From NCBI RefSeq assembly GCF_007750855.1, contig NZ_CP036291.1:434001-498000 (forward strand): a stretch of 64,000 bases of DNA. The letters run 5' to 3'. A program made the position numbers and the translations under genes. The number at the start of each line of letters is the position of its first letter. Position 1 is the first letter of the stretch. This stretch comes from Pirellulimonas nuda. GTDB lineage: Bacteria; Planctomycetota; Planctomycetia; Pirellulales; Lacipirellulaceae. Shown piece by piece: positions 1 through 64,000 of this stretch. The notes beneath the pieces were generated by a model. It did no database searches and had not been told where the DNA came from. It saw only the letters and a program-made list of their open reading frames with translations.

Positions 1-422
1 GCGTGAGTGACGAGTGTCGCGGCTTGTTGGGCCGCGTGCTCACGGGCGAAGTCGACGCGATCACCAGCAGCCGCGCCCTGGGCGATTGCGTCCACAAGAC
101 GATGCTTGCCGAGGTCAGCCAGCGGAACGGCCGATCCCGCGAACGATTGATCGGATGGCTCAAGCAGCATCCAGAGGCTCTGGCCGACCTACCGAAGAGC
201 CGCGAGGTGTGCAGCCGATTGGTGCGGCTGCCACTGGAGGTGGCGAAATACGAAGCGGCGACGCTGCCGCAGGTCATCCGCATTGCCGAGAGGCATCAAC
301 TGCTGATGGGAGACGCAGAGATCGTCGCCCTCATGCAGCGACATGGGATCACGCACCTAGCGACCAACGATGACGACTTCGACCGCGTGCCTGGGATAAC
401 GGTTTGGAAGCCGCGTCCGTAG
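1..422 (+). CDS. PIN-domain (VapC-like) toxin, 5' truncated by window edge
   Basis: This is the C-terminal part of a PIN-domain ribonuclease-like protein. The reading frame is open from the first base and no N-terminal 'xLDTNVL' strand with its first catalytic Asp is present, so the true start lies before the window. The visible 139 residues contain the late PIN elements: an acidic MGDAEIVAL helix and the strand-turn ATNDDDFDRVPGI, which carries the last conserved acidic residues. VapC-type PIN proteins cleave RNA and are usually encoded after an antitoxin, which here would be outside the window. A second PIN gene lies convergent about 115 bases away. The family call is firm; toxin function is inferred. 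Confidence 0.7.
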   Translation, partial: VSDECRGLLGRVLTGEVDAITSSRALGDCVHKTMLAEVSQRNGRSRERLIGWLKQHPEALADLPKSREVCSRLVRLPLEVAKYEAATLPQVIRIAERHQLLMGDAEIVALMQRHGITHLATNDDDFDRVPGITVWKPRP

Positions 423-537
423 CGCACTAGATAATGGTCCTTGTAGAGGGTGCGATTGGAGTTGCGTCAGCACAGGCGCACTCGGCGGACTTTCGTCCGC
501 CGCGCGCAAGGTCATGGCCTCACGGAAACTCAATCGT

Positions 538-993
538 CTAGGCGGACCGCAAGTACATCTCCGGCGTCACCACGTTGACTCCCATCTGTTCGTAGCGGCG
601 GAAGTCGCGGGCGTTGAGGGTAAGGATTTGTGGAATGTTCGCCGCGACCATGATCGCTGCGAGCCGGGCGTCGTGGACAGCGACCCCGCTGACGCCAAGC
701 TCTTCGACCATCCGTTTCCAGGCCTGATAGGAGCTGGCGTCTTCCGAGACAACGTTGCAAGCGCGCTCGATGATAGCGAGCCGGCGCATCGCACGCTCGG
801 TAGATAGTCCCTGGCCGTTGCGGTCGGTTGGCCGGGTCGTCACGTTCCAGAACTCTGCCGCGTTCTGAATGGTGATAACCAACGACTCCTGGCGATCGAT
901 CGCCTTGCGAAGCGATCGGCGGATCGGTCCGTATTCGGCGGAGGCGCGATCGAACGCCCTTAGCAGGACGCAGGTATCGACCAACATCGCCAT
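538..993 (-). CDS. PIN-domain ribonuclease toxin (VapC-like)
   Basis: The protein has about 151 residues and a complete PIN fold: the first catalytic Asp in LVDTCVLL at the N-terminus, a mid-protein acidic residue in QNAAEFW, an Asp in VAVHDARLAAI and the closing LTLNARDFRRY. These are the acidic metal ligands of VapC-type RNases. The ATG at 993 overlaps the antitoxin stop codon (TGATG); a TTG at 996 and an ATG at 987 are alternatives. Translational coupling to the upstream antitoxin gene supports a toxin-antitoxin pair. The cellular RNA target cannot be predicted. Confidence 0.8.
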   Translation of the reverse strand: MAMLVDTCVLLRAFDRASAEYGPIRRSLRKAIDRQESLVITIQNAAEFWNVTTRPTDRNGQGLSTERAMRRLAIIERACNVVSEDASSYQAWKRMVEELGVSGVAVHDARLAAIMVAANIPQILTLNARDFRRYEQMGVNVVTPEMYLRSA

Positions 994-1241
994 CAAGGGC
1001 GTCCTTCGTAGATATCGCTCCGCGGGTAGCTCCCCGAATAGGGGGCTCCGTCACTCGCTTCCGACTCGATCAACGCGTCGAAGTCGGCGCCAGTCAGGCG
1101 CGGAAGACGCCCAGTTGGTTCGGAGTCGAGCCCGTTGTCGCAAGCCAAGTGGGATAGGTACGCGTCTAGCGTCATCCCCTTTGCCTCGGCCTGAGCGGTC
1201 AGGGCGGTCGCAATTCGGTCTTCGAGGTGAATGCTAACCAT
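993..1241 (-). CDS. VapB-like antitoxin
   Basis: This 82-residue acidic protein lies directly upstream of the PIN toxin and overlaps its start by one base. The N-terminal VSIHLEDRIATALTAQAEAKGMTLDAYLS reads as beta strand-helix-helix, as in ribbon-helix-helix antitoxins that bind their own promoter. The C-terminal half, with ADFDALIESEASD, is the type of acidic tail that blocks the toxin active site. By analogy with other VapBC operons the pair is probably autoregulated; no operator was identified. The identification rests on size, position and fold pattern. Confidence 0.65.
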   Translation of the reverse strand: MVSIHLEDRIATALTAQAEAKGMTLDAYLSHLACDNGLDSEPTGRLPRLTGADFDALIESEASDGAPYSGSYPRSDIYEGRP

Positions 1242-1310
1242 GTCTCTAGCTTACCATGCAACATCTTGCGCCGCACTCGACGTGCCATCGTCCGCCGCTC
1301 TGGGTAAGGT

Positions 1311-2426
1311 TCATCCCGCCCGCCGCCGCCGCGGCCAAGCGATCCGCGCCAGCAGCCCCGGCGCCCCCGCGGCGCGCAGCTCGGCCTCGCGCTGCTTGCG
1401 GCGCCAGCGGGCCGCGCCCAGCTCGACCATCTGCTGGGTCTCTTCCAGGTAGGCGGCCACGGCACGCCCCTCGGCGGCCGCATTGGGGGGCGCCGCGGCG
1501 TGTTCTGCGATCACCTGAGCGTACAGCCCGACCAGCGCGTCGATCACCGGCGTCATGCCGCACTCGCCGCGGACGCGGGCCGAGGCCTGGGCCGCCTCGG
1601 CCGGGTTGTAGCGCGCAAGCTGCGTGCGGACCCCCTCGGCGGTGAGCGGGGTTTGGATCGCCCGGCGGCCGAAGTTCTGGCCGCGGAGCGTGTCGAGCGC
1701 CTCGGGGGTGACCATCGGGCCCAGCCGGCCGAAGCCGCACAGCACCACCGCCGCGCCGACCGCCAGCGCCTCCATCGCGCTCTTGCCGCGGGCGAACACC
1801 ACGTCGTAGCGGCCCAGCATCTGCTCGGGGTGGGCGACCGACCCCCCGGACGCGGCGCCGGCGAAGTCGAGCTCGATCCCTTCGGCCCGGCACGCCGTGC
1901 GGAACGGGTCGCGCCGGCCGGCCAGCCGGATCAGGTTGTTGAACACAAGCGCCCGCCGCGGCCGCGCCGGGAGCGGCGCCCGCGGCGTGAATCGGCCCAG
2001 GTCGACCCAGTTGGGGAGCAGCAGCGCGCGGTCTTCGGGCACGCCCCCCAGGCAGACGAGCCGGTCGTAGCACGTCTGGTCGACCGCCACGTGCCGCAGC
2101 ACGCGGGGGTGGTCCAGCGGGCGGTCGTGCCACGCGTCCCAGTCGTGGCAGAAGTAGACGGCCGGCGTGTGGGGGAACGCGGCCAGCGCCGCCATGGTGG
2201 GGTGGCTGTGGTGGCCGTGGATGACGTCGGGCGTGGTGGTCATCTTCGCCAGCCGGTCGACCACCGGCACGGTCGAGCGCCGCAGCTCGTCCGCGGCCTG
2301 GCCGGGGTGGGGCGAGTAGACCGCCGGCAAGCAGTTGCGTTGCAGCAGCCCGCGCGCCAGGTCGCAGACGTAGCGGTCGGTGCCGCTGGGCTTGTCGAGG
2401 AACTGGTTGGTGATCAGCACCCGCAT
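1311..2426 (-). CDS. glycosyltransferase family 4-like protein
   Basis: This 371-residue protein has the two-domain look of a GT-B glycosyltransferase. It starts MRVLITNQFLDKPSGTDRY, typical of GT4 enzymes, followed by HGHHSHPTMAAL and CHDWDAWHDRP in the acceptor-binding half. The second half has FARGKSAMEALAVGAAVVLCG, which matches the E-x7-E-like donor-binding region where an acidic residue contacts the nucleotide sugar. It would move a sugar onto a lipid-linked or surface glycan in the cytoplasm. The PIG-L-like gene upstream is a common partner in surface polysaccharide loci. Acceptor and sugar are unknown. Confidence 0.7.
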   Translation of the reverse strand: MRVLITNQFLDKPSGTDRYVCDLARGLLQRNCLPAVYSPHPGQAADELRRSTVPVVDRLAKMTTTPDVIHGHHSHPTMAALAAFPHTPAVYFCHDWDAWHDRPLDHPRVLRHVAVDQTCYDRLVCLGGVPEDRALLLPNWVDLGRFTPRAPLPARPRRALVFNNLIRLAGRRDPFRTACRAEGIELDFAGAASGGSVAHPEQMLGRYDVVFARGKSAMEALAVGAAVVLCGFGRLGPMVTPEALDTLRGQNFGRRAIQTPLTAEGVRTQLARYNPAEAAQASARVRGECGMTPVIDALVGLYAQVIAEHAAAPPNAAAEGRAVAAYLEETQQMVELGAARWRRKQREAELRAAGAPGLLARIAWPRRRRAG

Positions 2427-2464
2427 GGACGACCGCTCCGCTCCTGGAAACCGATCCTAAGACG

Positions 2465-2620
2465 ACGATAGCCACGAAAAAGCACAAAGACGAAAAAGGG
2501 GAACTAACTAGATGTCAATGACCCACCAACGCAGGCAATGGCCTCGCGCGTTTGGTAGTTTGGGGTTTGGTCATTTCGGACCTCATTTTTTGTGCTTCTT
2601 GTGCCTTTTCGTGGCCATCC
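2465..2620. repeat. nested intergenic inverted repeat (CCACGAAAAAGCACAAA family)
   Basis: The left arm near 2471-2499 (GCCACGAAAAAGCACAAAG and following) is answered by its reverse complement near 2585-2616, ending TTTTCGTGGCC. Inside lies a second pair, TCAATGACC near 2514 and GGTCATT near 2570. It occupies the gap upstream of the glycosyltransferase gene. The same two families recur, nested the same way, at 44453-44673. Confidence 0.8.
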
Positions 2621-2666
2621 TTCTTTCATCCGAGCGATCCGTGATCAAAAACTTCGCGGCGTCGTG

Positions 2667-3479
2667 CTACGCCGCCCTGGCGAGCGTCGCCGTGCCCAGC
2701 GCCGGTGCGTACGAAGCGGCGCGCTGAAGAAACGGCGCCACGTGCTGCCGGTAGCGGACCACCCGGGTGTAAACGCCGTCGGCCACGCCCTGCTCGCCGT
2801 GCAGCTCGTACTCGGGCTTCTCGGTCGGGCGGTACACCGCTGCGGCGTCGCGGATGGGCCGCAGGCACTCCACGGCGAACGAACCCTGTCCGAACAAGTG
2901 CAGCGCCTCTTGTACTTCATTGGCCACCTCGCGGTAGCCGCGCGCCACGTCTAGCTTCCACTTCAACTGCTCGGCGTCCAGACGCATGAGCACGGTCCCG
3001 TCACGCCGGTCGGCGGGGCAGTAGCTGGGGTCGTTCTCCAGCGGGTAGTCGTACAGCGGCAGCGGCCGGCCGAGCCGCTCTCCGGCCGCCAGCGCCGCGG
3101 CGCGCGCCAGCGCGTTGAGCACGTCGTGTGTCAGGAAGGCGTCCTCGTGGGCGTCGACCACCACCACGTCGATCCGCGCGTCGACAAAGCCGTCGGCCAG
3201 GCGGTCGATGATCGTCAGCAACGCGTCGTGCCGGCCCGCGAGCAGGTCGAGGTAGACCGAGCGGTCGGTCAGGTCGCCGAACACGGCGCCCTGCTCGGCG
3301 CCCACCTGGCGCAGCAGCGCGGCGGTCCGCGCCAGCCGGGGCCGGCCAACGCGTCCGGCGCCGTCGGTCAGCACAAACGTCACCGGTTTGACCCGCGCCA
3401 GCCAGCCGAGCAGCCGCAGCTCGTGGGCCGGGTGCGCGATCACCAGCGCGGCGCGTACGCCGGGGGAATTGGGGTTCAT
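2667..3479 (-). CDS. PIG-L/LmbE-like deacetylase-related protein
   Basis: The protein has about 270 residues from the ATG at 3479 (MNPNSPGVRAALVIAHPAHEL). The beginning resembles PIG-L N-acetylglucosaminyl deacetylases, whose zinc site is AHPDDE; here the motif reads AHPAHE, so the usual aspartates are replaced. A second candidate metal-site motif is VVVDAHEDAFLTHDVL in the middle. The rest (PLYDYPLENDPSYCP) is not one I can place more precisely. It lies upstream of and codirectional with the glycosyltransferase, which suggests glycan modification. A further upstream start would add a Cys-rich leader with no support. Confidence 0.5.
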   Translation of the reverse strand: MNPNSPGVRAALVIAHPAHELRLLGWLARVKPVTFVLTDGAGRVGRPRLARTAALLRQVGAEQGAVFGDLTDRSVYLDLLAGRHDALLTIIDRLADGFVDARIDVVVVDAHEDAFLTHDVLNALARAAALAAGERLGRPLPLYDYPLENDPSYCPADRRDGTVLMRLDAEQLKWKLDVARGYREVANEVQEALHLFGQGSFAVECLRPIRDAAAVYRPTEKPEYELHGEQGVADGVYTRVVRYRQHVAPFLQRAASYAPALGTATLARAA

Positions 3480-3640
3480 CCGGGTCTCTTGCCTCGGCCT
3501 TGTGATGGTTGCGCTGGGGCTACTACCAAAATGCCGGCCGAATAAACAAGGGCAATAGCCGCACGTTGCCGCGGATTTCTGCAATAATGCCCGCGAAGCG
3601 GCGAACGACTGTTGCCCTGATACCCCGCAGGATCACGCCG

Positions 3641-4117
3641 ATGCCCAACCGAGAGATCCCCGAGTCCCGCAAGGCGCTCTACCACGCCGGCCAGGTCGTT
3701 GCGGTCATCGGTCTGTTGACATTCCTTTCTACCTTCGTGATCGGCGCCTTTTACTTCGGCGACTTCTCTAACTTCCACTCGCTGGTCCGCAATCAGATGC
3801 TGCGGGCCATTGGCGGGATGGTGATGATCGTTGCTGGAGGGGCCATGATGAACGTCGCGGCGCGCGGCGTCGCCGGCTCGGGGCTCACGCTCGATCCCCA
3901 ACGCGCCCGCGGCGAGGTCGAGCCGTGGACACGCATGGCCGGCGGCATGGCCAAGGACGCGCTCGACGAGGCGGGCCTCGACCTGCGGGCGCTCACCGCC
4001 GCGGCCGACATCCCGTTCGACGAGAAGCTCCGCCGGCTGCACGCGCTGTGGCAGGACGGCATCCTCAGGGAAGACGAGTACCTGCGCGAGAAGCAAGACC
4101 TGTTGGACAAGCACTAG
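3641..4117 (+). CDS. membrane protein with C-terminal SHOCT-like domain
   Basis: About 158 residues from the ATG at 3641 (MPNREIPESRKALYHAG). Two hydrophobic segments follow (around residues 15-40 and 57-80), then a polar region. The last 35 residues (PFDEKLRRLHALWQDGILREDEYLREKQDLL) match the short SHOCT module, a helix-turn-helix often found at the C-terminus of membrane proteins and thought to mediate oligomerisation. No enzymatic motif is visible. An earlier in-frame ATG at 3509 would add 44 residues without secretion or domain features, so the later start is preferred. Function unknown. Confidence 0.6.
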   Translation: MPNREIPESRKALYHAGQVVAVIGLLTFLSTFVIGAFYFGDFSNFHSLVRNQMLRAIGGMVMIVAGGAMMNVAARGVAGSGLTLDPQRARGEVEPWTRMAGGMAKDALDEAGLDLRALTAAADIPFDEKLRRLHALWQDGILREDEYLREKQDLLDKH

Positions 4118-4185
4118 TTGGTAGGATTCGACCATCGGCCCGGGCGCCGCGGAGCAAGCCACCACGCACACACTCGACGGAAGCA

Positions 4186-4241
4186 GCCCACGAATCGCGC
4201 GAATGCAACGGATTCGTTCGATGCGTGCGATTCGTGGCGCC
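4186..4241. repeat. intergenic inverted repeat before methyltransferase gene
   Basis: CCACGAATCGCGCGAAT near 4188 is answered by GCGATTCGTGG near 4228-4238 around a GGATTCG centre. It ends 16 bases before the methyltransferase start, so it may form a hairpin in the 5' leader. Confidence 0.75.
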
Positions 4242-4256
4242 ATCCTCCAACTCAAT

Positions 4257-5180
4257 ATGACCCCACGGCAACTCGTCGCCGGCTACTTCGCTGTTCAAGC
4301 CGCCGGCGTAGCGGCTTGGTGGGGGATGCTGTTCGCGGCGCCCGCGACTGCGGCGTGGTTCCAGCCCGCCGGCTGGCCGCGGCAGGCGCTGATCGGGTTC
4401 TGGCTGGCAGACGGATTGCTGGTAGTCGTCGGTTCGGCCGTGGCTGCGCTGGCTGTGGCGCGCGGCTGGTCCGCGGCCTACGTGATCGTCTATTCGGTGT
4501 CGGCCTGCGTGGGGTACGCGGCGCTCTACTGCCTGGGCGTGAGCATCGCGACGGACCAGGCCTGGATCGCCTCGGCGATGATGGCCAGCATGGCGGGGCT
4601 TTCGCTCGCGATGGCGGCCATCCTTGGCGCCCCGGCGCACGGCCCCGCCACAATCCGCGTCGTGCCGATGAGTCGCCGCGCCGCGGCCCTACGGACGTTT
4701 GCGCAGACGGTCGTGTTTTGGAGCGTGTTCCTGTGGATCCTGCCCAAGGGGATTGTTGAGTTGCAGCAGCGCGTGGGTTGGCCACCTTTTGAGCACGCGG
4801 GTCAGACCCCGGGTGCGACGATCCTGTTCGGCTTGGCCTCGCTGCTCGGCTTGTGGAGTGCGGCGACGATGGCGCTGCGTGGCGAGGGGACGCCGTTGCC
4901 GACCGCCACCGCGCCGAAGCTCGTCGTCACCGGTCCCTACCGCTGGGTGCGGAACCCGATGGCGGCGGCCGGCATCGTGCAGGGGCTCGCCGTCGGCTGG
5001 CTGCTGGGGAGCGTGTGGGTGATGGGCGGCGCCATCGCGGGCGCCTTCGTCTGGCATGGGTGGGTGCGCCCAACCGAAGAGGCCGACCTCGCCGCCCGCT
5101 TCGGCGAGTCGTTCGAGCGGTACCGGAAGCGCGTGCCGTTGTGGGCGCCGCGCCTCCGGACGCCCGCGGGCGATTCTTGA
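4257..5180 (+). CDS. isoprenylcysteine carboxyl methyltransferase-like membrane protein
   Basis: About 307 residues from the ATG at 4257. Most of the protein is hydrophobic, with roughly seven membrane segments. The C-terminal part has the ICMT/phospholipid-methyltransferase signature: VTGPYRWVRNPMAAAGI, then RFGESFERYRKRVPLWAPRL, where the RxxRNP and E-xx-YxxRVP residues line the S-adenosylmethionine site. Family members methylate lipid or small-molecule substrates at the membrane; the substrate here is unknown. An upstream ATG at 4203 lies inside the inverted repeat and would only add repeat-encoded residues. Confidence 0.75.
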   Translation: MTPRQLVAGYFAVQAAGVAAWWGMLFAAPATAAWFQPAGWPRQALIGFWLADGLLVVVGSAVAALAVARGWSAAYVIVYSVSACVGYAALYCLGVSIATDQAWIASAMMASMAGLSLAMAAILGAPAHGPATIRVVPMSRRAAALRTFAQTVVFWSVFLWILPKGIVELQQRVGWPPFEHAGQTPGATILFGLASLLGLWSAATMALRGEGTPLPTATAPKLVVTGPYRWVRNPMAAAGIVQGLAVGWLLGSVWVMGGAIAGAFVWHGWVRPTEEADLAARFGESFERYRKRVPLWAPRLRTPAGDS

Positions 5181-5278
5181 CCGCTGGCGGCAGTAGGCTA
5201 GGATGGGCGGCGCTCGGATCGTTCGAGGCGCACTCGCTGCGACCGTTCGCGCAGGCTACTCATTGCAAGGGGAACACG

Positions 5279-7882
5279 ATGAACCAAGAACCTCGGCGCC
5301 GTTCGGCTCATTTTCTTTGGACGTTGGCAGCCGTCGCGGGACTCGGCGTTGCTGGCTGCCAGCAGCCGGCGGAGCTAACCGCCAAGGCCGCTGCCGCCGA
5401 AAGGAAGGAGGGGGGCCAGCCGGCGGCCAAGACTACCAGCTTCAAGCCGCAGGTCACCGGCGAGCTGGGCAGCCCCAGCGCCACCACCACCATCCCCGCC
5501 ACGCAGCTCCCCGCCCCCGACCCCAAGTTCGGCGGCAAGATCGAGAAGAACGCCTCCCAGTCGAAGGCCTGGTGGGCGCCGCGGATCGTTCCTCCTAAGC
5601 AGGCGCCCAATGTGCTGCTGATCATGACGGACGACGTCGGCTTCGGCGCTCCCAGCACGTTCGGCGGCGTGATCCCCACGCCGGCGCTCGACCGCATCGC
5701 CAAGACGGGGCTCCGCTACACCAATTTCCACTCCACCTCGCTCTGCTCGCCTACCCGCGCTGCGCTCATCACCGGCCGCAACCACCACTCCGCCGGCTTC
5801 GGGGTGATCAGCGAGCAGTCGACCGGTTTCCCCGGCTACAACAGCATCATCGCCCAGGACAAAGCCACCATCGGCCGCGTGCTGCGCGACAACGGCTTCT
5901 CTACCTCGTGGTTCGGAAAGGACCACAACACCCCTACGTTTACCGCCAGCCAGGTAGGGCCGTTCGACCGCTGGCCTATCGGGATGGGGTTTGAGTACTT
6001 CTACGGGTTCGTCGGGGGCGACACCAGCCAGTGGCAGCCCAACCTGTTCCGCAACACCACGCAAATCTTCCCCTACCTCGGCAAGCCCGACTGGAACCTC
6101 ACCACCGCCCAGGCCGACGACGCGGTCCGCTGGCTGAACGAGATCAACCAGATCGACCCGGCAAAGCCGTTCTTCTGCTACTACGTCCCCGGGGGAACCC
6201 ACGCGCCTCACCACGCGACCAAAGAGTGGATCAAGAAGATCAGCGACATGCACCTGTTCGACGACGGGTGGAACGAGCTGCGTAAGACGATCTACGCCAA
6301 CCAGAAGAAGCTGGGCGTGATCCCGGCCGACGCGAAGCTCACCCCCTGGCCCGACGACCTGCTCAAGCCGTGGGAAAAGCTCACCGACGACGAGAAGAAG
6401 CTGTTCATCCGCCAAGTCGAGGTGTACGCCGCGTACCTGGCGTACACCGACCACGAGATCGGCCGCGTGGTGCAGGCGGTGGAAGACATGGGCAAGCTGG
6501 ACCACACGCTGATCATCTACATCAGCGGCGACAACGGCAGCAGCGTCGAAGGGACCTTGCTGGGCACCCCCAACGAGGTCGCCGCGTTCAACGGCGTCGA
6601 CGTCCCCGTCAAGCGTCAGCTCGAAGAGTTTTACGACGTGTGGGGGAGCGACGAAACGTACAACCACATGGCGGTGCCATGGTCGTGGGCCTTCGATACC
6701 CCGTTCAAGTGGACCAAGCAGATCGCGTCGCACTTCGGCGGCATCCGCCAGGGGATGTGCGTCTCGTGGCCCGGCCACATCGAAGACGAGGGGGGCGTCC
6801 GCCACCAGTTCCACCACGTGATCGACGTCGTGCCGACCATCCTCGAGGCCAGCGGCATCGCCGCGCCCGAGCAGGTAGACGGCATCGACCAGGCCCCGAT
6901 CGAAGGGGTGAGCTTCGCCTACACCTTCAAGAAGGCCAACGCCAAGGCGCCCTCCACCCACAAGACGCAGTACTTCGAGATGATGGGCGACCACGCCATC
7001 TACCACGAGGGCTGGATCGCCAGCACCAAGGTCGTCCGCCCGCCATGGGAGATCGTCGGCGCGGTCAACCAAGACCCGTACGGCAACGTCACCTGGGAGC
7101 TGTACGACCTCAGCAAGGACTGGACCCAGTACGAAGACGTCGCCGCCAAGTTCCCCGAGAAGCTGGAAGAGATGAAGAAGCTCTTCCTCACCGAGGCAGA
7201 AAAGTACCAGGTGCTGCCGCTGGACGCCTCGGTGGCGACGCGCCTGGTGCAGCCGCGGCCGAACATCACCGCGGGCCGCAACGAGTTCGTCTACACCGTG
7301 CCGATGACGGGCCTGCCGCAGGGGGACTCGCCGCTGCTGCTGAACACGTCGTACACCATCAAGGCCGAGGTAGACGTCCCCGAAGGGGGCGCCGAGGGGG
7401 TGCTGCTCACCTCCGGAGGACGCTTCGGCGGCTACGGGCTGTACCTGCTCAAGGGCAAGCCGGTGTTTGTGTGGAACCTGCTCGACCTGGAGCGTCCACG
7501 CTGGGAAGGGAAAGAAGCGGTCCCCCCCGGCAAGCACACCGTCGAGTTTGACTTCAAGTACGACGGCGACGGCGCCGGCACGCTGGCGTTCAACAGCCTC
7601 AGCGGCATCGGTCAGCCCGGCACGGGCGTGCTGAAGGTCGACGGCAAGGAGGTCGCCTCGCTAAAGATGGACCGCACGCTGCCGCTCATCCTGCAGTGGG
7701 ACGAGAGCTTCGACATCGGCTCCGACACCGGCACCCCGGTCAACGACGACGACTACCAAGTGCCGTTCGCCTTCACCGGCAAGCTGAACAAGCTGACGCT
7801 CACGCTCGACCGTCCCGAGCTAACGCCCGAGGACATCAAGAAGCTCGAGGCCGCGACGCGGAACAACAAGGCCAGCGAGTAG
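5279..7882 (+). CDS. lipoprotein sulfatase (arylsulfatase family)
   Basis: 867 residues. An AAGGGGA sequence precedes the ATG at 5279. The N-terminus is a lipoprotein signal (hydrophobic stretch ending LGVAGC), then an Ala/Lys/Pro linker, then the sulfatase domain beginning APNVLLIMTDDVGFG with the metal-binding Asp pair. CSPTR places the Cys converted to formylglycine at about residue 156; LITGRNHHSAGFG follows. Later HAPHHA and SGDNGSS motifs complete the active site. About 250 C-terminal residues form a beta-rich, probably lectin-like domain. Planctomycetes use many such enzymes on sulfated algal polysaccharides. The maturase and the substrate are not evident here. Confidence 0.88.
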   Translation: MNQEPRRRSAHFLWTLAAVAGLGVAGCQQPAELTAKAAAAERKEGGQPAAKTTSFKPQVTGELGSPSATTTIPATQLPAPDPKFGGKIEKNASQSKAWWAPRIVPPKQAPNVLLIMTDDVGFGAPSTFGGVIPTPALDRIAKTGLRYTNFHSTSLCSPTRAALITGRNHHSAGFGVISEQSTGFPGYNSIIAQDKATIGRVLRDNGFSTSWFGKDHNTPTFTASQVGPFDRWPIGMGFEYFYGFVGGDTSQWQPNLFRNTTQIFPYLGKPDWNLTTAQADDAVRWLNEINQIDPAKPFFCYYVPGGTHAPHHATKEWIKKISDMHLFDDGWNELRKTIYANQKKLGVIPADAKLTPWPDDLLKPWEKLTDDEKKLFIRQVEVYAAYLAYTDHEIGRVVQAVEDMGKLDHTLIIYISGDNGSSVEGTLLGTPNEVAAFNGVDVPVKRQLEEFYDVWGSDETYNHMAVPWSWAFDTPFKWTKQIASHFGGIRQGMCVSWPGHIEDEGGVRHQFHHVIDVVPTILEASGIAAPEQVDGIDQAPIEGVSFAYTFKKANAKAPSTHKTQYFEMMGDHAIYHEGWIASTKVVRPPWEIVGAVNQDPYGNVTWELYDLSKDWTQYEDVAAKFPEKLEEMKKLFLTEAEKYQVLPLDASVATRLVQPRPNITAGRNEFVYTVPMTGLPQGDSPLLLNTSYTIKAEVDVPEGGAEGVLLTSGGRFGGYGLYLLKGKPVFVWNLLDLERPRWEGKEAVPPGKHTVEFDFKYDGDGAGTLAFNSLSGIGQPGTGVLKVDGKEVASLKMDRTLPLILQWDESFDIGSDTGTPVNDDDYQVPFAFTGKLNKLTLTLDRPELTPEDIKKLEAATRNNKASE

Positions 7883-7892
7883 CCCAAGCCGT

Positions 7893-7938
7893 GTAGGATG
7901 GGTCAGCGTCCGCCTGCGGCGGACTGGACCCACCCTAC
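7893..7938. terminator. hairpin between convergent genes
   Basis: GTAGGATGGGTC (7893-7904) and GACCCACCCTAC (7927-7938) form a 12-base stem with one mismatch, with an inner GTCCGCC/GGCGGAC hairpin. It sits 11 bases after the sulfatase stop and touches the end of the convergent Uma2 gene, so it could terminate both transcripts. There is no T-run. Confidence 0.5.
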
Positions 7939-8567
7939 TCGGGCACGCTGTCCGCGGCCGCGAACAGCGCCTCGACATCCAGCGCAAAGCCGGTCAGCAG
8001 CACGGAATCGGCCTCACCGCTCTCGAAGCGGCCGTGCAGCGCGTACTCGGCGCCCGTCAGCTTGTAGACCAGCACCACACGCTGCTCGGGGTCGATGACC
8101 CAGTACTCGGAGATCCCGGCTTGGGCGTACTCGGCGTGCTTGGTCACCAGGTCGCGCTTGCGGTCCTTGGCGTCTCCGCTGACCACCTCTGCGACTAGGT
8201 CGGCGCCTTCGAACACCCGGTTGTGCAACCAACGTGAGTTGGCCTTGGATAAGAAGAGTGCGTCGGGTTCGCGGATCTGGCCCGCGGGCGATCGCACGCG
8301 GATCGGAGGAAAAGGCACAACGCCGAGATCGTGCTTCGTCACAAACGCTAGCAGTGCGTGGTAGAAGAAGCCTGCTAGGGTCTGGTGCTTGAGGGTCGGC
8401 AGCGGCAAGAACTCCAACACGCCGCCAGTAAGTTCGATCCGCCGGTTCGAGCCGTCGGTCAGGTGCAGGTACTCCACCTCGTCCCACGCACCCTGCTGCG
8501 GGTATAGCGTAGCCAGTTCCCACGCGTACTGCGGGCCGTTGGCCAGGGCAGGGGGTAGAGAGGGCAT
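7935..8567 (-). CDS. Uma2-family (DUF820) restriction endonuclease-like protein
   Basis: About 210 residues from the ATG at 8567 (MPSLPPALANGP). It matches the Uma2 family of PD-(D/E)xK nuclease-fold proteins: RIELTGGVLEFLP near the N-terminus, IREPDALFLS holding the catalytic Asp after a Pro, LVAEVVSGDAKDRKRDLVTKHAEYAQAGISEYWVIDP with the E-V...K pair. Uma2 genes are abundant in cyanobacteria and planctomycetes; their biological role is unclear and nuclease activity is inferred from fold. It is a stand-alone gene with no methyltransferase beside it. Confidence 0.8.
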   Translation of the reverse strand: MPSLPPALANGPQYAWELATLYPQQGAWDEVEYLHLTDGSNRRIELTGGVLEFLPLPTLKHQTLAGFFYHALLAFVTKHDLGVVPFPPIRVRSPAGQIREPDALFLSKANSRWLHNRVFEGADLVAEVVSGDAKDRKRDLVTKHAEYAQAGISEYWVIDPEQRVVLVYKLTGAEYALHGRFESGEADSVLLTGFALDVEALFAAADSVPE

Positions 8568-8813
8568 GGTCTGAGTCCGGCGTAAGGGTGCAAGCCGCAC
8601 TCTATCTTAGCATCCGGCCGGGGCCGATCCAACGCGTCCGCCGCTTGCATACCGCGCACGCGGACGGCATCTTGAGCGAGCAGCGGCACACGCGCGGCCC
8701 CGGAGCAATCCGCGGCGCCGCAAGCTGGGCCCTGCATATTCAACTTGCAGCGTTCGATCGACCAAGAACCACGGAAACCGTCGTCCCTGAAACTAGAAAA
8801 GTGAACCCAAGCC

Positions 8814-9461
8814 ATGCGGTCTTGTCCCAAGTGCGCGCGTGAGGTTGATGATGGTTCGAAGATCTGCCGGGTGTGCGGATCGATCTTGATGGAGGCCCCC
8901 CAACCGGTTCCCCCGCAGGCGGTCCCCCCCCAGCCGGAACCTCTGCCGGCGGCGGCAGACCCCTTCGCCGGGCTCGCGCCGCCGGACGACGCCGCCGCGC
9001 CCCGCGACGCGTCGCGCGAGCCCTGGACCTGCCCTACCTGCGGCGAGCTCAGCGAGTTCGGCTTCGAAGCCTGCTGGAACTGCGGCACCACGGCCGACGG
9101 CGTCGAGTGCCCCGACTTCGTCAAAGAGTGGGAGCCTCAGCCGGAAGACGCCCCCGACCAGCCCGCCGCGACATCTGGGGAGCCGTCCCAGGAGCCGTGG
9201 CGTGGCCAGGCCGAACCATCCGTCGCCTCCGTAGCCCAGCGGGTGATCGATTGCCCCGATTGCCGCTCGCCGACCCGCGCGATCGTGCTGATCGACAACT
9301 CGGGGGAGAGCCAACGGCACGAGCAGCTCCGGTACGCGGCCCCCGGCGCGGAACGCGGCTGGTTCTTCGGCCAGTACGCGGAGACGGGCCAGGTGTCGGC
9401 CAAGATGTGCCCCAAGTGCGGCCGGATCACGCTGTACGGCGAGCCGGGGCAACCCACCTAG
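8814..9461 (+). CDS. zinc-ribbon protein with three CxxC pairs
   Basis: 215 residues. The N-terminus MRSCPKCAREVDDGSKICRVCG is a classic double-CxxC zinc ribbon. A second ribbon is CPTCGELSEFGFEACWNCGT around residues 70-90. A third, spaced wider, uses CPDCRS (around 150) and CPKCGRITLYGEP near the end. The linkers are Pro/Ala/Glu-rich. The middle piece resembles the DUF2007-associated ribbon common in planctomycete proteins. No catalytic motif is visible, so it is probably a metal-binding or protein-interaction factor in the cytoplasm. Function unknown. Confidence 0.65.
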   Translation: MRSCPKCAREVDDGSKICRVCGSILMEAPQPVPPQAVPPQPEPLPAAADPFAGLAPPDDAAAPRDASREPWTCPTCGELSEFGFEACWNCGTTADGVECPDFVKEWEPQPEDAPDQPAATSGEPSQEPWRGQAEPSVASVAQRVIDCPDCRSPTRAIVLIDNSGESQRHEQLRYAAPGAERGWFFGQYAETGQVSAKMCPKCGRITLYGEPGQPT

Positions 9462-9540
9462 GCAACGCACTACCCAACCAGAGCGACGGGCAATAGCCCG
9501 CCGAGCGTAGCGCCTCATCGACAGACAAGAAGAAGTGAAG

Positions 9541-9619
9541 GAGCCGCCGATAGACGCCGATGAACGCCGATAGGCGGTGCTCGATCGAATCGGCGTTCAT
9601 CCGCGTCTATCGGCGGCTC
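9541..9619. repeat. 31-base inverted repeat (GCCGCCGATAGACGCC family), copy 1
   Basis: The left arm 9541-9571 and right arm 9589-9619 are reverse complements at 30 of 31 positions around a 17-base loop. Each arm is itself built from a degenerate CGCCGAT(A/G)A unit. It lies immediately after the 3' end of the secretin-domain gene, whose stop is at 9621. Confidence 0.9.
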
Positions 9620-9620
9620 G

Positions 9621-10493
9621 CTACTTGGCGATCGGGCGCCTGCGGGACTTAGCGGCGCTCGTGATGGGGTCAAAGCGCTCCGCCGCAACGACCAGCACGG
9701 TTCCGATCCGCACAAGCGCCTCGGTGACCTGGCCGTCGTCGCCCCTGCGGGCCTCGGTGCGTTGCGTCACCAGCCCGGTCAGGATGACCGACTGACCCAG
9801 CGAAAGCTCGGTTGAGGTGTCGCACCGGCACACGCTCAACCCAGGCGTGAGGGTCCCGTTGACCATGACCTCCCTGCTGGGGTCGATCTCACTGACGCTC
9901 GTGCGAAGCTCCAGTCGGACACGATCGTTCCCCAGCGTCACCGCGTTGACTTCAAGCTCGGTTCCAAACTTCAGAAAGTCGACCGCCGAATTCGAGTTGC
10001 TGCTGGCGGGGATCGGCAGTTCGCCCCCCGTGTGCAAGGACGCGGGACGGCCGCTAACCACAACGAGGGTGGGATCCGCCAGCGTCTTGGCCAGGTTGTT
10101 CTGCTTGAGCCCCTCGATGAACCGCAGGACGCCGCTGGCCGGATCGCCCTCTTCCGTCGCCGTCGCTGCCGAGTCGATGCGCCCTTGCACGAACCAGTCC
10201 GTGTCGATCCCCTTCTGTTGCAGCTTCGTTAAGGCCACCTCAACTAGTTGCACGCGCACAAGGACCTGTTCGGGGGTGCCTGTCTCGCTACGCAGTTGAG
10301 CGACTTCGCGTTGTAGCCGGTCCAGTTCCGCACACTTGCGTTGCAGCAGCAGTTGCTGCGCGTCCCCCGCCGGACTGGCGGCCTGCCCGGCCGGATGTGG
10401 GGCCTGCTGGAGCGGCGCTGCCGACTCGGCTTGGGTCCCAACCGTGAAAACCGCCATTAGCACGGCGCCGCAGACGAGGGTGCGTAGCAGCAT
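9621..10493 (-). CDS. secretin-domain (type II/III secretion GspD-like) exported protein
   Basis: About 290 residues from the ATG at 10493. A signal peptide (MLLRTLVCGAVLMAVFTVGTQA) is followed by a Gln/Ala-rich region with a coiled coil (LLLQRKCAELDRLQREVAQLR). The second half matches the C-terminal secretin domain: VRVQLVEVALTKL, then NNLAKTLADPTLVVVSGRPASLHTGGELPIP, then GTELEVNAVTLGNDRVRLELRTSVSEID, and SVILTGLVTQR near the end. At about 290 residues it is far shorter than a full secretin and lacks N-domains, so it may be a planctomycete-specific single-domain variant. It is flanked on both sides by copies of one inverted-repeat family. Confidence 0.75.
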   Translation of the reverse strand: MLLRTLVCGAVLMAVFTVGTQAESAAPLQQAPHPAGQAASPAGDAQQLLLQRKCAELDRLQREVAQLRSETGTPEQVLVRVQLVEVALTKLQQKGIDTDWFVQGRIDSAATATEEGDPASGVLRFIEGLKQNNLAKTLADPTLVVVSGRPASLHTGGELPIPASSNSNSAVDFLKFGTELEVNAVTLGNDRVRLELRTSVSEIDPSREVMVNGTLTPGLSVCRCDTSTELSLGQSVILTGLVTQRTEARRGDDGQVTEALVRIGTVLVVAAERFDPITSAAKSRRRPIAK

Positions 10494-10560
10494 AGCGCCT
10501 CTCCTGAAAAAATCGCGGCCGTAGTTGTCCCGCTCAGGTAACAAAGCCAAAGCAAAAAAG

Positions 10561-10628
10561 AAGCCGCCGATAGACGCCGATGCGATCAACGACGGTCTAT
10601 CGGCGTTCATCCGCGTTTATCGGCGGTT
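10561..10628. repeat. inverted repeat (GCCGCCGATAGACGCC family), copy 2
   Basis: The left arm GCCGCCGATAGACGCCGAT (10563-10581) is answered by ATCGGCGTTCATCCGCG and TTTATCGGCGG (10599-10626). It is a shorter, less perfect relative of the copy at 9541-9619 and sits upstream of the same secretin-domain gene. Confidence 0.85.
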
Positions 10629-10706
10629 CCAAATCCGGAGCGATCGCTTGCGTGACTCCGTGGTTAACCCCGCGTCACCGGAGCCGTTCTCGAACGATTC
10701 CTAGGC

Positions 10707-11312
10707 TCACCAAGCGTTGGGCGACTGGCCCCAAGCGTTGGTCGCCTGCTGCGGCGGCTGCTGTTGGGGCGCCGCCCCCCAGCCGTTGTTGGGGGCGTTG
10801 CTGGGAGCGGCGTTGCCCCCCCAGCCCGAGAAGGCGCCCTGCGGCGATTGAGGCGCCTCCGGCTGGCCGCCAAAGTGCGGGAGGAACCCGGACGCCTTGG
10901 GCCAGCCCTGGTTCGGCTCGGCCTGCTGGCCGCCGGCAAAGGGGGCGAAGCGGCGCTGGGCGGCCTGCTCAACGCTCGCAAACGGGGCGAAGCGTTGCTC
11001 CTGGGCCGGCGCCGGGCCCGCGAACGGCGCAAAGCGGCCATCGGCCGGCGCCTGCTGGCCGCGGTACTGCTGCACCTCGGCCGCCAGGGCCTGCTCGGCC
11101 GCCACCGCCTTCTCGCGGTTGATCGAGAACCGGGGGTAGCCCCGGCTGGTGTCGATCGTCACGATCCCGGTCCACAACAATACCGGAAACGCCAGCACGA
11201 CCAGCATCGCCACCAACCTCATCTGCAGCACCCTGCGGACCGGCGACGGCATGCCCGTGGTCGCCACCCCAACGAGTTTCTGCGAGAGCGCTTGCTTCTT
11301 ACGAGCGGCCAT
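10707..11312 (-). CDS. single-pass membrane protein with RFAPFA repeats
   Basis: About 201 residues from MAARKKQALSQKLVG. A basic N-terminus and one membrane segment (around residues 33-52, RLVAMLVVLAFPVLLW) precede a low-complexity tail. The tail has three RFAPFA(G/S) repeats spaced about 16-20 residues apart, then Gly/Gln/Pro/Asn/Trp-rich sequence with GW or AW doublets to the end. The topology suggests a short cytoplasmic anchor and a disordered exported tail. No family recognised; the repeats may be protein-binding motifs. A start at 11333 would add only seven residues. Confidence 0.55.
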   Translation of the reverse strand: MAARKKQALSQKLVGVATTGMPSPVRRVLQMRLVAMLVVLAFPVLLWTGIVTIDTSRGYPRFSINREKAVAAEQALAAEVQQYRGQQAPADGRFAPFAGPAPAQEQRFAPFASVEQAAQRRFAPFAGGQQAEPNQGWPKASGFLPHFGGQPEAPQSPQGAFSGWGGNAAPSNAPNNGWGAAPQQQPPQQATNAWGQSPNAW

Positions 11313-11558
11313 CCGTAGTCCTTTCCATGGCAATCCGGCGCGCAGCGCCCGTCGTCCACGACGGAGCGGCGCCCCGGCACGCGAGGCTTGTAGCGGTTCG
11401 GGGCCGCGTGGGCAATCGCAACCGGGGCGCTGGCGGGGCGATCGTGTTAAAATCGCGCCCGCCCGCCGCGACTATCCGCCGCCGGGCCAAGACCCGCCCC
11501 CCGGCGGCGAAGTCCACGGGCGCCCACGCCGCAACGCTCCCTCCATCGGCCACACCGC

Positions 11559-12146
11559 ATGCATTACCCCCCGCTACGTTTTGCGCTGCCCGCGCTGGTG
11601 CTCCTGCTTCCGCTCTTGAGCGGGTGCGTACGGGTGGTTGAAGAGCCGGGGCAGACCGTGTGGGCTTATAGCTGGTTCGCCTGCTTGGCCCCGGTCGCGG
11701 TAGGGCTCGGGGTGATGGGGTGCGGCGTGCGGCTGATACGCGGCGACTGGAAACTGGGGAACAAGCCCCACAGGCTGGGCTGGTTCCTGCTGGCGGTCGG
11801 CACGCTCGCCGTAGGCGCCGTGGCGGCGACCACGCCCTTCGCTCGCGTTACGGTCAGCGACCAGCGGCTCACGATCCAGGAGGGGCTGATCGGGGTCGGC
11901 GTCACCCAACAGGTCGACCTCCAGCAAGTAGCGTCGATCGATCTCTACCGGGCGAGCCGCAAACGCGTCGGAAAAAAGAAACGGGGGCGAAGGATCGTCA
12001 CCTACGCCGAGTTCACCAGCCGCGACGGAACGACCCAGGAGGTATTCATGGGGGGAGACCTACGCGGCCCCGCCCTGCAGCGCGTGCTAGAGATCGCCCA
12101 GCAGCGCGGCGTCGCGATCACCGATCGACGCGCCGAGACGCCGTAG
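11559..12146 (+). CDS. membrane-anchored lipoprotein-like hypothetical protein
   Basis: 195 residues. The N-terminus (PALVLLLPLLSGC) fits a lipoprotein signal with lipobox LLSGC. Two further hydrophobic segments (around 37-53 and 71-87) follow. The C-terminal half resembles a PH-like or bacterial-Ig-like fold: VTVSDQRLTIQEGLIGVGVTQQVDLQQVASIDLYR then YAEFTSRDGTTQEVFMGGDL, which looks like membrane-associated bPH2-type sequence. No catalytic residues are seen. It is convergent with the next gene across a hairpin. Function unknown. Confidence 0.55.
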   Translation: MHYPPLRFALPALVLLLPLLSGCVRVVEEPGQTVWAYSWFACLAPVAVGLGVMGCGVRLIRGDWKLGNKPHRLGWFLLAVGTLAVGAVAATTPFARVTVSDQRLTIQEGLIGVGVTQQVDLQQVASIDLYRASRKRVGKKKRGRRIVTYAEFTSRDGTTQEVFMGGDLRGPALQRVLEIAQQRGVAITDRRAETP

Positions 12147-12149
12147 CCG

Positions 12150-12193
12150 GCGGGCCGGAACCGCGATCGCTTTACGCGGTTGTTCCGGCCCGC
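12150..12193. terminator. hairpin between convergent genes
   Basis: CGGGCCGGAAC (12151-12161) and GTTCCGGCCCG (12182-12192) form an 11-base perfect stem with an inner CCGCG/CGCGG stem. It starts four bases after one stop codon and overlaps the end of the convergent gene, consistent with a shared terminator lacking a T-run. Confidence 0.5.
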
Positions 12194-12654
12194 GACGCCT
12201 CGTTCCACGGCCGGCCGACCGCTGCTTCGAACCGTCCGACGAGGCCCCCGCCGACCGTCATCGGCACGCCGGGCGTCTTGGCGAACGAGAAGGTCACGCG
12301 CTCGATCCCCAGCAGCAAGCGGCGCCGGCGTGCGGTGATGTCTTGCCAAGGGATTAGCAGCGGGGGCGCCCCCAACCGCAACGGCGCCATCACCGCGATC
12401 CCGAGGCCCTGCTGGTTCGCGGTGAAGGTCAAGCAGCCGCTGTACGCGACGGTCCAGCGGAACTTGGCCGTCCGCCACCGCCACTTCGGCCCCGCAAGGT
12501 CGCCCTCGCAGCGGTAATGCTGTGCCAGCAGGCCCCAACCGCTGATGGCCGCGGCCCCCCACGAGGCCAGCGACCAAACCGCCGCAAAGAAAACAAGAAA
12601 CCCCGGCACGGCCAGCCACGGGGAGATAGGGAAATCGGCAAGGCAGACGTGCAT
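12172..12654 (-). CDS. hypothetical membrane protein
   Basis: About 160 residues from the ATG at 12654 (MHVCLADFPISPWLAVPG). One strong membrane segment occupies residues 12-32 or so. The remainder looks like beta-rich cytoplasmic sequence (CEGDLAGPKWRWRTAKFRWTVAYSGCLTFTANQQGLGIAV). The later part, PPLLIPWQDITARRRR, is reminiscent of PH-domain-like membrane proteins in planctomycetes and of the protein encoded convergently. Longer upstream frames overlap the next gene and are rejected. No function is assigned. Confidence 0.5.
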   Translation of the reverse strand: MHVCLADFPISPWLAVPGFLVFFAAVWSLASWGAAAISGWGLLAQHYRCEGDLAGPKWRWRTAKFRWTVAYSGCLTFTANQQGLGIAVMAPLRLGAPPLLIPWQDITARRRRLLLGIERVTFSFAKTPGVPMTVGGGLVGRFEAAVGRPWNEASRAGTTA

Positions 12655-12706
12655 TGGTTGGCTTGGGCGGTGAAATTTGCTGTGATACGGCCGGTTGCTG
12701 CAATAG

Positions 12707-13210
12707 CTATGGCAATCCCAGGTCTTGCCACAAGGTCGAAGACGCGCAGAAGTATCCCAACGCGAACACCATAAACCAGAACCCCAGCGCGAAGGCGCCG
12801 ATCGCGTTGAGGAGTGCTGGATTCTTCTGGATTCCAGCCAGCAGCAGTCCAGCCGCGATAGCAACCGCGACTGCGCCAAATGCGTAAGCGTTGTCGAGCC
12901 CCACCATCACTCTAAGGATGTATGGAAAGTCGAGATCGAAAGTGTTCTCATGCACCCCAGACATCGCACTGCGGTGGATAAGCCAAGCCAGCGCATTGAG
13001 CGCCGAGAACACAATCAGCGGAAACGCAATGGAATCGTGGTTCACGGGGCGCCTCCCCAGCATCCACCCCCATGCCAGCCCAGCCACGCCGAAGCCGCCG
13101 CTGACGATCAACAACTCCGTTGTGTTTTCGCGGCGCTCGCTCGTCAGCCAGAACGCGGCGAACGCGACAAGCAGCATCGCCAGCAGAAGATGAGTTACGC
13201 GAAACTGCAT
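12707..13210 (-). CDS. five-segment membrane protein, function unknown
   Basis: 167 residues starting MQFRVTHLLLAMLLVAF, the N-terminal form (short polar head, then a helix after xxRxxxLL) typical of many small planctomycete membrane proteins. Five hydrophobic segments are visible, including GGFGVAGLAWGWMLG, AFPLIVFSALNALAWLI and AVAVAIAAGLLLAGI, separated by short polar loops. No conserved catalytic or transport motif is apparent. It lies 52 bases upstream of the membrane protein ending at 12172 and is probably cotranscribed with it. Confidence 0.6.
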   Translation of the reverse strand: MQFRVTHLLLAMLLVAFAAFWLTSERRENTTELLIVSGGFGVAGLAWGWMLGRRPVNHDSIAFPLIVFSALNALAWLIHRSAMSGVHENTFDLDFPYILRVMVGLDNAYAFGAVAVAIAAGLLLAGIQKNPALLNAIGAFALGFWFMVFALGYFCASSTLWQDLGLP

Positions 13211-13322
13211 GCCGCCCTCGCCGCCTCATGTCTGTGTCTGCTCGACCCGCAGGCCTTCGGCACTGCTTTGAAGCGCCGCGCCGAGCATCTTGCTGTGCTT
13301 CTCGAAGTCTAGGCCGTCTCAA

Positions 13323-13644
13323 TCATTGACGCGACAACAGTCGTTCCTTCACGCCGACCGGCGGGTGTTTCGACTGGTTGGCCGCTCGCACCCGCGATGC
13401 GTTCTGCTGGCGATACGCAAGGTAGGCCTGCACCTCGGCTCCATGCCGCAGGTAGAAGGCGATTACGGCATACACGTCGCCCAAGGCGAGCGTTGGGTAG
13501 CGCTCCGCGATAGCTTCTGCCGACAGGCCGATCTGGAAGGCGGCGACGACCGTATCGAGCGTCACCCGCGTGGCGCCGACGCGCACTACGCCGTCTGCGT
13601 CGGTCGTCAGCGGCGCTCGTTGCGGGCGGGAGTGTCAGCTGCAT
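13323..13644 (-). pseudogene. DUF433 antitoxin-like gene with an apparent N-terminal frameshift
   Basis: The sequence VVRVGATRVTLDTVVAAFQIGLSAEAIAERYPTLALGDVYAVIAFYL is a clear DUF433 domain, a helix-turn-helix family often acting as antitoxin to PIN-like DUF5615 toxins. The intact frame begins only at a GTG at 13586 (87 residues). Just upstream, PLTTDADG continues the family pattern in the same frame but runs into a TGA. A good family-like start, MQLTLPPATS, lies at 13644 in another frame. Together they suggest a single-base indel near 13610-13620. No DUF5615 partner is visible downstream. It could be a true pseudogene, a short functional form or a sequencing error. Confidence 0.6.
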
Positions 13645-14122
13645 CGTCGGTGCGTCCTCGAGGCGGTGCGGGCGCAAAACGGGTGGGTCGCCCCGCGGCG
13701 ACTGCCTGCATTCTATCACCCACGCCCGCCCAGCCAACGCAGACGCTCCGGCATCGCGTGCGCCGCTCGCCGCCGTGGCCAAAAATCATCGTCGCGGCCG
13801 ACCGGGCCCTCGCCGATAATGCGGGGTCCGTGCGCGCCGGTGCGAACGTCGCGGAGCGGGTGGTTCTTGTTGGCTTTTTAGGAGCGCGGGGTTTTGTCCG
13901 TTAGGTGTCCGTTAGGTGTCCGTTAGGTGTCCGTTAGGTGTTCGCTGGGTGTCCGCTGGGTGTCCGATGCGTCCCCCCAGAACCCCCTCGCTGGGGGCGA
14001 TCGACCCGCGGCGTGCCGGGTGCGGACCGCTTGTTTTGCGGGGTTCGAGCGGACGGGGGTGGGTTTTGTCCGAAAACCCGCCGCGGGAGAGGGGGACAAA
14101 ACGGACAAAAGTCGGCCGCGCC
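13645..14122. other. 478-base gene-free stretch with tandem and inverted repeats
   Basis: No convincing gene. Open frames here are codon-bias shadows. It holds an 11-base tandem array at 13896-13972, an outer inverted repeat TTTTGTCCGTT (13892-13902) with AACGGACAAAA (14099-14109), and a small hairpin GGGTTTT/AAAACCC near 14070-14090. Confidence 0.6.
13896..13972. repeat. seven-copy 11-base tandem repeat
   Basis: GTCCGTTAGGT is repeated exactly four times from 13896, followed by three diverging copies (GTTCGCTGGGT, GTCCGCTGGGT, GTCCGATGCGT) to 13972. The divergence increases to the right. The first copy overlaps the left arm of the larger TTTTGTCCGTT inverted repeat. The 11-base period is close to one helical turn. 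Confidence 0.92.
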
Positions 14123-14500
14123 TCAGGCGGCGACTTGCAGCACCAGCCACGTCATGCCGCCGAAGACCGCCAGCACCAGCGACGAGATCGCCAGCCCCAG
14201 CACGCCCCAGGTGCGCGAGCCGGTGGTCAGCGCGAGCGACGCGAACCCAAGCAAGAACCCCAGCACCATCAGCCCCGCCGCCGCAAAGATCGACAGCCCG
14301 ATGGCCAGCGCGACGCCGGAGTCTTCGTCCATGCCCCCCGGTTGCGACTCGGCGATCCCCGCCGCCAAGAACGTAGTGAATTGCAGCAACCCCGAGACGA
14401 GCGCCGCGATGAAAGAACCGAGCCCCAGCGCCGAGCCCCCCCGTGTGTCGCGCGACGGCGGGTCGCTGGCGAGCGGCGACTGGTACGGGTCGAGCTCCAC
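14123..14500 (-). CDS. small membrane protein with DPYQSP N-terminus
   Basis: 125 residues. The N-terminus MELDPYQSPLASDPP is a version of the NPYQSP motif that many planctomycete membrane proteins carry at their start. Three or four hydrophobic segments follow (about residues 28-48, 63-92 and 98-122), Gly/Ala/Leu-rich with few charges. There are no enzymatic residues; the layout resembles DUF4190-type small membrane proteins. It lies 13 bases downstream of accD and could be cotranscribed with it. Another NPYQSP protein is encoded at 47240. Confidence 0.6.
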   Translation of the reverse strand: MELDPYQSPLASDPPSRDTRGGSALGLGSFIAALVSGLLQFTTFLAAGIAESQPGGMDEDSGVALAIGLSIFAAAGLMVLGFLLGFASLALTTGSRTWGVLGLAISSLVLAVFGGMTWLVLQVAA

Positions 14501-14513
14501 CGGCGGCCTCGGG

Positions 14514-15458
14514 CTACTTGCCGCAGTAGTCGATGGCGCGGGCCAGCTCGCTCTTCAGGTCGGCGCGGCGGACGATGCGGTCCACATAGCCGTGGGCCAG
14601 CAGGAACTCGCTGGTCTGGAACCCCTCGGGCAGCTCCACGCGGATGGTGGCCTTGATGGTGCGCGGGCCGGCGAAGCCGATCAGCGCCTTAGGTTCGGCG
14701 AACACCAGGTCGCCCAGCGAGGCGAAGCTGGCCGCCACGCCGCCCATGGTGGGGTTGGTGAGCACGGAGATGAACAGCCCGCCGGCGTCGTGGTGGCGGG
14801 CCAAGGCGGCCGACACCTTGGCCATCTGCATCAAGGAGAGGATCCCCTCGTGCATGCGGGCCCCGCCGCCGGAGCCGCTGACGATAATCACCGGCAGGTC
14901 TTGGGCGGTGGCGCGTTCGATCAGCCTGGCGAGCCGCTCCCCCACCACGGAGCCCATGCTCCCCATGATGAAGCCGCTGTCGGTGACGCCGATCGCGGCG
15001 CGGCGGGCGCGGATCATGCCGCAGCCGGTGAGCGCCGCCTCGGTCAGGCCGGTCCGCTTCTGTTCCTGGACGATCCGTTCTGCGTAGGGCTTCTTGTCGA
15101 CGAACTGCAGCGGGTCGCCGGGGCGGAGGTCGCCGTCCCACTCCTCGAAGGTGCCGTCGTCCAGCATGAAGCGGATGCGGTCGCGGGCGCTGAGGTACAT
15201 GTGCCGGTCGCAGACCGGGCAGACGTTCATCAGCCGCTCGACGTCCTTGCGGTAGACGGTTTCCTTGCACTCGTCGCACCGCAGCCACAGCCCGCTGGGG
15301 ACGCCGCGTTTGACGCGTCCGGGGCGCGCAGCCTCGGCTGCCGGCGGCGCAGCGACGGCGGGCCGCGCCTCGGAGGGAGGCGTCGGCTCGGCGCCAGCGG
15401 CTGAGGGGGTGGGGGTGTTGTGTTCGGAAGTCGCCATGCGAGGGGCCAAGGTTGCCAT
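14514..15458 (-). CDS. accD: acetyl-CoA carboxylase carboxyltransferase subunit beta
   Basis: 314 residues. It forms the beta half of the carboxyltransferase that moves CO2 from biotin carrier protein to acetyl-CoA, giving malonyl-CoA for fatty acid synthesis. The four-Cys zinc ribbon is intact (CDECK then CPVCD 18 residues on, around residues 61-84), followed by [20 protein letters not shown] and the [12 protein letters not shown] oxyanion region. [30 protein letters not shown] is the family's CoA site. An Ala/Pro-rich leader of about 55 residues before the zinc ribbon is longer than usual; a second ATG at 15437 would shorten it. accA is not in the window. Confidence 0.95.
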
Positions 15459-15536
15459 CGTGCCTCGGTCTATCTTAACCGTCTTGGGGGGGCGCCACTA
15501 TGCCGGGATGGAGAAGCTTTCTGCCCACGGGCTTGG

Positions 15537-16148
15537 TTATTGCGGCTTTGTCACCGGGGCTTCTCCCGTTGTGGCGGGTTCTATCGGGATCGCTTCCCAG
15601 CGGACTCGGTCGGCCTGGGGCTTCCACAGCTCGGCCACCTCGTCGTGCCGCAGGACGTGGCCCACCAGCGTGGCAAGTGGTTCGGGGGCGACCAGCGCGA
15701 TCGTGTCGTCGTCACGGTGGCGTTTGAACAGCTTGCGGAGCGACTCGGCGATACGCTTCTTGGCGGCCAGCACGCTCTCCCCCTGCGGGGGGCAGACCGT
15801 TTCTGGCTGCTCCTGCCACTGGCGGTAGACGCGGGGCTGCTTCTCCTTGACGTCGCTCACCAGCATCCCCTGCCACAGCCCGTGGTCGATGTTGTTGAGC
15901 TTGTCCGCGGTGCGGGGCTTGAGGTCGAGCGCCTCGGCCAGCGTGGCGGCGGTTTCTTGGGCGGCGCTGGAGGGGCTGGCGTAGATCGCGGAGACCGCGT
16001 CAGCGCCCAGCGCGCTGGTCAGCTCTTGCGCCAGCAGTTCGGCCTGCCGCCGGCCGTCGGGGGTGAGGGGGACGTCCAGCGTCCCCTGGATGCGTCCCTG
16101 GCGGTCGTACTCGGTGGCGCAGGCACGGACGAGGATCAGTGTGTGCAT
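15537..16148 (-). CDS. histidine-phosphatase-fold protein lacking catalytic histidines
   Basis: 203 residues with the phosphoglycerate-mutase-like fold. The N-terminal motif, normally LVRHGET, reads LVRACATEYDRQGRIQGTLD, so the phosphorylated His is Ala (residue 9). YASPSSAAQETAATLAEAL and LNNIDHGLWQGM match the fold well. The second His, normally in a VSHG segment, is absent: the equivalent reads VAPEPLATLVGHVL. Both key residues are lost while the core is conserved, so this looks like a pseudoenzyme, perhaps a sugar-phosphate sensor. It ends the rpe transcription unit, three bases after rpe, suggesting a role linked to that pathway. Not a random pseudogene: the frame is intact. Confidence 0.75.
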   Translation of the reverse strand: MHTLILVRACATEYDRQGRIQGTLDVPLTPDGRRQAELLAQELTSALGADAVSAIYASPSSAAQETAATLAEALDLKPRTADKLNNIDHGLWQGMLVSDVKEKQPRVYRQWQEQPETVCPPQGESVLAAKKRIAESLRKLFKRHRDDDTIALVAPEPLATLVGHVLRHDEVAELWKPQADRVRWEAIPIEPATTGEAPVTKPQ

Positions 16149-16151
16149 GGC

Positions 16152-16865
16152 TCAGGCCCCTCCGCGGGCGGAACGGGCGTGCGCATTGAGCGTGGCGATA
16201 CGCTCCTGGTAATCGTCGCCGCCGAAGACCGCGGTGCCGGCCACCAGCAGGTCGGCGCCCGCGGCGGCGCAGGGGCCGGCCGTCTCGTCGTTCACGCCGC
16301 CGTCTACCTCCAGCAGGTAGCCCCGGCCGGGGCGATCTCGCAGCGCGGCCAGCTTCTCGAGCGCCACGGGGTCGAACGACTGGCCCCCGAAGCCCGGCAT
16401 CACGCTCATCACCAGGATCATATCCGCCTCGTCCACGGCCGGCCCGAGCGCCTCGAGCGGCGTCGGCGGGTTGAGGCTCAGGCCCGCCGCGGCGCCGAGC
16501 CGCCGGATGCGGTCCAGCAACGGGCGTGCGTCGGGCAGCACTTCGGCGTGGACGGTGATGGAGTCGGCGCCCGCCTCGCGGAACGCCTGCACGTACTCGG
16601 CGGGGTTGTCGAGCATCAGGTGGACGTCGAGCACCAGGTCGGTGAGCTTGCGGACCGCCCGCACCACCGGGACGCCGATCGACAGGTTCGGCACGAAGTG
16701 CCCGTCCATGATGTCGAGGTGCAGCACCGTGGCGCCGGCGGCCTCGACGCGACGCACCTCGTCGGCCACGTGGCCGAAGTCGCACGCCAGCAGCGAGGGC
16801 GCTACTTGCGGCGCTCCGGCGCGGAGCCGGCGGAGCGTGTCGAGGATCGACGCAGCGGAAGCCAT
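16152..16865 (-). CDS. rpe: ribulose-phosphate 3-epimerase
   Basis: 237 residues, a TIM-barrel enzyme interconverting ribulose 5-phosphate and xylulose 5-phosphate in the pentose phosphate pathway. Family motifs are complete: APSLLACDFGH at the start, LHLDIMDGHFVPNLSIG with metal-binding His and Asp, LDVHLMLDNP, MSVMPGFGGQSF, and LEVDGGVN with the second catalytic Asp. A short leader (MASAASILDTLRRLRAG) precedes the usual start and may be real or the start may be later. The next gene downstream, three bases away, is the inactive histidine-phosphatase homologue. Confidence 0.93.
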   Translation of the reverse strand: MASAASILDTLRRLRAGAPQVAPSLLACDFGHVADEVRRVEAAGATVLHLDIMDGHFVPNLSIGVPVVRAVRKLTDLVLDVHLMLDNPAEYVQAFREAGADSITVHAEVLPDARPLLDRIRRLGAAAGLSLNPPTPLEALGPAVDEADMILVMSVMPGFGGQSFDPVALEKLAALRDRPGRGYLLEVDGGVNDETAGPCAAAGADLLVAGTAVFGGDDYQERIATLNAHARSARGGA

Positions 16866-17123
16866 CGCGAGCCGAGGTTGAGCAGAGGGGCCGTGCGGCG
16901 TGGGGGTCAGCCTGAGGCAGCGCGGGGTTGGGCGGGCGAGCGGACGATGCTCTGCAAGATGGGGCCATTCGCCGTTGGGAAGCCCTTATTTGTCGCACGC
17001 TGCCTACCGGCGCCGCAAGCCCTTCGGCCGCGGCGGGCCCCGGTCCGCAGCGGAGGAATCGACCGAACTGCTTTTGTTATAAAGAGATACGTGCCCCGTC
17101 GGCCTGCCGGTGCGGAGATCCGC

Positions 17124-17762
17124 TCAGTCGTCGAGTTCGGCCGTCCGGGGGAGCTGCGAGACGTCGGAGAGCTTGAACAACGCCAAGAACCGCGGCGTGG
17201 TGCGGTAGGCCACCGGCGAGGCGTCGCGGTCCGCCGCTACCAGCCCGCGGCGTACGAGCTGCCGCACCAGCGGCCCGCTGGCCGACTCGCGGAGCGTGTC
17301 GATCTGGCGTTGGGCGATGGGCTGCCGGTAGGCGATAGCGGCCAGCACCTCGAGCGCCGCCGGGGAGAGCCGGGCCTCGGCCACCCGGCCGTAGAACCGC
17401 TCGCTGGTGCGGCGCCACTGGTCGCGGAGCGTCATCCGGTAGCCGGCGGCGGACCGCTCGATGTGGTACGGGGCGTCGCGCCCGGCGTAGGAGTCGTTGA
17501 GGGCGTCGACGGCGCGGTCGATGTCCGCCTCGCTCACGTCGCGCATCACGCCGGCGAGCTGCACGGCAGGGATGGCGGCGCCATCGGGCCGGCCGACGAA
17601 CAGCGCCGCCTCGACAATCGACCGCGGGCCGACCTCGCAGGGGTCGATCGGCGCCGTGGGGGCGTCGGCCGCGCCGGCGGCCGCGGGCTGGCCCAGCATC
17701 TGCGCAAAGGCCGCCTTGAGGCGGTCGAGCGACAACGGGGCGGCGGCGGGGGCGTCGGGCAT
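17124..17762 (-). CDS. scpB: segregation and condensation protein ScpB
   Basis: 212 residues. ScpB is the winged-helix accessory subunit of the SMC-ScpAB chromosome condensin. After an Ala-rich leader the family core begins SIVEAALFVGRPDGAAI, followed by YHIERSAAGYRMTLRD and the strongest family stretch LSPAALEVLAAIAYRQPIAQRQID. It ends VAYRTTPRFLALFKLSDVSQLP. Length and order are normal. ScpA is not adjacent in this window. An SthA gene starts in the opposite direction about 230 bases away, so the gap probably holds divergent promoters. Confidence 0.9.
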   Translation of the reverse strand: MPDAPAAAPLSLDRLKAAFAQMLGQPAAAGAADAPTAPIDPCEVGPRSIVEAALFVGRPDGAAIPAVQLAGVMRDVSEADIDRAVDALNDSYAGRDAPYHIERSAAGYRMTLRDQWRRTSERFYGRVAEARLSPAALEVLAAIAYRQPIAQRQIDTLRESASGPLVRQLVRRGLVAADRDASPVAYRTTPRFLALFKLSDVSQLPRTAELDD

Positions 17763-17990
17763 GGGGGCGATGGTAGACGCCCTGCCGCGGAGGACTCAAG
17801 GCGGATTGCGGCCCCCATCCGCCGCCCGCGGGGAGGCCCCCGGGTCCTACAACCGCCCCATCCCGCCGGACCGGCGTTGCCAAATGGCAGCATGTTGTTT
17901 GCATGCATCGCCAAAAGGCCTATCCTTCCGCAGGCGCTACGACCCGCGCCCCCCGCCCCCCCGCCGCGTTCTACCGAGCCCACCCGAGCG

Positions 17991-19403
17991 ATGAAACAAT
18001 ACGACTGCGTAGTGATTGGCACCGGTCCGGCCGGCCAAAAGGGCGCCATCCAGGCGGCCAAGCTGGGGAAGCGCGTGGCGGTGATCGAGAAGAACTCCGT
18101 GCTCGGCGGGGCCCAGATCAACACCGGCACCATCCCCTCCAAGGCGCTGCGCGAAGCGGTGCTGCACCTCACCGGCGCCAGCTCGCGCGGGTTGGTAGGC
18201 CACACGAACTCCGTGAAGCGGCGGATTGCGTTGTCGGACCTGGTGGCCGTGTCGCAGCAGGTGATCCGCCACGAGTGGGAGGTGATCCACGACCAGTTCG
18301 CCCGCAACAACGTCGACCTGCTGTGGGGACGCGCCGAGTTCACCAGCCCTAACCAGGTGCTGGTGCACGGCCCCGACGGAGTCGAGGCGATCGAGGCGGA
18401 TCGTTTCCTGGTGGCCGTGGGGACCCGCCCCGCCCGCCCCGCGGACGTGCCGTTCAACAACCACACCATCTTCACCAGCGACGAGGTGCTGAAGCTGGAC
18501 CGCGTGCCCAAGACGATGATCGTGGTCGGCGGCGGCGTGATCGGCGTGGAGTACGCCTGCATCATGGCGACCCTCGGCGTGCGCGTGACGCTGGTCGAAG
18601 GCCGCAAGCAGGTGCTGGGCTTCCTCGACTCCGAGATCGCCGAGGCGTTCCAGTACTTCATGCGGCAGAAGGGGATCGCGCTGCGGATGGGCGAGAAGGT
18701 GGAGTCGATCCGCGAGAAGGAGTTCTGCAACGGCACCACCTGCACGTTGGTTGAGGCCCAACTGGAGTCGGGCAAGACCCTGCGGTCCGAGACGCTGCTG
18801 TACGCCGTGGGCCGGCAGGGGGTGTGCGGTTCGCTGGGCCTGCAGAACGTGGGGGTCGAGTTCGACGACCGCGAGCGGCTGCACGTCAACGAGCACTACC
18901 AGACCAGCGTGCCCCACGTGTACGCGGCGGGCGACGTGATCGGCTTCCCGGCGCTCGCCTCGACCGGCATGGAGCAGGGCCGCCGCGCCATCTGCCACGC
19001 GTTCGGCGTCGACAGCGTGGGGAACTACAACACCACGCTGTTCCCCTACGGCATCTACGCGGTGCCGGAGATCTCGATGGTCGGCAAGACCGAGGAGCAG
19101 CTCACCACCGAAGGGATCCCCTACGAGGCGGGCGTGGCCAACTACCGCGAGATCGCCCGCGGCAAGCTGATCGGCGACGACCTGGGGATGCTCAAGCTGC
19201 TGATCCACCAAGAGACGCACAAGATCTTGGGCGTGCACGTGATCGGCACCGGCGCCACCGAGCTGATCCACATCGGCCAGGCGGTGATGGCGCTAGACGG
19301 CGATGTGGAGTACTTCATCAACAACGTGTTCAACTTCCCGACGCTGGCGGAGTGCTACAAGGTGGCCGCTTACAACGGGCTCAACAAGCTGAATCACGTT
19401 TAG
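17991..19403 (+). CDS. sthA: soluble NAD(P) transhydrogenase, Si-specific
   Basis: 470 residues from the ATG at 17991 (MKQYDCVVIGTGPAGQKGA). A flavoprotein of the disulfide-reductase fold that shuttles hydride between NADPH and NAD. FAD-binding GTGPAG is at the N-terminus, a second nucleotide motif VVGGGVIGVEYA near residue 179, and VYAAGDVIGFPALAS binds FAD late in the chain. The redox region reads GGAQINTGTIPSKALREAV: both cysteines of the usual disulfide are absent, as expected for a transhydrogenase rather than a lipoamide or glutathione reductase. The C-terminal dimerisation domain is complete. Longer upstream frames lack domain support. Confidence 0.93.
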   Translation: MKQYDCVVIGTGPAGQKGAIQAAKLGKRVAVIEKNSVLGGAQINTGTIPSKALREAVLHLTGASSRGLVGHTNSVKRRIALSDLVAVSQQVIRHEWEVIHDQFARNNVDLLWGRAEFTSPNQVLVHGPDGVEAIEADRFLVAVGTRPARPADVPFNNHTIFTSDEVLKLDRVPKTMIVVGGGVIGVEYACIMATLGVRVTLVEGRKQVLGFLDSEIAEAFQYFMRQKGIALRMGEKVESIREKEFCNGTTCTLVEAQLESGKTLRSETLLYAVGRQGVCGSLGLQNVGVEFDDRERLHVNEHYQTSVPHVYAAGDVIGFPALASTGMEQGRRAICHAFGVDSVGNYNTTLFPYGIYAVPEISMVGKTEEQLTTEGIPYEAGVANYREIARGKLIGDDLGMLKLLIHQETHKILGVHVIGTGATELIHIGQAVMALDGDVEYFINNVFNFPTLAECYKVAAYNGLNKLNHV

Positions 19404-19425
19404 GCTTGGTCATTGGTCATTCGCG

Positions 19426-19794
19426 CTAACCCAGCACCGCCCGACAGCGCTCGACCGTCTCGGGCTTCTCCAGCTCGAGCTTGCCGAACCCCCGCAGCGC
19501 GCCGACCTTCTCGGCGGCGTCTTGGTGCTCCGGGTAGTTGGTGATGAGCATTACCGGCAGCTCTGCGGTCGCCGGGTCGGCCTTGAGCTGCTTGATCACC
19601 TCGATTCCGTCGGAGTAGTCGGCGTCGAGCTTGCGGTTGACGACCGCCAGGTCGAAGCTCTGCTCCTTCAGCTTCGCGAGCGCATCGGCGGCCAGGTTCG
19701 CCTGGGCGACCTCCGCGCCGAAGTGCTTCAAAAAGAACCGCGTGAGCGAGGCGTGGTCGGGTCCGCAGTTGCCGATGTCGAGGACGCGCTTCAT
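19426..19794 (-). CDS. receiver-domain protein lacking the phosphoacceptor Asp
   Basis: About 122 residues from MKRVLDIGN (19794). It is a stand-alone CheY-like fold: alternating strands and helices, DLAVVNRKL at the third strand and LPVMLITNY at the fourth. The site that is normally Asp for phosphorylation is Asn (residue 53 from this start), and the N-terminal acidic pair is reduced to LDIGN. A Lys-containing GKLEL follows near the expected fifth strand. It therefore cannot be phosphorylated in the usual way and may work as a protein-interaction module. No kinase is adjacent. Confidence 0.75.
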   Translation of the reverse strand: MKRVLDIGNCGPDHASLTRFFLKHFGAEVAQANLAADALAKLKEQSFDLAVVNRKLDADYSDGIEVIKQLKADPATAELPVMLITNYPEHQDAAEKVGALRGFGKLELEKPETVERCRAVLG

Positions 19795-19828
19795 AGGGAA
19801 CACCTACCGATTAGCGGATGGACGGATT

Positions 19829-19970
19829 CACGCGGAGGCGCAGAGAAAGGGACGGAATGACCAATGTCCAAGCCCGGATGACAAAGACCCAGGCAACGCC
19901 CAACTATCGCTTGCGCGTATTGGTCATGCAGGCTTGGTCATTGGTCATCCTCCCTCTGCGTCTCCGCGAG
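19829..19970. repeat. nested intergenic inverted repeat
   Basis: The outer pair is CACGCGGAGGCGCAGAG (19829 on) with CTCTGCGTCTCCGCG (19953-19968). The inner pair is GAATGACCAATGTCCAAG (19855-19872) with CTTGGTCATTGGTCAT (19933-19948). The inner family recurs at 30881 and 44520. It lies between the receiver gene and the PQQ-propeller gene. Confidence 0.85.
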
Positions 19971-19981
19971 AGGATCCTCAG

Positions 19982-21727
19982 TTACTCGTCCTTCTTCTCG
20001 ATCGCGAACAAGTGCGTGCGGTTGGAGATGAACAGCACGTTGTCGACCACGATCGGCGTGCTGTAGACGCTGTTGCTCATGTTGATCTCGCCGAAGTGGG
20101 GCGTCATCTCGCCGCCGTCTTCCTTCATGGCCACCTTGGGGTCGGCCGAGTGGCGGAAGATGGCGACGTCGCCGTCTTCGTCGCCGATGTAGACCTTGCC
20201 GTCGACGATTAGCGGCGAGCCCCACGCCGCGGCGAACATGTCGTAGCTCCAGTTCTGCTTGCCGGTCTTGGGGTCGATGCAGTGGAAGATGCCGCTGAAG
20301 TCGGCGATGTACAGCACGCCGTCCTTGATGGCCACGGTGCCGCAGCTACGGTGCATGGTTTCCAGGTAGGTGTCGATCTCGCCGTCGTCGTTCCAGTCGG
20401 TCTCGCTGTAGTGCCACAGCGCGGCCGAGTTGGGGTTGGCGCGGGCGAAGTCGCCCTCTTCGGGCACCACGGCCTGGATCCGCTTGTGGGGGATGGTTTC
20501 GTTGGGGCTCTTGGAATTGAACGCCAGCTCGGGGCTCACGTCGCCACGCTTGGTGGGGTCGATGCACCACAGGTGGCCCACCCCTTCGCCGTGCTCGGGG
20601 TCTTGGCCTACGGCCACGTACACCAGCCCGTCGTGCACCACGGGGGTGGCGATGATGTTGTTCCGCGTGCCGCGGCCGCCGAGGATCCAGGTGCTTTCTT
20701 TGGGGTTGGCGTCGAACTTCCACAGCAGCTTGGCGCCCCCCTGGCCGTCGCCGGCGGGGTCGAAGCTGTAGACCCAGCCGTCGCCGCCGCCGAAGATCGC
20801 CTGCGGCTGGCCATCAATGACCGCGTAGGTGGGGCTCGACCACTGGCCGTGCAAGATGTTCTCGCCGGGGCTCTTGTCGGTCCACAGCAGCCGGCCGTCG
20901 TTCTTGTCCAGGGCGATAAAGCTGGGGGCGTCTGGCGCGGGGAGGTTGATGTGAGACTCGTCGAGGCCGTTGCTGGTGTTCACCAGCAGCGTGTCGCCGC
21001 AATCGGTGATGCTGCAACTGCACATGTTGTGCTGGCTGACGCCCAGCTCGTTCATCATGTCGAAGACCCACAGCACGTCGGCCTCGTTCTTCATGTCGTA
21101 CTCGGCGCCGGCCGAAGCGGCCTGGGCCTTGATCCTGGATTCTTCATCGGTCACCGCGCCGTCGTTCTCGCCGTCGCGGAAGCCCTCGGTGTCGACGCAG
21201 CGGACCTCGCCCCGGCTGGTGACGAACCACAGCCGGTCGCCTTGCACCAGCGGCGCGCAGCAGATGCCCTGCAGCGGCCAGTCGTGAACGCGGCCCGTCT
21301 TGAGCTTCTCGCTGGAGTGCTGCCAGAGGAACTCGCCGGTCTCTTGGTCGAACGCCAGCAGGCAGCCGAGGTCGACGTCGCCCGGGTACCGGGGCAGCCA
21401 GCCGCCGGAGTTGTTGGTTCCGACAAACGCCTTGCCGTCGGCCACCACGCAGTTTCCGTAGGTCTGCGACCCGAGCCGGGCGACCCACTTGATGTTCTTC
21501 GCGGTCGAGGGGTCCCACTCGCCGGTGCGGAAGTCGAACTCTCCTACGTTCCATTCGGTGGGCAGGTCGGTGGCTTCGGGGGTGTTGTTGCGCGTCGAGG
21601 AGCCCCCCCACTGGTTCCACTCGGAGGTGGGTTTGGCGGTGGCCGTGTCGCCGGCGGTAGCCCCCCAAGCGGGTGAGAGGCACGGCGATAAAGTGAGCGA
21701 GGCAAGCAGCAAGAAACGGATGGCCAT
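19982..21727 (-). CDS. secreted PQQ-like beta-propeller protein
   Basis: About 581 residues from MAIRFLLLASLTLSPCLSPAWGATA, a clear Sec signal ending AWGA. The rest is a WD-like eight-bladed PQQ-type propeller, with repeated blade units such as GKAFVGTNNSG, GVLYIADFSG and GKVYIGDEDGD, each followed by a strand ending in W or F. The blades read 'G-x-V/L-Y-I/V' and are rich in DG turns. Quinoprotein dehydrogenases bind PQQ with such a fold, but no PQQ-specific Cys pair or catalytic Asp is obvious, so binding is uncertain. Planctomycetes encode many; role unknown. It is codirectional with the next, larger propeller gene. Confidence 0.85.
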   Translation of the reverse strand: MAIRFLLLASLTLSPCLSPAWGATAGDTATAKPTSEWNQWGGSSTRNNTPEATDLPTEWNVGEFDFRTGEWDPSTAKNIKWVARLGSQTYGNCVVADGKAFVGTNNSGGWLPRYPGDVDLGCLLAFDQETGEFLWQHSSEKLKTGRVHDWPLQGICCAPLVQGDRLWFVTSRGEVRCVDTEGFRDGENDGAVTDEESRIKAQAASAGAEYDMKNEADVLWVFDMMNELGVSQHNMCSCSITDCGDTLLVNTSNGLDESHINLPAPDAPSFIALDKNDGRLLWTDKSPGENILHGQWSSPTYAVIDGQPQAIFGGGDGWVYSFDPAGDGQGGAKLLWKFDANPKESTWILGGRGTRNNIIATPVVHDGLVYVAVGQDPEHGEGVGHLWCIDPTKRGDVSPELAFNSKSPNETIPHKRIQAVVPEEGDFARANPNSAALWHYSETDWNDDGEIDTYLETMHRSCGTVAIKDGVLYIADFSGIFHCIDPKTGKQNWSYDMFAAAWGSPLIVDGKVYIGDEDGDVAIFRHSADPKVAMKEDGGEMTPHFGEINMSNSVYSTPIVVDNVLFISNRTHLFAIEKKDE

Positions 21728-21870
21728 GGGGGAACGCCTAGGGTTGATTGGGTATCGTAAGGTTGTTGTCTTCGGGGAAAGCGCGGAGCCGAGCAGCGGC
21801 TTCGATTCGGAAGCAGAGGCCAGGGGGGGAGACACTGCGCATCACCACCCCCTACGAACTCTGAAGACGT

Positions 21871-24213
21871 TCAGTTCGGCGTCACACTCAGGTTGTCTAC
21901 GTAGAACTCCGCGTCCTTCGAGTCGCCAAACAGCCCAGGCGACCCCTGCAGATTGGGCGCCCGGTCTTCGATCGAGAGCGTCCACTCGGCGGGCTCTTCT
22001 TCGTCGCGCTTCCACACCTTGCCGAACACGCGGGCCACACCCGAATCGGCGTCGGGAACCGCCTTGACCTTCATCGTATACCAGGTGTCGGGCTCGAACT
22101 TCATGCTCACGGCGGCCTGGGTCCGCTTGTCGTGGGTGCACCAGCTATAGAGGCGAACCTCGTCGTTGGCGCCGAACAGCGAGAGGATGTACCGGCTGTT
22201 GATCAGCCCGGCGGCCGGCAGCTTCTGGGCCGAGTTGTTTGCGGCGGCGGGGAACTCCGGCTTGGCGACCGACGGGTCGACCTCCGCGCCGGTGCCGGTC
22301 TTCATCTTTACGTCCGCCTGGACCGTGTAGTCTGAGAGCTGGTCGGAGCCCATCCACATCTGGCTGCGGGTCCCCAACTTGGTGGTGGGGGCGCCGGGCT
22401 TGGTCGGCAGCTCCATCGGCTTGGCGATGAAATGATTGCCGGGCGTGCCGTCTCCTTCCTGCGCCTCGCGGATCACGTAGCGGACGCGGCCCTGGATCCA
22501 CGAGAGCGGAACGTCGTCTACCCCTTCGAAGTCGAACGACCACGGCAGTGGCGGGGTGATCCGCACGCGGCCTTGGCCCGACAGCTCGCCGATCTTGCAG
22601 GTGACCAAGGCGCACTCATGACCGGCGTCCGACGGGGCCTGGTAGAGCCCATCGGAAGAAACACTCCCCGGCCCGGCGGCCACCGCGAAGGTTACCTCGC
22701 TCGGCTTGGCCTCTCGAACAAAGTTGCCCTTGGCGTCAAACAGCCGGGCGCGGAACGGTTGGTCTTGGCCCGGTGTGAGCAGCGTCTCCCAAGGGACAAC
22801 CTGTACCTGGGCCGGCTCTCCGGGCGAGGCCGCGGCTGCCGTCTTCTTCACTTCGGCCGATCCCTTGTTGGCGTCGATCGACTCATCCGTGCCGATGCAG
22901 TACAGGTACTCCGAAGTCGGCAGGTAGATCCGCCCATCGGCCACGATCGGCGAGCCGTTTACCTCGTCGCGCGGCAGCCGGACCTTGGCCGCGATGTCCA
23001 CGCCATCGGCGGTCGGCTTGAGCGTGTACCAGGTCCCCTCATTGGTGCAGCAGAAGATCATGCCGTCCGCGTGCACCAGCGAGCCGCGCATCGCGCGGCC
23101 TAGCGTCTTGCGGGCGACCTCCTCTCCGGATTGAGCGTCGTAGACCAGCAGCTTGCCGGTGTCGGTGACGGCGTACACGCGGCCGTCGACCAGGATCGGG
23201 CCGCTCTTGCCGACCATCGCTTGGGGTTCGAGCCACAGCTCGTCCCCCAACTCCATGGCGCCGGTCTTGGTGCCGTCCAGCGCCGCCATCAGCCCCATGG
23301 TGCTGCCGACCACGTTCTCTTCACTCTGGCCGATGTAAACGCGACCGTCGGGCCCGACCACCGGGGAGGTGTTGATGCCGCGGCGCGACAGCGGGTAGCT
23401 CCACACCTGCTTGCCGGTGCCGGCCTGCAGCGCCCACGCCTTGCCGTCGCCCGAGCCGAAGACCAGCAGGTCCTGGCCGTCGAGTGTCACCAGGGCGGGC
23501 GAGCTGTAGGTGGTGTCCTGTGGGATCAACGAGGTGCCGGCCAGCCAGCGGAGCTCGCCGGTCTTCTTGTCGAAGGCCATGAAGCGGTGCGCCGGCTTGG
23601 CCATCAGGCCCCACTGCGGCGTGTCGCCCCAACCGATCACCACGGCGCTGGTGATGACGGTGTCCTTGTAGACGACCGGGAAGTTGGTGCGCCCGCCGTA
23701 CGTGCTGAGGAACCCGAATTCTTCGTGCAGGCTGCGCTCCCACTCTGGTTTGCCTGTCTTGCCGTCCAGGCAGCAGAAGTAGCCGCAAACCCCCTGGGCG
23801 TAGACGCGGCCGGTGGCGGGGTCGCAGACCACGCTCGACCAGCCGACGCGGGTGTCTGGAACGTCGGACAGGTAGACGTTGAAGACGTGCTCCCACAGGA
23901 CTTTGCCGGTTGCGGCGTCTGCGCAGACTACTTTCTCTGCTTCCAGCTCGGTGCCGGGCTTGTCGCGGCACAAGGTGTACAGCTTGCCGTCAAAGACGAC
24001 GGGGGTCGAACGTCCCGCGAGCGCTTCGCTCTTCCACAGCAGGTTGCTCCCTTGGCCGCCGCGGGGGTTCCAGGTTTCGGGCAAGTCCGTGTCTTGCGAC
24101 ATGCCGTCGTACTCGGGCCCGCGCCAGTTGGGCCAGTCGGCGGCGCCGGCGCTAGCAGAGAAGCTGGCAAGCAGAAGAAGCACAACGGAGGTGCGAAGCA
24201 AAGGCGAGGTCAT
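21871..24213 (-). CDS. secreted PQQ-like beta-propeller with C-terminal lectin-like domain
   Basis: 780 residues. Signal peptide (TSVVLLLLASFSASAGA), then ADWPNWRGPEYDGMS, the usual opening of planctomycete propellers. Blades carry DGKLYTLCRD, DGRVYIGQSEENV and DGRIYLPTSEY units to about residue 460. An Ala/Pro linker and a domain of Ig-like strands (TFAVAAGPGSVSSDGLYQAPS) lead to a C-terminal concanavalin-like part beginning WSFDFEGVDDVPLSW, with YTVQADVKMKTG and WYTMKVKAVPD, resembling 3-keto-glucoside hydrolase (DUF1080)-type or laminin-G-like folds. It would act outside the cytoplasmic membrane, perhaps on glycans. Enzymatic activity is not demonstrated by the sequence. Confidence 0.85.
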   Translation of the reverse strand: MTSPLLRTSVVLLLLASFSASAGAADWPNWRGPEYDGMSQDTDLPETWNPRGGQGSNLLWKSEALAGRSTPVVFDGKLYTLCRDKPGTELEAEKVVCADAATGKVLWEHVFNVYLSDVPDTRVGWSSVVCDPATGRVYAQGVCGYFCCLDGKTGKPEWERSLHEEFGFLSTYGGRTNFPVVYKDTVITSAVVIGWGDTPQWGLMAKPAHRFMAFDKKTGELRWLAGTSLIPQDTTYSSPALVTLDGQDLLVFGSGDGKAWALQAGTGKQVWSYPLSRRGINTSPVVGPDGRVYIGQSEENVVGSTMGLMAALDGTKTGAMELGDELWLEPQAMVGKSGPILVDGRVYAVTDTGKLLVYDAQSGEEVARKTLGRAMRGSLVHADGMIFCCTNEGTWYTLKPTADGVDIAAKVRLPRDEVNGSPIVADGRIYLPTSEYLYCIGTDESIDANKGSAEVKKTAAAASPGEPAQVQVVPWETLLTPGQDQPFRARLFDAKGNFVREAKPSEVTFAVAAGPGSVSSDGLYQAPSDAGHECALVTCKIGELSGQGRVRITPPLPWSFDFEGVDDVPLSWIQGRVRYVIREAQEGDGTPGNHFIAKPMELPTKPGAPTTKLGTRSQMWMGSDQLSDYTVQADVKMKTGTGAEVDPSVAKPEFPAAANNSAQKLPAAGLINSRYILSLFGANDEVRLYSWCTHDKRTQAAVSMKFEPDTWYTMKVKAVPDADSGVARVFGKVWKRDEEEPAEWTLSIEDRAPNLQGSPGLFGDSKDAEFYVDNLSVTPN

Positions 24214-24754
24214 GTATCGGGGCCTGCGGGCTAAGGAGGAAGTCAGAGCAGCGGCGTCACAACCGAGAATACCAGCGCCGACCGCGACCCACCATTATAG
24301 GCGCCGGGGCGGCCGGGCAACCGTTACATCTTGACCACCTTCCGTACGCGTTAAATCCTTCGCAACAGTCGTCGTAAACCATTTGTGGGAAAACGGTTGC
24401 GAGCACTCAAGGGTGATTTTGACGCCCGCCGATAGGTGCTACTGTCGGTCGCTGTGGTCACCCCCACAGCCGAGCGACAAACGACCCTGCGCGTCCGATC
24501 GCCGGCCCGGACTGAATCGAGCCAAGGACTGGCTCGACTGGCGACGACGCTCCCCCGCAGTGCGGCTTACGGATATCCAGCCCGCTTTCCTCTGACTCCC
24601 GGTACTTATAAGTGCCCTTCACGCCGCGGCAGACGCCCGGGGTGATCGACCAGTGGTGGTCGCCGCGTGCTCGCGTGGAGCGGCATCGCGCGTTAGCGGA
24701 AGTCGGCAGGTTGTGGACTGGAATCGGGACGCCGTGCTTAGAAGGAGTCTTGAG
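24214..24754. other. 541-base gene-free stretch with small hairpins
   Basis: No convincing gene. It separates divergent genes, so it should contain both promoters; none stands out. Two perfect hairpins are visible: GCTGTGG/CCACAGC (24451-24470) and TCGAGCCA/TGGCTCGA (24517-24537). The second half may be a long leader for the Cys-rich gene. Confidence 0.5.
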
Positions 24755-25876
24755 ATGAAGTTGAACGTATTGGCAGCGCTTATGATGAGCGCCTGTCTGG
24801 TCGGACCCGCCAACGGCGGTCTGCTGGACGGATGTAAGAAGTCGAGCTGCTGCGAGCCTTGTTGCGGCTGCCCCAGCGATTGCTGCGCCAGCGACTGCTG
24901 CGAGCCCTCGTGCGGCTGCCCCAGCGACTGCGGCTCCTGCTGTGGTTCGAAGAAGGGTGGTTTGCTGAGCAAGTTGTTCGGCGGCTGCAAGAGCAAGGGT
25001 TGCGGCGACTGCTGTGACCCCAGCTGCGGCTGCCCCAGCGATTGCTGCGCCAGCGACTGCTGCTGCGAGCCCTCGTGCGGCTGCCCCAGCGACTGCGGCT
25101 CTTGCTGTGGTTCGAAGAAGGGCGGGCTGCTGAGCAAGCTGTTCGGCGGCTGCAAGAACAAGGGCTGCAGCGACTGCTGTGACCCGAGCTGTGGTTGCCC
25201 GAGCGACTGCTGCTCGAACAACTGCTGCGAGCCGAGCTGTGGCTGCCCGAGCGATTGCTGCTCGAACGGCTGCTGCGAGCCCTCGTGCGGCTGCCCCAGC
25301 GACTGCGGCTCTTGCTGCAGCTCGAAGAAGGGCGGTCTGCTGAGCAAGCTGTTCAGCGGCTGCAAGAAGAACGACTGCTGCGATTGCTGTGACCCGAGCT
25401 GTGGTTGCCCGAGCGACTGCTGCTCGAACAACTGCTGCGAGCCGAGCTGTGGCTGCCCGAGCGATTGCTGCTCGAACGGCTGCTGCGAGCCGAGCTGTGG
25501 CTGCCCCAGCGACTGTGGGACTTGCTGCAGCTCGAAGAAGAGCTGCCTGCTGGACAAGTTGTTCGGCGGCTGCAAGAAGAACAGCTGCTGTGACAGCTGC
25601 TGCGAGCCGAGCTGTGGCTGCCCCAGCGACTGCTGTGGCAACGGCTGCTGCGAGCCCAGCTGTGCCTGTGACCCCTCGTGCGGCTGCCCCAGCGATTGCT
25701 GTGCTTCCGCCTCGGGTTGCTGCAGCGGCTCGATGAGCGCTCCGGCCGCCGCGCCGGCCCCGACCCCGGTCAAGGTCCAAGGGGAACCCTCCCCGATGCC
25801 GCCGGCGCCGATGGCCGACCCGAACGCCGCGATCGGACGTCAGCGTGACGTGGTTCGCACCTCGTTCGCTCGGTAG
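24755..25876 (+). CDS. secreted cysteine-rich tandem-repeat protein
   Basis: 373 residues; AAGGAG lies seven bases before the ATG at 24755. After a signal peptide (MKLNVLAALMMSACLVGPANG) comes a region of about 290 residues built from twelve CGCPSDC units, separated by short spacers (CASD, CSNN, CSNG, CEPS, CDPS). Four amphipathic inserts of the form KKGGLLSKLFGGCK interrupt the units at roughly even spacing. Cysteine is about a quarter of this region, so dense disulfide cross-linking or metal binding is likely. The last 60 residues are Pro/Ala-rich and end in TSFAR. No family recognised. A structural wall or stalk role is plausible because planctomycete walls were described as Cys-rich protein, but that is inference. 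Confidence 0.85.
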   Translation: MKLNVLAALMMSACLVGPANGGLLDGCKKSSCCEPCCGCPSDCCASDCCEPSCGCPSDCGSCCGSKKGGLLSKLFGGCKSKGCGDCCDPSCGCPSDCCASDCCCEPSCGCPSDCGSCCGSKKGGLLSKLFGGCKNKGCSDCCDPSCGCPSDCCSNNCCEPSCGCPSDCCSNGCCEPSCGCPSDCGSCCSSKKGGLLSKLFSGCKKNDCCDCCDPSCGCPSDCCSNNCCEPSCGCPSDCCSNGCCEPSCGCPSDCGTCCSSKKSCLLDKLFGGCKKNSCCDSCCEPSCGCPSDCCGNGCCEPSCACDPSCGCPSDCCASASGCCSGSMSAPAAAPAPTPVKVQGEPSPMPPAPMADPNAAIGRQRDVVRTSFAR

Positions 25877-25908
25877 TCTCTCGGTAGCGTAACGTGACCC
25901 CCTTTCGA

Positions 25909-25951
25909 CGCCCGCCCTGGGAGCTTCGGCACCCGGGGCGGGCGTTTTTTT
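25909..25951 (+). terminator. strong intrinsic terminator after Cys-rich gene
   Basis: CGCCCGCCC (25909-25917) pairs with GGGCGGGCG (25936-25944), with extra pairing inside, and is followed directly by seven T's (25945-25951). It starts 33 bases after the stop codon. It is the clearest rho-independent terminator in the window and suggests the Cys-rich gene is highly expressed as a single-gene transcript. Confidence 0.92.
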
Positions 25952-25953
25952 GT

Positions 25954-26045
25954 TGGTCAGTCGTCAGTCGTCAGTTGTCCGTTGTCCGTTGATTGCGCCC
26001 CCTCATCGCCCTGCGCGTCCAACGGACCACGGACCACGGACAACC
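25954..26045. repeat. intergenic inverted repeat (GTCCGTTGTCCGTTG family)
   Basis: Left arm: tandem GTCAGTC and GTCCGTT units (25956-25991). Right arm: CAACGGACCACGGACCACG and GACAACC (26020-26045). The arms are imperfect reverse complements, and the left arm is itself a 7-base tandem array. It follows the terminator directly. Confidence 0.75.
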
Positions 26046-26125
26046 CCTCAGCTAGCACCCCCTCCCGAGCGCGGTTGCATCGCTAACCATCCTCCCGCTA
26101 TCTTCCCCCGGTTTTTTGTCCCGCT

Positions 26126-27037
26126 GTGCGGAGCCGCATGCCGTCTCGAGTCGCTAGCTTCCGAATGCTGAGCCCGCTGCTGGCGCTAATACTGCTGGCG
26201 CCGGGGTGCCGGATGATCCGCGCCCGCCACGCGGCGGCCGACCCCGAGGCGCAGAGCCGCGAGCTCTCCCGCCAAGGGGTGTCTGCGCTCGAGCTGGGCG
26301 CCTGGGACCGTGCAGAGCTGCTGCTCCGCAGGGCGGCCGAAGCGATGCCCACCGACGCAGACTCTCGCCGCCACCTGGCCGAGGCGTTGTGGCGGAGCGG
26401 TCAGACCGACGAAGCCGTAGAGCAAGCCCGCACCGCCAGCAGCCTCGACCCGTACGACGCCCGGCTGGCCATCGTCGCGGGGGAGATGCTATTGGCGACC
26501 GGCGACGCGGACGCGGCCCTCGAGCAGGCCAATCGCGCCATCGGGCTCGATTCTTCGCTCGCCGAGGCGTGGGCCTTGCGCGGCCGGGCCCACCGACAAC
26601 TCGGAGAGCCGGACCGCGCCCTAGCCGACCTGCAACGGTGCCTCACGCACGGCCCGGGTGACTGCGGCGTGTTGAACGAGCTGGCGCAGCTCCACCAGTC
26701 GCGTGGCGAACACCAGCGGGCGCTGACCGCGGTGCACCAATGGCTGGACGCGTACACGCCCGGGGCCGAGCCGGCCGAGGCCCTGGTGCTCGAAGGAGAA
26801 ACGTATCTAGCGATGGGGCGGCCGAAGATGGCCGTCGACAGCCTGCACGCCGCTCTTGAGCGGGGGGGAGTCGACGCGCCGACGTTGTACGTCCTCGCCG
26901 AGTGCGAGGCAGCGGCCGGGCGGTACCCCCAGGCGGTCTCGGCTGTCCAACAAGCGCTGGCCGAAGACGCCTCGCACGAACCAAGCCGGGCGTTGCTGGC
27001 CAGGCTCTCGACGGGTCAGGGGCCGACGCTCCGCTGA
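26126..27037 (+). CDS. TPR lipoprotein
   Basis: 303 residues (starts at 26126 or 26138 are both possible). The N-terminus is a lipoprotein signal: LSPLLALILLAPGC with lipobox LAPGC. The rest is a run of tetratricopeptide-like helix pairs, for example SRQGVSALELGAWDRAELLLRRA, LAEALWRSGQTDEAVEQARTA and LRGRAHRQLGEPDRALADLQ, each about 34 residues long, six to seven in total. TPR lipoproteins act as scaffolds at the envelope. Function unknown. It is a separate transcription unit between repeats. Confidence 0.75.
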   Translation: MRSRMPSRVASFRMLSPLLALILLAPGCRMIRARHAAADPEAQSRELSRQGVSALELGAWDRAELLLRRAAEAMPTDADSRRHLAEALWRSGQTDEAVEQARTASSLDPYDARLAIVAGEMLLATGDADAALEQANRAIGLDSSLAEAWALRGRAHRQLGEPDRALADLQRCLTHGPGDCGVLNELAQLHQSRGEHQRALTAVHQWLDAYTPGAEPAEALVLEGETYLAMGRPKMAVDSLHAALERGGVDAPTLYVLAECEAAAGRYPQAVSAVQQALAEDASHEPSRALLARLSTGQGPTLR

Positions 27038-27238
27038 CAGCAACTTCTAGAATCGCCAGAACTCATATCGCCAGTTCCAGAATGCCGAATTAGAATAGTA
27101 AAGAGCCGGGCAGCAGACGGGCCCGGTTCAACCCAGACTGTCCAGCTCCCCTGAACGACGGGTAGGGGGGCCCAGGGCAGGCGACCGGCGGCTGTCCGCC
27201 CTCTCGCTCGTGGCCAGCCGCGTTCGCGGTCCAGGCGC

Positions 27239-27829
27239 ATGGCGCTCGTATCGAGCGTCTTGCGGAGCGGGATGGAGAAATCGCCGATGCAAGATGGCCG
27301 CCCCGAAGAGGAGCAGCGCGCCAGCGCTCTCCGCCGTTACTTTGCCGGACTGACCGAGTACGCCTTCGAGGCAGAACTCGGCGTCGCCGACCCGCCGCTG
27401 GTGGACTACGTCGCGGAGCTGCTGCTCCGCTTCGTCCGCTCCGAAGAGGTGTTCAACGTCCGCAGCGTCCGTGGCCAGCGGCTCACCCAGGTGGCCGACA
27501 TGCTGGCCGAGGCGACCGCCCGCCGCGGCGCCGCCCGCCGCCGGGTGCTCCGGCACATCGGCGACTTCACGCTGTTCTGGACCGGCGTCTACCCCGACAT
27601 CGCCGAGCGGATCCGCCGCGCCGGCGGCAAAGACGCGCTGCTCAACTACCAAGAGCTGGGCAAGAGAAACTACTTGGCCGCCAGCCAAATCCCCGACGAG
27701 GGGGAGAGCGCCCCGGCCGAGCTGTTGCAGCGTCTGAGCGACCAGTTCGAGCTGTGCGCCTACGGCCTCAGCGAGGTGCGTCGGATGTGGAGCGAGGCGG
27801 ACCCGGCGGGGCCGCAGATCATCGTGTGA
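27239..27829 (+). CDS. conserved hypothetical protein
   Basis: 196 residues, helical and charged, with no signal peptide or membrane segment. Recognisable stretches are LVDYVAELLLRFVRSEEVFNVRS, VLRHIGDFTLFWTGVYPDIAERI and ELLQRLSDQFELCAYGLSEVRRMW; these look like conserved parts of a planctomycete family but I cannot assign a role. The first ATG is at 27239; others at 27272 and 27287 are possible. It lies 100 bases before the cobalamin adenosyltransferase start, separated by an inverted repeat. Confidence 0.6.
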   Translation: MALVSSVLRSGMEKSPMQDGRPEEEQRASALRRYFAGLTEYAFEAELGVADPPLVDYVAELLLRFVRSEEVFNVRSVRGQRLTQVADMLAEATARRGAARRRVLRHIGDFTLFWTGVYPDIAERIRRAGGKDALLNYQELGKRNYLAASQIPDEGESAPAELLQRLSDQFELCAYGLSEVRRMWSEADPAGPQIIV

Positions 27830-27831
27830 GT

Positions 27832-27926
27832 GAGAGGGGTGAGGGACGAGGGACGAGACTTTCGTGACGGTCTGCTTGTACAATGGCCGCGCGTTCTCGC
27901 CCCTCGCCCCTAACCCCTCGCCCCTC
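27832..27926. repeat. intergenic inverted repeat (GAGGGGTGAGGGACGAGG family)
   Basis: Left GAGAGGGGTGAGGGACGAGG (27832 on), right TCTCGCCCCTCGCCCCTAAC and CCCTCGCCCCTC (27895-27926). It ends three bases before the adenosyltransferase ATG. The same family recurs at 56078-56178, again directly before a start codon. Confidence 0.85.
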
Positions 27927-27929
27927 GGA

Positions 27930-28487
27930 ATGAAGATCTACACCCGCACCGGCGACGAGGGCCGGACCGGCCTGTTCGGCGGAGGACGCGTCAGCAAGGC
28001 CGACGCCCGCATCGAGGCCTACGGCGCCGTCGATGAACTCAACGCCACGCTCGGGGCGGCCCGCGCCGCCATGGCGGGCATCGAGGCGCTCGCGGACGCA
28101 GACGCCGTGCTCCACGAGGCCCAGAACCGGCTCTTCGACCTGGGGGCAGAGCTCGCCACGCCCGACGCCGCGAAGCGGGGACTGGCGGTGATCGGCCCGG
28201 ACGACGCCCAGCACCTCGAGGCGATGATCGACCGTCACGAGGCGTTGCTGCCCGAGCTCAAGACCTTTGTCCTGCCCGGCGGCACCTCCGCCGCAGCGCT
28301 GCTGCACGTGGCCCGCACCGTGTGCCGGCGCGCCGAGCGCCAGTGCGTGGCGTTCGGCGAGCAGCACCTGGTGCGGCCCGACGTGCTGATCTACCTCAAC
28401 CGCTTGAGCGACCTGCTGTTCGTCCTGGCCCGCGCAGTCAACCACGCGCAGGGCGTCTCCGACACGCCTTGGGAAAAGAAGTCCTGA
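27930..28487 (+). CDS. cob(I)yrinic acid a,c-diamide adenosyltransferase, PduO type
   Basis: 185 residues from the ATG at 27930. The PduO-type signature starts at the N-terminus: MKIYTRTGDEGRTGLFGGGRVSKADARIEAYGAVDELNATLG, the ATP-binding P-loop-like region. The helical bundle follows, with FVLPGGTSAAALLHVARTVCRRAER near the C-terminus, where Arg and Glu residues contact ATP, and RLSDLLFVLARAVNH at the end. It adenosylates cob(I)alamin to make coenzyme B12. No B12 riboswitch is visible and no other cobalamin gene is nearby. Confidence 0.92.
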   Translation: MKIYTRTGDEGRTGLFGGGRVSKADARIEAYGAVDELNATLGAARAAMAGIEALADADAVLHEAQNRLFDLGAELATPDAAKRGLAVIGPDDAQHLEAMIDRHEALLPELKTFVLPGGTSAAALLHVARTVCRRAERQCVAFGEQHLVRPDVLIYLNRLSDLLFVLARAVNHAQGVSDTPWEKKS

Positions 28488-28493
28488 CGACGG

Positions 28494-28595
28494 GAACCGC
28501 CAAGACGCCAAGACCGCCACGACGCGCCAAGAATGCAGTTCCGGCCTCGTCTTTTTCTTTGGCGCGACTTGGCGCTCGTGGCGTCTTGGCGGTTT
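28494..28595. repeat. intergenic inverted repeat (ACCGCCAAGACGCC family)
   Basis: The left arm starts AACCGCCAAGACGCCAAGA (28495) and the right arm ends GTGGCGTCTTGGCGGTTT (28578-28595). Each arm is about 40 bases and imperfect. The same family forms two layers of the nested element at 30130-30408. Confidence 0.85.
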
Positions 28596-28673
28596 AAGCG
28601 CTTTACCGGCGGCGGCGGGCTGCTTAAGCTGTCGCCCAGTCTCTTTCCTAGCTCTTCTCAGCGGAGAAGTCGT

Positions 28674-30125
28674 ATGGTCGCTCGGTTAGCGTGTGCCTTG
28701 GCCCTGTTGCTGCTTCTGGCTCCATCGGCAGCGCTCGCGCAGCTCGAAGCCCCCACCGAGGCCCCGGCTGAATCCCGTGCTGAGGCTCCGCCCGAGCCGC
28801 CGACGCTCGAGTCGGTCGCCGCTGCCGCGGGCGCCGCGCAGGTCGCCGCCAACAACGCCTGGATGCTCACCTCCTGCGCCCTGGTCTTATTCATGACGGC
28901 CCCCGGGCTGGCGATGTTCTACGGCGGACTTGTGCGCAAGAAGAACGTCCTGTCGGTGATGATGCAGTGCCTGTTTCTGATGGGGCTGATGACCTGCATC
29001 TGGGCGTTGTACGGGTACTCGCTCGCGTTTGGCAGCGGCGGGCCCTACATCGGCAACGGCGACTACCTGTTCATGCAGGGGGTCGAGCGCGAATGGGACC
29101 CGGTCGCCAACGCGCCGACCGAGCCGATGTATCAAGTCGATGGCGTCGACACGATCCCGATGCTGACCCACATGCTGTTCCAAGGGATGTTCTTCATCAT
29201 CACGCCGGCGCTGATCTGCGGCGCCTTCGCAGAGCGGATGAAGTTCAGCGCCATGACGGCGTTCGTGATCCTGTGGGGCACCATCGTCTACCTGCCTCTC
29301 TGCCACTGGGTGTGGGGGGGAGGGATCTTGGCGTTCGGCGCCGACGGCGCCTGGGCCGGAGGCGCGCTCGACTTCGCCGGCGGCACCGTGGTGCATATCA
29401 GCTCCGGCGTTTCGGCGCTGATTTGCGCCATCATGATCGGACGCCGCATCGGCTTCGGCACCGCCGACCTGCGTCCGCACAACCTCACCTACACCGCGCT
29501 GGGCGCGGGGATGCTGTGGGTCGGCTGGTTCGGGTTCAACGCCGGCAGCGAGCTGGCCTGCGACCACCTCACCTCCAGCGCCTTTGCCGTGACGCACTTC
29601 TCTGCGGCCGCCGGGGCGGTCGCCTGGGCCGCCTACGAGTGCGTCACCCGCGGCAAGCCAAGCGTGCTGGGCGCCGCGTCGGGCGCCGTGGCGGGGCTGG
29701 TCTGCATCACCCCGGCGGCCGGTTTCGTGAACCCGATGCCCGCGCTCGCCATGGGCGCCGCGGCGGGCGTGGTGTGCGCCTGGTCGTGCGGAACGCTCAA
29801 GCACATGCTGGGCTACGACGACGCGCTCGACGCGTTCGGCGTGCACGGCGTCGGCGGCACCCTGGGCGCGGTGCTAACCGGCGTGTTCGCCACGCGGGCG
29901 TGCTGGGACATCGACGGCGGCAAGCCGTTGGGGCTGATCGAGGGGGGCTCGGTGATCACCGGGCAGATCGTGGCGGTGGCGGTGACCTGGGTCTACAGCA
30001 TCGTCGCCACGATCATCCTGCTGAAGCTGGTCGACCTAACGATCGGCATCCGGGTAACCGAAGAAGGCGAACGCCGCGGCCTCGACATCACCGAGCACGA
30101 AGAAGAAGGCTACATCATCCCGTAA
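28674..30125 (+). CDS. amt: ammonium transporter
   Basis: About 483 residues from the ATG at 28674, preceded by GGAGAAG. A signal peptide (ALLLLLAPSAALA) and a Pro/Glu/Ala linker of about 40 residues lead to an 11-helix Amt/MEP/Rh channel. Family motifs: APGLAMFYGGLVRKKNVLSVMMQ, the pore His in GGTVVHISSGVSAL, and the second pore His in AFGVHGVGGTLGAVLTG. Tail GLDITEHEEEGY is the usual PII-interacting end. The glnB gene follows about 360 bases downstream, the classic amt-glnK pairing, so transport is probably gated by PII. Confidence 0.95.
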   Translation: MVARLACALALLLLLAPSAALAQLEAPTEAPAESRAEAPPEPPTLESVAAAAGAAQVAANNAWMLTSCALVLFMTAPGLAMFYGGLVRKKNVLSVMMQCLFLMGLMTCIWALYGYSLAFGSGGPYIGNGDYLFMQGVEREWDPVANAPTEPMYQVDGVDTIPMLTHMLFQGMFFIITPALICGAFAERMKFSAMTAFVILWGTIVYLPLCHWVWGGGILAFGADGAWAGGALDFAGGTVVHISSGVSALICAIMIGRRIGFGTADLRPHNLTYTALGAGMLWVGWFGFNAGSELACDHLTSSAFAVTHFSAAAGAVAWAAYECVTRGKPSVLGAASGAVAGLVCITPAAGFVNPMPALAMGAAAGVVCAWSCGTLKHMLGYDDALDAFGVHGVGGTLGAVLTGVFATRACWDIDGGKPLGLIEGGSVITGQIVAVAVTWVYSIVATIILLKLVDLTIGIRVTEEGERRGLDITEHEEEGYIIP

Positions 30126-30821
<696 letters not shown>

Positions 30822-30880
30822 CGGTTGGCGTCCCCCGCCGAGAACTCTCGCAGAGGCGCGAAGACGTAGAAAGACCATCA

Positions 30881-30962
30881 GAATGACCAATGTCCAAGCC
30901 CCAATGAACAGTCCGCGCAAGCGAATTTCTCTTGGACATTGAGGCTTGGATCGTTGGTCATT
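30881..30962. repeat. inverted repeat (GAATGACCAATGTCCAAG family) after glnB
   Basis: The left arm GAATGACCAATGTCCAAGCC (30881-30900) is answered by CTTGGACATTGAGGCTTGG and GTTGGTCATT (30931-30962). It ends about 20 bases before the IS200 left end, so the IS inserted beside it. A weaker outer arm, CTCTCGCAGAGGCGCG, lies at 30845. Confidence 0.85.
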
Positions 30963-30984
30963 GTCCCTGCGATGGGTCTGAAAC

Positions 30985-31545
30985 CCTCGCCTTCAGGCGA
31001 AGCCTTTAGGTTCATATATTGGGTGGATGGAGAACTACCGCACGGGTGCGCATAGCCGCTATGACATCAAGTATCACTTCGTGTGGGTGACGAAGTACCG
31101 GAAGCAGGTCCTTTCGGGTGCAGTAGGCACACGGGTTCGGGACTTGGTGCGTGAGGTCTGCCGGACCAATGACATCGAGATTCTGCAGGGGTCGGTGTCG
31201 CTCGATCACGTGCACGTATTGCTGTCGTGCCCGCCGACACTCTCGCCGAGCAAGATTATGCAGTCCATCAAGGGGAAGACGTCGCGGAAGCTGATGATGG
31301 AGTTCAAGCACATTGAGAGGCGGTTCTGGGGTCGGCATCTGTGGGCGCGGGGCTACTTCGTGGCGACCAGCGGTAACGTGACCGACGAGGCTATCGCGGC
31401 GTACATCCGCGGGCAGGACGGCGCCGAACCAAGCGATGGTGACGACCGATTCCAAGTTACCCCACCATCGTGAGTTGAGGACTTCAGTCCGAATCTCACG
31501 GAACGTCCAAACCCACCGGCTTCAGCCGGTGGTAGTTTAGTTCTT
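30985..31545 (+). mobile_element. IS200/IS605-type element, tnpA only
   Basis: An IS200-like unit of about 560 bases. The left end has the hairpin TCGCCT-TC-AGGCGA (about 30994-31007) and the right end a 9-base hairpin CCACCGGCT-TC-AGCCGGTGG (about 31512-31531). Between them is one transposase gene; there is no tnpB. Such elements move as single-stranded DNA by tyrosine HUH chemistry and leave no inverted terminal repeats or target duplications. The element splits glnB from glnD and ends about 15-20 bases before the glnD start. Exact termini are inferred from the hairpins. Confidence 0.8.
31027..31473 (+). CDS. tnpA: IS200-type transposase (HUH Tyr transposase)
   Basis: 148 residues, full length for the family. 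The N-terminus YDIKYHFVWVTKYRKQVL is the typical first strand. The metal-binding HUH motif is LDHVHVLLSCPP around residue 60; KIMQSIKGKTSRKL follows; and the catalytic Tyr lies in the late helix DEAIAAYIRGQ. The enzyme would cut and rejoin single strands next to the end hairpins. The reading frame is intact, so the element may be active. Base composition is similar to its neighbours. Confidence 0.92.
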   Translation: MENYRTGAHSRYDIKYHFVWVTKYRKQVLSGAVGTRVRDLVREVCRTNDIEILQGSVSLDHVHVLLSCPPTLSPSKIMQSIKGKTSRKLMMEFKHIERRFWGRHLWARGYFVATSGNVTDEAIAAYIRGQDGAEPSDGDDRFQVTPPS

Positions 31546-31560
31546 ACCCCGGACCACGAC

Positions 31561-34203
31561 GTGCCTAGTGGCGACTCCAAGCCCGGCGTCCCGCGCCTTC
31601 GGTCGGAGCTGCTGGAGGTCCGCGACGCGCTCGAGGCGGCGCGGCAGCAGTTCCGGCACGGGCACGACCTGGGCGCCGACGCGGTGCGGCTGTGCGGGCG
31701 GTTCACCGGCCACGTCGATACGGCGCTGACGCGTTTGTTCGAGTCGGCGGTGGCGGACGCCCCGGCCGGCGAGGCCGCAGCGATCCGCGCCGGGTGCGTG
31801 CTCGCGCCGATCGGCGGCTACGGGCGCCGGCAGTTGGCGCCCTACTCGGACATCGACCTGATGATCCTCCACGCCGGCGGCGCCGCGGCCGGCGCCGCCA
31901 AGAACCTCGCCCGCCGGCTGACGCAAGACATCTTCGACGCCGGCATGGCGCTCGGTCAGAGCCTCCGGACCGTGGAAGAGGCGCTCTCCCTCTCGAAGCA
32001 GGACGCCGTGATCGCCTCCTCGCTGGTGGAGGCGCGTCAGTTGATCGGGTCGGCGGAGGTCTACCAGAAGTTCCGCACCCAGTTCGAGGCCTCGGTCCGC
32101 CGCCGGGCCCGCTACTTCTGCGGGATGTTCGTCGAGGCCCGACGCGAAGAGCGGCTCAAGTACGGCGAGACCATCTACCTGCTCGAACCCAACATCAAGC
32201 GCTCGCGCGGGGCCCTGCGAGACATCCACCTGCTGCGCTGGCTGTGGTACACCCAGCACGGCGTTTCCGACTTCGATCGGCTGCAGTCGATGGGGGTCGT
32301 CTCGATGTTCGACTACCGGCGGCTGACCTCGGCGCGCGACTTCTTGATGCGCGTGCGGAACGACCTGCACCTCGAAGCGGGCAAGGCCCGCGACGACCTG
32401 GCGCGCGCCGAGCAACTACGGATGGCGGAGAAGATGGGCTACCGCGGCCGCGACGGCCTGCGCCCGGTTGAGCAGTTCATGCGAGACTACTTCCGCCACG
32501 CCTCGCACGTGTGGTTCTTGGCGGCCCGGGTCTCCGAGCTGACGCAGCCCAAGCCGACGGTCGACCGCGTCCTCGGTCCGGTGGTCGGCCGGTACCTGGA
32601 CCACGACTACCGGGTCGGGGTCCGCGACATCCACGCCACCGGCGACGGGCGGGCCAAGCTCACCAGCCGCGTTGAGGAGGTGCTTCGGCTGGTCGATTTG
32701 GCGAGGCTCTACCAGAAGCGGATCGGCGCCGAGACGTGGTACCTGGTGTACCGCGCGAGCCCGACGTTCACTACCGAGCTGTCCCCCGACGCGGCCGCGC
32801 GGTTCCTGGCGATCCTCGACAACCCCACCGGCCTGGGCGAGCTGCTCCGCCGCATGCACGACCTGGGGGTGCTGGAGAAGGTGGTGCCCGAGTTCACCCA
32901 CGCGCGGTGCCTGTTGCAGTTCAACCAGTACCACAAGTACACGGTGGACGAGCACTGCATCCGCGCCGTGCAGGAGGCGGCCGCCTTCGAGACACGCGAA
33001 GACGGGCTGGGCGCCGTGTACCGGGCGTTGCCTCAGAAGCGGCTCTTGCACCTTGCGCTCGTGATCCACGACCTGGCGAAAGGGCGGGACGGCGACCACT
33101 CCGTGCTGGGCGCCGAGTTGGCCCGCCAGAACGCCCGGCGGCTCGGCCTGTCTGAGGCGGACGGCGAGACGCTGGCGTGGTTGGTGCTCAAGCACCTAGA
33201 GATGGCGCTGGTGGCCTTCCGCCGCAACACGGGCGACCCTCAGACCGTGGCCGCGTTCGCCCAAGACGCCGCGACCCCCGAGCGGCTGACGCTGCTCTAC
33301 CTGATCACCTGTGCCGACTTCGCGGCGGTCGGCCCCGGCGTGCTCAACGCGTGGAAGGTGGAAGTGCTCTCCGACCTCCACCGACGCGCGCTCGCGGTGC
33401 TCCAGCCGGAGCGGACGCCCTCGGACGACGAGCGGCGCGGCGCGGTGCGCGGCCAGGTGTGGGCCCGGCTTAGCGAGCCGGAGCGGGACGACCCCTGGTT
33501 CGCCCAGCAGTTTGCGGCGCTGCCAGAGTCGTTCGTCACCGGCCGCCCCGCGGGGGACGTGGCCGACACGCTGCAGCGGCTGAAGAGGCTCTCCGACGGA
33601 CGGGGCGACGCGTGGGGCGTGTCGCGTCCCGAGACCGGCACCACCGAGCTGCTGGCCGGCGTCGATCGCGGCTCGGGGCGCGGGGTCTTCTCTGCGATGG
33701 CCGGCGCGCTCAGCGCATCGGGCATGCAGATCCTCGCCGCGGAGACCGCGTCGCTGGCCGACCAGATGCTGCTGCTGCGTTACGTGGTGGAAGACCGCGG
33801 TCCGTCCGGCGACCCCGGCCGCGTCGCTCAGGCCGCGGCCAAGATGGTGGCCGCGATCGACAGCGACAAGGCGCCCAAGTTCCCACGCATCTGGGGGGTC
33901 GAACAACAACACACCGACGCACGTCTGTCCGATCTCCCGACCGAGGTCCGCCTCAACGCGTCGGTGTCGCAGGAACACCTGATCGTCGAGGTGTTCACGC
34001 TCGACCGGCGTGGCCTGCTGTACCACCTGGCCCGGGCGCTGCACGACCTGGAATTGGTGATCGCCGTGGCGAAGATCGGCACCTACCTCGACCAGGTGGT
34101 CGACGTGTTCTACGTGGCCGAACGCGACGGCGGCAAACCAGCCGGCGAAGAGCGGTTCGAAGCGATCCGCGCGAGGCTCATCGAAGTCATCGACGCGAGT
34201 TGA
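31561..34203 (+). CDS. glnD: [protein-PII] uridylyltransferase/uridylyl-removing enzyme
   Basis: 880 residues, the normal GlnD length and layout. Nucleotidyltransferase motif GGYGRRQLAPYSDIDL at about residue 85; HD hydrolase with VIHDLAKGRDGDH around 502; ACT domains near 706 (GRGVFSAMAGALSAS) and 809 (VFTLDRRGLLYHLARAL). It attaches UMP to PII in nitrogen shortage and removes it with glutamine, which binds the ACT domains. The start is a GTG at 31561; the IS200 right end lies directly before it, so the native leader may have been replaced. Together with amt and glnB it forms a nitrogen-sensing cluster. Confidence 0.95.
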   Translation: MPSGDSKPGVPRLRSELLEVRDALEAARQQFRHGHDLGADAVRLCGRFTGHVDTALTRLFESAVADAPAGEAAAIRAGCVLAPIGGYGRRQLAPYSDIDLMILHAGGAAAGAAKNLARRLTQDIFDAGMALGQSLRTVEEALSLSKQDAVIASSLVEARQLIGSAEVYQKFRTQFEASVRRRARYFCGMFVEARREERLKYGETIYLLEPNIKRSRGALRDIHLLRWLWYTQHGVSDFDRLQSMGVVSMFDYRRLTSARDFLMRVRNDLHLEAGKARDDLARAEQLRMAEKMGYRGRDGLRPVEQFMRDYFRHASHVWFLAARVSELTQPKPTVDRVLGPVVGRYLDHDYRVGVRDIHATGDGRAKLTSRVEEVLRLVDLARLYQKRIGAETWYLVYRASPTFTTELSPDAAARFLAILDNPTGLGELLRRMHDLGVLEKVVPEFTHARCLLQFNQYHKYTVDEHCIRAVQEAAAFETREDGLGAVYRALPQKRLLHLALVIHDLAKGRDGDHSVLGAELARQNARRLGLSEADGETLAWLVLKHLEMALVAFRRNTGDPQTVAAFAQDAATPERLTLLYLITCADFAAVGPGVLNAWKVEVLSDLHRRALAVLQPERTPSDDERRGAVRGQVWARLSEPERDDPWFAQQFAALPESFVTGRPAGDVADTLQRLKRLSDGRGDAWGVSRPETGTTELLAGVDRGSGRGVFSAMAGALSASGMQILAAETASLADQMLLLRYVVEDRGPSGDPGRVAQAAAKMVAAIDSDKAPKFPRIWGVEQQHTDARLSDLPTEVRLNASVSQEHLIVEVFTLDRRGLLYHLARALHDLELVIAVAKIGTYLDQVVDVFYVAERDGGKPAGEERFEAIRARLIEVIDAS

Positions 34204-34249
34204 AGCGACGCGGGTTGCATCGCACGCGCGGCGCCCATCACAACCACCC

Positions 34250-34279
34250 ATAGCCGACGGGCTCCGCCCCGTCGGCTAT
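34250..34279. terminator. perfect 12-base hairpin between glnD and nrfA
   Basis: ATAGCCGACGGG (34250-34261), loop CTCCGC, CCCGTCGGCTAT (34268-34279). It sits between convergent genes; the same 12-base stem recurs exactly at 57250-57279 and in part at 48810. No T-run; it is a bidirectional terminator candidate. Confidence 0.6.
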
Positions 34280-35979
34280 TCGGCTGGGCGCTCTTCTTCG
34301 GTGGGCTGCGTGGGGGTCACCCCCTCGACCGAATCGGTCTTGGCCTCTTCGATGTCCGGCGCGTCCGGCGCCCGCAGCCGGAGCGCCGCGGCCTGGGCCT
34401 GTCGGCTGTAGTCGATCGACTCGCCGAGGATACGCGCCGCCTCTTGGTCGGCGTGGAAGCCGCGGGAGTTTTCGCTGCTGATGTAGTCGAGCCGCCACAT
34501 CGCCTTGCGCTGCAGCGTCAGCGCGTCGGCCAGCGCCGCCTCGTCCGCCCCGGCGGCCTTGGCCTCGAGGATCGCGTCGAGCATGTCGGTCATGGCGCCG
34601 GCGGCGCGTTCGAGCAGCTCCTGGTTTCTGCCCTGGATGGTCTCGATCCGCGTGCGGAGGTCAGACTCGCTGGTGTGGTGGCAGTTCTGGCACGCGGCGT
34701 TGAGGTTCTCCATCGGCGAGCGGACGTGGTGGTTGCTCACCTTCATGGCGCCGACGCGTTGGTACGGCATGTGGCAGTCGGCGCAGCTCACGCCGCTGCG
34801 GGCGTGGATCCCCTGGCTCCAAAGCTCAAACTCCGGGTGCTGCGCCTTGAAGACGTGGGCGCCCGTTTCTGCTTGCACGTAGTCGTAGAACGCTTCGCCG
34901 TTGGGGAACTTGGTCTCTTCCCAAGTCTTCTCCTCGTCTTCCATCCGCAGCCCGTTTTTCCACGGGAACTCGAGCGTCATCTTGTTGGCGCAGTAGTACT
35001 CAACGTGGCACTGCCCGCACACGAACGACCGCATCTCCTGACGCGAGGCGTCCGCGTTGGGGTCGTACTGCTTGGCGCGGTCGCCGCGGCGCCACTTCTC
35101 GATGCTGGGCAGGTGCGGCACGGGGGCGTCCCCCGCCGCGAGCGCGGCGATCCCGTTCACGAACCCGGGGCGGGTGACGCGGATCGCCATTGTGCCCGGG
35201 TCGTGGCAGTCGATGCAGGTCACCGGGTGCGCCTCGCCGATGACCGGGTGGTCCTTCGGCACGGGCTGGCCCGCCATCTCGCCCTGGAAGCCCCCGTCGG
35301 GCGCCTGGGGGAACACGGGCTCGTTCTCGTCCGGGGTGCCGTCGGGCATCTGCTTGAGCATGTTGAGCACCTCCTCGTAGGTCTTGGTGCTGACCTCTTC
35401 AAACCCTTTCTGCACCGCCGCCATGTTGAACCCCGCGGAGAGCGCCGCGTCGTCGGCCGGCTCGCCGAGGGCCTCCAGGCCTACCTTCCTGTACAGCACG
35501 CTGATCGACCCGTGGCAGTGCAGGCACGCGCCGGCCTGCGGCTTCTTGGTGACGCGTTCGGTGACCCCCTGGTCGTACAGCATGTAGGCGTGGCCGCGGG
35601 CCTTGCGGTAGTCGATGCTGAAGGCGTAGCCCGCGTACAGCCGCTTCAGCCACGGCTGCTCGTCCAGTTTCGACTCGGGCATGGCGTTGCTGCCGCCGTA
35701 GAACTTGTCGCCGGCGGTCGACTTCCAGCCGTCGAACTGGTGGGGCCAGTTCTGGCCCCAGGGGATGGGGTCGGTAGAGATCTCGGTCACCTCCGCCACG
35801 CGGACGAACGGCTGCCGTTCTGCCTGTTTGTGGCCGAACATGATGACCAGCACCCACGCCACCAGCGCGGTCGCGATGGCCGCGGCCAGAAACGCCAGCA
35901 TCAACAGGGCGGCGGCGCTCATGCCGGAGCGAACGGGGCCTCGGCGTCGGGCGGGGCGGCGGTTGGTATGTAGATTCAT
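34276..35979 (-). CDS. nrfA: ammonia-forming cytochrome c nitrite reductase (CXXCH-type NrfA)
   Basis: 567 residues. An N-terminal membrane anchor or signal (residues 20-50) precedes the pentaheme domain. Heme motifs: CLHCH at 152, CIDCH at 255, CGQCH at 321, CADCH at 399, CQNCH at 430. The [10 protein letters not shown] and CADCHMPY stretches are characteristic of NrfA. The first, catalytic heme normally has CXXCK; here it is CXXCH, a variant known from some bacteria. The enzyme reduces nitrite to ammonium with six electrons in the periplasm. nrfH overlaps its start by four bases, forming the usual NrfHA pair. A charged, Glu-rich tail follows the last heme. Confidence 0.85.
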
Positions 35980-36563
35980 GGCGCGGGCTGGTTAGAACGG
36001 CGCGGGGCGATGGTTTGGGCGTGTCCCACGCTGGCGTGACAGTGGACGCAGGAGAGCATGTCGCCCCCCGCCTCGGCGGGGAGCATGTGGTCGACGAGGT
36101 CCGCGTGGCAGTAGACGCAGGCCTGCTGCACCACGCGGCTGTTGCGCGGCTTGATCTGGATCGGGTCCTTGAAGTCGCCGGTGGTGAACGCCAGGGAGTG
36201 GAAGAAGCCGTTATCCGCCTTGACGACCCACTTCATGATCGGGTGGTGGGGCAGGTGGCAGTCGTTACACTCGGCGACCGCGTGGTGGCTCGACTTCTGC
36301 CAGGTGTCGTACGGGTCGCGCATCACGTGGCAGTTGGCGCACGCGGCCGGGTCGTGCCCCAGGTACGCGGCGCCCCCGCCGTAGCCGAACGTGAACACGC
36401 CCAGCCCCCCGAGCACGCCGAACATCGCCGCGACCGCGATCGCCAAGACGCCGATGCGTCGGGCCGGGGTCGTGGCTGGTGTGGTCTTGCTCAAGGATGC
36501 GTGGCAGACAGACGGGCTCGAGGCGGAACCCCGATGCGAACGTATCGGGAGGGCAGGAGCCAT
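35976..36563 (-). CDS. nrfH: NrfH-type tetraheme quinol dehydrogenase
   Basis: Up to about 195 residues, depending on start (ATG 36563 used; a TTG nearer the membrane segment is possible). One transmembrane helix ([19 protein letters not shown]) precedes four heme sites: CANCHVM, CNDCH, CVYCH and CVHCH. The family takes electrons from menaquinol and passes them to NrfA. The stop codon overlaps the nrfA start (ATGA), so the two are translationally coupled. An ATG at 36647 would add 28 non-conserved residues. Confidence 0.88.
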
Positions 36564-36720
36564 CGGCGGCCCCGCACGTTGCGGCGAGTCTAGCAACGCC
36601 CGTCGGCGTCTGTCAAACAAACGCAGCGCGTTTGCTGCAGGAACCAATGAGGTCTCGGATGTCTTTAATAGAAGGCGGCTCGCTGCGACCTGCGGTCAGC
36701 ACCGGCGCGAGACAATCGCC

Positions 36721-36779
36721 GCCGACCTACGATCGGCGCGCTGCGAAGGTCAAGCGAGACGCGCCGACCATAGGTCGGC
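36721..36779. repeat. 20-base inverted repeat after the ABC ATPase gene
   Basis: GCCGACCTACGATCGGCGCG (36721-36740) and CGCGCCGACCATAGGTCGGC (36760-36779) match at 18 of 20 positions around a 19-base loop. It lies between nrfH and the ABC ATPase, which points the same way, and could terminate the ATPase transcript. Confidence 0.8.
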
Positions 36780-36809
36780 AGCTTTTCGGGGGAGGCGGCG
36801 CGTGCCGCG

Positions 36810-37736
36810 TTACGTCACCAGCCCCTTGGTGACCATCATGAACACGTCCTCAAGGTTGGGCTCCTTGTCCGCGAAGGAGACCAGCCCGACCTCGGCGTTG
36901 GCGAGCTGCCGCATCAGCCGGGCGACGTCTGCGTCGTCGCCCGCGAGCTCTACCGTGCAGCTACGGGCGTCGACCTGCACGTTCTGCACCTTGGGGTCGC
37001 TGCGCAGCAGGCTGACCCCGGCGTCGGGGGCGCCGGTGAAGCGGATCTCGAGGTGGCGGTTGCGTTGGATCTGGCGGTAGACCGCGCCGATGGGGCCGGC
37101 CAGCAGCAGCTTGCCCCGTTCGATGATGCCGATGCTGGTGCAGACGTCGGCCAGCTCCGTGAGGATGTGGCTCGAGATGAGGATCGTCTTGCCCATCTTG
37201 CGCAGCTCTTTGAGCAGCGCCTTCACCTCCAGCCGGGCGCGGGGGTCGAGGCCGCTGGCGGGCTCGTCGAGGATCAGCACGGGGGGGTCGTGCACCAGCG
37301 TCTTGGCCAGGCAGAGCCGCTGCTTCATTCCGCGGGAGAGGCCGTTGACGTAGTCGTCGCGCTTGTGGGTCAGGTCCAGCAGTTCCAGCACGTCGCCGAT
37401 GATCGCCTTGCGCTGGTCGCGGGGGATCTCGTACGCCACCGAGAAGAAGTCTAAGAACTCCCACACCTTCATGCCGTCGTACACGCCGAACATGTCGGGC
37501 ATGTAGCCGATGCTGCGGCGGACGTTCACCGGGTCGTCGGTGACGCTGTGGCCGTTGACGGTCGCCTGGCCGCTGTCGGCCCGAAGCAGCGTGGCCAGGA
37601 AACGGATGGTGGTGCTCTTGCCGGCGCCGTTGGGGCCGATGAAGCCGAACATCTCCCCCGCGCCGATCGAGAGCGTGAGGTCCTCGACCGCGACGAAGTC
37701 GCCGTAGGTCTTGCGGAAGTTCTGAATCTCGATCAT
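36810..37736 (-). CDS. ABC transporter ATP-binding protein
   Basis: 308 residues of CcmA/NatA type. Walker A GPNGAGKST is near residue 37, signature LSRGMKQRLCLAKTL follows, Walker B VLILDEPASGLDPRARLE, then the switch His in ISSHILTEL. A C-terminal extension of about 90 residues (SLLRSDPKVQNVQVDARSCTVELAGDD) is like the regulatory tail of lipid or drug exporters. No permease gene is adjacent in this window, so its partner must be elsewhere. An inverted repeat of the GATAGAGGATAGAGG family lies upstream. Confidence 0.88.
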   Translation of the reverse strand: MIEIQNFRKTYGDFVAVEDLTLSIGAGEMFGFIGPNGAGKSTTIRFLATLLRADSGQATVNGHSVTDDPVNVRRSIGYMPDMFGVYDGMKVWEFLDFFSVAYEIPRDQRKAIIGDVLELLDLTHKRDDYVNGLSRGMKQRLCLAKTLVHDPPVLILDEPASGLDPRARLEVKALLKELRKMGKTILISSHILTELADVCTSIGIIERGKLLLAGPIGAVYRQIQRNRHLEIRFTGAPDAGVSLLRSDPKVQNVQVDARSCTVELAGDDADVARLMRQLANAEVGLVSFADKEPNLEDVFMMVTKGLVT

Positions 37737-37743
37737 GGACGGG

Positions 37744-37850
37744 AAGATGATAGAGGATAGAGGTTAGATGATAGATCGCACGCGATGTAGATGCGTGGAT
37801 CGGCGCGCCACGGGGCGTCCGTCCCTATCATCTATCCTCTATCATCTTTC
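37744..37850. repeat. inverted repeat (GATGATAGAGGATAGAGG family), copy 1
   Basis: The left arm AAGATGATAGAGGATAGAGG (37744 on) is answered by CTATCATCTATCC and TCTATCATCTTTC (37825-37850). The arms are A/G- or T/C-rich with a 7-base period. It lies between the ABC ATPase and the CNNM gene. Copy 2 is at 45423-45542. Confidence 0.88.
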
Positions 37851-37854
37851 GTTA

Positions 37855-39156
37855 CTACTCCGCGGCGCCGTTGCCCCGATCCGACAGCCTCTCCACGCGC
37901 ACGCGGTCGATGCGGCGTTTGGTCGCTTCGAGCACGGTCACGCGGACCGCTTCGTGGTACAGCACGCTCTCGCCCGGCACGGGGACGCGGCCCAGCTCGG
38001 TGAAGACGAAGCCGGCGATGGTGTCGTAGTCGCCGTCTTCGGGGAGCTCGACGCTCAGGGCGTCGTTGATCTCGTCGACGTGGGCCCGGCCGAGCGCCTC
38101 GCAGACCCCTTCACTGAGTCCCACGATCTCTTGCTCGGCCTCCTCGTCGTACTCGTCGACGATCTCTCCGACGATCTCCTCCAGCACGTCCTCAATCGTC
38201 ACCAGGCCGGCGACGCCGCCGTACTCGTCCAGCACCAGCGCGATGTGCGTGCGGGTCTGCTGGAACATCTGCAAAAGGTCGTCGACCGCCTTGGTCTCGG
38301 GCACGAACAGGGGCTTGCGCACCAGGTCGCGGAGCGAGGGCCGTTGGGCGCCGTCTCCCTTAGCGAATTCGGGGAGCAGGTCTTTGACGTACAGCACGCC
38401 GACGATGTCGTCGCGGCTGGTCTCGTACACGGGGATGCGGGTGTGCCCGGCCGCGATCACGTCGGCCAGCAGGTCGTCCCAGGCGATCTCGACCGGGATC
38501 ATGTGCATATCGGTACGCGGGGTCATGATCTCCGCCACGTCGGCGTCCCCCAGTTCGATCACCCCCTCGATCATGCCGCGGGCCTCTTCTTCCAGCAGCC
38601 CCTCGCGGTGCCCCTCGGTCACGATCGTGCGGATTTCTTCGCCGAAGGTTTCTTCGTCCGCCCCGCTGGGGGTGCGGCCCGCGATGCGGTGCAGGGCGGT
38701 GTCGAGCACCCGGGCAAACAGCGTCAGCGGGCTGAGCACCACCCCGAGGCGGCGCCACAGGCCCCACGTGTTGTAGAGGAACGGCGCCGCGTACAGACGC
38801 GAGATCGACCAGGGGAGCCAGACCTTCAGCACCGTGAGGATCAGCCCCAGCACCACGCCGCCGGCCAGCACGATCGGCCACGGGGGCGGGTTGCCGTCTC
38901 CCCAACGCCGGACGGCCCACAGCGCCAGCGCCGCGATCAGCACGCACGTGCCCACCACTTCGAGCATCTCGACCCCCAGGGCGACCTGCTTGTGGCCCCG
39001 GAGGATCTCGCCGTAACGTTCGGGCTGTTCTTCGCGCTGGCTGAGCTCTTGCAGCTCGCGGCGGGAGAAGTCCTCCAGGGCGCGGGCCGCGGTAGCCGCG
39101 ATGCACGCGAACACGGCCGCCGCGATCCCCAACCAGAACAGCGGGTCGCTGATCAT
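37855..39156 (-). CDS. CNNM/CorC-type transporter (hemolysin family)
   Basis: About 433 residues from the ATG at 39156, which overlaps the ybeY stop by four bases (ATGA). Three to four membrane helices (DUF21 domain, WLGIAAAVFACIAATAA onward) precede two CBS repeats: VAEIMTPRTDMHMIPVEIAWDDL and RDDIVGVLYVKDLL, then LRDLVRKPLFVPETKAVDDLL and DEYGGVAGLVTIEDVLEEIVGEI. The C-terminal CorC_HlyC domain ends VRVERLSD. The family is linked to magnesium or cobalt export or homeostasis. It follows ybeY in an operon, a frequent pairing in bacteria. Confidence 0.88.
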   Translation of the reverse strand: MISDPLFWLGIAAAVFACIAATAARALEDFSRRELQELSQREEQPERYGEILRGHKQVALGVEMLEVVGTCVLIAALALWAVRRWGDGNPPPWPIVLAGGVVLGLILTVLKVWLPWSISRLYAAPFLYNTWGLWRRLGVVLSPLTLFARVLDTALHRIAGRTPSGADEETFGEEIRTIVTEGHREGLLEEEARGMIEGVIELGDADVAEIMTPRTDMHMIPVEIAWDDLLADVIAAGHTRIPVYETSRDDIVGVLYVKDLLPEFAKGDGAQRPSLRDLVRKPLFVPETKAVDDLLQMFQQTRTHIALVLDEYGGVAGLVTIEDVLEEIVGEIVDEYDEEAEQEIVGLSEGVCEALGRAHVDEINDALSVELPEDGDYDTIAGFVFTELGRVPVPGESVLYHEAVRVTVLEATKRRIDRVRVERLSDRGNGAAE

Positions 39157-39617
39157 TCGTCGGGGTCTCGTTCGGGTTGCGGCTCGTTGCCGGGCGCCGA
39201 GGGGAAGCATCGCTGCAGGGCCTCGGCTTCGGCGCGTCGCATGTCGGCCGCCTCGGCCTCGGTCTTGTCGCGGAAGCCGGCCAGGTGCAGCACGCCGTGG
39301 ATGACGTACAGCAGCAGCTCTTGCTCCGTGTCGACGCCGTACTCGGCGGCGTTGGCGAGCGCCGTGTCGTAGCTCACCACCACCTGCCCCACCTTGCCCA
39401 GATCGAAGCTCAAGACGTCCGTCGGGTAGTCGTGCCCTAGGTGCTTGAGGTTGAGCGCGTGGATCGTGGGGTCGTCGACGATGGCCACATCGACCTGACG
39501 GAGGAGCTCGCCAGAGACCTCATTCGCCGCGAGCGCGGCCTGCTTGATCCGCATCATCGCGGCCGCGCCGGGGCCGTCGGCGCGTGAATCGTGTTTCCAG
39601 AAGAGTCCAACTTCCAT
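39153..39617 (-). CDS. ybeY: endoribonuclease YbeY
   Basis: 154 residues. YbeY is a metal-dependent RNase that matures the 16S rRNA 3' end and clears defective ribosomes. The YPTDVLSFDLG substrate region and the zinc motif HGVLHLAGFRD are present. The third ligand, normally His after GYDH, is Asp here (HxxxHxxxxxD), a change that may alter metal affinity. The C-terminal tail is Glu/Pro/Asp-rich and longer than usual. It is transcribed after the HD hydrolase gene and overlaps the CNNM gene. Confidence 0.88.
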   Translation of the reverse strand: MEVGLFWKHDSRADGPGAAAMMRIKQAALAANEVSGELLRQVDVAIVDDPTIHALNLKHLGHDYPTDVLSFDLGKVGQVVVSYDTALANAAEYGVDTEQELLLYVIHGVLHLAGFRDKTEAEAADMRRAEAEALQRCFPSAPGNEPQPERDPDE

Positions 39618-39645
39618 CAGTGATCAGCACCCGTGCTGCGAATGG

Positions 39646-39754
39646 CGTAGGCCGGAACGAGGTCGCCTTGGCGATCGAACTTCCGGCATGGAGCGGGTAC
39701 ACGCGCCGCCGGCCGGAACTGCGCTCGCTTCGCGTGCTTGTTCCGGCCTACGTT
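39646..39754. repeat. inverted repeat with conserved 19-base apical core, copy 1
   Basis: The outer arms are CGTAGGCCGGAAC (39646-39658) and GTTCCGGCCTACG (39742-39754), a perfect 13-base pair. Inside, TTCCGGC near 39681 and GCCGG near 39708 flank the core TGGAGCGGGTACACGCGCC (39689-39707). The same core occurs in the element at 47118-47204, whose arms differ. Confidence 0.85.
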
Positions 39755-39774
39755 TTGCGTTCCGGTCGACTCAT

Positions 39775-42054
39775 TCACGCGGAAACCCCTTTGCTTGGTT
39801 CTTGCTCTGGGTACTTGACCCGCCCGTGGTAAACGGCCGTCAGCGATTTGACTAGGCTATCACAAACGCGGCTCACTTCCTGCAGGGTGAGCCCACATTC
39901 GTCGAACTGCCCGTCTACCAGCCGTTTGTGGGCCAGCTCTTCCACCAGGCTCTCGATCCTCGCCGGGGTCGGTTCAACCAGCACGCGGCTGGCGCTCTCC
40001 ACCGCGTCGGCGATCATCAGCACGGCCGCTTCCTTGGTTTGCGGGCGCGGGCCGGGGTAGCGGAAGGCGCTCTCGTCCACCGCCGCGGCGTTCTCGTCCG
40101 CCTCTTTGCGGCTAGAGGCCTGGCGGTAGAAGTACTCTACCAGCGTGGTGCCGTGGTGCTGCTGGATGAAGTCGATGATCCGCTCGGGGAGGTGGTGCTG
40201 GCGGGCCAGGTCGACGCCGTCCTTGACGTGGGCGATGATCACCAGCGTGCTCATGGCGGGCGCCAGGCTCTGGTGGCGGTTGTCGCCGCGGGACTGGTTC
40301 TCCACGAAGTACTGCGGCTTGAGCATCTTGCCGATGTCGTGGAAGTACGCGCCCACCCGCGTCAGCAGGGCGCGTCCGCCGATCGACTCGGTCGCGGCCT
40401 CGGCGAGCGAGGCGACGGTGATCGAGTGGTTGTAAGTGCCCGGCGCGCGGCGCACCAGCTCTTGCAGCAGCGGGTGCGCGGGGTCGCCCAGCTCCAGCAG
40501 GCTGAGGTCGGTCTGCACGTCGAACACGCGCTCCACCAGCGGCAGTAGGCAGGTCATCAGCGACGCGGCGATCACCGACCACAGGGCGAGCCGCACGGCG
40601 GTCTGGGTGGCGTCCAACAGCGAGAGCCCGGCGAGCTGGCCCACGCACAGCGCCAGAGCGGCCGCCACGCCCGCCGCCACGAACCCAACGATCAGCAGCT
40701 TGCTGCGGGTGCGTACGGAGTCGAGCGCGATGGCGGCAGCGCTGGCGGGCCCCAGCAGCAGCACGGCGTCGTAGGTCCCCAGCCCCAGGCCTACCGAGGC
40801 GATCAGCGTGGTCGCGGCCGACATCACCAGCGCGTTGATCCGCCCGTAGGCGACCGCGGCGGTCATCGCCAGCAGCAGCAACGGGATGGCCTCGGCGCGC
40901 CACTCGCGGCTGTTGGCGAGCGTCATCGCGGCGACCGTGAGCAGCACCGTGGCCAGCAGCGTCACCAGCCGGGGGAGCCGGCTCAGCACGCCGCGGTCGT
41001 GCCGCCGCAGCACGAAGGCCACCACCACGAACAGCGCCCCATACAGGGCCGTCGCCGCGACGAACCGCAGCACGCTCTCCCACGAAGACCGGGCGTGGAG
41101 CCAGGCGGAACGCTCGGCGTCCAGCAGCTTCAGCGACGCCTCGTCTAGCATCTTGCTCCCCGTCGCCAGCACCGATCCGACCGGGAACACCTTGTACTGG
41201 GTCACCACCTCGGCCTCGGCGCGGTCCTGCTCTGCGCGGGTGGCGATGGGGTCGAGCTTGAGCGTCTCCGGCAGGGCCGTGCGGATGCGGTTGAACACCC
41301 GCGCCGCTAGGTCGAGCGACGGCAGTTTCTGTTCGAACGTCCGCTGCAACTGCCGGGTGGCGTTCTCGACCAGCGTCTCGCTGATCTCAACGGTCGCATC
41401 GAACCCTGGACTATCGACGCGGCGGACCTGGATCTGCTTCTGGTTGGCCTCGTGCTCCGGCGGCAGTCGGACCATCAACCCGTGCCGCTCCAGCGGGGCG
41501 AACGCCTCGCCCAGCGTCGCCTGGGCGGCGTCTAGCTGTCCCGCTTCGGAGAGCACGGTCCGCAGCTTGGCGAACTGCTCCTGCTCCTGCTCGGGGGTCG
41601 GCGCCGGCGTCCCCTCGGCCGGCGGCGGCAGCGCGTAGCTGGCCCAGATCTCTGGGTCGACCGTGTCCAGCGATTCTGCGCTGGCCAGCTCGCTCAGCTC
41701 GTTCACCACCCGCGCCTTGAGCTGCGTCACCCGGGCCGGGTCGTGCTCGTAGACCGCGGTCGCCAGCCGTCGGGCCAGGTCGCGCGCTTCGTCCGTCGCT
41801 TTGTCGTCTGGCTGCTTGAACTCGACCCGCGCGGTGAGGTTGCGGAGGGGGGTCTGCCCGGCGTGGAACTCGGCCGGGGGGCGCCAGGCGCGGGTGATGG
41901 CCGCCAACCCCAGCAGCGTGAGCACCACCAGCGACAGCCGCACCACCACCGAGCCGCGGCGCAGCTCGGACCCCATCGCCCGCCACTTGCCTGGGGGGAG
42001 TTCGAGCGCCGCAACACGGTGTTTGCGGGGTCGTTTTTGGGTGGGTTGGGCCAT
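39775..42054 (-). CDS. 7TM-HD hydrolase (PgpH-like c-di-AMP phosphodiesterase family)
   Basis: 759 residues. One N-terminal helix (VVRLSLVVLTLLGLAAI) precedes a large extracellular 7TMR-HDED domain to about residue 320, then six or seven transmembrane helices, then an HD domain: SITVASLAEAATES, GAYFHDIGKMLKPQYF with the metal-binding HD pair, and DFIQQHHGTTLVEYFY. PgpH-type proteins hydrolyse c-di-AMP at the membrane; substrate specificity is not proven by the motif. The gene lies between phoH and ybeY, the common bacterial arrangement phoH-HD-ybeY, here with repeats on both sides. Confidence 0.88.
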   Translation of the reverse strand: MAQPTQKRPRKHRVAALELPPGKWRAMGSELRRGSVVVRLSLVVLTLLGLAAITRAWRPPAEFHAGQTPLRNLTARVEFKQPDDKATDEARDLARRLATAVYEHDPARVTQLKARVVNELSELASAESLDTVDPEIWASYALPPPAEGTPAPTPEQEQEQFAKLRTVLSEAGQLDAAQATLGEAFAPLERHGLMVRLPPEHEANQKQIQVRRVDSPGFDATVEISETLVENATRQLQRTFEQKLPSLDLAARVFNRIRTALPETLKLDPIATRAEQDRAEAEVVTQYKVFPVGSVLATGSKMLDEASLKLLDAERSAWLHARSSWESVLRFVAATALYGALFVVVAFVLRRHDRGVLSRLPRLVTLLATVLLTVAAMTLANSREWRAEAIPLLLLAMTAAVAYGRINALVMSAATTLIASVGLGLGTYDAVLLLGPASAAAIALDSVRTRSKLLIVGFVAAGVAAALALCVGQLAGLSLLDATQTAVRLALWSVIAASLMTCLLPLVERVFDVQTDLSLLELGDPAHPLLQELVRRAPGTYNHSITVASLAEAATESIGGRALLTRVGAYFHDIGKMLKPQYFVENQSRGDNRHQSLAPAMSTLVIIAHVKDGVDLARQHHLPERIIDFIQQHHGTTLVEYFYRQASSRKEADENAAAVDESAFRYPGPRPQTKEAAVLMIADAVESASRVLVEPTPARIESLVEELAHKRLVDGQFDECGLTLQEVSRVCDSLVKSLTAVYHGRVKYPEQEPSKGVSA

Positions 42055-42090
42055 AAATCAATTCAATCAAGGCCGAAGGCCGACGCGTAT

Positions 42091-42225
42091 CCCCCTCCCC
42101 TGTAGGGGGAGGGGTTAGGTGAGGGGGTTGGAGCTGGTGAACTCGCTGTGTTGGAGGTCTCGGAAACCTCGTCTAATCTGCTTCCAACCCCCTCCCCCCA
42201 CCCCTCCCCCTGCCGGGGAGGGGAG
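42091..42225. repeat. inverted repeat with C- and G-rich arms
   Basis: The left arm CCCCCTCCCCTGTAGGGGGA and GTTAGGTGAGGGGGTTGGAG (42091-42133) is answered by CTTCCAACCCCCTCCCCCCA and CCCTGCCGGGGAGGGGAG (42181-42225). Each arm contains its own small hairpin. It fills the gap between phoH and the HD hydrolase. Confidence 0.85.
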
Positions 42226-42234
42226 TATGTGAGT

Positions 42235-43179
42235 CTACCGGTGCTCCATGGGTTCTTCGTACGCGTCTACGATCGCTTGCACCAGCGGGTGGCGGACGAT
42301 GTCGGCCGTGGTGAGCTGGGTGCTGGCGATCCCGGGGATGTCGGAGAGCCGCACCAGCGCGTCGATCAGACCGCTGCGGGTGTGCGGCGGGAGGTCGATC
42401 TGCGACGTGTCGCCCGAGATCACTACCTTCGAGTCGGCGCCCATGCGGGTGAGGAACATCTTCATCTGGCTGACCGTGGTGTTCTGCCCTTCGTCCATGA
42501 TGATGAACGCGCCGTTGAGCGTCCGCCCACGCATGTACGCCAGCGGCGCCACCTCGATCACGTCCTCGGCCATGTAACGCTTGAGCTGATCGGCGTCGAG
42601 CATCTCGCCCAACGCGTCCAGCAGCGGCCGCAGGTACGGGTTGATCTTGGCCTGCAGGTCGCCGGGGAGGAACCCGAGGTTCTCGCCCGCTTCCACTGCC
42701 GGCCTCACCAGCACAATCTTACGCACGCGTTGCTCGCGGAGCGCCTCGATCGCGGCGGCCACGGCCAGGTAGGTCTTGCCGCAGCCGGCCGGGCCGACGC
42801 AGAAAACCATGTCGTGGGCGCGGATCGCGTCGACGTACTTGGCTTGGCCCGGCGTGCGGGGGCGGATGGTCACGCCCGGCTTCTGGACGCCGATCGGCTG
42901 GGGCGGGCGGGCGCTCTCGCCCCCGACCGCCGAGTCGATCGCGGCCCGCACCGCGTCGGCCCCTACCTGGCCGGCGTGCGCCAGTTCGTTCTTGAGCGTC
43001 TCGAAGACGCCGGTCGCCTGGCGGACCGCCGCGTCGTCGCCGCTGAGGTGGATCCGGCCTCCGCGCGCAGAGATCTTGGCGGGGATCGCTTCGCGGATCC
43101 GCTTGAGGTGTTGGTCCGCGGTGCCGAACAGTTGGATGATATGATCCGGATCGCCGACAGGGATCGAAGCTTCAATCAT
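42235..43179 (-). CDS. phoH: PhoH-family ATPase
   Basis: 314 residues. After an N-terminal nucleic-acid-binding part with KH-like sequence (IQLFGTADQHLKRIREAIPAKISARGGRIHLSG), the P-loop is GPAGCGKTYLAVAAAIEAL at about residue 132. Walker B and associated residues are FIIMDEGQNTT, followed by VISGDTSQIDLP. PhoH-like proteins are ATP-dependent RNA-binding or RNA-helicase-like factors, often near ybeY, and are linked to stress RNA metabolism. The end (MEHR) lies ten bases beyond the upstream repeat. Confidence 0.92.
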   Translation of the reverse strand: MIEASIPVGDPDHIIQLFGTADQHLKRIREAIPAKISARGGRIHLSGDDAAVRQATGVFETLKNELAHAGQVGADAVRAAIDSAVGGESARPPQPIGVQKPGVTIRPRTPGQAKYVDAIRAHDMVFCVGPAGCGKTYLAVAAAIEALREQRVRKIVLVRPAVEAGENLGFLPGDLQAKINPYLRPLLDALGEMLDADQLKRYMAEDVIEVAPLAYMRGRTLNGAFIIMDEGQNTTVSQMKMFLTRMGADSKVVISGDTSQIDLPPHTRSGLIDALVRLSDIPGIASTQLTTADIVRHPLVQAIVDAYEEPMEHR

Positions 43180-43260
43180 CCTTGAGCGCCCGGGATTGAA
43201 GCGGGCGGCGTGAGGTGGGCGTTTGGAAAGGTGTCAGGAGGAAACAACGCGGCAGCCAGT

Positions 43261-43334
43261 GAGCCGGGGCGTCCCCGCCCCCGGCGCAGCGGGGTAGATG
43301 ATCTAACGGGCCGGGGGCGGGGACGCCCCGGCTC
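43261..43334. repeat. 25-base perfect inverted repeat
   Basis: The arms 43261-43285 (GAGCCGGGGCGTCCCCGCCC onward) and 43310-43334 are perfect reverse complements around a 24-base loop. It is the longest perfect stem in the window. It lies in the 280-base gap between phoH and cdsA, upstream of phoH, and could be a terminator for cdsA. Confidence 0.93.
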
Positions 43335-43460
43335 GCACGCCTCATCAAGCAAAGCGAGCCACTAGAAATATAGTCAATTCCTCGGCCTGCGCAGCGCCCG
43401 GGCCTGGGGTTTCTGCGTAAATCGTGCCGTGGAAAGAGGTTGTGGCTTGTGGCGGGGTCG

Positions 43461-44420
43461 TCATGGCCCCACGACACGTGCTAGCCACAGGATATACGCG
43501 ACCGGCGCAGCCAGCAGGATCGAGTCGAGCGTGTCGAGCACCCCGCCGAAGCCGGGCATCCAGGTGCTGCTGTTCTTGAGCGCCGCGTCGCGTTTCATCA
43601 TCGACACCGCTAGGTCCCCCAGGATCCCCGCCAGCGCCACCAACAAGCCGTACAGCACCACGCCGGTCGCCCAGGTGAGCTGGGGCTGGTCGGTTTGCAG
43701 TCCCCAGGACCGTGCGAGCGGGCCGAGGAACACAAACGCCATAGCGACCGCCGAGGCGACCCCGCCGATGGCCCCCTCCCAGGTCTTGCCGGGGCTGAGC
43801 GAGGGGGTCATTTTGTGGCGACCCAGCATGTGGCCGAACACGTAGGCGCCGGTGTCGCACGCCTTGACCACGGCGATCATCGACAGCAGCGCCAGCATCC
43901 CCCAGCGGCCGTCGTCTCCCCAGCTTGCGCCCCCCCACGAGGGGCCGGCCAGCGTCCGCAGCAGCACTAGGCAGCTGATCATCCCGCCGGCGTAGCCGGC
44001 CGCGAGCAGCCCGCGCGCCAGCCGGTTGGTGGCGGAGCCGGCGCCCTTGAATCGGATCATCTCCACCACAAACAGCACCAAGATCAGCATCAGCATCCCC
44101 AGCCCGATCAGCCCGGCACGGGTGAGCGGAGCGGTGTACTTCATGCCGATGAGCGTCGGCATAAGCGACGTGAGCACCAGCATCGACGCGGTTGTGGAGA
44201 CCACGTACCGCGACGGCGAATCGAGCGCGCGGCCCGTCAGCGGGTCGATCTTGCCGGAGTGCTCTAGCAGCCGCACCAGCTCATTGCCCCCCAGCACGGC
44301 GCCCAGGAACGCCAGCGGCGCCAGGATCAGCCCGGGCCGGGCGTAGTGGAAATCAAGCCAAGCGAGCCCCGCCACCAGCGTGATCAGCACGACCGAGAGG
44401 ATGACACGCGATTGCAGCAC
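43461..44420 (-). CDS. cdsA: phosphatidate cytidylyltransferase
   Basis: 319 residues, about eight membrane segments. It makes CDP-diacylglycerol from phosphatidic acid and CTP, the precursor of membrane phospholipids. The signature is present: KACDTGAYVFGHMLGRHKMTPSLSPGKTWEGAIGG, with the conserved Asp, Lys and KTWEG. The second block GDLAVSMMKRDAALKNSSTWMPGFGGVLDTLDSI deviates mildly: Phe where His and Thr where Arg are often found. It is codirectional with uppS, the usual order uppS-cdsA, but 250 bases apart because of a repeat. Confidence 0.92.
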   Translation of the reverse strand: MLQSRVILSVVLITLVAGLAWLDFHYARPGLILAPLAFLGAVLGGNELVRLLEHSGKIDPLTGRALDSPSRYVVSTTASMLVLTSLMPTLIGMKYTAPLTRAGLIGLGMLMLILVLFVVEMIRFKGAGSATNRLARGLLAAGYAGGMISCLVLLRTLAGPSWGGASWGDDGRWGMLALLSMIAVVKACDTGAYVFGHMLGRHKMTPSLSPGKTWEGAIGGVASAVAMAFVFLGPLARSWGLQTDQPQLTWATGVVLYGLLVALAGILGDLAVSMMKRDAALKNSSTWMPGFGGVLDTLDSILLAAPVAYILWLARVVGP

Positions 44421-44452
44421 GCTAGTCGCTTGGTTTGGAGAGCTAAGGTTTG

Positions 44453-44673
44453 ACCACGGATCTCACGGATAAGGAAGATTGCCACGAAAAGGCACAAAAA
44501 GGCACAAGGTGGGGATGCTCAATGACCAAGTCCACATGACCAACAATCGCCACGCGTCGCACCGCACGGATTGGTCATTGGGGCTTGGTCGTTGGGCATT
44601 ACTTTCTTTTGCTTTCTTGTGCCTTTTTGTGGCTATCGTCCGTCTTCCGTGCGATACGTGTCATCCGTGGTTA
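44453..44673. repeat. triple-nested inverted repeat between uppS and cdsA
   Basis: Outer: ACCACGGATCTCACGGAT (44453-44470) with ATACGTGTCATCCGTGGT (44654-44671). Middle: GCCACGAAAAGGCACAAAAA (44481-44500) with CTTGTGCCTTTTTGTGGC (44616-44633). Inner: CAATGACCAAGTCCACATG (44520-44538) with TTGGTCATTGGGGCTTGG (44571-44588). The outer right arm touches the uppS stop codon. Confidence 0.88.
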
Positions 44674-45399
44674 CGCGTCGTTCAGCCCGCCGAAGCGGCG
44701 TTCTCTTGCGGCGAAGTCGCTGATCGCTTCGTGCAACGCGGCCTCGTCGAACTCCGGCCAGCAGCGGTCGGTGACCCAGATCTCTGAATAGCTTAATTGC
44801 CAGAGCAAGAAATTGCTGATTCTTAGTTCGCCGGCGGTGCGGATCAGCAGGTCGGGGTCGGGGACACCGGCCGTGTAGAGGTGGTCGCTGATCGTCTGCT
44901 CGTCGATCGCGGGGGCCGACAGCTTGCCGGCCTGGATCTCGGTGCCGATCGCCCGCATGGCGTCCACCAGCTCGGCCCGGCCGCCGTAGTTGATCGCTAG
45001 GTTCAGGAACATGCCGCTGTTGGCGGCGCTCAGGGCGATGGTCTTGTCGAGCTCCGCCAGCACGTCGGCCGGGATCGGCCCGCGGCGGCCCAGCATCCGC
45101 ACGCGGATGTTGTTCTGCATGATCGTGTCCCGCTCGTCGATCATGTACTGCCCCAGCAGCCGCATCAGGAAGTCGAGCTCGCTCTGCGGCCGCTTCCAGT
45201 TCTCGCTGCTCAGGCAGTAGAGGGTGAGCTGCTCGATCGACTTCAGCCGGGCGCACTCTTCGGTAATGCGCCGCACGGCGCTGACCCCCTCCTCGTGCCC
45301 GGCCACCCGCGGCAACCCCTGCCGCTGCGCCCACCGCCCGTTGCCGTCCATGATGACGGCGATGTGCCGGGGGTATCGGTCTGGCTGCGGCGTGCTCAT
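44671..45399 (-). CDS. uppS: isoprenyl transferase (undecaprenyl diphosphate synthase family)
   Basis: 242 residues from the ATG at 45399 (MSTPQPDRYPRHIAVIMDGNGRWAQ). A cis-prenyltransferase that builds the C55 lipid carrier for envelope glycans. Conserved pieces: HIAVIMDGNGRWAQRQGL with the catalytic Asp, GHEEGVSAVRRI, LSSENWKRPQSELDFLM and PDLLIRTAGELRISNFLLWQLSYSE. GEL replaces the more usual GEQ. The upstream ATG at 45471 would only add repeat-encoded residues and is rejected. Confidence 0.93.
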   Translation of the reverse strand: MSTPQPDRYPRHIAVIMDGNGRWAQRQGLPRVAGHEEGVSAVRRITEECARLKSIEQLTLYCLSSENWKRPQSELDFLMRLLGQYMIDERDTIMQNNIRVRMLGRRGPIPADVLAELDKTIALSAANSGMFLNLAINYGGRAELVDAMRAIGTEIQAGKLSAPAIDEQTISDHLYTAGVPDPDLLIRTAGELRISNFLLWQLSYSEIWVTDRCWPEFDEAALHEAISDFAARERRFGGLNDA

Positions 45400-45422
45400 G
45401 GGGCGGGAGATGATAGCGGTTC

Positions 45423-45542
45423 GAGGATAGATGATAGAGGTTAGATGATAGAGACGCGCTCCGCGGAGCATTACGGGTGGTTGTACTCCATCGCCTGCGC
45501 GTCCAGCCCTAACATCTATCCTCTAACCTCTATCATCTCTCG
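45423..45542. repeat. inverted repeat (GATAGATGATAGAGG family), copy 2
   Basis: Left GAGGATAGATGATAGAGG and TTAGATGATAGAG (45423-45454); right CTAACATCTATCC and TCTAACCTCTATCATCTC (45508-45540). A GCGCTCCGCGGAGC hairpin lies beside the left arm. It occupies the gap between purA and uppS. Confidence 0.88.
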
Positions 45543-45550
45543 TCCGTCCG

Positions 45551-46882
45551 TCAGGCGATGGATTCGTCCAAGATCATCGTCTGCGCCCGGCCGGGGCCGA
45601 CCGACACCAGGCCGACCGGCGCGCCCACCAGCTCGGCGATGCGGTCGAGGTAGGCGTGGGCGTTCTTAGGCAGTTGGTCGTACGAGGTGCAGTGGGTGAC
45701 TTCTTCCTTCCAGCCCGGCAGCGTCTCGTAGACCGCCTTGGCTTGGCGGAGGTCGTCAACGTGGCTTGGGAAGACCTTGGTCTGCTTGCCGTTGATCTCG
45801 TAGGCGGTGCAGATCTTCAGCTCGTCCAGCCCGCTGAGCACGTCGACCAGCATCACAGCGATTGAGGTCACGCCGCTCAGCCGCGCGGTGTAGCGTAGCG
45901 CCACCGCGTCGAGCCAGCCGCAGCGGCGTGGGCGGCGGGTGACGGTGCCGTACTCGTTGCCGCGGTCGCGTAGGTACTGGCCGGTGGCGTTGTCTTGCTC
46001 GGTGGGGAAGGGGCCCCCGCCGACGCGGGTGGAGTAGGCCTTCACGACGCCGATCACCTTCTGCACCTGCTGCGGCGGCGCCCCCGCGCCGTTGCACACG
46101 CCGACGCCGGAGCTGTTGCTGCTGGTGACGTAGGGGTAGGTGCCGTGGTCGACATCGAGCAGCGCCCCTTGGGCGCCCTCGAACAGCACGCGCTTGCCCG
46201 ACTCGAGCGCGGTAAGCAGCAGCTCGGTGGCGTCACAGACGTGCGCCTTGAGCCGCTCTGCGAACGCCGCGTACTGGTTGTAGATGGCCTGCGGGTCGAG
46301 GGGCTCGAACTGGCCAGAATCATCCAGCGCCGCCAGCGACTTGTTCTTCGCCGCGGCGATGTGCTCGATCCGCTGCTTCAGGTTGGGGCGGTACAGGTCG
46401 CCCAGCCGGACGGCGTAGGTGCGGCCCACCTTGTCGCGGTAGCAGGGGCCGATGCCGCGTCCGGTGGTGCCGATCTTTTCACCCTCGGTGCGCTCCTCGC
46501 CTTCGCCGCGTTCGCCATCGCCCGACACATGATCCATCAGGCGGTCTTCGGCGAAGTGCCAGGGGAAGATCACGTGCGCCCGGTCGCTCATCCGCAGCCC
46601 GGAGCAGTCGACGTTGCGGCCGGCCAGCTCGTCGAGCTCTTCGATCGCCTTGGCGGGGTTCAGCACCACGCCGCCGGCGATCAGGCTGGTGACCCCGGGG
46701 GTGAGGATGCCCGAGGGGAGCAGCGAGAGCTTGTAGACCTCGTCTCCCACCACCACGGTATGCCCCGCGTTGGCGCCCCCCTGGTAGCGGACCACCAGGT
46801 CGTGCCGGGGGGTCAAGAGGTCGACAATCTTCCCCTTCGCCTCGTCGCCCCATTGCAGGCCGATAACACAAACGCCCGCCAC
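45551..46882 (-). CDS. purA: adenylosuccinate synthetase
   Basis: 443 residues taking a GTG at 46882. It condenses IMP and aspartate with GTP hydrolysis in AMP biosynthesis. The N-terminal IGLQWGDEAKGKIVDLLT carries the GTP loop, with Ala where GDEGKGK is more usual. RYQGGANAGHTVV, TTGRGIGPCYRDK, FEGAQGALLDVDHGTYPYVTSSNSS and GPGRAQTMIL complete the family pattern. No better start than the GTG fits the family; an ATG at 47026 would add 48 unsupported residues. The gene stands alone between repeats. Confidence 0.93.
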   Translation of the reverse strand: MAGVCVIGLQWGDEAKGKIVDLLTPRHDLVVRYQGGANAGHTVVVGDEVYKLSLLPSGILTPGVTSLIAGGVVLNPAKAIEELDELAGRNVDCSGLRMSDRAHVIFPWHFAEDRLMDHVSGDGERGEGEERTEGEKIGTTGRGIGPCYRDKVGRTYAVRLGDLYRPNLKQRIEHIAAAKNKSLAALDDSGQFEPLDPQAIYNQYAAFAERLKAHVCDATELLLTALESGKRVLFEGAQGALLDVDHGTYPYVTSSNSSGVGVCNGAGAPPQQVQKVIGVVKAYSTRVGGGPFPTEQDNATGQYLRDRGNEYGTVTRRPRRCGWLDAVALRYTARLSGVTSIAVMLVDVLSGLDELKICTAYEINGKQTKVFPSHVDDLRQAKAVYETLPGWKEEVTHCTSYDQLPKNAHAYLDRIAELVGAPVGLVSVGPGRAQTMILDESIA

Positions 46883-47042
46883 GGCAGGTTCTCCAGAGGC
46901 CGCGGCCCAGGGCCGCAGCGGGTGCAAAAAACAGCCCCGCGGAGCGGGGCGAGCAAGCCAGTGATTGTAGGAGCGGGGAAAAGTAGGGGTCAAGCGGGTG
47001 GCTGCGCCGCCGGGGGGGTGGCTCACTGCGCTCGCGGGGCTT

Positions 47043-47080
47043 GTCCGCCGCGGCGGACGGGGCTTGTTCGCTTCGCGAAC
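47043..47080. repeat. GGGGCTTGT-linked hairpin modules
   Basis: GTCCGCCGCGGCGGAC (47043-47058, perfect 16-base palindrome) and GTTCGC-TTC-GCGAAC (47066-47080) are separated and flanked by GGGGCTTGT. The hairpins differ but the linker repeats. A further CCCCGC/GCGGGG hairpin lies near 46940. Confidence 0.8.
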
Positions 47081-47117
47081 GGGGCTGGGGGGACGCGCAA
47101 GCGATCAGGAGGGGTTT

Positions 47118-47204
47118 GAGCCGGTAGCGCCCCGTCTCTGGAATGGAGCGCCCGGAGTGGAGCGGGTACACGCGCCACACTCCGGGCGCTGACGCTACCG
47201 GCTC
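47118..47204. repeat. inverted repeat with conserved 19-base apical core, copy 2
   Basis: The outer arms are GAGCCGGTAGCG (47118-47129) and CGCTACCGGCTC (47193-47204); the inner arms are AGCGCCCGGAGTG (47148-47160) and CACTCCGGGCGCT (47178-47190). The centre is TGGAGCGGGTACACGCGCC (47158-47176), identical to the core at 39689-39707. Confidence 0.88.
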
Positions 47205-47239
47205 GATTTGGTGGTAGTTGGTGGTAGATTGGGGGCCCC

Positions 47240-47953
47240 ATGACCGAGCCCAACCCCTACCAGTCGCCGGCGCCCGCGGGCGCCTACACGCCGCCGAGGG
47301 TCGAGGCGATCGAGCCGCCGGTGACGGTGCGAGTGCAGGAAGACGAGGACATGATCGCGATCACGGTCGATCGCGTCCTAAAGTACGACGCTACCTATCG
47401 AAGCACAGTTGCGGCTCAGAGGAGTCGACAACTGATGTATGCGTTCCTGACAGGGGCCGTCGGTGTTGCGGCCTGGGCGCCCGATCGAAAATCGATGGCT
47501 CTCTCGGTTTTTCTAGTAGGGTTGTCGATCCGCTATTTGATCGGAGCGGCGTTCACTTGGCGACGACTAAAACGTGCGATCACGCAGCAGACGATCGCAA
47601 GAATTGAGCGTTGCAAGAACTCCCCACAAGACGGTGCGTACTCGCTCACGCTCCAATATGAGGGAGTGCGCATCGCCCGGCCCAATGTCTCATCAGAGAT
47701 GCGTTGGGGCTATTTCTGCGGCGTGCGCCGCACGGACGAGTTCTTGTTTCTGGAACGTGGAGAAGGCGACGACATCACGATCCCCGCCCGCGCCTTCCAC
47801 GACGAGGCCGCCTTCGAGGCCTTCTGCGATCTCGCGCGGCGGTTGTGGGAGAACCACCGCCCAGAAAGAGCGATGGAGCCGGAAGCGTCAGCGCCCGGAG
47901 TGCGTCGCGAGACGCCTCCGGGCGCTAACGCTTCCGGCTCCATCCAGAGCTGA
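47240..47953 (+). CDS. NPYQSP membrane protein, YcxB-like, with a repeat-encoded tail
   Basis: 237 residues. It starts MTEPNPYQSPAPAGAYTPP with the planctomycete NPYQSP motif. Two hydrophobic stretches (around 66-83 and 85-104) precede a beta-rich C-terminal domain (YSLTLQYEGVRIARPNVSSEMRWGYFCGVRRTDEFLFLERGEGDDITIPARAF) that resembles YcxB-type domains. The last 26 or so residues (EPEASAPGVRRETPP onward) are encoded by the inverted repeat at 47874-47945 and are probably not conserved. Function unknown; it is likely membrane-anchored with a cytoplasmic domain. Confidence 0.65.
   Translation: MTEPNPYQSPAPAGAYTPPRVEAIEPPVTVRVQEDEDMIAITVDRVLKYDATYRSTVAAQRSRQLMYAFLTGAVGVAAWAPDRKSMALSVFLVGLSIRYLIGAAFTWRRLKRAITQQTIARIERCKNSPQDGAYSLTLQYEGVRIARPNVSSEMRWGYFCGVRRTDEFLFLERGEGDDITIPARAFHDEAAFEAFCDLARRLWENHRPERAMEPEASAPGVRRETPPGANASGSIQS
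47874..47945. repeat. inverted repeat inside the 3' end of the NPYQSP gene
   Basis: ATGGAGCCGGAAGCGTCAGC (47873 on) through GCGCCCGGAG is answered by CTCCGGGCGCTAACGCTTCC and GGCTCCAT (to 47944). The arms are about 30 bases with one or two mismatches. Its arms resemble those at 47118, suggesting one family. Just after it is a short tandem of GCTGAAA units (47950-47980). Confidence 0.9.
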
Positions 47954-47992
47954 AAGCTGAAAGCTGATCGCTGAAAGCCAACCGCCACGACG

Positions 47993-48664
47993 TCAGTCGT
48001 TCGCCGTGGCGTCCAGCGCGAAGTTGGCGTGGGGGTCGTGCTTGTAGAAGTAGCGGCCCAGCTCCGACGCCAAGATCTCGATGAACTGGTTCTGGAACTG
48101 CGAGACGCTCTTGTCTTGCACCGGGGTGCCGCTGTGCGTGGGGAACTTGAACTCGCCGAGGCGTTCGTCCCACAGCAGCTTGCCGCCGTTGTCGATGTCG
48201 TAGACGTAGACGGTGATCTCCGCCGCGCCCTGGTAGAGCGTGGGGCCGTTGTAGAGGTCGAAGTGGTCCATCTCTACCCGCACCAGCCGGTTGGCTTTGA
48301 CCGCCTTGCCGAGCTCCTTGTACTTGTCGGGGCCGTTTTCATCGACCCAGTTGTCGACCTCTTTGGGGTCGACCACGTCGATCTTCGGCACGTCTTTGGC
48401 CAGCTTCGAGCTAAGCCGTTGGGCCAGTTGCCGCGAGGCGCCGGCGTGGCGGAACTCGCTGCTGGGGGGAGGGGGGCAGAACACGACGACGCGCTGGCCC
48501 TCCAGCTCGTTGCACTTGGCGGGCACCACGTTGCCCCCCTGCCACATGTAGAGCCCCGAGGCCAGCAGCAGGTGCAGGCATCCGGTGGATGGCAGCACCC
48601 CCAGGGCGATGAGCATCAGCACGTAGGGGAGCGAACTGGTTCGCGGCGGGCTAGGGAGTTTCAT
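47993..48664 (-). CDS. lipoprotein of unknown function
   Basis: 223 residues. A signal with lipobox LPSTGC (LIALGVLPSTGC) directs it to the outer face of a membrane. After a short hydrophobic stretch come VVVFCPPPPSSEF, a helical part (ASRQLAQRLSSKLAKDVPKIDVVDPKEVDNW) and beta-rich sequence (GAAEITVYVYDIDNGGKLLWDERLGEF). This resembles the general fold of lipoproteins that parse curli or type VI-like components, but no firm family match is possible. It is the last of a set of minus-strand genes here. Confidence 0.65.
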   Translation of the reverse strand: MKLPSPPRTSSLPYVLMLIALGVLPSTGCLHLLLASGLYMWQGGNVVPAKCNELEGQRVVVFCPPPPSSEFRHAGASRQLAQRLSSKLAKDVPKIDVVDPKEVDNWVDENGPDKYKELGKAVKANRLVRVEMDHFDLYNGPTLYQGAAEITVYVYDIDNGGKLLWDERLGEFKFPTHSGTPVQDKSVSQFQNQFIEILASELGRYFYKHDPHANFALDATAND

Positions 48665-48809
48665 CGGTTCCTTCCGGCGTCACAGTAGAGGCGGTCCATC
48701 GCCAAGCGGCCGGAGGGTACTGGCCACGCCAAGTCGAAGCAAGGCGGGTTTCCCACGCGCCGCGAGGGGCGCCAGAGATTGCGCCCCACCAATGCAAGAA
48801 TTCCCGAAC

Positions 48810-48889
48810 AGCCGACGGGCTACGCCCCGTCGGGGTGCGTCGATCGATGCTCCAGCCGAGCCACCCCGACGGGGCGGAGCCCGTCGGCT
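48810..48889. repeat. 28-base inverted repeat (AGCCGACGGGC family)
   Basis: Arms 48810-48837 and 48862-48889 match at 27 of 28 positions around a 24-base loop. The outer part is the same stem (AGCCGACGGG/CCCGTCGGCT) found at 34250 and 57250. It lies between the lipoprotein and the zinc-ribbon gene. Confidence 0.9.
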
Positions 48890-48921
48890 AGTGGCTGCAC
48901 GCTCGGGGCGCGGTTGGGGCG

Positions 48922-49266
48922 CTAATGCTCGAGAAACCTTCCGCAGGTGGGGCACTTGGCGTACCACATGGGGACGTTCGAGCCGCACTCGCAGCGGATG
49001 TGGTGCCGGATCACGGAGCCGCTCAGCAGGCTGGCGCTGCCGCTGTCGCCGGCCTCGGAGTTGCCCATCGCCTCGTCGAACACGCTCGACCCGGCGGCGC
49101 TTGTGCGTTGCTCGCTCTCGTCGACCGCGCGCTGGATCACCTCGGTCACGTCGGGTACGTGCACGAAGACCTGGCCCGGGCATTTCGGGCAGAGGCCCTT
49201 TTTGCCGGCGTACTTCTCTTTAATATTCAGCACGTGTCCATTCGGACACTCTACACGGATGCCCAT
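48922..49266 (-). CDS. small zinc-ribbon protein
   Basis: 114 residues. The start MGIRVECPNGHVLNIKEKYAGKKGLCPKCPG has an incomplete CxxxH then CxxC pattern reminiscent of transcription-elongation-type ribbons. The end CECGSNVPMWYAKCPTCGRFLEH has CxCG and CxxC. Between is an acidic, Ser/Ala-rich linker. Cytoplasmic metal binding is likely; there is no membrane segment. Function unknown. Confidence 0.6.
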   Translation of the reverse strand: MGIRVECPNGHVLNIKEKYAGKKGLCPKCPGQVFVHVPDVTEVIQRAVDESEQRTSAAGSSVFDEAMGNSEAGDSGSASLLSGSVIRHHIRCECGSNVPMWYAKCPTCGRFLEH

Positions 49267-49423
49267 GCCTGGCCCTCCCGAGTGGTCGTTGACCGAGGAG
49301 CGCCTCTTCCCTTCCGCGTCTAAGGTTCAGGGTATCTCAACGAGCCGCGGGTCGCAACAAGAATCGTGAATTCGCCGTGCAATACCGCGGCGCCACGCAT
49401 CGCCGTCCTGCCCCGGTGGTACC

Positions 49424-51100
49424 ATGGGCGGCATGAATCGTGCCGGTGTCATCCTCGCCCTGGCGTGCCTGGTCGGTCTGCTCGCCAGCGGGCTGGCGCC
49501 CCGTTCGGCCGGGCTGATGCAGAGCAGCCTCGCCCTGGCCGCGGCGGTCTGCGTGCTCGCGATGCCCCTCGGCGTGGCGCTGGCGGTGCTGGTCTGGAAG
49601 ACCGACGCGCCGGGCGCCCGCTGGGGCGCGGCCTTGCTGATTGCGCAGCTCTTTTTGCCGATCCAACTGCACGCCGCCGGCTGGATGGCGGCGTTTGGCT
49701 TTGACGGCTGGTGGACCCTCGCCCACGCGTCCGACCAACCCGCGGACCCGCTGCTGGCGGGCTTCTGGGGCGCCGTGTGGGTGCACGCCATGGCGGCCGT
49801 GCCGTGGATCGCGGTCATCACCGGCGCCGGGCTGAGGGCCGTGGACGCCCAGCTCGAAGAAGCGGCGCTGCCGGTGATGTCGGGCCCGCAGGTGCTGATG
49901 CGGGTGTCGCTTCGCATGGCGGCGCCGGCGGCGGCCGCGGCGCTGCTGTGGACCTGCGTGGTGGTTGGCGGAGAGATGACCGTGACCGACCTGTTCCAGG
50001 TGCGTACGTTTGCCGAGGAGGTCTACACGCAGTCGGTGCTGGGGGCGTTCGACCCGGCCGCGGGCGACGACCCCGCGTCCCGCGCGCTCTACGCGCAGTC
50101 GCCCAACCTCACGGGGCTGTTGCTGGGCCTCGCGTTGCTGACGTTGCTGGCCGCCGCGGCGTTGTTGATCGGCGGCGTGCTGATGACGCGTAGCGACGAC
50201 GAGACGCGTCCCCCCTGGCGGCTGCGGCTGGGCCCCCTGCGGTGGGTCGCGGGCGCGGCCGCCGCGTCGCTGTTGGCGGTGCAGATCGGCGCGCCGACCG
50301 CGAATTTGGTCTACCAGGCGGGGGTCTCTTCTTACCGAGTCGAAGACGCGGCCTCGCCCGAGAAGGTCGCCTGGCGGCGGAGCTGGTCGGCCGGCAAGGC
50401 GGCCGAGATGGTCGCGGCGGCGCCCTGGCGGATGCGGCGCGAACTGGGCCGGTCGCTGACGCTCGGCGCCGCGACCGCAACAGCGGCCGCCGTGTTGGGC
50501 GCGGTGCTGGCCTACGCGCTGCGATCGGCGGCTTGGCGGGGCGCGGCCGGGGCCGCGATTGCGCTGGGGCTGGCGGCGCCCGGGGTGCTGATCGGGATCG
50601 CGCTGGTCCGCGTGTTCAACCAGCCGTGGGACTCGCCGTTGTGGCCCCTTACCTGGTTGTACGATCACACGTCGATCGCCCCTTGGCTGGCGCACGTGAT
50701 TAAAGCGACCCCGATCGCGGCGCTGGTGCTGTGGCCCGCCTTCGGCTCGGCCCCCTCGGCGGTGCTGGAGGCCGCGGAGCTCGACGGCGCCAGCCCCTGG
50801 CGCCGGCTATTCCGCGTGCTGCTGCCGATGCGGCCCGCGGCGCTAGCGGCGGCTTGGCTGGCGGCGCTGGCGGTTTCGCTGACCGAGCTCCCCGCGACGA
50901 TCCTGCTGCCGGGCGCCCAGACCCTGACGGTCCGGCTCTTCAACCTGCTGCACTACGGCGTCGAGGACCAGGCCGCGGGCGTTTGCTTGTTCCAGATGCT
51001 GCTGTTCGGGGGCCTGGCGGCGGTCACGATGCGGTTTTGGAACTCCCGCGGTACCATGGGAAATCCGAAGGACGAGATCCGAAACCCAAAACAAGCATGA
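49424..51100 (+). CDS. fused ABC-transporter permease (iron(III)/thiamine type)
   Basis: About 558 residues (ATG at 49424 or 49433), with some twelve membrane helices. Two permease modules are fused, as in FbpB or ThiP: EAALPVMSGPQVLMRVSLRMAAPA in the first half and AAELDGASPWRRLFRVLLPMRPAALAAAWL in the second, each carrying the EAA loop that contacts the ATPase. A substrate-binding protein and ATPase of the same type are not adjacent. The C-terminal 13 or so residues (GNPKDEIRNPKQA) come from the inverted repeat at 51072 and are probably non-conserved. Likely substrate metal or thiamine is inferred only from family. Confidence 0.8.
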   Translation: MGGMNRAGVILALACLVGLLASGLAPRSAGLMQSSLALAAAVCVLAMPLGVALAVLVWKTDAPGARWGAALLIAQLFLPIQLHAAGWMAAFGFDGWWTLAHASDQPADPLLAGFWGAVWVHAMAAVPWIAVITGAGLRAVDAQLEEAALPVMSGPQVLMRVSLRMAAPAAAAALLWTCVVVGGEMTVTDLFQVRTFAEEVYTQSVLGAFDPAAGDDPASRALYAQSPNLTGLLLGLALLTLLAAAALLIGGVLMTRSDDETRPPWRLRLGPLRWVAGAAAASLLAVQIGAPTANLVYQAGVSSYRVEDAASPEKVAWRRSWSAGKAAEMVAAAPWRMRRELGRSLTLGAATATAAAVLGAVLAYALRSAAWRGAAGAAIALGLAAPGVLIGIALVRVFNQPWDSPLWPLTWLYDHTSIAPWLAHVIKATPIAALVLWPAFGSAPSAVLEAAELDGASPWRRLFRVLLPMRPAALAAAWLAALAVSLTELPATILLPGAQTLTVRLFNLLHYGVEDQAAGVCLFQMLLFGGLAAVTMRFWNSRGTMGNPKDEIRNPKQA

Positions 51101-51205
51101 AGCACGAATGAGGCAGCGCCTGAAACATCTCGCTGGCCAGAAGGTTTCCAACCCCCGTGCTTCGTTCTTGGGGCCTGTTCCGGGTTTCGGGTTTCGGATC
51201 TCGTG
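51072..51205. repeat. inverted repeat spanning the permease end and next start
   Basis: ACGAGATCCGAAACCC and AAGCATGAAGCACGAATGAGG (51072-51113) are answered by CCCCGTGCTTCGTTCTTGG and GGGTTTCGGATCTCGTG (51152-51205). It encodes the permease C-terminus on the left and part of the next protein's N-terminus on the right. Confidence 0.85.
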
Positions 51206-53717
51206 TTTTTTACTGGTCCTCATCCCGCTCATCCTCTGCATGCCCGGCTGCAAGGGCTGCGAGCCAGAGACCCCCCAGGCCAAGGCGGCCCGCGAGCTGA
51301 AGGACGCCGAGGAGCAAGAACGCGAGCGGATCGCCCGCCTGCAACGTGAGAAGGCCGCCGAGCCGTTCGAGATCGCCGCGCCGGTGCCGCTCCCCAACGA
51401 GACCGACCTGGCGTTGCTGCTGGTCAAGCCGGGGCACTGGACCGCGGTGTCGCAGAAGATGGAGTCGAAGCTGGAGGACTGGGTCGGCGAGTCGACCCAG
51501 GAGCTGTTGGACAAGCAGGACCGACCGATCGCGGTGCCGCGGACGGCGTTCTCCATCCGCAGCACCCGCCCGGTGGCGCTCCCCAAGCAGCAGGTGAAAC
51601 AGATCGACACGGTGCTGTTCCCGGCGCCCAGCGACGAGCCGACGCGGATCATCAGCCGCCTGTCCGACCGCGGCGGCGGCGTGCGGCGTACGGACGGCCC
51701 GCTGCCGCTGAGCCCGATGCTGGCGCACCAGTACAACCTGGTGGTGCTGGCCAAGGAGCCGGCGCGGTACACGTTCCTCAAGAGCCTGTACGCGGTGAAC
51801 GCGCCGTTCTCGGGTTTCGAACCGGAGTCGCTGATCGGATCGACGCTCCCCTTCCCGCGGCAGTACCGCGTGGTGACGCCGAAGCTCGACGGTCAGCCCC
51901 CGATCCCCGACGCCCCCCTCTGCTGGACCTCGATCGCGTATGTGGTGTGGGACGAGGTCGACCCCGACACGCTCTCGCCGCAGCAACGCACCGCGCTGGT
52001 CGATTGGCTGCACTGGGGGGGGCAGCTTGTGATCAGCGGGCCCGACTCGTTGGGGCTGCTGCGGCAGAGCTTCCTCGACCCCTACCTGCCGGCCGAGGGG
52101 GACGGGGCGGTGAGCATGACCGCCAGGACGCTGGGCCCGCTGAGCGACGCCTTCCTGGTGGGGCGGCGCCAAGCCGCGGCGCTCCGGCCGACGACGCCGT
52201 GGTCGGGCGTCAAGCTCACGCGTCGCCCGGGGGCCGCCGCCGTGCCGGGCTGCGGCGACCTGGTGATCGAGCGTCCCGTGGGGCGGGGCAGGGTGGTGGT
52301 CACGGCGTTCCAGCTCGCCGAGCGCGACCTGTTGAACTGGTCGGGCGGGGCCGAGAACTTCTTCAACGCGGCGTTGCTGCGGCGCCCGGGACGCAAGTTT
52401 CTCTCCCGCGAGAAGTACAGCGTCGGCAGCGACAGCGGGGTGGTGGTCGAGTGGCTCGCGGGCGAGCCGACGCGGGTCAGCGCCGCAGACAACACCCGCG
52501 TCCGCTACTTCGTGCGAGACACCCACGCCGACGGCGACGCCGCGGTGACCTTCAAGCCGCAGGTGGTTGCCGGCGGCGGGCGGTTCAACGCCTTCCCGGG
52601 GTTCGAAGAGCAACCGATCGAAGAGTTGACGCCCCCGACGTTCTCCGGGGGCTACGGCGCCTGGAACGATTTTAGCGCCGCCTCGAGCGCGGCCCGCGAG
52701 GCGTTGCGCGAGGCGGCCGGCGTGAACGTGCCGGGGCGCGGCTTCGTGCTGGCCTGCCTGGGGATCTACCTGCTGCTGATCGGGCCTGTCAATTGGGCCT
52801 TCTTTCAGACGCTGGGCCGCGTAGAGCTGGCGTGGATCGCCGCGCCGATCTTGGCGGTGCTCGCCACCTGGGTCGTGGTGCGTCAGGCGCAGCTCGACAT
52901 CGGGTTCGTCCGCGCGCAGACCGAGGTCGCCATCCTCGAGGCGCAGCCCGACTACCCGCGCGGCTGCCTGACCCGCTACACCGCGCTCTACACGTCGTTG
53001 GCCACGACGTACCAGATGGAGTTCGAAGACGGATCGGCGGTCGCGGCGCCGTTCGCTGCGCGCGACGACTTCACGCTGCTGCCGGGCGAGTCGCTCTCCC
53101 CGGTGGAGTTTTCGCGGCAAGAACGGGTGCGGCTCCGCAACCTGTTCGTCAGCTCCGCTAGCACCGGCATGGCGCACAGCGAGCAGATGATCGACCTCGG
53201 GGGCGCGGTGTCGCTGACCAAGAGCTCGGCGGGCCTGCCGCAGATCACCAACCGCACCCAGCACACGCTCAGCAGCCTTGCGCTGGTAGAGCGGCAGGAC
53301 GGCCAGAAGGACGCGCCGCTGCGTGGCTGCTGGATCGGCGAGCTGCTGCCGGGCCAGTCCGCGGCGGTGTCGATGCAGCCGGTGCTGAGCGCGGACGGGG
53401 CGCCCTTCCTGAAAGAGCGGGCCGCCGAGGACGCCCAGGCCGAGCGGCTGAACCTAGAGCCGCTGTTCGAGCTGGCGCTCTCCCGCGAGCTGCTGGAGCC
53501 CGGCTCGGCCCGTGCGGTGGCGCGAATCAACCGCGCGATCGACGGGCTGACGGTCACGCCCCAGGCGTCGCAGCAGCAGGGCGCCACGCTGCTGGTGGCC
53601 CACCTGCGCCACGCCCCTCCCCCGGCGCCCGAGGGGGACGCGAACGCCCCCAGCGACATCGCCAAGGAGACGCGCCAACCCAGCGAGAGCAGGGACATGT
53701 ACGACCCAAATCAATAA
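51108..53717 (+). CDS. large membrane lipoprotein-like protein, planctomycete conserved
   Basis: 869 residues from the ATG at 51108. The N-terminal hydrophobic stretch (FGFRISCFLLVLIPLILCMPGC) acts as a signal with a weak lipobox before CKGC and is partly encoded by the inverted repeat. A long extracytoplasmic region follows, including WLHWGGQLVISGPDSL and VVVTAFQLAERDLLNW, which resemble DUF4350 or glutamine-amidotransferase-like folds. Two transmembrane helices (around 546-590, GIYLLLIGPVNWAFF and WIAAPILAVLATWVV) separate it from a final domain. The GPVNW segment recurs in many envelope proteins of unknown role. It lies eight bases after the permease. Confidence 0.7.
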   Translation: MRQRLKHLAGQKVSNPRASFLGPVPGFGFRISCFLLVLIPLILCMPGCKGCEPETPQAKAARELKDAEEQERERIARLQREKAAEPFEIAAPVPLPNETDLALLLVKPGHWTAVSQKMESKLEDWVGESTQELLDKQDRPIAVPRTAFSIRSTRPVALPKQQVKQIDTVLFPAPSDEPTRIISRLSDRGGGVRRTDGPLPLSPMLAHQYNLVVLAKEPARYTFLKSLYAVNAPFSGFEPESLIGSTLPFPRQYRVVTPKLDGQPPIPDAPLCWTSIAYVVWDEVDPDTLSPQQRTALVDWLHWGGQLVISGPDSLGLLRQSFLDPYLPAEGDGAVSMTARTLGPLSDAFLVGRRQAAALRPTTPWSGVKLTRRPGAAAVPGCGDLVIERPVGRGRVVVTAFQLAERDLLNWSGGAENFFNAALLRRPGRKFLSREKYSVGSDSGVVVEWLAGEPTRVSAADNTRVRYFVRDTHADGDAAVTFKPQVVAGGGRFNAFPGFEEQPIEELTPPTFSGGYGAWNDFSAASSAAREALREAAGVNVPGRGFVLACLGIYLLLIGPVNWAFFQTLGRVELAWIAAPILAVLATWVVVRQAQLDIGFVRAQTEVAILEAQPDYPRGCLTRYTALYTSLATTYQMEFEDGSAVAAPFAARDDFTLLPGESLSPVEFSRQERVRLRNLFVSSASTGMAHSEQMIDLGGAVSLTKSSAGLPQITNRTQHTLSSLALVERQDGQKDAPLRGCWIGELLPGQSAAVSMQPVLSADGAPFLKERAAEDAQAERLNLEPLFELALSRELLEPGSARAVARINRAIDGLTVTPQASQQQGATLLVAHLRHAPPPAPEGDANAPSDIAKETRQPSESRDMYDPNQ

Positions 53718-53921
53718 GGCGCACGTGGAGCAGCAGGCAAAGCCGGAGCAATTGAGCCCGTCGGCTATTTGCCTTGGTGTTGCTTGCACTGCGAGCGGCT
53801 GCGTTGCTAGCCCCCCAAGCGCTCCCGCGGCGCGGCAGCCCCGCCTTGACGCCCCCGGCCGGTTCTCCTACCGTCCCCGCCGCTTTGCTCCGCGCCCCTT
53901 CCGCGCCGTCAGGGAACCGCC

Positions 53922-55286
53922 ATGCGCCGATCGCTACTAACCGTCCTGCTCGCCCTGGTTTGCTCCGGTGTGGGCTTTACGCCATCCGTCTACGCCATCG
54001 ACTGGCCCTTCTCTAGCCGGGAAGAAAAGCCCGGCAGCAAGGAGTGGTGGGGCCGCCACAAACGCGAGGCAGAGCTCGTGCCCGGCAAGGGCTTCCGAGT
54101 CCCCGGGTTCGAGGGCTGGTACGACGGCGAGGGCCGCCCGATCGACGCCCCGGTCGACGAGATCGCCATCGGCGTCTACGGCGAAGACACCGGCAGCAAG
54201 GGGATCCTCCCCGGGCTCGACCCCAAGAACGCCTACAACAGCATCAAGACCGCCGTCGGCCTGGGCCCCAACGAAGAAACAGCCCGCCAAGCGTTGGCCG
54301 AAGGGGAGGCGCTCTTCAAAGAAGAAAAGTACTCCAGCGCCGAGGGGCCGCTCGAGCTGGCCATCGCCCGCTGGCCCAACTCGGCGGTGTGCGAGCAAGC
54401 GATGTTCTTGCTGGCCGAGTGCTACTACTTCCAGGACCAGTACCGCGCCGCCCGCGACGCCTACGACGACCTGGTGTACGCCTTCCCCGGCACCCGCAAG
54501 CTCGACACGCTGGTGAAGCGGCAGTGGTCGATCGCGCAGTACTGGGAGGCCGAGTGGGAGAAGGACCAGAACTACACGCTGCAGCCCAACCTGCTAGACA
54601 AGACCAAGCCCACGTTCGACATCATCGGCCAGGCGATGAAGACCTACGACAGCATCCGCCTGAACGACCCCACCGGCCCGTGGGCGGACGACGCGATCAT
54701 GGCGACCGCCAACAGCTACTTCCGCCGCAACCGGTTCTTTGACGCCGACGAGAACTACGAGCTGCTGCGTCGCGAGTACCCGCGCAGCGAACACCAGTTC
54801 GACGCCCACCTGCTGGGCCTGCAGTCGAAGCTGCGGATGTACCAGGGCCCCGACTACGACGGCACGCCGCTAGACGACGCCCAGAAGCTGCTCAAGCAGC
54901 TCCGCGTGCAGTTCAACAGCCAGCTCAGCAGCGAAGAACGCGACCGGCTCCGCAAGGTCGAGGCGGAGCTGCAACTGGCCGTCGACACCCGCAAACTAAA
55001 CATGGCGCAGTACTACGACGAGCTGAAGGAGTACGGCGCCGCCAAGATCTACTACGCCGAGCTGGCGCGCGATCGCAGCGAGGCGCCGGTCGGCATCCAG
55101 GCGGCCGAGCGGCTGATCGCGCTGGGGGGCCTGCCGGAGAAGCCCAAGGTCCCGCTGCAAGACGTCATCGAGATGTTCCCCGAGAGCCGCGAACGCGCTG
55201 CGATCACCAAGCTCCGCCAGATCAGCGAAGAGACCCGCATCGCGAACGAACAGCCGGTTTCCGGCGATGCCCCCATCACCCGATAA
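53922..55286 (+). CDS. BamD-like TPR outer-membrane assembly protein
   Basis: 454 residues. A Sec signal (LLTVLLALVCSGVGFTPSVYA) precedes TPR-like repeats: EGEALFKEEKYSSAEGPLELAIARWPNS, FLLAECYYFQDQYRAARDAYDDLVYAFPG and ATANSYFRRNRFFDADENYELLRREYPRSE, the periodic F/Y/P spacing of the BamD (YfiO) family. It lies upstream of an LptE-like gene, so a role in outer membrane assembly is reasonable. There is no lipobox Cys at the expected place. It is the first clear gene after a 200-base gap that shows nothing certain but a single arm of the CCCGTCGGCTAT family near 53757. Confidence 0.75.
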   Translation: MRRSLLTVLLALVCSGVGFTPSVYAIDWPFSSREEKPGSKEWWGRHKREAELVPGKGFRVPGFEGWYDGEGRPIDAPVDEIAIGVYGEDTGSKGILPGLDPKNAYNSIKTAVGLGPNEETARQALAEGEALFKEEKYSSAEGPLELAIARWPNSAVCEQAMFLLAECYYFQDQYRAARDAYDDLVYAFPGTRKLDTLVKRQWSIAQYWEAEWEKDQNYTLQPNLLDKTKPTFDIIGQAMKTYDSIRLNDPTGPWADDAIMATANSYFRRNRFFDADENYELLRREYPRSEHQFDAHLLGLQSKLRMYQGPDYDGTPLDDAQKLLKQLRVQFNSQLSSEERDRLRKVEAELQLAVDTRKLNMAQYYDELKEYGAAKIYYAELARDRSEAPVGIQAAERLIALGGLPEKPKVPLQDVIEMFPESRERAAITKLRQISEETRIANEQPVSGDAPITR

Positions 55287-55292
55287 GAAATC

Positions 55293-55509
55293 TAACCACG
55301 AAGGGCACAAAGAAGCACAAAGGACGGACAGACGGATCGAAAAGCGACCCAGTTGAGATTGCAAGCTGCCCGGTGGACCATCGTGCGGGCGCGGGACACT
55401 GCCTGAGCGTCAAACCTTGGGCTGCTATCTCTGGTTGCCGCTTGCAATCCCCTAGGTTCCAACCCTGATCCATACCGTCCTTCGTGCTTCTTTGTGACCT
55501 TCGTGGTTA
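55293..55509. repeat. 35-base inverted repeat (TAACCACGAAGG family) with inner pair
   Basis: Arms 55293-55327 and 55475-55509 match at 33 of 35 positions. An inner pair GATTGCAAGC (55357-55366) and GCTTGCAATC (55440-55449) is exact. It fills the gap between the BamD-like and LptE-like genes. Outer arms have a 7-base A/C-rich period like those at 2471 and 44481. Confidence 0.93.
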
Positions 55510-55530
55510 GGCCTTCCGTCCTGTCCATCG

Positions 55531-56079
55531 GTGTTATCCGTGCTATCCGTGGTCAAGCCGTCGATCGCTCTGCTGTTGATCGCTGCGGCCGGCTGCGCCA
55601 ACTACCGTGTGGGCGCCGATGCGCTCTACGCCCCCGACATCCGCACCGTGCAGGTGCCCATGATCGCCTCGGACAGCCTACGCCGCGACCTGGGCGAGCG
55701 GCTCACCGAGGCGGTGGTCCGCGAGATCAACACCAAGACCCCGTTCAGGGTGGTCAACGACCCCACGGCCGACAGCCTGCTGGTGGTCCGCCTGCTTGAC
55801 GACACCCGGCGGGTGTTGGTGGAGGACCCCTACGACTCGCCGCGGTTGTTCGAGAATCAGATCTCCGTAGAGGTGACCTGGATCAACCGCCGCCGCGACC
55901 CGATGCTCGCCGACCCCACGCTCGCCACCCGGACGATGGCCCTCCCGCCCGGCCTGGCCGGCTCTGCCCAGAACGCAAACTGGTTCCCCGCGGCGGGTCA
56001 GAGCGTCGCCTCGAGCCAGCAGCAGACGATCGAGCGGCTGGCGCAGCAAATCGTCGGTTCCATGGAAGAACCGTGGTGA
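55531..56079 (+). CDS. LptE-like lipopolysaccharide assembly lipoprotein
   Basis: 182 residues. Lipobox LIAAAGC precedes NYRVGADALYAPDIRTVQVPMIASDSLRRDLGERLTEAVVREINTKTPF, which is the pattern of planctomycete LptE proteins that plug the LPS translocon at the outer membrane. The residues before the lipobox (MLSVLSVV) may come from repeat-type DNA (GTTATCCGTGCTATCCGTGG); a GTG at 55549 is an alternative start. A GGTTC/GAACC hairpin spans the end. Position after the BamD-like gene supports an envelope assembly operon. Confidence 0.75.
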   Translation: MLSVLSVVKPSIALLLIAAAGCANYRVGADALYAPDIRTVQVPMIASDSLRRDLGERLTEAVVREINTKTPFRVVNDPTADSLLVVRLLDDTRRVLVEDPYDSPRLFENQISVEVTWINRRRDPMLADPTLATRTMALPPGLAGSAQNANWFPAAGQSVASSQQQTIERLAQQIVGSMEEPW

Positions 56080-56178
56080 GGCGAGGGGCGAGGGCCGGAG
56101 GGACGGAGGTTAGACGCGCCCGCGTGGATGCTTCATCATGATCGAAGCTCTCGCCCCTCGCCTCTAACCCCTCGCCCC
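56078..56178. repeat. inverted repeat (GAGGCGAGGGGCGAGGG family), copy 2
   Basis: Left GAGGCGAGGGGCGAGGGC (56078 on); right CTCGCCCCTCGCCTCTAAC and CCCTCGCCCC (56150-56178). It starts at the LptE-like stop and ends immediately before the next ATG at 56179. Copy 1 at 27832 also abuts a start codon. Confidence 0.88.
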
Positions 56179-56346
56179 ATGCGTCCCGGCTCTAAGCAAT
56201 TCTGGCGCGACACCATCTGGGTGCTCCCCGCGGTCACCGTGGTCAGCGTAGCGCTGGCGTATTGGTGGACGCCGTGGTTCTTGTTCTACATCCCGTTCAC
56301 GGCCCTGGTGTTGGCCTGGATGGCGTTCGTCCGTGGCCAGGAGTAG
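56179..56346 (+). CDS. small two-helix membrane protein
   Basis: 55 residues from the ATG at 56179 (MRPGSKQFWRDTIWVLPAVTVVSVALAYWW). Two hydrophobic segments with aromatic ends and one short loop. No family recognised. It overlaps the folP ORF by 14 bases if folP starts at 56333, suggesting translational coupling. A longer frame upstream is repeat DNA. Confidence 0.5.
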   Translation: MRPGSKQFWRDTIWVLPAVTVVSVALAYWWTPWFLFYIPFTALVLAWMAFVRGQE

Positions 56347-57235
56347 TCCCCGGGACACGATCGCCGTGAGCACGCAAAGCCACTACGCAAACCGCGCCGC
56401 CGCTTGGCGCCTACGCACCCGCACGCTGTCGGCGGCCGACGGGCCGCTGCTGATGGGGATCGTCAACGTCACGCCAGACAGCTTCTCCGACGGCGGCCAG
56501 TGGGCCGACCCCCAGCGGGCGGTCGACCACGCCATGCAGCTAGTGGACGAAGGGGCGCACATCCTCGACATCGGCGGCGAAAGCACCCGCCCCGGCGCGG
56601 CGCCGGTGTCGGAATCAGAAGAGGTCCGCCGCACGGCGCCGGTCATCGCCCGCCTGGCGGAGCTGACCGACACGCCGATCTCTATCGACACCAGCAAGGC
56701 CGCCGTGGCCCGCGAGGCGATCGCCGCCGGCGCCGAGGTGATCAACGACGTCACCGGCCTGGCCGGCGACCCCGCCATGGCGCCCCTGGCCGCCGAGACG
56801 GGCGCCGGCGTCTGCGCGATGCACATGCGCGGCACGCCGCAGACGATGCAGGACGACCCGCGGTACGACGACGTCGTCCAAGACGTGCTCGACTACTTGG
56901 CGGGCCGGCGCGACGCGCTGCTGGCGGCCGGGATCGAGCGGGCCCGCATCTGCCTCGACCCGGGCATTGGCTTCGGCAAGACGCACCAGCACAACCTGGC
57001 CCTGATGCAGAACTGCTGGCGCTTGCACGCGTTGGGCCAGCCCGTGCTGGTGGGGCACTCCCGCAAGGGCCTGCTCGCCAAGCTGATCGGCGACCCGGAC
57101 CGCGACCGCACGGCCGCCACGGTGGGCGCGGCGCTCGCCCTGGCCCGCCAGGGGGTGCAGGTGATCCGCGTCCACCAGATCGCCCCCCTGCAAGACGCCC
57201 TGCGAACCTTCACGGCCTGCGGCGGTCTAGAATAG
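56333..57235 (+). CDS. folP: dihydropteroate synthase
   Basis: 300 residues (a GTG at 56366 is a possible later start). It joins p-aminobenzoate to dihydropterin pyrophosphate in folate synthesis and is the sulfonamide target. The family blocks are all present: MGIVNVTPDSFSDGGQW, HILDIGGESTRPGA, PISIDTSKAAVAREA, INDVTGL, MHMRGTPQTM, DPGIGFGKTHQHNL and VGHSRKGLLAKL. Length is normal. It follows a small membrane protein gene, with a hairpin of the ATAGCCGACGGG family after its stop. Confidence 0.94.
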   Translation: MARSSPRDTIAVSTQSHYANRAAAWRLRTRTLSAADGPLLMGIVNVTPDSFSDGGQWADPQRAVDHAMQLVDEGAHILDIGGESTRPGAAPVSESEEVRRTAPVIARLAELTDTPISIDTSKAAVAREAIAAGAEVINDVTGLAGDPAMAPLAAETGAGVCAMHMRGTPQTMQDDPRYDDVVQDVLDYLAGRRDALLAAGIERARICLDPGIGFGKTHQHNLALMQNCWRLHALGQPVLVGHSRKGLLAKLIGDPDRDRTAATVGAALALARQGVQVIRVHQIAPLQDALRTFTACGGLE

Positions 57236-57249
57236 GGGGCCATCGGCCA

Positions 57250-57279
57250 ATAGCCGACGGGGTGGAGCCCGTCGGCTAT
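57250..57279. terminator. perfect 12-base hairpin after folP
   Basis: ATAGCCGACGGG, loop GTGGAG, CCCGTCGGCTAT, starting 14 bases after the stop. The stem is identical to that at 34250-34279; only the loop differs. Probable terminator for folP. Confidence 0.6.
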
Positions 57280-57354
57280 CGGCAATTCCGCCTGTGCGTG
57301 GCCGCTGCCCGCCGCCTTGCGACCGTGCAGATTTCTGCTACCTTTTACCCAGCC

Positions 57355-57427
<73 letters not shown>

Positions 57428-57647
57428 CTAAAGTTCTTGACGCGGTGGGTTTCGCCGCGGTTTCTGCACCGCGGCCGGCGTGTTTTGGCAGCGGACTGCC
57501 GTTCTTGCGGGCCGGTCAGACTAGGTCTGCGGGGACGCCCGCGGGGCTGCTCTGGCGTCCGGGGCGGCTTCCGATCAATCTAGGGTTGGTCTTCGTCCCC
57601 CCGCCAGTTTCTGGGCCCCGACGCACGTGTACGATCCCCTCCCCGGT

Positions 57648-58439
57648 ATGGCTAGCTGGCAAGCGATCGCGGCGCTGTCCGCGGTCATGTTCTTGTGCAA
57701 CGAGATCGGCTTCCGCCTTGGTCGCCGGCTGCACGCCAACGAGCCGGAGCTGTCGCGCAGCGCCTCGGGCGCCATCAAGGCCAGCATCTTCGCGTTGGTG
57801 GCGTTCTTGGTGGCGGTTTCCTTCTCTACCACCGCCGCACGGCACGACACGCGTCGGCGTGTGGTGCTGGATGAGGCCAACGCGCTGGGCACCTGCTACC
57901 TGCGGGCCGGGCTCCTGCAGGAGCCGCAACGCAGCGCGATCCGCGCCACGCTGGTAAAGTTTGTCGACGCACGACTGGCATACTTTGACGACGGGCTGAA
58001 CATTGAGAGGTCCAAGCAGGCGCGCGACACGATGGGCGGGCTGCTAAACGACCTGTGGCGCCAGGTCGAGGCGGCGGCGGCCGCCGACGCAACCCAGACG
58101 CGCACCAGCCAGATCGTTCCCGCAGCCAACGACGTGATCGACCTGGCGTCGACGCGCGACTTCGCGGCCGCCAGCCACCTGCAGCCCGCGGTGCTGTGGC
58201 TGTTGGTGACGTGCGTGCTCGTGTTCAGCCTGCTTATCGGGCATTCCTCGGGCCAGTCAACGATACGCCACCTGGGGCTGTGGTGTGCGTTGAACCTGCT
58301 GTTCGGCATGGTGTTGTTCGTGGTGCTCGATTTCGACCGCCCGCGCCGCGGTTTGATCCAGGTGAACCACACGCCGCTCGTCGAGCTCCGCGCTTCGATG
58401 GGGCCCGCGTCGTCGGCCCCCGCCGGAAGTGGGGGCTGA
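57648..58439 (+). CDS. bestrophin-like (DUF4239) membrane protein
   Basis: 263 residues from the ATG at 57648 (57627 also possible). It has two N-terminal and two C-terminal membrane segments. The middle has the DUF4239 signature RRVVLDEANALGTCYLRAGLL then LQEPQRSAIRATLVKFVDARLAYF. The family is related in layout to bestrophin-type channels but its function is not established. It lies just before arsR, and its stop is 30 bases before the arsR operator. Confidence 0.75.
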   Translation: MASWQAIAALSAVMFLCNEIGFRLGRRLHANEPELSRSASGAIKASIFALVAFLVAVSFSTTAARHDTRRRVVLDEANALGTCYLRAGLLQEPQRSAIRATLVKFVDARLAYFDDGLNIERSKQARDTMGGLLNDLWRQVEAAAAADATQTRTSQIVPAANDVIDLASTRDFAAASHLQPAVLWLLVTCVLVFSLLIGHSSGQSTIRHLGLWCALNLLFGMVLFVVLDFDRPRRGLIQVNHTPLVELRASMGPASSAPAGSGG

Positions 58440-58445
58440 CGGGTG

Positions 58446-58491
58446 TTGACTCTCGCGGCGGCCTGTTGTACATTTCGTCATGTAACGAAAT
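58446..58491 (+). promoter_or_regulatory. arsR promoter with overlapping ArsR operator
   Basis: TTGACT (58446-58451) and TACATT (58469-58474), 17 bases apart, make a sigma70-like promoter. A perfect inverted repeat ATTTCGT-CATGTA-ACGAAAT (58472-58491) overlaps the -10 element and ends 22 bases before the arsR ATG. This is the expected place for ArsR repression relieved by arsenite. Confidence 0.8.
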
Positions 58492-58513
58492 AACTCAGTG
58501 GCGGGTGCCTGGC

Positions 58514-58924
58514 ATGCGAGACCTGTTGGCGATCACCAAGGCGTTGGGAGACGAGAACCGCCTCCGCGCGCTCGGGCTGCTCGAGGGCCGCGAGCTGTGC
58601 CTGTGCCAGATCATCGAGGTGCTGGCGCTGGCGCCGTCGACCGTCTCGCGTCACATGGCCATCCTGCATCAGGCCCGGCTGGTGGAGTCGCGCAAGCAGG
58701 GGCGGTGGGCCTACTTCCGCTTGGCGGACGTCGACAGCCGCGCGGGCAAGGCCTCGAAGACCGACGCCCCCCCCGCCGAAGCAGGCCCGGCGCTGGCGTT
58801 AGTGCTCGCCAGCCTAAAGTCGAGCACGCAGGGCAAGACCGATCAGAAGCAGCTCAAGCAGGTGCTGAAGCTAGAGCCAGAAGAGTTGTGCCGCCAGCAA
58901 TCCTGCAGATCGGGCTGTGCCTGA
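58514..58924 (+). CDS. arsR: arsenic-responsive repressor, ArsR family
   Basis: 136 residues from the ATG at 58514. The winged helix is typical: MRDLLAITKALGDENRLRAL, then ELCLCQIIEVLALAPSTVSRHMAILHQARLVESRKQGRWAYFRL. The CLC pair in the recognition region is the As(III) sensor of ArsR. A Lys-rich tail leads to CRQQSCRSGCA, extra cysteines that may also bind metalloid. The palindromic operator is upstream. It probably represses its own gene and the two downstream genes arsM and arsC-like. Confidence 0.92.
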   Translation: MRDLLAITKALGDENRLRALGLLEGRELCLCQIIEVLALAPSTVSRHMAILHQARLVESRKQGRWAYFRLADVDSRAGKASKTDAPPAEAGPALALVLASLKSSTQGKTDQKQLKQVLKLEPEELCRQQSCRSGCA

Positions 58925-59011
58925 CGACGCAGCGGGATCGCGGCGGCGCGAACCGAGTTTCATGGGCCGTCAGGCACAACCTGACTTACGCATAGCATAA
59001 GGAGAAGCAGC

Positions 59012-59905
59012 GTGTCCGAATCCATTCTTGAAGAGGTGCGGCGGCAGTACTCCGCGGTCGCTCAGCAGGGGCTTTCCAGCGATCAAGCAGGGGTGAAGGG
59101 GGTCGCCGAGGCGTTCGGCTACTCGGCCGACGAGCTGGCCTCGATACCGGCCGAGGCGAACATGGGTCTCTCCTGCGGCAACCCCACCGCGACCGCCCGG
59201 CTGCGGCCGGGCGAGGTGGTGCTCGACCTGGGCTGCGGCGGCGGGCTCGACGTGCTGCTGGCCGCGCCCAAGGTGGGGCCGACCGGGCGGGCGATCGGCG
59301 TCGACATGAGCCAGGCGATGATCGACCTGGCCCAGCGCAACGCCGCCAAGGGGCGCGACGGGTCGCCGATCGAGAACGTTGAGTTCCACCTCTCGACCAT
59401 CGACCGGCTGCCGGTAGCGGACGGCGTGGTCGACTGCGTCATCAGCAACTGCGTGATCAACCTGGCGCCCGACAAGGGCGCCGTGCTGAGCGAGGTGTAC
59501 CGCGCCTTGAAGCCCGGGGGCCGGCTGGCGGTGAGCGACATCGCGCTGAAGAAGCCGCTGCCGGACGAGGTGCGCGAGAACCTGCCCGCCTACATCGGCT
59601 GCATCGCCGGCGCGATCTCCATCGACGACTACCAGCGATTGCTTGCAGACGCCGGTTTCGGGGCGGTCCAGATCGTCGACACCGGCGCCGACCTGAACGC
59701 CTACGCCCTGGCCGACGGCGCGGCGTGCTGCGTGCCGGCGGAGCCCGCGCCCCTCGGCCTTGTCGAATCGGGCGGCGAAGGGTGCTGCGGCGGGGCGGCG
59801 TCCCCCAGCAGCGAGATCCACGCCCAACTGGCGGACCTGTTGCAGAAGCACAACGTGAACGACTTCGCGGCGAGCGTGCGGGTCTTCGCGGTCAAGCCGG
59901 GCTGA
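59012..59905 (+). CDS. arsM: arsenite methyltransferase
   Basis: 297 residues from a GTG at 59012; AAGGAG precedes it. SAM-binding motif [22 protein letters not shown] is near residue 70, then [14 protein letters not shown] and [11 protein letters not shown] with the conserved Cys. Upstream NMGLSCGNP is the arsenite-binding Cys segment, and a C-terminal EGCCGG gives the extra pair seen in ArsM. It methylates arsenite to volatile or less toxic methylarsenicals. It is cotranscribed with arsR across about 87 bases. Confidence 0.92.
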
Positions 59906-59916
59906 GGGGAGCTTCC

Positions 59917-60058
59917 CAATGGGTTGACCACGGAGACGCGGAGGACACAGAGACGACAAGAGGATGGAATCGCCGATGAACGCGGATAGACGCAGATCAA
60001 TGAGTCGTTGCATATCTGCGTTCAACTGCGTCGATCGGCGGTTCTCATCTCATTGCCC
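59917..60058. repeat. partial repeats upstream of the ArsC-like gene
   Basis: A single arm GACCACGGAGACGCGGAGG (59930 on) of the CACGCGGAGG family, then an imperfect inverted pair: ATCGCCGATGAACGCGGATA (59968 on) with ATATCTGCGTTCAACTGCG and GATCGGCGG (60011-60043). Relatives of the GCCGCCGATAG family. The nested order is incomplete here. Confidence 0.65.
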
Positions 60059-60138
60059 TCCCGCCGCGATCTTGGTTGACGGCGGCGTATTGATCCGCTT
60101 TCCGGTGCGCCAACTGATCTTCTGTCGAGACGTAAGCG

Positions 60139-60837
60139 ATGAAGACGCTATTGATCCCTGCCGCGCTGGTCGCCGGCGTGTTGGTTGCAGGCCTTGCCGC
60201 GGCGCAAGAAGAGGTTGCTATGTATCCAGAGCTCGCTAGTTACATCGACGCCCGGATCGCCGAGTTCGAGCAGATCCCCGCCGAGCGCCGCACGCAGCTC
60301 GCGGGGCTGGCCGAGTATGTCACCGCGTGTGGCACGACGGGCAAGCCCGCTCGGCTGACGTTTATCTGCACGCACAACTCACGCCGCAGCCACATGGCCC
60401 AGCTCTGGGCCGCGGTGGCCGCGGCGCGTTACGGCGTCGGCGGGGTCGAGACCTTCTCTGGCGGCACCGAGGCCACGGCGTTCAACCCGCGGGCGGTCGC
60501 CGCGATGCGTCGCGCCGGCCTGGAGATCGTCGGGCCGGAGGCCGAACCGAACCCGCGGTACGAGGTGCGTCTAGCAGCGGGCGCCACGCCGATGGCGTGT
60601 TTCTCCAAGGTGTACGACCAGTCGCCCAACCCGGCCGAAGGCTTTTGCGCCGTGATGACCTGCTCGCACGCGGATGAAAACTGCCCGGTCGTATCCGGCG
60701 CCGATCAAAGGCTGGTGATCGAGTACAAAGACCCCAAGGCAGCGGACGACACCCCGCGGGAGGCCGCGACTTACGACGAGCGTTCTGCCCAGATCGCCCG
60801 CGAGATGCTGTACGCGTTCGCGCAGGTGAAGAAGTAG
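60139..60837 (+). CDS. ArsC-like low-molecular-weight phosphatase/arsenate reductase
   Basis: 232 residues from the ATG at 60139. The N-terminal 23 residues look like a Sec signal (TLLIPAALVAGVLVAGLAAA). The domain is LMW-phosphatase fold with the P-loop CTHNSRRSHMAQ (CX5R) at about residue 76, and FSGGTEATAFNPRAVAAMRRAG; the end contains CFSKVYDQSPNP and an acidic Asp region. A second start at 60220 with AAGAGG five bases upstream would give a cytoplasmic protein without the signal. It follows arsR and arsM, so arsenate or phosphoarsenical reduction is the likely role. Confidence 0.75.
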   Translation: MKTLLIPAALVAGVLVAGLAAAQEEVAMYPELASYIDARIAEFEQIPAERRTQLAGLAEYVTACGTTGKPARLTFICTHNSRRSHMAQLWAAVAAARYGVGGVETFSGGTEATAFNPRAVAAMRRAGLEIVGPEAEPNPRYEVRLAAGATPMACFSKVYDQSPNPAEGFCAVMTCSHADENCPVVSGADQRLVIEYKDPKAADDTPREAATYDERSAQIAREMLYAFAQVKK

Positions 60838-60859
60838 GGCCCGCCGCGGCGGGCCCTAC
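60834..60859. terminator. 13-base perfect palindrome at arsC-like/ABC gene end
   Basis: GTAGGGCCCGCCG-CGGCGGGCCCTAC, 60834-60859, without a loop. It contains the ArsC-like stop codon (TAG at 60835-60837) and lies between convergent genes, so it can act as a terminator for both. Confidence 0.65.
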
Positions 60860-61566
60860 GACGCTTTCCGTCCGTCGTCCACGATCCGGCCCTCTTCCAT
60901 TTGGACGATGCGGTCCGCGAGGTCGAGCACGCGGTGGTCGTGCGTCACCACGAAGACCGTCGTGCCGCGCTGGTCGGCCAGGCTGCGGAGGATCTGCATC
61001 ACTTGATGGCCGCTCTTGCTGTCGAGCGCGGCGGTAGGCTCGTCGGCGAACACGACGTCCGGGTTCCCCACCAGCGCGCGGGCGACCGCCACGCGCTGCT
61101 TCTGCCCGCCGGAGAGTTTCTCCGGCAAGAAGTCGAGGCGGTCCTCCAGCCCCACCAGGTCCAGCACGCGCTGGGCCGCGGGGCGCCAGCCGCGCATCGC
61201 CCGCGGGCCGTGCACCTCGAGCCCCATGCGTACGTTCTCGATGGCCGTGAGGCTTTCGTGCAGGTTGTGGGCTTGGAAGATAAAGCCGACGCGGCGCCGC
61301 ATCCGCATGAGCGTGGGGTCGTCGGCGCCGGCCAGCTCCTGCCCCAGCAGTTGGGCGCTGCCCGACTGCACCGACCGCAGGCAGCCGACCAGGGTGAGCA
61401 GCGTCGTTTTGCCCGACCCGGAGGGGCCCATCAAGATCACGACCTCCCCCCGGTCGATCGAGAGGTCGATGTCGTGCAGCACCTTCACCCGCACCGAACC
61501 GGCGCCGAAGGTGTGGCTGAGGCCGCGCGTGGCGATCGCGGCGTTGTCGGATGGGAAGTCGGCCAT
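60856..61566 (-). CDS. ABC exporter ATPase (DevA/MacB type)
   Basis: 236 residues from the ATG at 61566. Walker A MGPSGSGKTTLL, signature LSGGQKQRVAVARAL, Walker B VVFADEPTAALDSKSG and switch VTHDH are standard. The FIFQAHNLHESLTAIENV Q-loop is typical of the LolD/MacB/DevA group. It precedes nothing on its own strand but follows the permease and membrane-fusion genes, giving a DevBCA-type set. A longer upstream frame runs through repeat DNA at 61586-61690. Confidence 0.9.
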   Translation of the reverse strand: MADFPSDNAAIATRGLSHTFGAGSVRVKVLHDIDLSIDRGEVVILMGPSGSGKTTLLTLVGCLRSVQSGSAQLLGQELAGADDPTLMRMRRRVGFIFQAHNLHESLTAIENVRMGLEVHGPRAMRGWRPAAQRVLDLVGLEDRLDFLPEKLSGGQKQRVAVARALVGNPDVVFADEPTAALDSKSGHQVMQILRSLADQRGTTVFVVTHDHRVLDLADRIVQMEEGRIVDDGRKAS

Positions 61567-61585
61567 CATTAATCTCAATGACGAA

Positions 61586-61690
61586 GAATGGAACACCGAT
61601 TGTCGCGGATGAAGCGGATGATCACAGACCGCCTCGACTGTCTCTGAACCGTGTTGATCCCGTCCATCCGCGTTCATCCGTGTCCTATTC
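61586..61690. repeat. inverted repeat between DevA-like and DevC-like genes
   Basis: GGAACACCGATTGTCGCGGA (61590 on) is answered by TCCGCGTTCATCCGTGTCC (61667-61685), imperfectly. It fills the gap between the two exporter genes, giving 142 bases without coding. Confidence 0.7.
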
Positions 61691-61708
61691 GTTGCGCCGC
61701 GGATCACA

Positions 61709-62887
61709 TCAAAACAGGTCTGCCGGGTCGGCGGCGTTCAGGCGGCGGGTGGCGATGGCGCCAGAGATGGTGCACATGACGGCCGTGAGCACGAACACCA
61801 TGATCGGCCGGCCCAGGGTCATGGTGATCGGCAGCGAGGTGGCCCGTGCCGCTACTTGGTAGAGCACTAGGGAGATCCCCAGCCCGGGGATGAACCCCAG
61901 CGCCGCCAGCGACACCGCTTCTTGGAACACGACCCCCAGGAAGAACCGCGGGGGGTAGCCGATCGCCTTGAACGTGGCGTACTCCGCCATGTGGTCTTGC
62001 ACGTCGGTCGCCAGCACCTGATAGACAATCACCAGCCCCACGATCAACCCGATCACCACGCCGAAGCCGAACACAAAGCCGATGGGCGTCTGCTTGGCTT
62101 GGTAGCTTTGCTCGGCTTCGACCAGTTGCTGCTTGGTGAACGCCCGCACGTCTTTCTCCGGCCACAGCGCGTTCAGGCGGCGTGCTACTGCCTCGGGGTC
62201 GGCGCCCGGGTCGCACCGCACCAGCACCACGGTCGGCGTGCCGGGGCGGCGGCGAGGGAAGAGCCTGAGGAAGGTCTCGTCGGAGGTGATCATCACGCCG
62301 TCAACGTCGAACGTGGCGCCCTGCGAGAAGCTGCCGACAAGCGTGAGCTGCCGCCCCGAGACCTCGATCCGCACGGGGCTGCCCGCCTCGAGCCGGTCGC
62401 GGATGGCGGCGGGGAAATCCCGCGTCTTGAGGTCGACCAACGCGTAGTCGGGCTGGCGGAGCGGGGCCACCTGGCGTTGCAACGCCGGGTCCAAGAACAC
62501 CCGCTGGTCGGGGTCGACCCCCATCACGCGGAAGTTGGTGGTGTCGCTCGTGTCGGGGTCGGTCCAGAACATCGTGCCGAGGTACAGGGGCGTCGCGTCG
62601 TGAACCCCGTCGACCGCCAGCGCCTGGTACATCCGCGAGCGCGGCACAGGGTTCGCCTCGCGCAACGAGCGAAAATCCGATGCGGCGATCACGATGTCCG
62701 TATCCCAGGTGCGGTGGGTCATGACGCTCGTTGAGAACAGCGCGTTCATGAACCCAAGCTGCATGAAGATCAGCACGTTGGCGAACGTCACCCCGCCCAC
62801 GGCCGCTACCAGGCGGGTGCGGTTGTGCAGCAACTGCTTCCAGCCGATCGGCAGCCGCCCGGTCAGTCGCATCAGCAGTGCGCTCAC
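61709..62887 (-). CDS. ABC exporter permease (DevC/FtsX type)
   Basis: 392 residues from a GTG at 62887 that overlaps the upstream stop (GTGA). One N-terminal helix (RLVAAVGGVTFANVLIFMQLGFM) precedes a large periplasmic MacB-like domain (VIAASDFRSLREANPVPRSRMYQALAVDGV onward) and three C-terminal helices (GFVFGFGVVIGLIVGLVIVYQVL, ...). It matches DevC: YATFKAIGYPPRFFLGVVFQEAVSLAALGFIPG. A very long open frame upstream is an out-of-frame shadow of the fusion protein. It exports lipids or glycolipids in characterised cases; substrate unknown here. Confidence 0.88.
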   Translation of the reverse strand: MSALLMRLTGRLPIGWKQLLHNRTRLVAAVGGVTFANVLIFMQLGFMNALFSTSVMTHRTWDTDIVIAASDFRSLREANPVPRSRMYQALAVDGVHDATPLYLGTMFWTDPDTSDTTNFRVMGVDPDQRVFLDPALQRQVAPLRQPDYALVDLKTRDFPAAIRDRLEAGSPVRIEVSGRQLTLVGSFSQGATFDVDGVMITSDETFLRLFPRRRPGTPTVVLVRCDPGADPEAVARRLNALWPEKDVRAFTKQQLVEAEQSYQAKQTPIGFVFGFGVVIGLIVGLVIVYQVLATDVQDHMAEYATFKAIGYPPRFFLGVVFQEAVSLAALGFIPGLGISLVLYQVAARATSLPITMTLGRPIMVFVLTAVMCTISGAIATRRLNAADPADLF

Positions 62888-64000
62888 GGCAGGAACTCGG
62901 CACGGACCTGAAGGTTCACCAGCCGTGCGGCCCGCTCGCTCGAGCCCTCGTCCAGCCGCACCCAGACCTCGACGACGCGGGCGTCGGTGTGGGCCGCCGG
63001 GTCGGCGTCGACGATCGTCTGCCCCTGCACCATCGCCTCGATGGACGCCACGCGGCCCGTCAGCGGCTCGGCCAGCGGCGCCGCGGTGATCTCTACTTCT
63101 TGCCCCACGCGTACGCGGGCCACATCGCTCTCGTACACCTCGGCGCGGGCCATCATCGCCTGGGTGGCGCCCATCTCTAGCAGCGGCGACTGGCCGGTCC
63201 GCTCGCCGGGGTGGAGGTGGATGTCCAGCACCACGCCGTCGATCGGCGAGCGGATGAACGCCTGCCGCCACTCGGCGCGGGCGCGCTCGAGCTGCGCCTC
63301 GGCGACCTCTAGGTCGAGCCGCGCCACCGTGACGTCGATCGCCTCCTCGGAGGCCCCGGTGCGGTACCGCCACAGCCGCGACTCGGCCTCGCGGACCGAG
63401 TCGACCGCCGAATCGTAGTCGAACTGCACCTGGTCGAGCTGCTCCTGCGAGGTGGCGTTGGTGGTGATAAGCTGCTTCTCGCGTTCCAGCACCATCTGCT
63501 TGGTCTTGGTCTGCGACTTGGCCGTGCGGAGCGCCGCCTCGAGTTCGGCCTGCGTCGCTTCGACAACCACGCGCGTCTGCTCGAGCCGCGCCGCGGTCTG
63601 CTTCGCCTGTCGCTCGGCGACTAGGCGTGCGGCGCGCAGCGTCGGCTCGCTGTCGAGCACCGCCAGCACGTCTTCTTTGGCGACGACGTCGTTCTCTTGG
63701 ACACGCAGCTCCTCGATCCGCGACTCGCCCGCTCCGCTGGGGGCGGCCACCGACACCACCTCTCCCTCGGGCTGCAGCCGCGCCAGGGCGACCACCCGCG
63801 CGGGGGCCGGCTCGGCGACCGGCGGGGGGGGCTCGGCGATGCCCAGCAACTCGGCGAGCGGGTCGCGCAGCGCCCACGCCGATCCACCCACCAGGGCGAT
63901 CGCCGCTACCGCCACCGCCGGGCCCCGCCACCCGCTTTTGCGGCGGCCGTTGGCGCCGGCCGGCAGCGACCGGTCTACCGCCTCGAGCGGCAGCCCGGCT
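62884..64000 (-). CDS. HlyD/DevB-type membrane fusion protein, 5' truncated by window edge
   Basis: The visible 372 residues run to the right edge and stay open there, so the N-terminus is missing. A membrane segment (VAVAAIALVGGSAWAL) lies near the visible start. Then comes a lipoyl-like half (RVVALARLQPEGEVVSVAAP), a long coiled coil (ARLVAERQAKQTAARLEQTRVVVEATQAELEAALRTAKSQTKTKQMVLEREKQL), and the second half (RSPIDGVVLDIHLHPGERTG and beyond). It links the inner-membrane permease to the outer membrane. The stop overlaps the permease GTG, marking an operon of fusion protein, permease and ATPase. Confidence 0.88.
   Translation of the reverse strand, partial: AGLPLEAVDRSLPAGANGRRKSGWRGPAVAVAAIALVGGSAWALRDPLAELLGIAEPPPPVAEPAPARVVALARLQPEGEVVSVAAPSGAGESRIEELRVQENDVVAKEDVLAVLDSEPTLRAARLVAERQAKQTAARLEQTRVVVEATQAELEAALRTAKSQTKTKQMVLEREKQLITTNATSQEQLDQVQFDYDSAVDSVREAESRLWRYRTGASEEAIDVTVARLDLEVAEAQLERARAEWRQAFIRSPIDGVVLDIHLHPGERTGQSPLLEMGATQAMMARAEVYESDVARVRVGQEVEITAAPLAEPLTGRVASIEAMVQGQTIVDADPAAHTDARVVEVWVRLDEGSSERAARLVNLQVRAEFLP

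Follow-up and report, generated by a model that had tools for sequence, protein, structure and literature searches.

Computational analysis of a Cys-rich gene of Pirellulimonas nuda and its relatives established a family of proteins with two conserved ends and a block pattern of charge, a structured RNA in the leader of many of the genes and a linkage of these genes to genes for beta-propeller proteins. The gene lies in a stretch of 64,000 nucleotides that was analysed as a whole (C1:434001-498000, hereafter the window, to which coordinates refer unless another locus is named). We consider the chances about even that its product is an exported structural protein, which would be locked by disulfides into an insoluble matrix of the envelope (wall) and would be under post-transcriptional control.

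The Cys-rich gene and its protein

The gene (24755-25876, plus strand) is an open frame for 373 amino acids, which profiles of both ends assign to type 1 of the family. Cys accounts for 95 of the 373 residues (25.5%) and Pro for 36, and His is absent from the composition; among the window's 331 stop-to-stop frames with 100 codons or more, the runner-up in Cys share reaches 12%. An export (signal) sequence is predicted at residues 1-21 (24755-24817, plus strand) from its conservation across the order in an N-terminal alignment of 35 sequences (A3), so that the signal peptide of the sequence-only reading stands as a conserved export-type N-terminus from which export and the site of cleavage would follow. 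The repeat region (residues 27-326; 24833-25732, plus strand) has 94 Cys in 300 residues, and an exact count returned the twelve CGCPSDC words and the four inserts, starting at residues 66, 121, 191 and 261, that had been read from the sequence. It is followed by a conserved C-terminal tail (residues 329-373; 25739-25873, plus strand) that is unique in its own genome. The DNA is tandemly repeated, as had also been noticed, with periods that include 48, 165, 210 and 375 bases. Between repeat copies most codons are identical, fewer are synonymous and some are replaced (56, 8 and 6 of 70 in one example), and these differences fit homogenisation followed by drift. The protein was described earlier as belonging to no recognised named family and, indeed, no match to Pfam, NCBIfam or PDB sequences was found up to E=1; an AlphaFold model made with five sequences had a mean pLDDT of 41 and offered no usable fold.

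The ribosome binding site agaaggag (24740-24747, plus strand) that had been noticed is real, and an AGGAG-like site precedes all 54 extracted family genes (46 of type 1 and 8 of type 2). The claim of a strong terminator fared less well: a long G+C stem followed by seven T (25909-25951, plus strand) is visible by eye, but a terminator scan returned one terminator-like site against a shuffle mean of 1.4, which is statistically not special. A scan for sigma-70-type promoters gave no match. High expression, which the sequence-only reading took from these signs, is a prediction. A palindrome around ACTTATAAGT (24601-24616, plus strand), seen upstream of the gene in an alignment of six loci (A6) and partly kept in near relatives, has a core that occurs once in the window with 0 expected. 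Beyond the terminator-like stem lies an inverted repeat of TTGTCCGTTGTCCGTTG-like units (25968-26043; 4 matches against 0.01 expected), and an 11-base tandem repeat elsewhere in the window (13895-13966) shares a similar core with these units.

A family defined by its conserved ends

The Cys-rich proteins form a true family, which is well supported and not an artefact of repeats or composition. With the whole protein as query, matches were obtained in 104 of 296 Pirellulales genomes, and a close-relative scan of a contig collection of 84,980 species returned five loci from named species or MAGs, all planctomycetal, Botrimarina hoheduenensis and B. colliarenosi among them. Composition alone might produce matches between Cys repeats, and each end was therefore searched separately with the repeats left out, as the sequence-only reading had proposed. 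A first tail profile of 18 sequences (A1), with invariant P, P, D, P, A and R, matched the P. nuda genome once (E=6e-20), the next best match having E=0.43. Of its 26 hits outside the order two were inspected, and both proved to be enzyme-like frames (480-482 codons, 9-11 Cys) and were rejected as false. A wider tail profile of 35 sequences (A4) matched 160 of the 296 genomes (125 of the 205 of good quality), and the N-terminal profile A3, which spans 34 residues, matched 228 of the 296, 174 of the 205 and 106 of 121 genera, usually once per genome among the genomes listed. By this profile the P. nuda protein is among the more divergent members (E=5e-8). The homologues for which the sequence-only reading had asked are thus present in relatives, and their frames are unbroken in the related loci inspected, with the exception of one near a contig end. 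That exception (L148), whose frame breaks soon after the start, is one of ten loci found with the N-terminal profile that are absent from the profile itself; the other nine encode proteins with 18-28% Cys, and four further such loci encode proteins with 14-23% Cys.

The family is centred on the order. A class-wide draw of 397 genomes gave 116 N-terminal matches, 114 of them in Pirellulales; with nine Pirellulales listed as lacking a match, this corresponds to 114 of 123, assuming that the list is ordered as it appears. The only two matching genomes outside Pirellulales in this draw did so weakly (E 1.6e-4 and 1.9e-4). At the locus of one of these two (L153, in genome G467 of family f22) we observed a frame of 161 codons with 25% Cys and a basic KKKCGWFKKMCRKFKKKK insert; because this protein is Cys-rich and has a basic insert, distant relatives outside the order are possible.

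The family consensus consists of an export-type start, MKW...GALVLS..LCSQSFG, a mature start, FELLDRMLG, and a tail, PPAP..DPSA...R.VV.AS..VR, and the Cys words between them vary by lineage (CGCPSDC, CCADPSCCA, CCEASCGCADDC and CCEPACDAG). Standard homology searches probably miss the family, as its repeats are of low complexity, their wording depends on lineage and only the two ends are conserved. We found no publication on the family or on the leader RNA among titles and abstract openings, and Hieu 2008, Liesack 1986 and Mahajan 2020 may name members under locus tags. Across the whole family the first 21 residues are as strongly conserved as the rest of the protein at its best, with 33-residue matches down to E ~4e-21. 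Such strong conservation of a signal sequence seems unusual and may point to an unusual route of export or to a separate function of the sequence itself.

A tail-less paralogue (type 2) with 49 Cys in 217 codons and with basic inserts was observed in the P. nuda genome itself (C1:5865358-5866011; L134:9358-10011), and this shorter type was also found in other Pirellulales genomes. Another small Cys-rich protein, apparently exported, is encoded about 4 kb from a family gene at L068:14028-14375 (minus strand). For the counts given here and below, L016, L019 and L020 were removed as duplicates of L003, L002 and L018; L065 was counted as type 1 and not as type 2; and L081, which is outside the type-1 set, was included in the charge, inverted-repeat, covariance-search and loop counts.

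Basic inserts and a block pattern of charge

The four inserts of the P. nuda protein follow the pattern KK[GS][GC]LL[SD]KLF[GS]GCK and occupy residues 66-79 (24950-24991), 121-134 (25115-25156), 191-204 (25325-25366) and 261-274 (25535-25576), all on the plus strand. LL-x-KLF-type inserts were found by pattern in 51 of 54 proteins, at most four in each, and were lacking in L059, L077 and L079. In 13 loci of the organism's own family (f1, by kinship Lacipirellulaceae; L059 and L068 were excluded from the comparison for having fewer than two inserts) insert identity was 75% within a protein and 46% between proteins, whereas in six loci of f15 the values were 36% and 43%, so that there the inserts are not more alike within proteins. 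The sequence-only reading had called the inserts amphipathic, which was not borne out: they are basic and hydrophobic, and their hydrophobic moments were no greater than those of shuffles (p 0.44-0.62 for the four of P. nuda; 5% below 0.05 among 107 inserts of the family). When 14-residue windows were taken without preselecting inserts, those with at least four LIFMV residues had a mean charge of +2.61 and those with none a mean charge of -1.41. The LIFMV-rich windows had the higher charge in 52 of 53 proteins; in 52 of 55, with both types included, the association exceeded that in shuffled sequences. The chain therefore alternates acidic Cys blocks with basic-hydrophobic blocks.

A structured leader RNA upstream of family genes

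Upstream of many family genes, and at 24491-24550 (plus strand) in the window, lies a three-stem hairpin that is a previously uncatalogued structured RNA, well supported by strong covariation and by a covariance model; Rfam 15 gave no match to 24214-24800 up to E=5. An upstream alignment of six f1 loci revealed the inverted repeat TCGAGYCA-N5-TGRCTCGA (24517-24537, plus strand), which forms the apical stem-loop. Of 60 family genes, 19 have an exact copy upstream and 43 a copy with at most three mismatches; among 300 base-shuffled leaders there were two inverted repeats at three mismatches and none better. The bases that flank it form two additional stems. An untrimmed alignment of 44 sequences (A7) predicts the apical stem only, since the linker varies in length, and sequences were therefore trimmed for the covariation count: 20 were cut to their predicted hairpin ends and 17 of these, of similar geometry among the 44 available, were aligned with MAFFT without reference to structure. 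In these 17 sequences 95.1% of cells were paired and 10 of the 21 pairs showed changes on both sides. The covariation score was 0.370, against 0.047-0.111 when the structure was slid, and none of 500 shuffles scored as high by any measure. An alignment fitted to the model has changes on both sides in 17 of 21 pairs; this figure is biased towards the model, and seven of the matches behind it have E>0.1.

The covariance model built from the 17 sequences was searched against 72 sources (1.40 Mb). At E<0.05 it gave 45 matches, each in a different locus and each preceding a family gene on that gene's strand. Of the 61 family loci 45 thus have a match, and 28 of the matches are outside the sequences of the model; as most of these 28 were already known by the inverted repeat, the search tests the outer stems and not the loop. 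The 11 other loci searched, which include nine of type 2 (eight from other genomes and one from P. nuda), gave no match at E<0.05. Weaker matches were present at the expected place in L115, L150 and L130 (E 0.18-0.7), and one of similar strength was not at the expected place (L064:14164-14219, E 0.15). With 16 of the 61 family loci, eleven of them from f15, giving no match at E<0.05, the RNA is not essential to the family. When flanks were swapped between families, the native 5' and 3' pair folded better than the mean of the swaps in all 42 cases; taken singly, p was below 0.05 in five of the 42 and the native pair beat every swap in one. Folding energies of single sequences stood out only modestly (z -0.7 to -2.8 for five sequences). 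L155, whose element equals that of L154, was omitted from the folding sets and still counted in the inverted-repeat, model and loop tallies.

The inverted repeat ends 97-113 nt before the start codon in f7 and 157-249 nt before it in other families. In f7 the RNA stays beside the Cys-rich gene although the propeller genes described below are not adjacent, which shows that the element belongs to the Cys-rich gene, with which it is probably co-transcribed. In one f7 genome a family gene also has a cobalamin riboswitch nearby (L027:712-991, minus strand).

In 42 of 44 loci the apical loop reads A(N)GGA. This motif, when carried by a hairpin, is the signature of CsrA, a regulator conserved in Planctomycetes among other phyla according to the parts of PMC10729762 consulted, and the simplest reading makes the leader RNA a candidate target of CsrA or of a protein like it. 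The feature that it has in common with the CsrA-binding hairpins of mRNA leaders is the A(N)GGA of the loop; unlike them, it is larger, has three stems and a one-sided bulge, and covaries extensively. A further A(N)GGA, located at the ribosome site, occurs in 29 of 43 loci with the element and in 42 of all 59 loci, and thus is not enriched in the former. CTCGATG at the start codon was found in 21 of 43 loci with the element and in 1 of 16 others. Pairing of the apical arm with the start codon, as in a switch, was considered and is not favoured: the hairpin was kept in 35 of 44 predicted folds and the start region was paired in 4. That the element at 24491-24550 acts as DNA, a palindromic operator, and not as RNA appears very unlikely to us. 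Its apical arms are an inverted repeat of strongly conserved sequence and it sits between two divergent genes in P. nuda and at many other loci, as an operator might; yet the outer two stems keep their pairing through many double changes, with frequent G-U pairs, and in f7 the element follows the Cys-rich gene and its strand where divergent genes are not adjacent.

Linkage to beta-propeller genes

Three conserved neighbours lie on the minus strand upstream of the Cys-rich gene. The nearest, divergent from it, encodes a BamB-like beta-propeller, apparently exported (PQQ_b, 21871-24213; Pfam PQQ_2 and synteny); a second BamB-like propeller, also apparently exported, follows (PQQ_a, 19982-21727; Pfam PQQ_2, synteny and a fold match), and then a stand-alone, CheY-like receiver domain (19426-19803; Pfam Response_reg), of which a counterpart open frame was seen in 21 of 28 other loci compared. 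PQQ_a was divergent from the adjoining Cys-rich gene in 36 of 59 scored loci, that of P. nuda included, and was not near in 23; these loci are a non-random sample in which some contigs end nearby, and L064 and L148 were left unscored because the Cys-rich gene was below the calling thresholds. PQQ_b was also detected in these 36 loci, apart from L145 and L157. By family, PQQ_a was adjacent in 15 of 15 loci of f1, 11 of 17 of f15, 2 of 4 of f2, 2 of 2 each of f12 and f17 and 1 of 1 each of f4, f13, f16 and f18, and it was not within the fetched stretch in any of eight loci of f7, two of f3 and one each of f6, f9, f11, f19 and f20. In four f7 genomes and one f2 genome it was found 12-20 kb off on the same contig. 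PQQ_a was detected in all but one of 21 genomes tested and is thus a widespread gene in itself.

Five Cys of PQQ_a are invariant in 31 of 31 aligned sequences, and a SQHNMCSCS stretch is conserved. The PQQ_a model (pLDDT 58, pTM 0.65) has BamB as its best PDB fold matches, with tetrathionate hydrolase and quinoprotein dehydrogenases lower down. By this model PQQ_a would have the beta-propeller fold in common with BamB, from which it differs in being longer and only ~14% identical, and against the NCBIfam equivalog for BamB (TIGR03300) it scored 41.4 bits, below the cut-off of 285.2. With its invariant Cys, PQQ_a may have a part in redox chemistry or in assembly.

Away from the propellers, on the far side of the Cys-rich gene, the P. 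nuda locus encodes a TPR protein, a hypothetical protein, a cobalamin adenosyltransferase, an ammonium transporter and P-II, and none of these five was present at the same threshold in any of the 58 other loci; relatives of P-II with 37-42% identity fell below the threshold in L063, L064, L124 and L147. Other f1 loci have, on this far side, NadA (9 of 28) or a FliN-type gene (11 of 28), the 28 being the others compared with L048, and further recurrent neighbours are a weak cupin match and an aspartate decarboxylase. Gene order is thus kept on the far side in part of f1 only and on the propeller side across nine families. In one f7 genome, eight genes near the Cys-rich gene, most of them toward the propellers, include P-II, Fer2, MoeA, a methyltransferase and the like, with one unmatched, and we saw no link among them.

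Comparison with known Cys-rich proteins

Two groups of Cys-rich proteins from elsewhere invite comparison. The keratin-associated proteins of animal hair carry CC-x-P-x-C words and serve as a disulfide cross-linked matrix. The P. nuda protein resembles them in CC-x-P-x-C-like words and differs in being bacterial, in its export sequence, basic inserts and conserved tail and in having no Pfam match, so the likeness is presumably convergent. OmcA and OmcB of chlamydiae, which belong to the PVC group, are Cys-rich outer membrane proteins of a disulfide-stabilised envelope; the Cys-rich protein differs from them in that it has no Pfam or NCBIfam match.

Nearer to P. nuda are the YTV proteins, described in the parts of PMC8567305 and PMC5287468 consulted as Cys-rich, specific to planctomycetes and major constituents of wall preparations, and one of them is named in PMC10632474 among essential genes almost restricted to planctomycetes. 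The YTV (PF07639) wall proteins and the Cys-rich protein are alike in being exported (as predicted for the latter), repetitive, Cys-rich and planctomycetal. No YTV domain was found in the 373-residue protein, for which Pfam gave no match up to E=1, and the YTV matches of the P. nuda genome are at C1:688k, 5693k and 6529k, with none in the window. The YTV protein inspected in that genome has 64 Cys in a frame of 537 codons, or about 12%, against 25.5% in the Cys-rich protein, and the two differ in repeat words, inserts and tail.

A disulfide-bonded envelope protein and its alternatives

The sequence-only reading had suggested a component of the Cys- and Pro-rich planctomycete wall, and the analysis supports this in part. 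The composition of the protein, high in both Cys and Pro, fits the description of the planctomycete envelope in PMC3035269 as rich in Pro and Cys, stabilised by disulfides and resistant to SDS. The 1986 envelope work covered the Pirella/Planctomyces group, judging by its title as cited in PMC2754498. Of the traits of a Cys-rich planctomycete envelope protein, three are found here: the export-type N-terminus, from which export would follow, the richness in Cys and Pro and the occurrence in planctomycetes, the last judged by the class-wide draw and the close-relative scan of the contig collection; disulfide cross-links and a place in the wall are predictions. The P. nuda genome encodes VKOR, an oxidant for disulfide formation, and, with export into an oxidising space, this makes disulfides likelier than free thiols or metal clusters. 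Two considerations temper a wall role. Peptidoglycan was later detected in planctomycetes (PMC10632474), so that a protein wall need not bear load, which speaks against a wall of protein alone; and, as YTV matches are present elsewhere in the genome and YTV proteins are named in wall preparations, the wall role may already be filled.

Each of the alternatives accounts for part of this pattern. An exported protein akin to metallothionein, whose CC, CxC and CGC words would bind zinc, copper or cadmium as an extracytoplasmic buffer or store, would explain the very high Cys density and the CC and CxC spacing. We regard it as quite unlikely: the export-type N-terminus and the VKOR oxidant lead one to expect oxidised cysteines outside, the protein has no His and no Pfam or NCBIfam match, metallothionein families included, and a Pro-rich tail and basic inserts would be unexpected in a simple metal buffer. 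An apparently secreted polymer that is repetitive, Cys-rich and patterned in charge, with a conserved leader RNA, could be a disulfide-rich glue or fibre of the surface outside the wall, or of a holdfast or stalk, and a holdfast substance is described for sessile Rhodopirellula in the part of PMC2754498 consulted. An adhesive also seems quite improbable, as there is no specific tie to holdfast genes and the widely common neighbours are beta-propellers and a receiver domain.

Finally, the protein might be a polyprotein from which cationic, membrane-active peptides, the KKGGLLSKLFGGCK-type inserts, are excised to act on other bacteria; the inserts are short, basic and hydrophobic and are present in 2-4 copies in many members. 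This we consider extremely unlikely. The inserts have no amphipathic moment above shuffles and are embedded in Cys repeats, the recurrent neighbours identified (propellers, receiver, NadA, FliN-type, a weak cupin match and aspartate decarboxylase) include no processing protease or transporter, and near-universal conservation across an order is unlike that of a weapon gene. Over metal binding, adhesives and peptide precursors we favour, with a confidence near the midpoint of the scale, a further, Pirellulales-centred protein of the envelope held by disulfide bonds.

Such an envelope protein would work as follows. Export would bring it into an oxidising space, where, thanks to the alternation of acidic Cys-rich segments and basic-hydrophobic inserts, the molecules could bind each other or acidic material of the surface, to be cross-linked afterwards by oxidation of their cysteines. 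The conserved tail may attach or orient the protein, and the repeats would be tolerant, cross-linkable filler whose wording drifts by lineage and is partly homogenised within each gene. The conserved leader hairpin with its A(N)GGA loop would set expression in part, and the propellers may take part in assembly. We put forward as rather unlikely a more ambitious version, in which a system for a disulfide-locked envelope matrix of polyampholyte character extends throughout Pirellulales and forms a main component of the wall beside YTV. It would comprise an exported Cys/Pro polymer of alternating acidic-Cys and basic-hydrophobic blocks, two dedicated BamB-like propellers, exported and with conserved cysteines, that help in its assembly or oxidation, and a new class of leader RNA through which a global regulator would act on its translation.

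Significance for the planctomycete wall

Debate over the nature of the planctomycete wall goes back decades, as PMC10632474 recounts. Cys-rich exported planctomycete proteins are known as a kind; new with respect to the libraries searched are this family, its conserved ends, its link to the propeller genes and the leader RNA. A family present in most of the Pirellulales genomes sampled and without a Pfam or NCBIfam match is a concrete candidate for a wall component. The leader RNA is independent evidence for regulated expression of the Cys-rich protein, besides being a new structured RNA itself. If the proposed matrix system is true, it would be a main part of the Cys- and Pro-rich wall that was described chemically in the 1980s.
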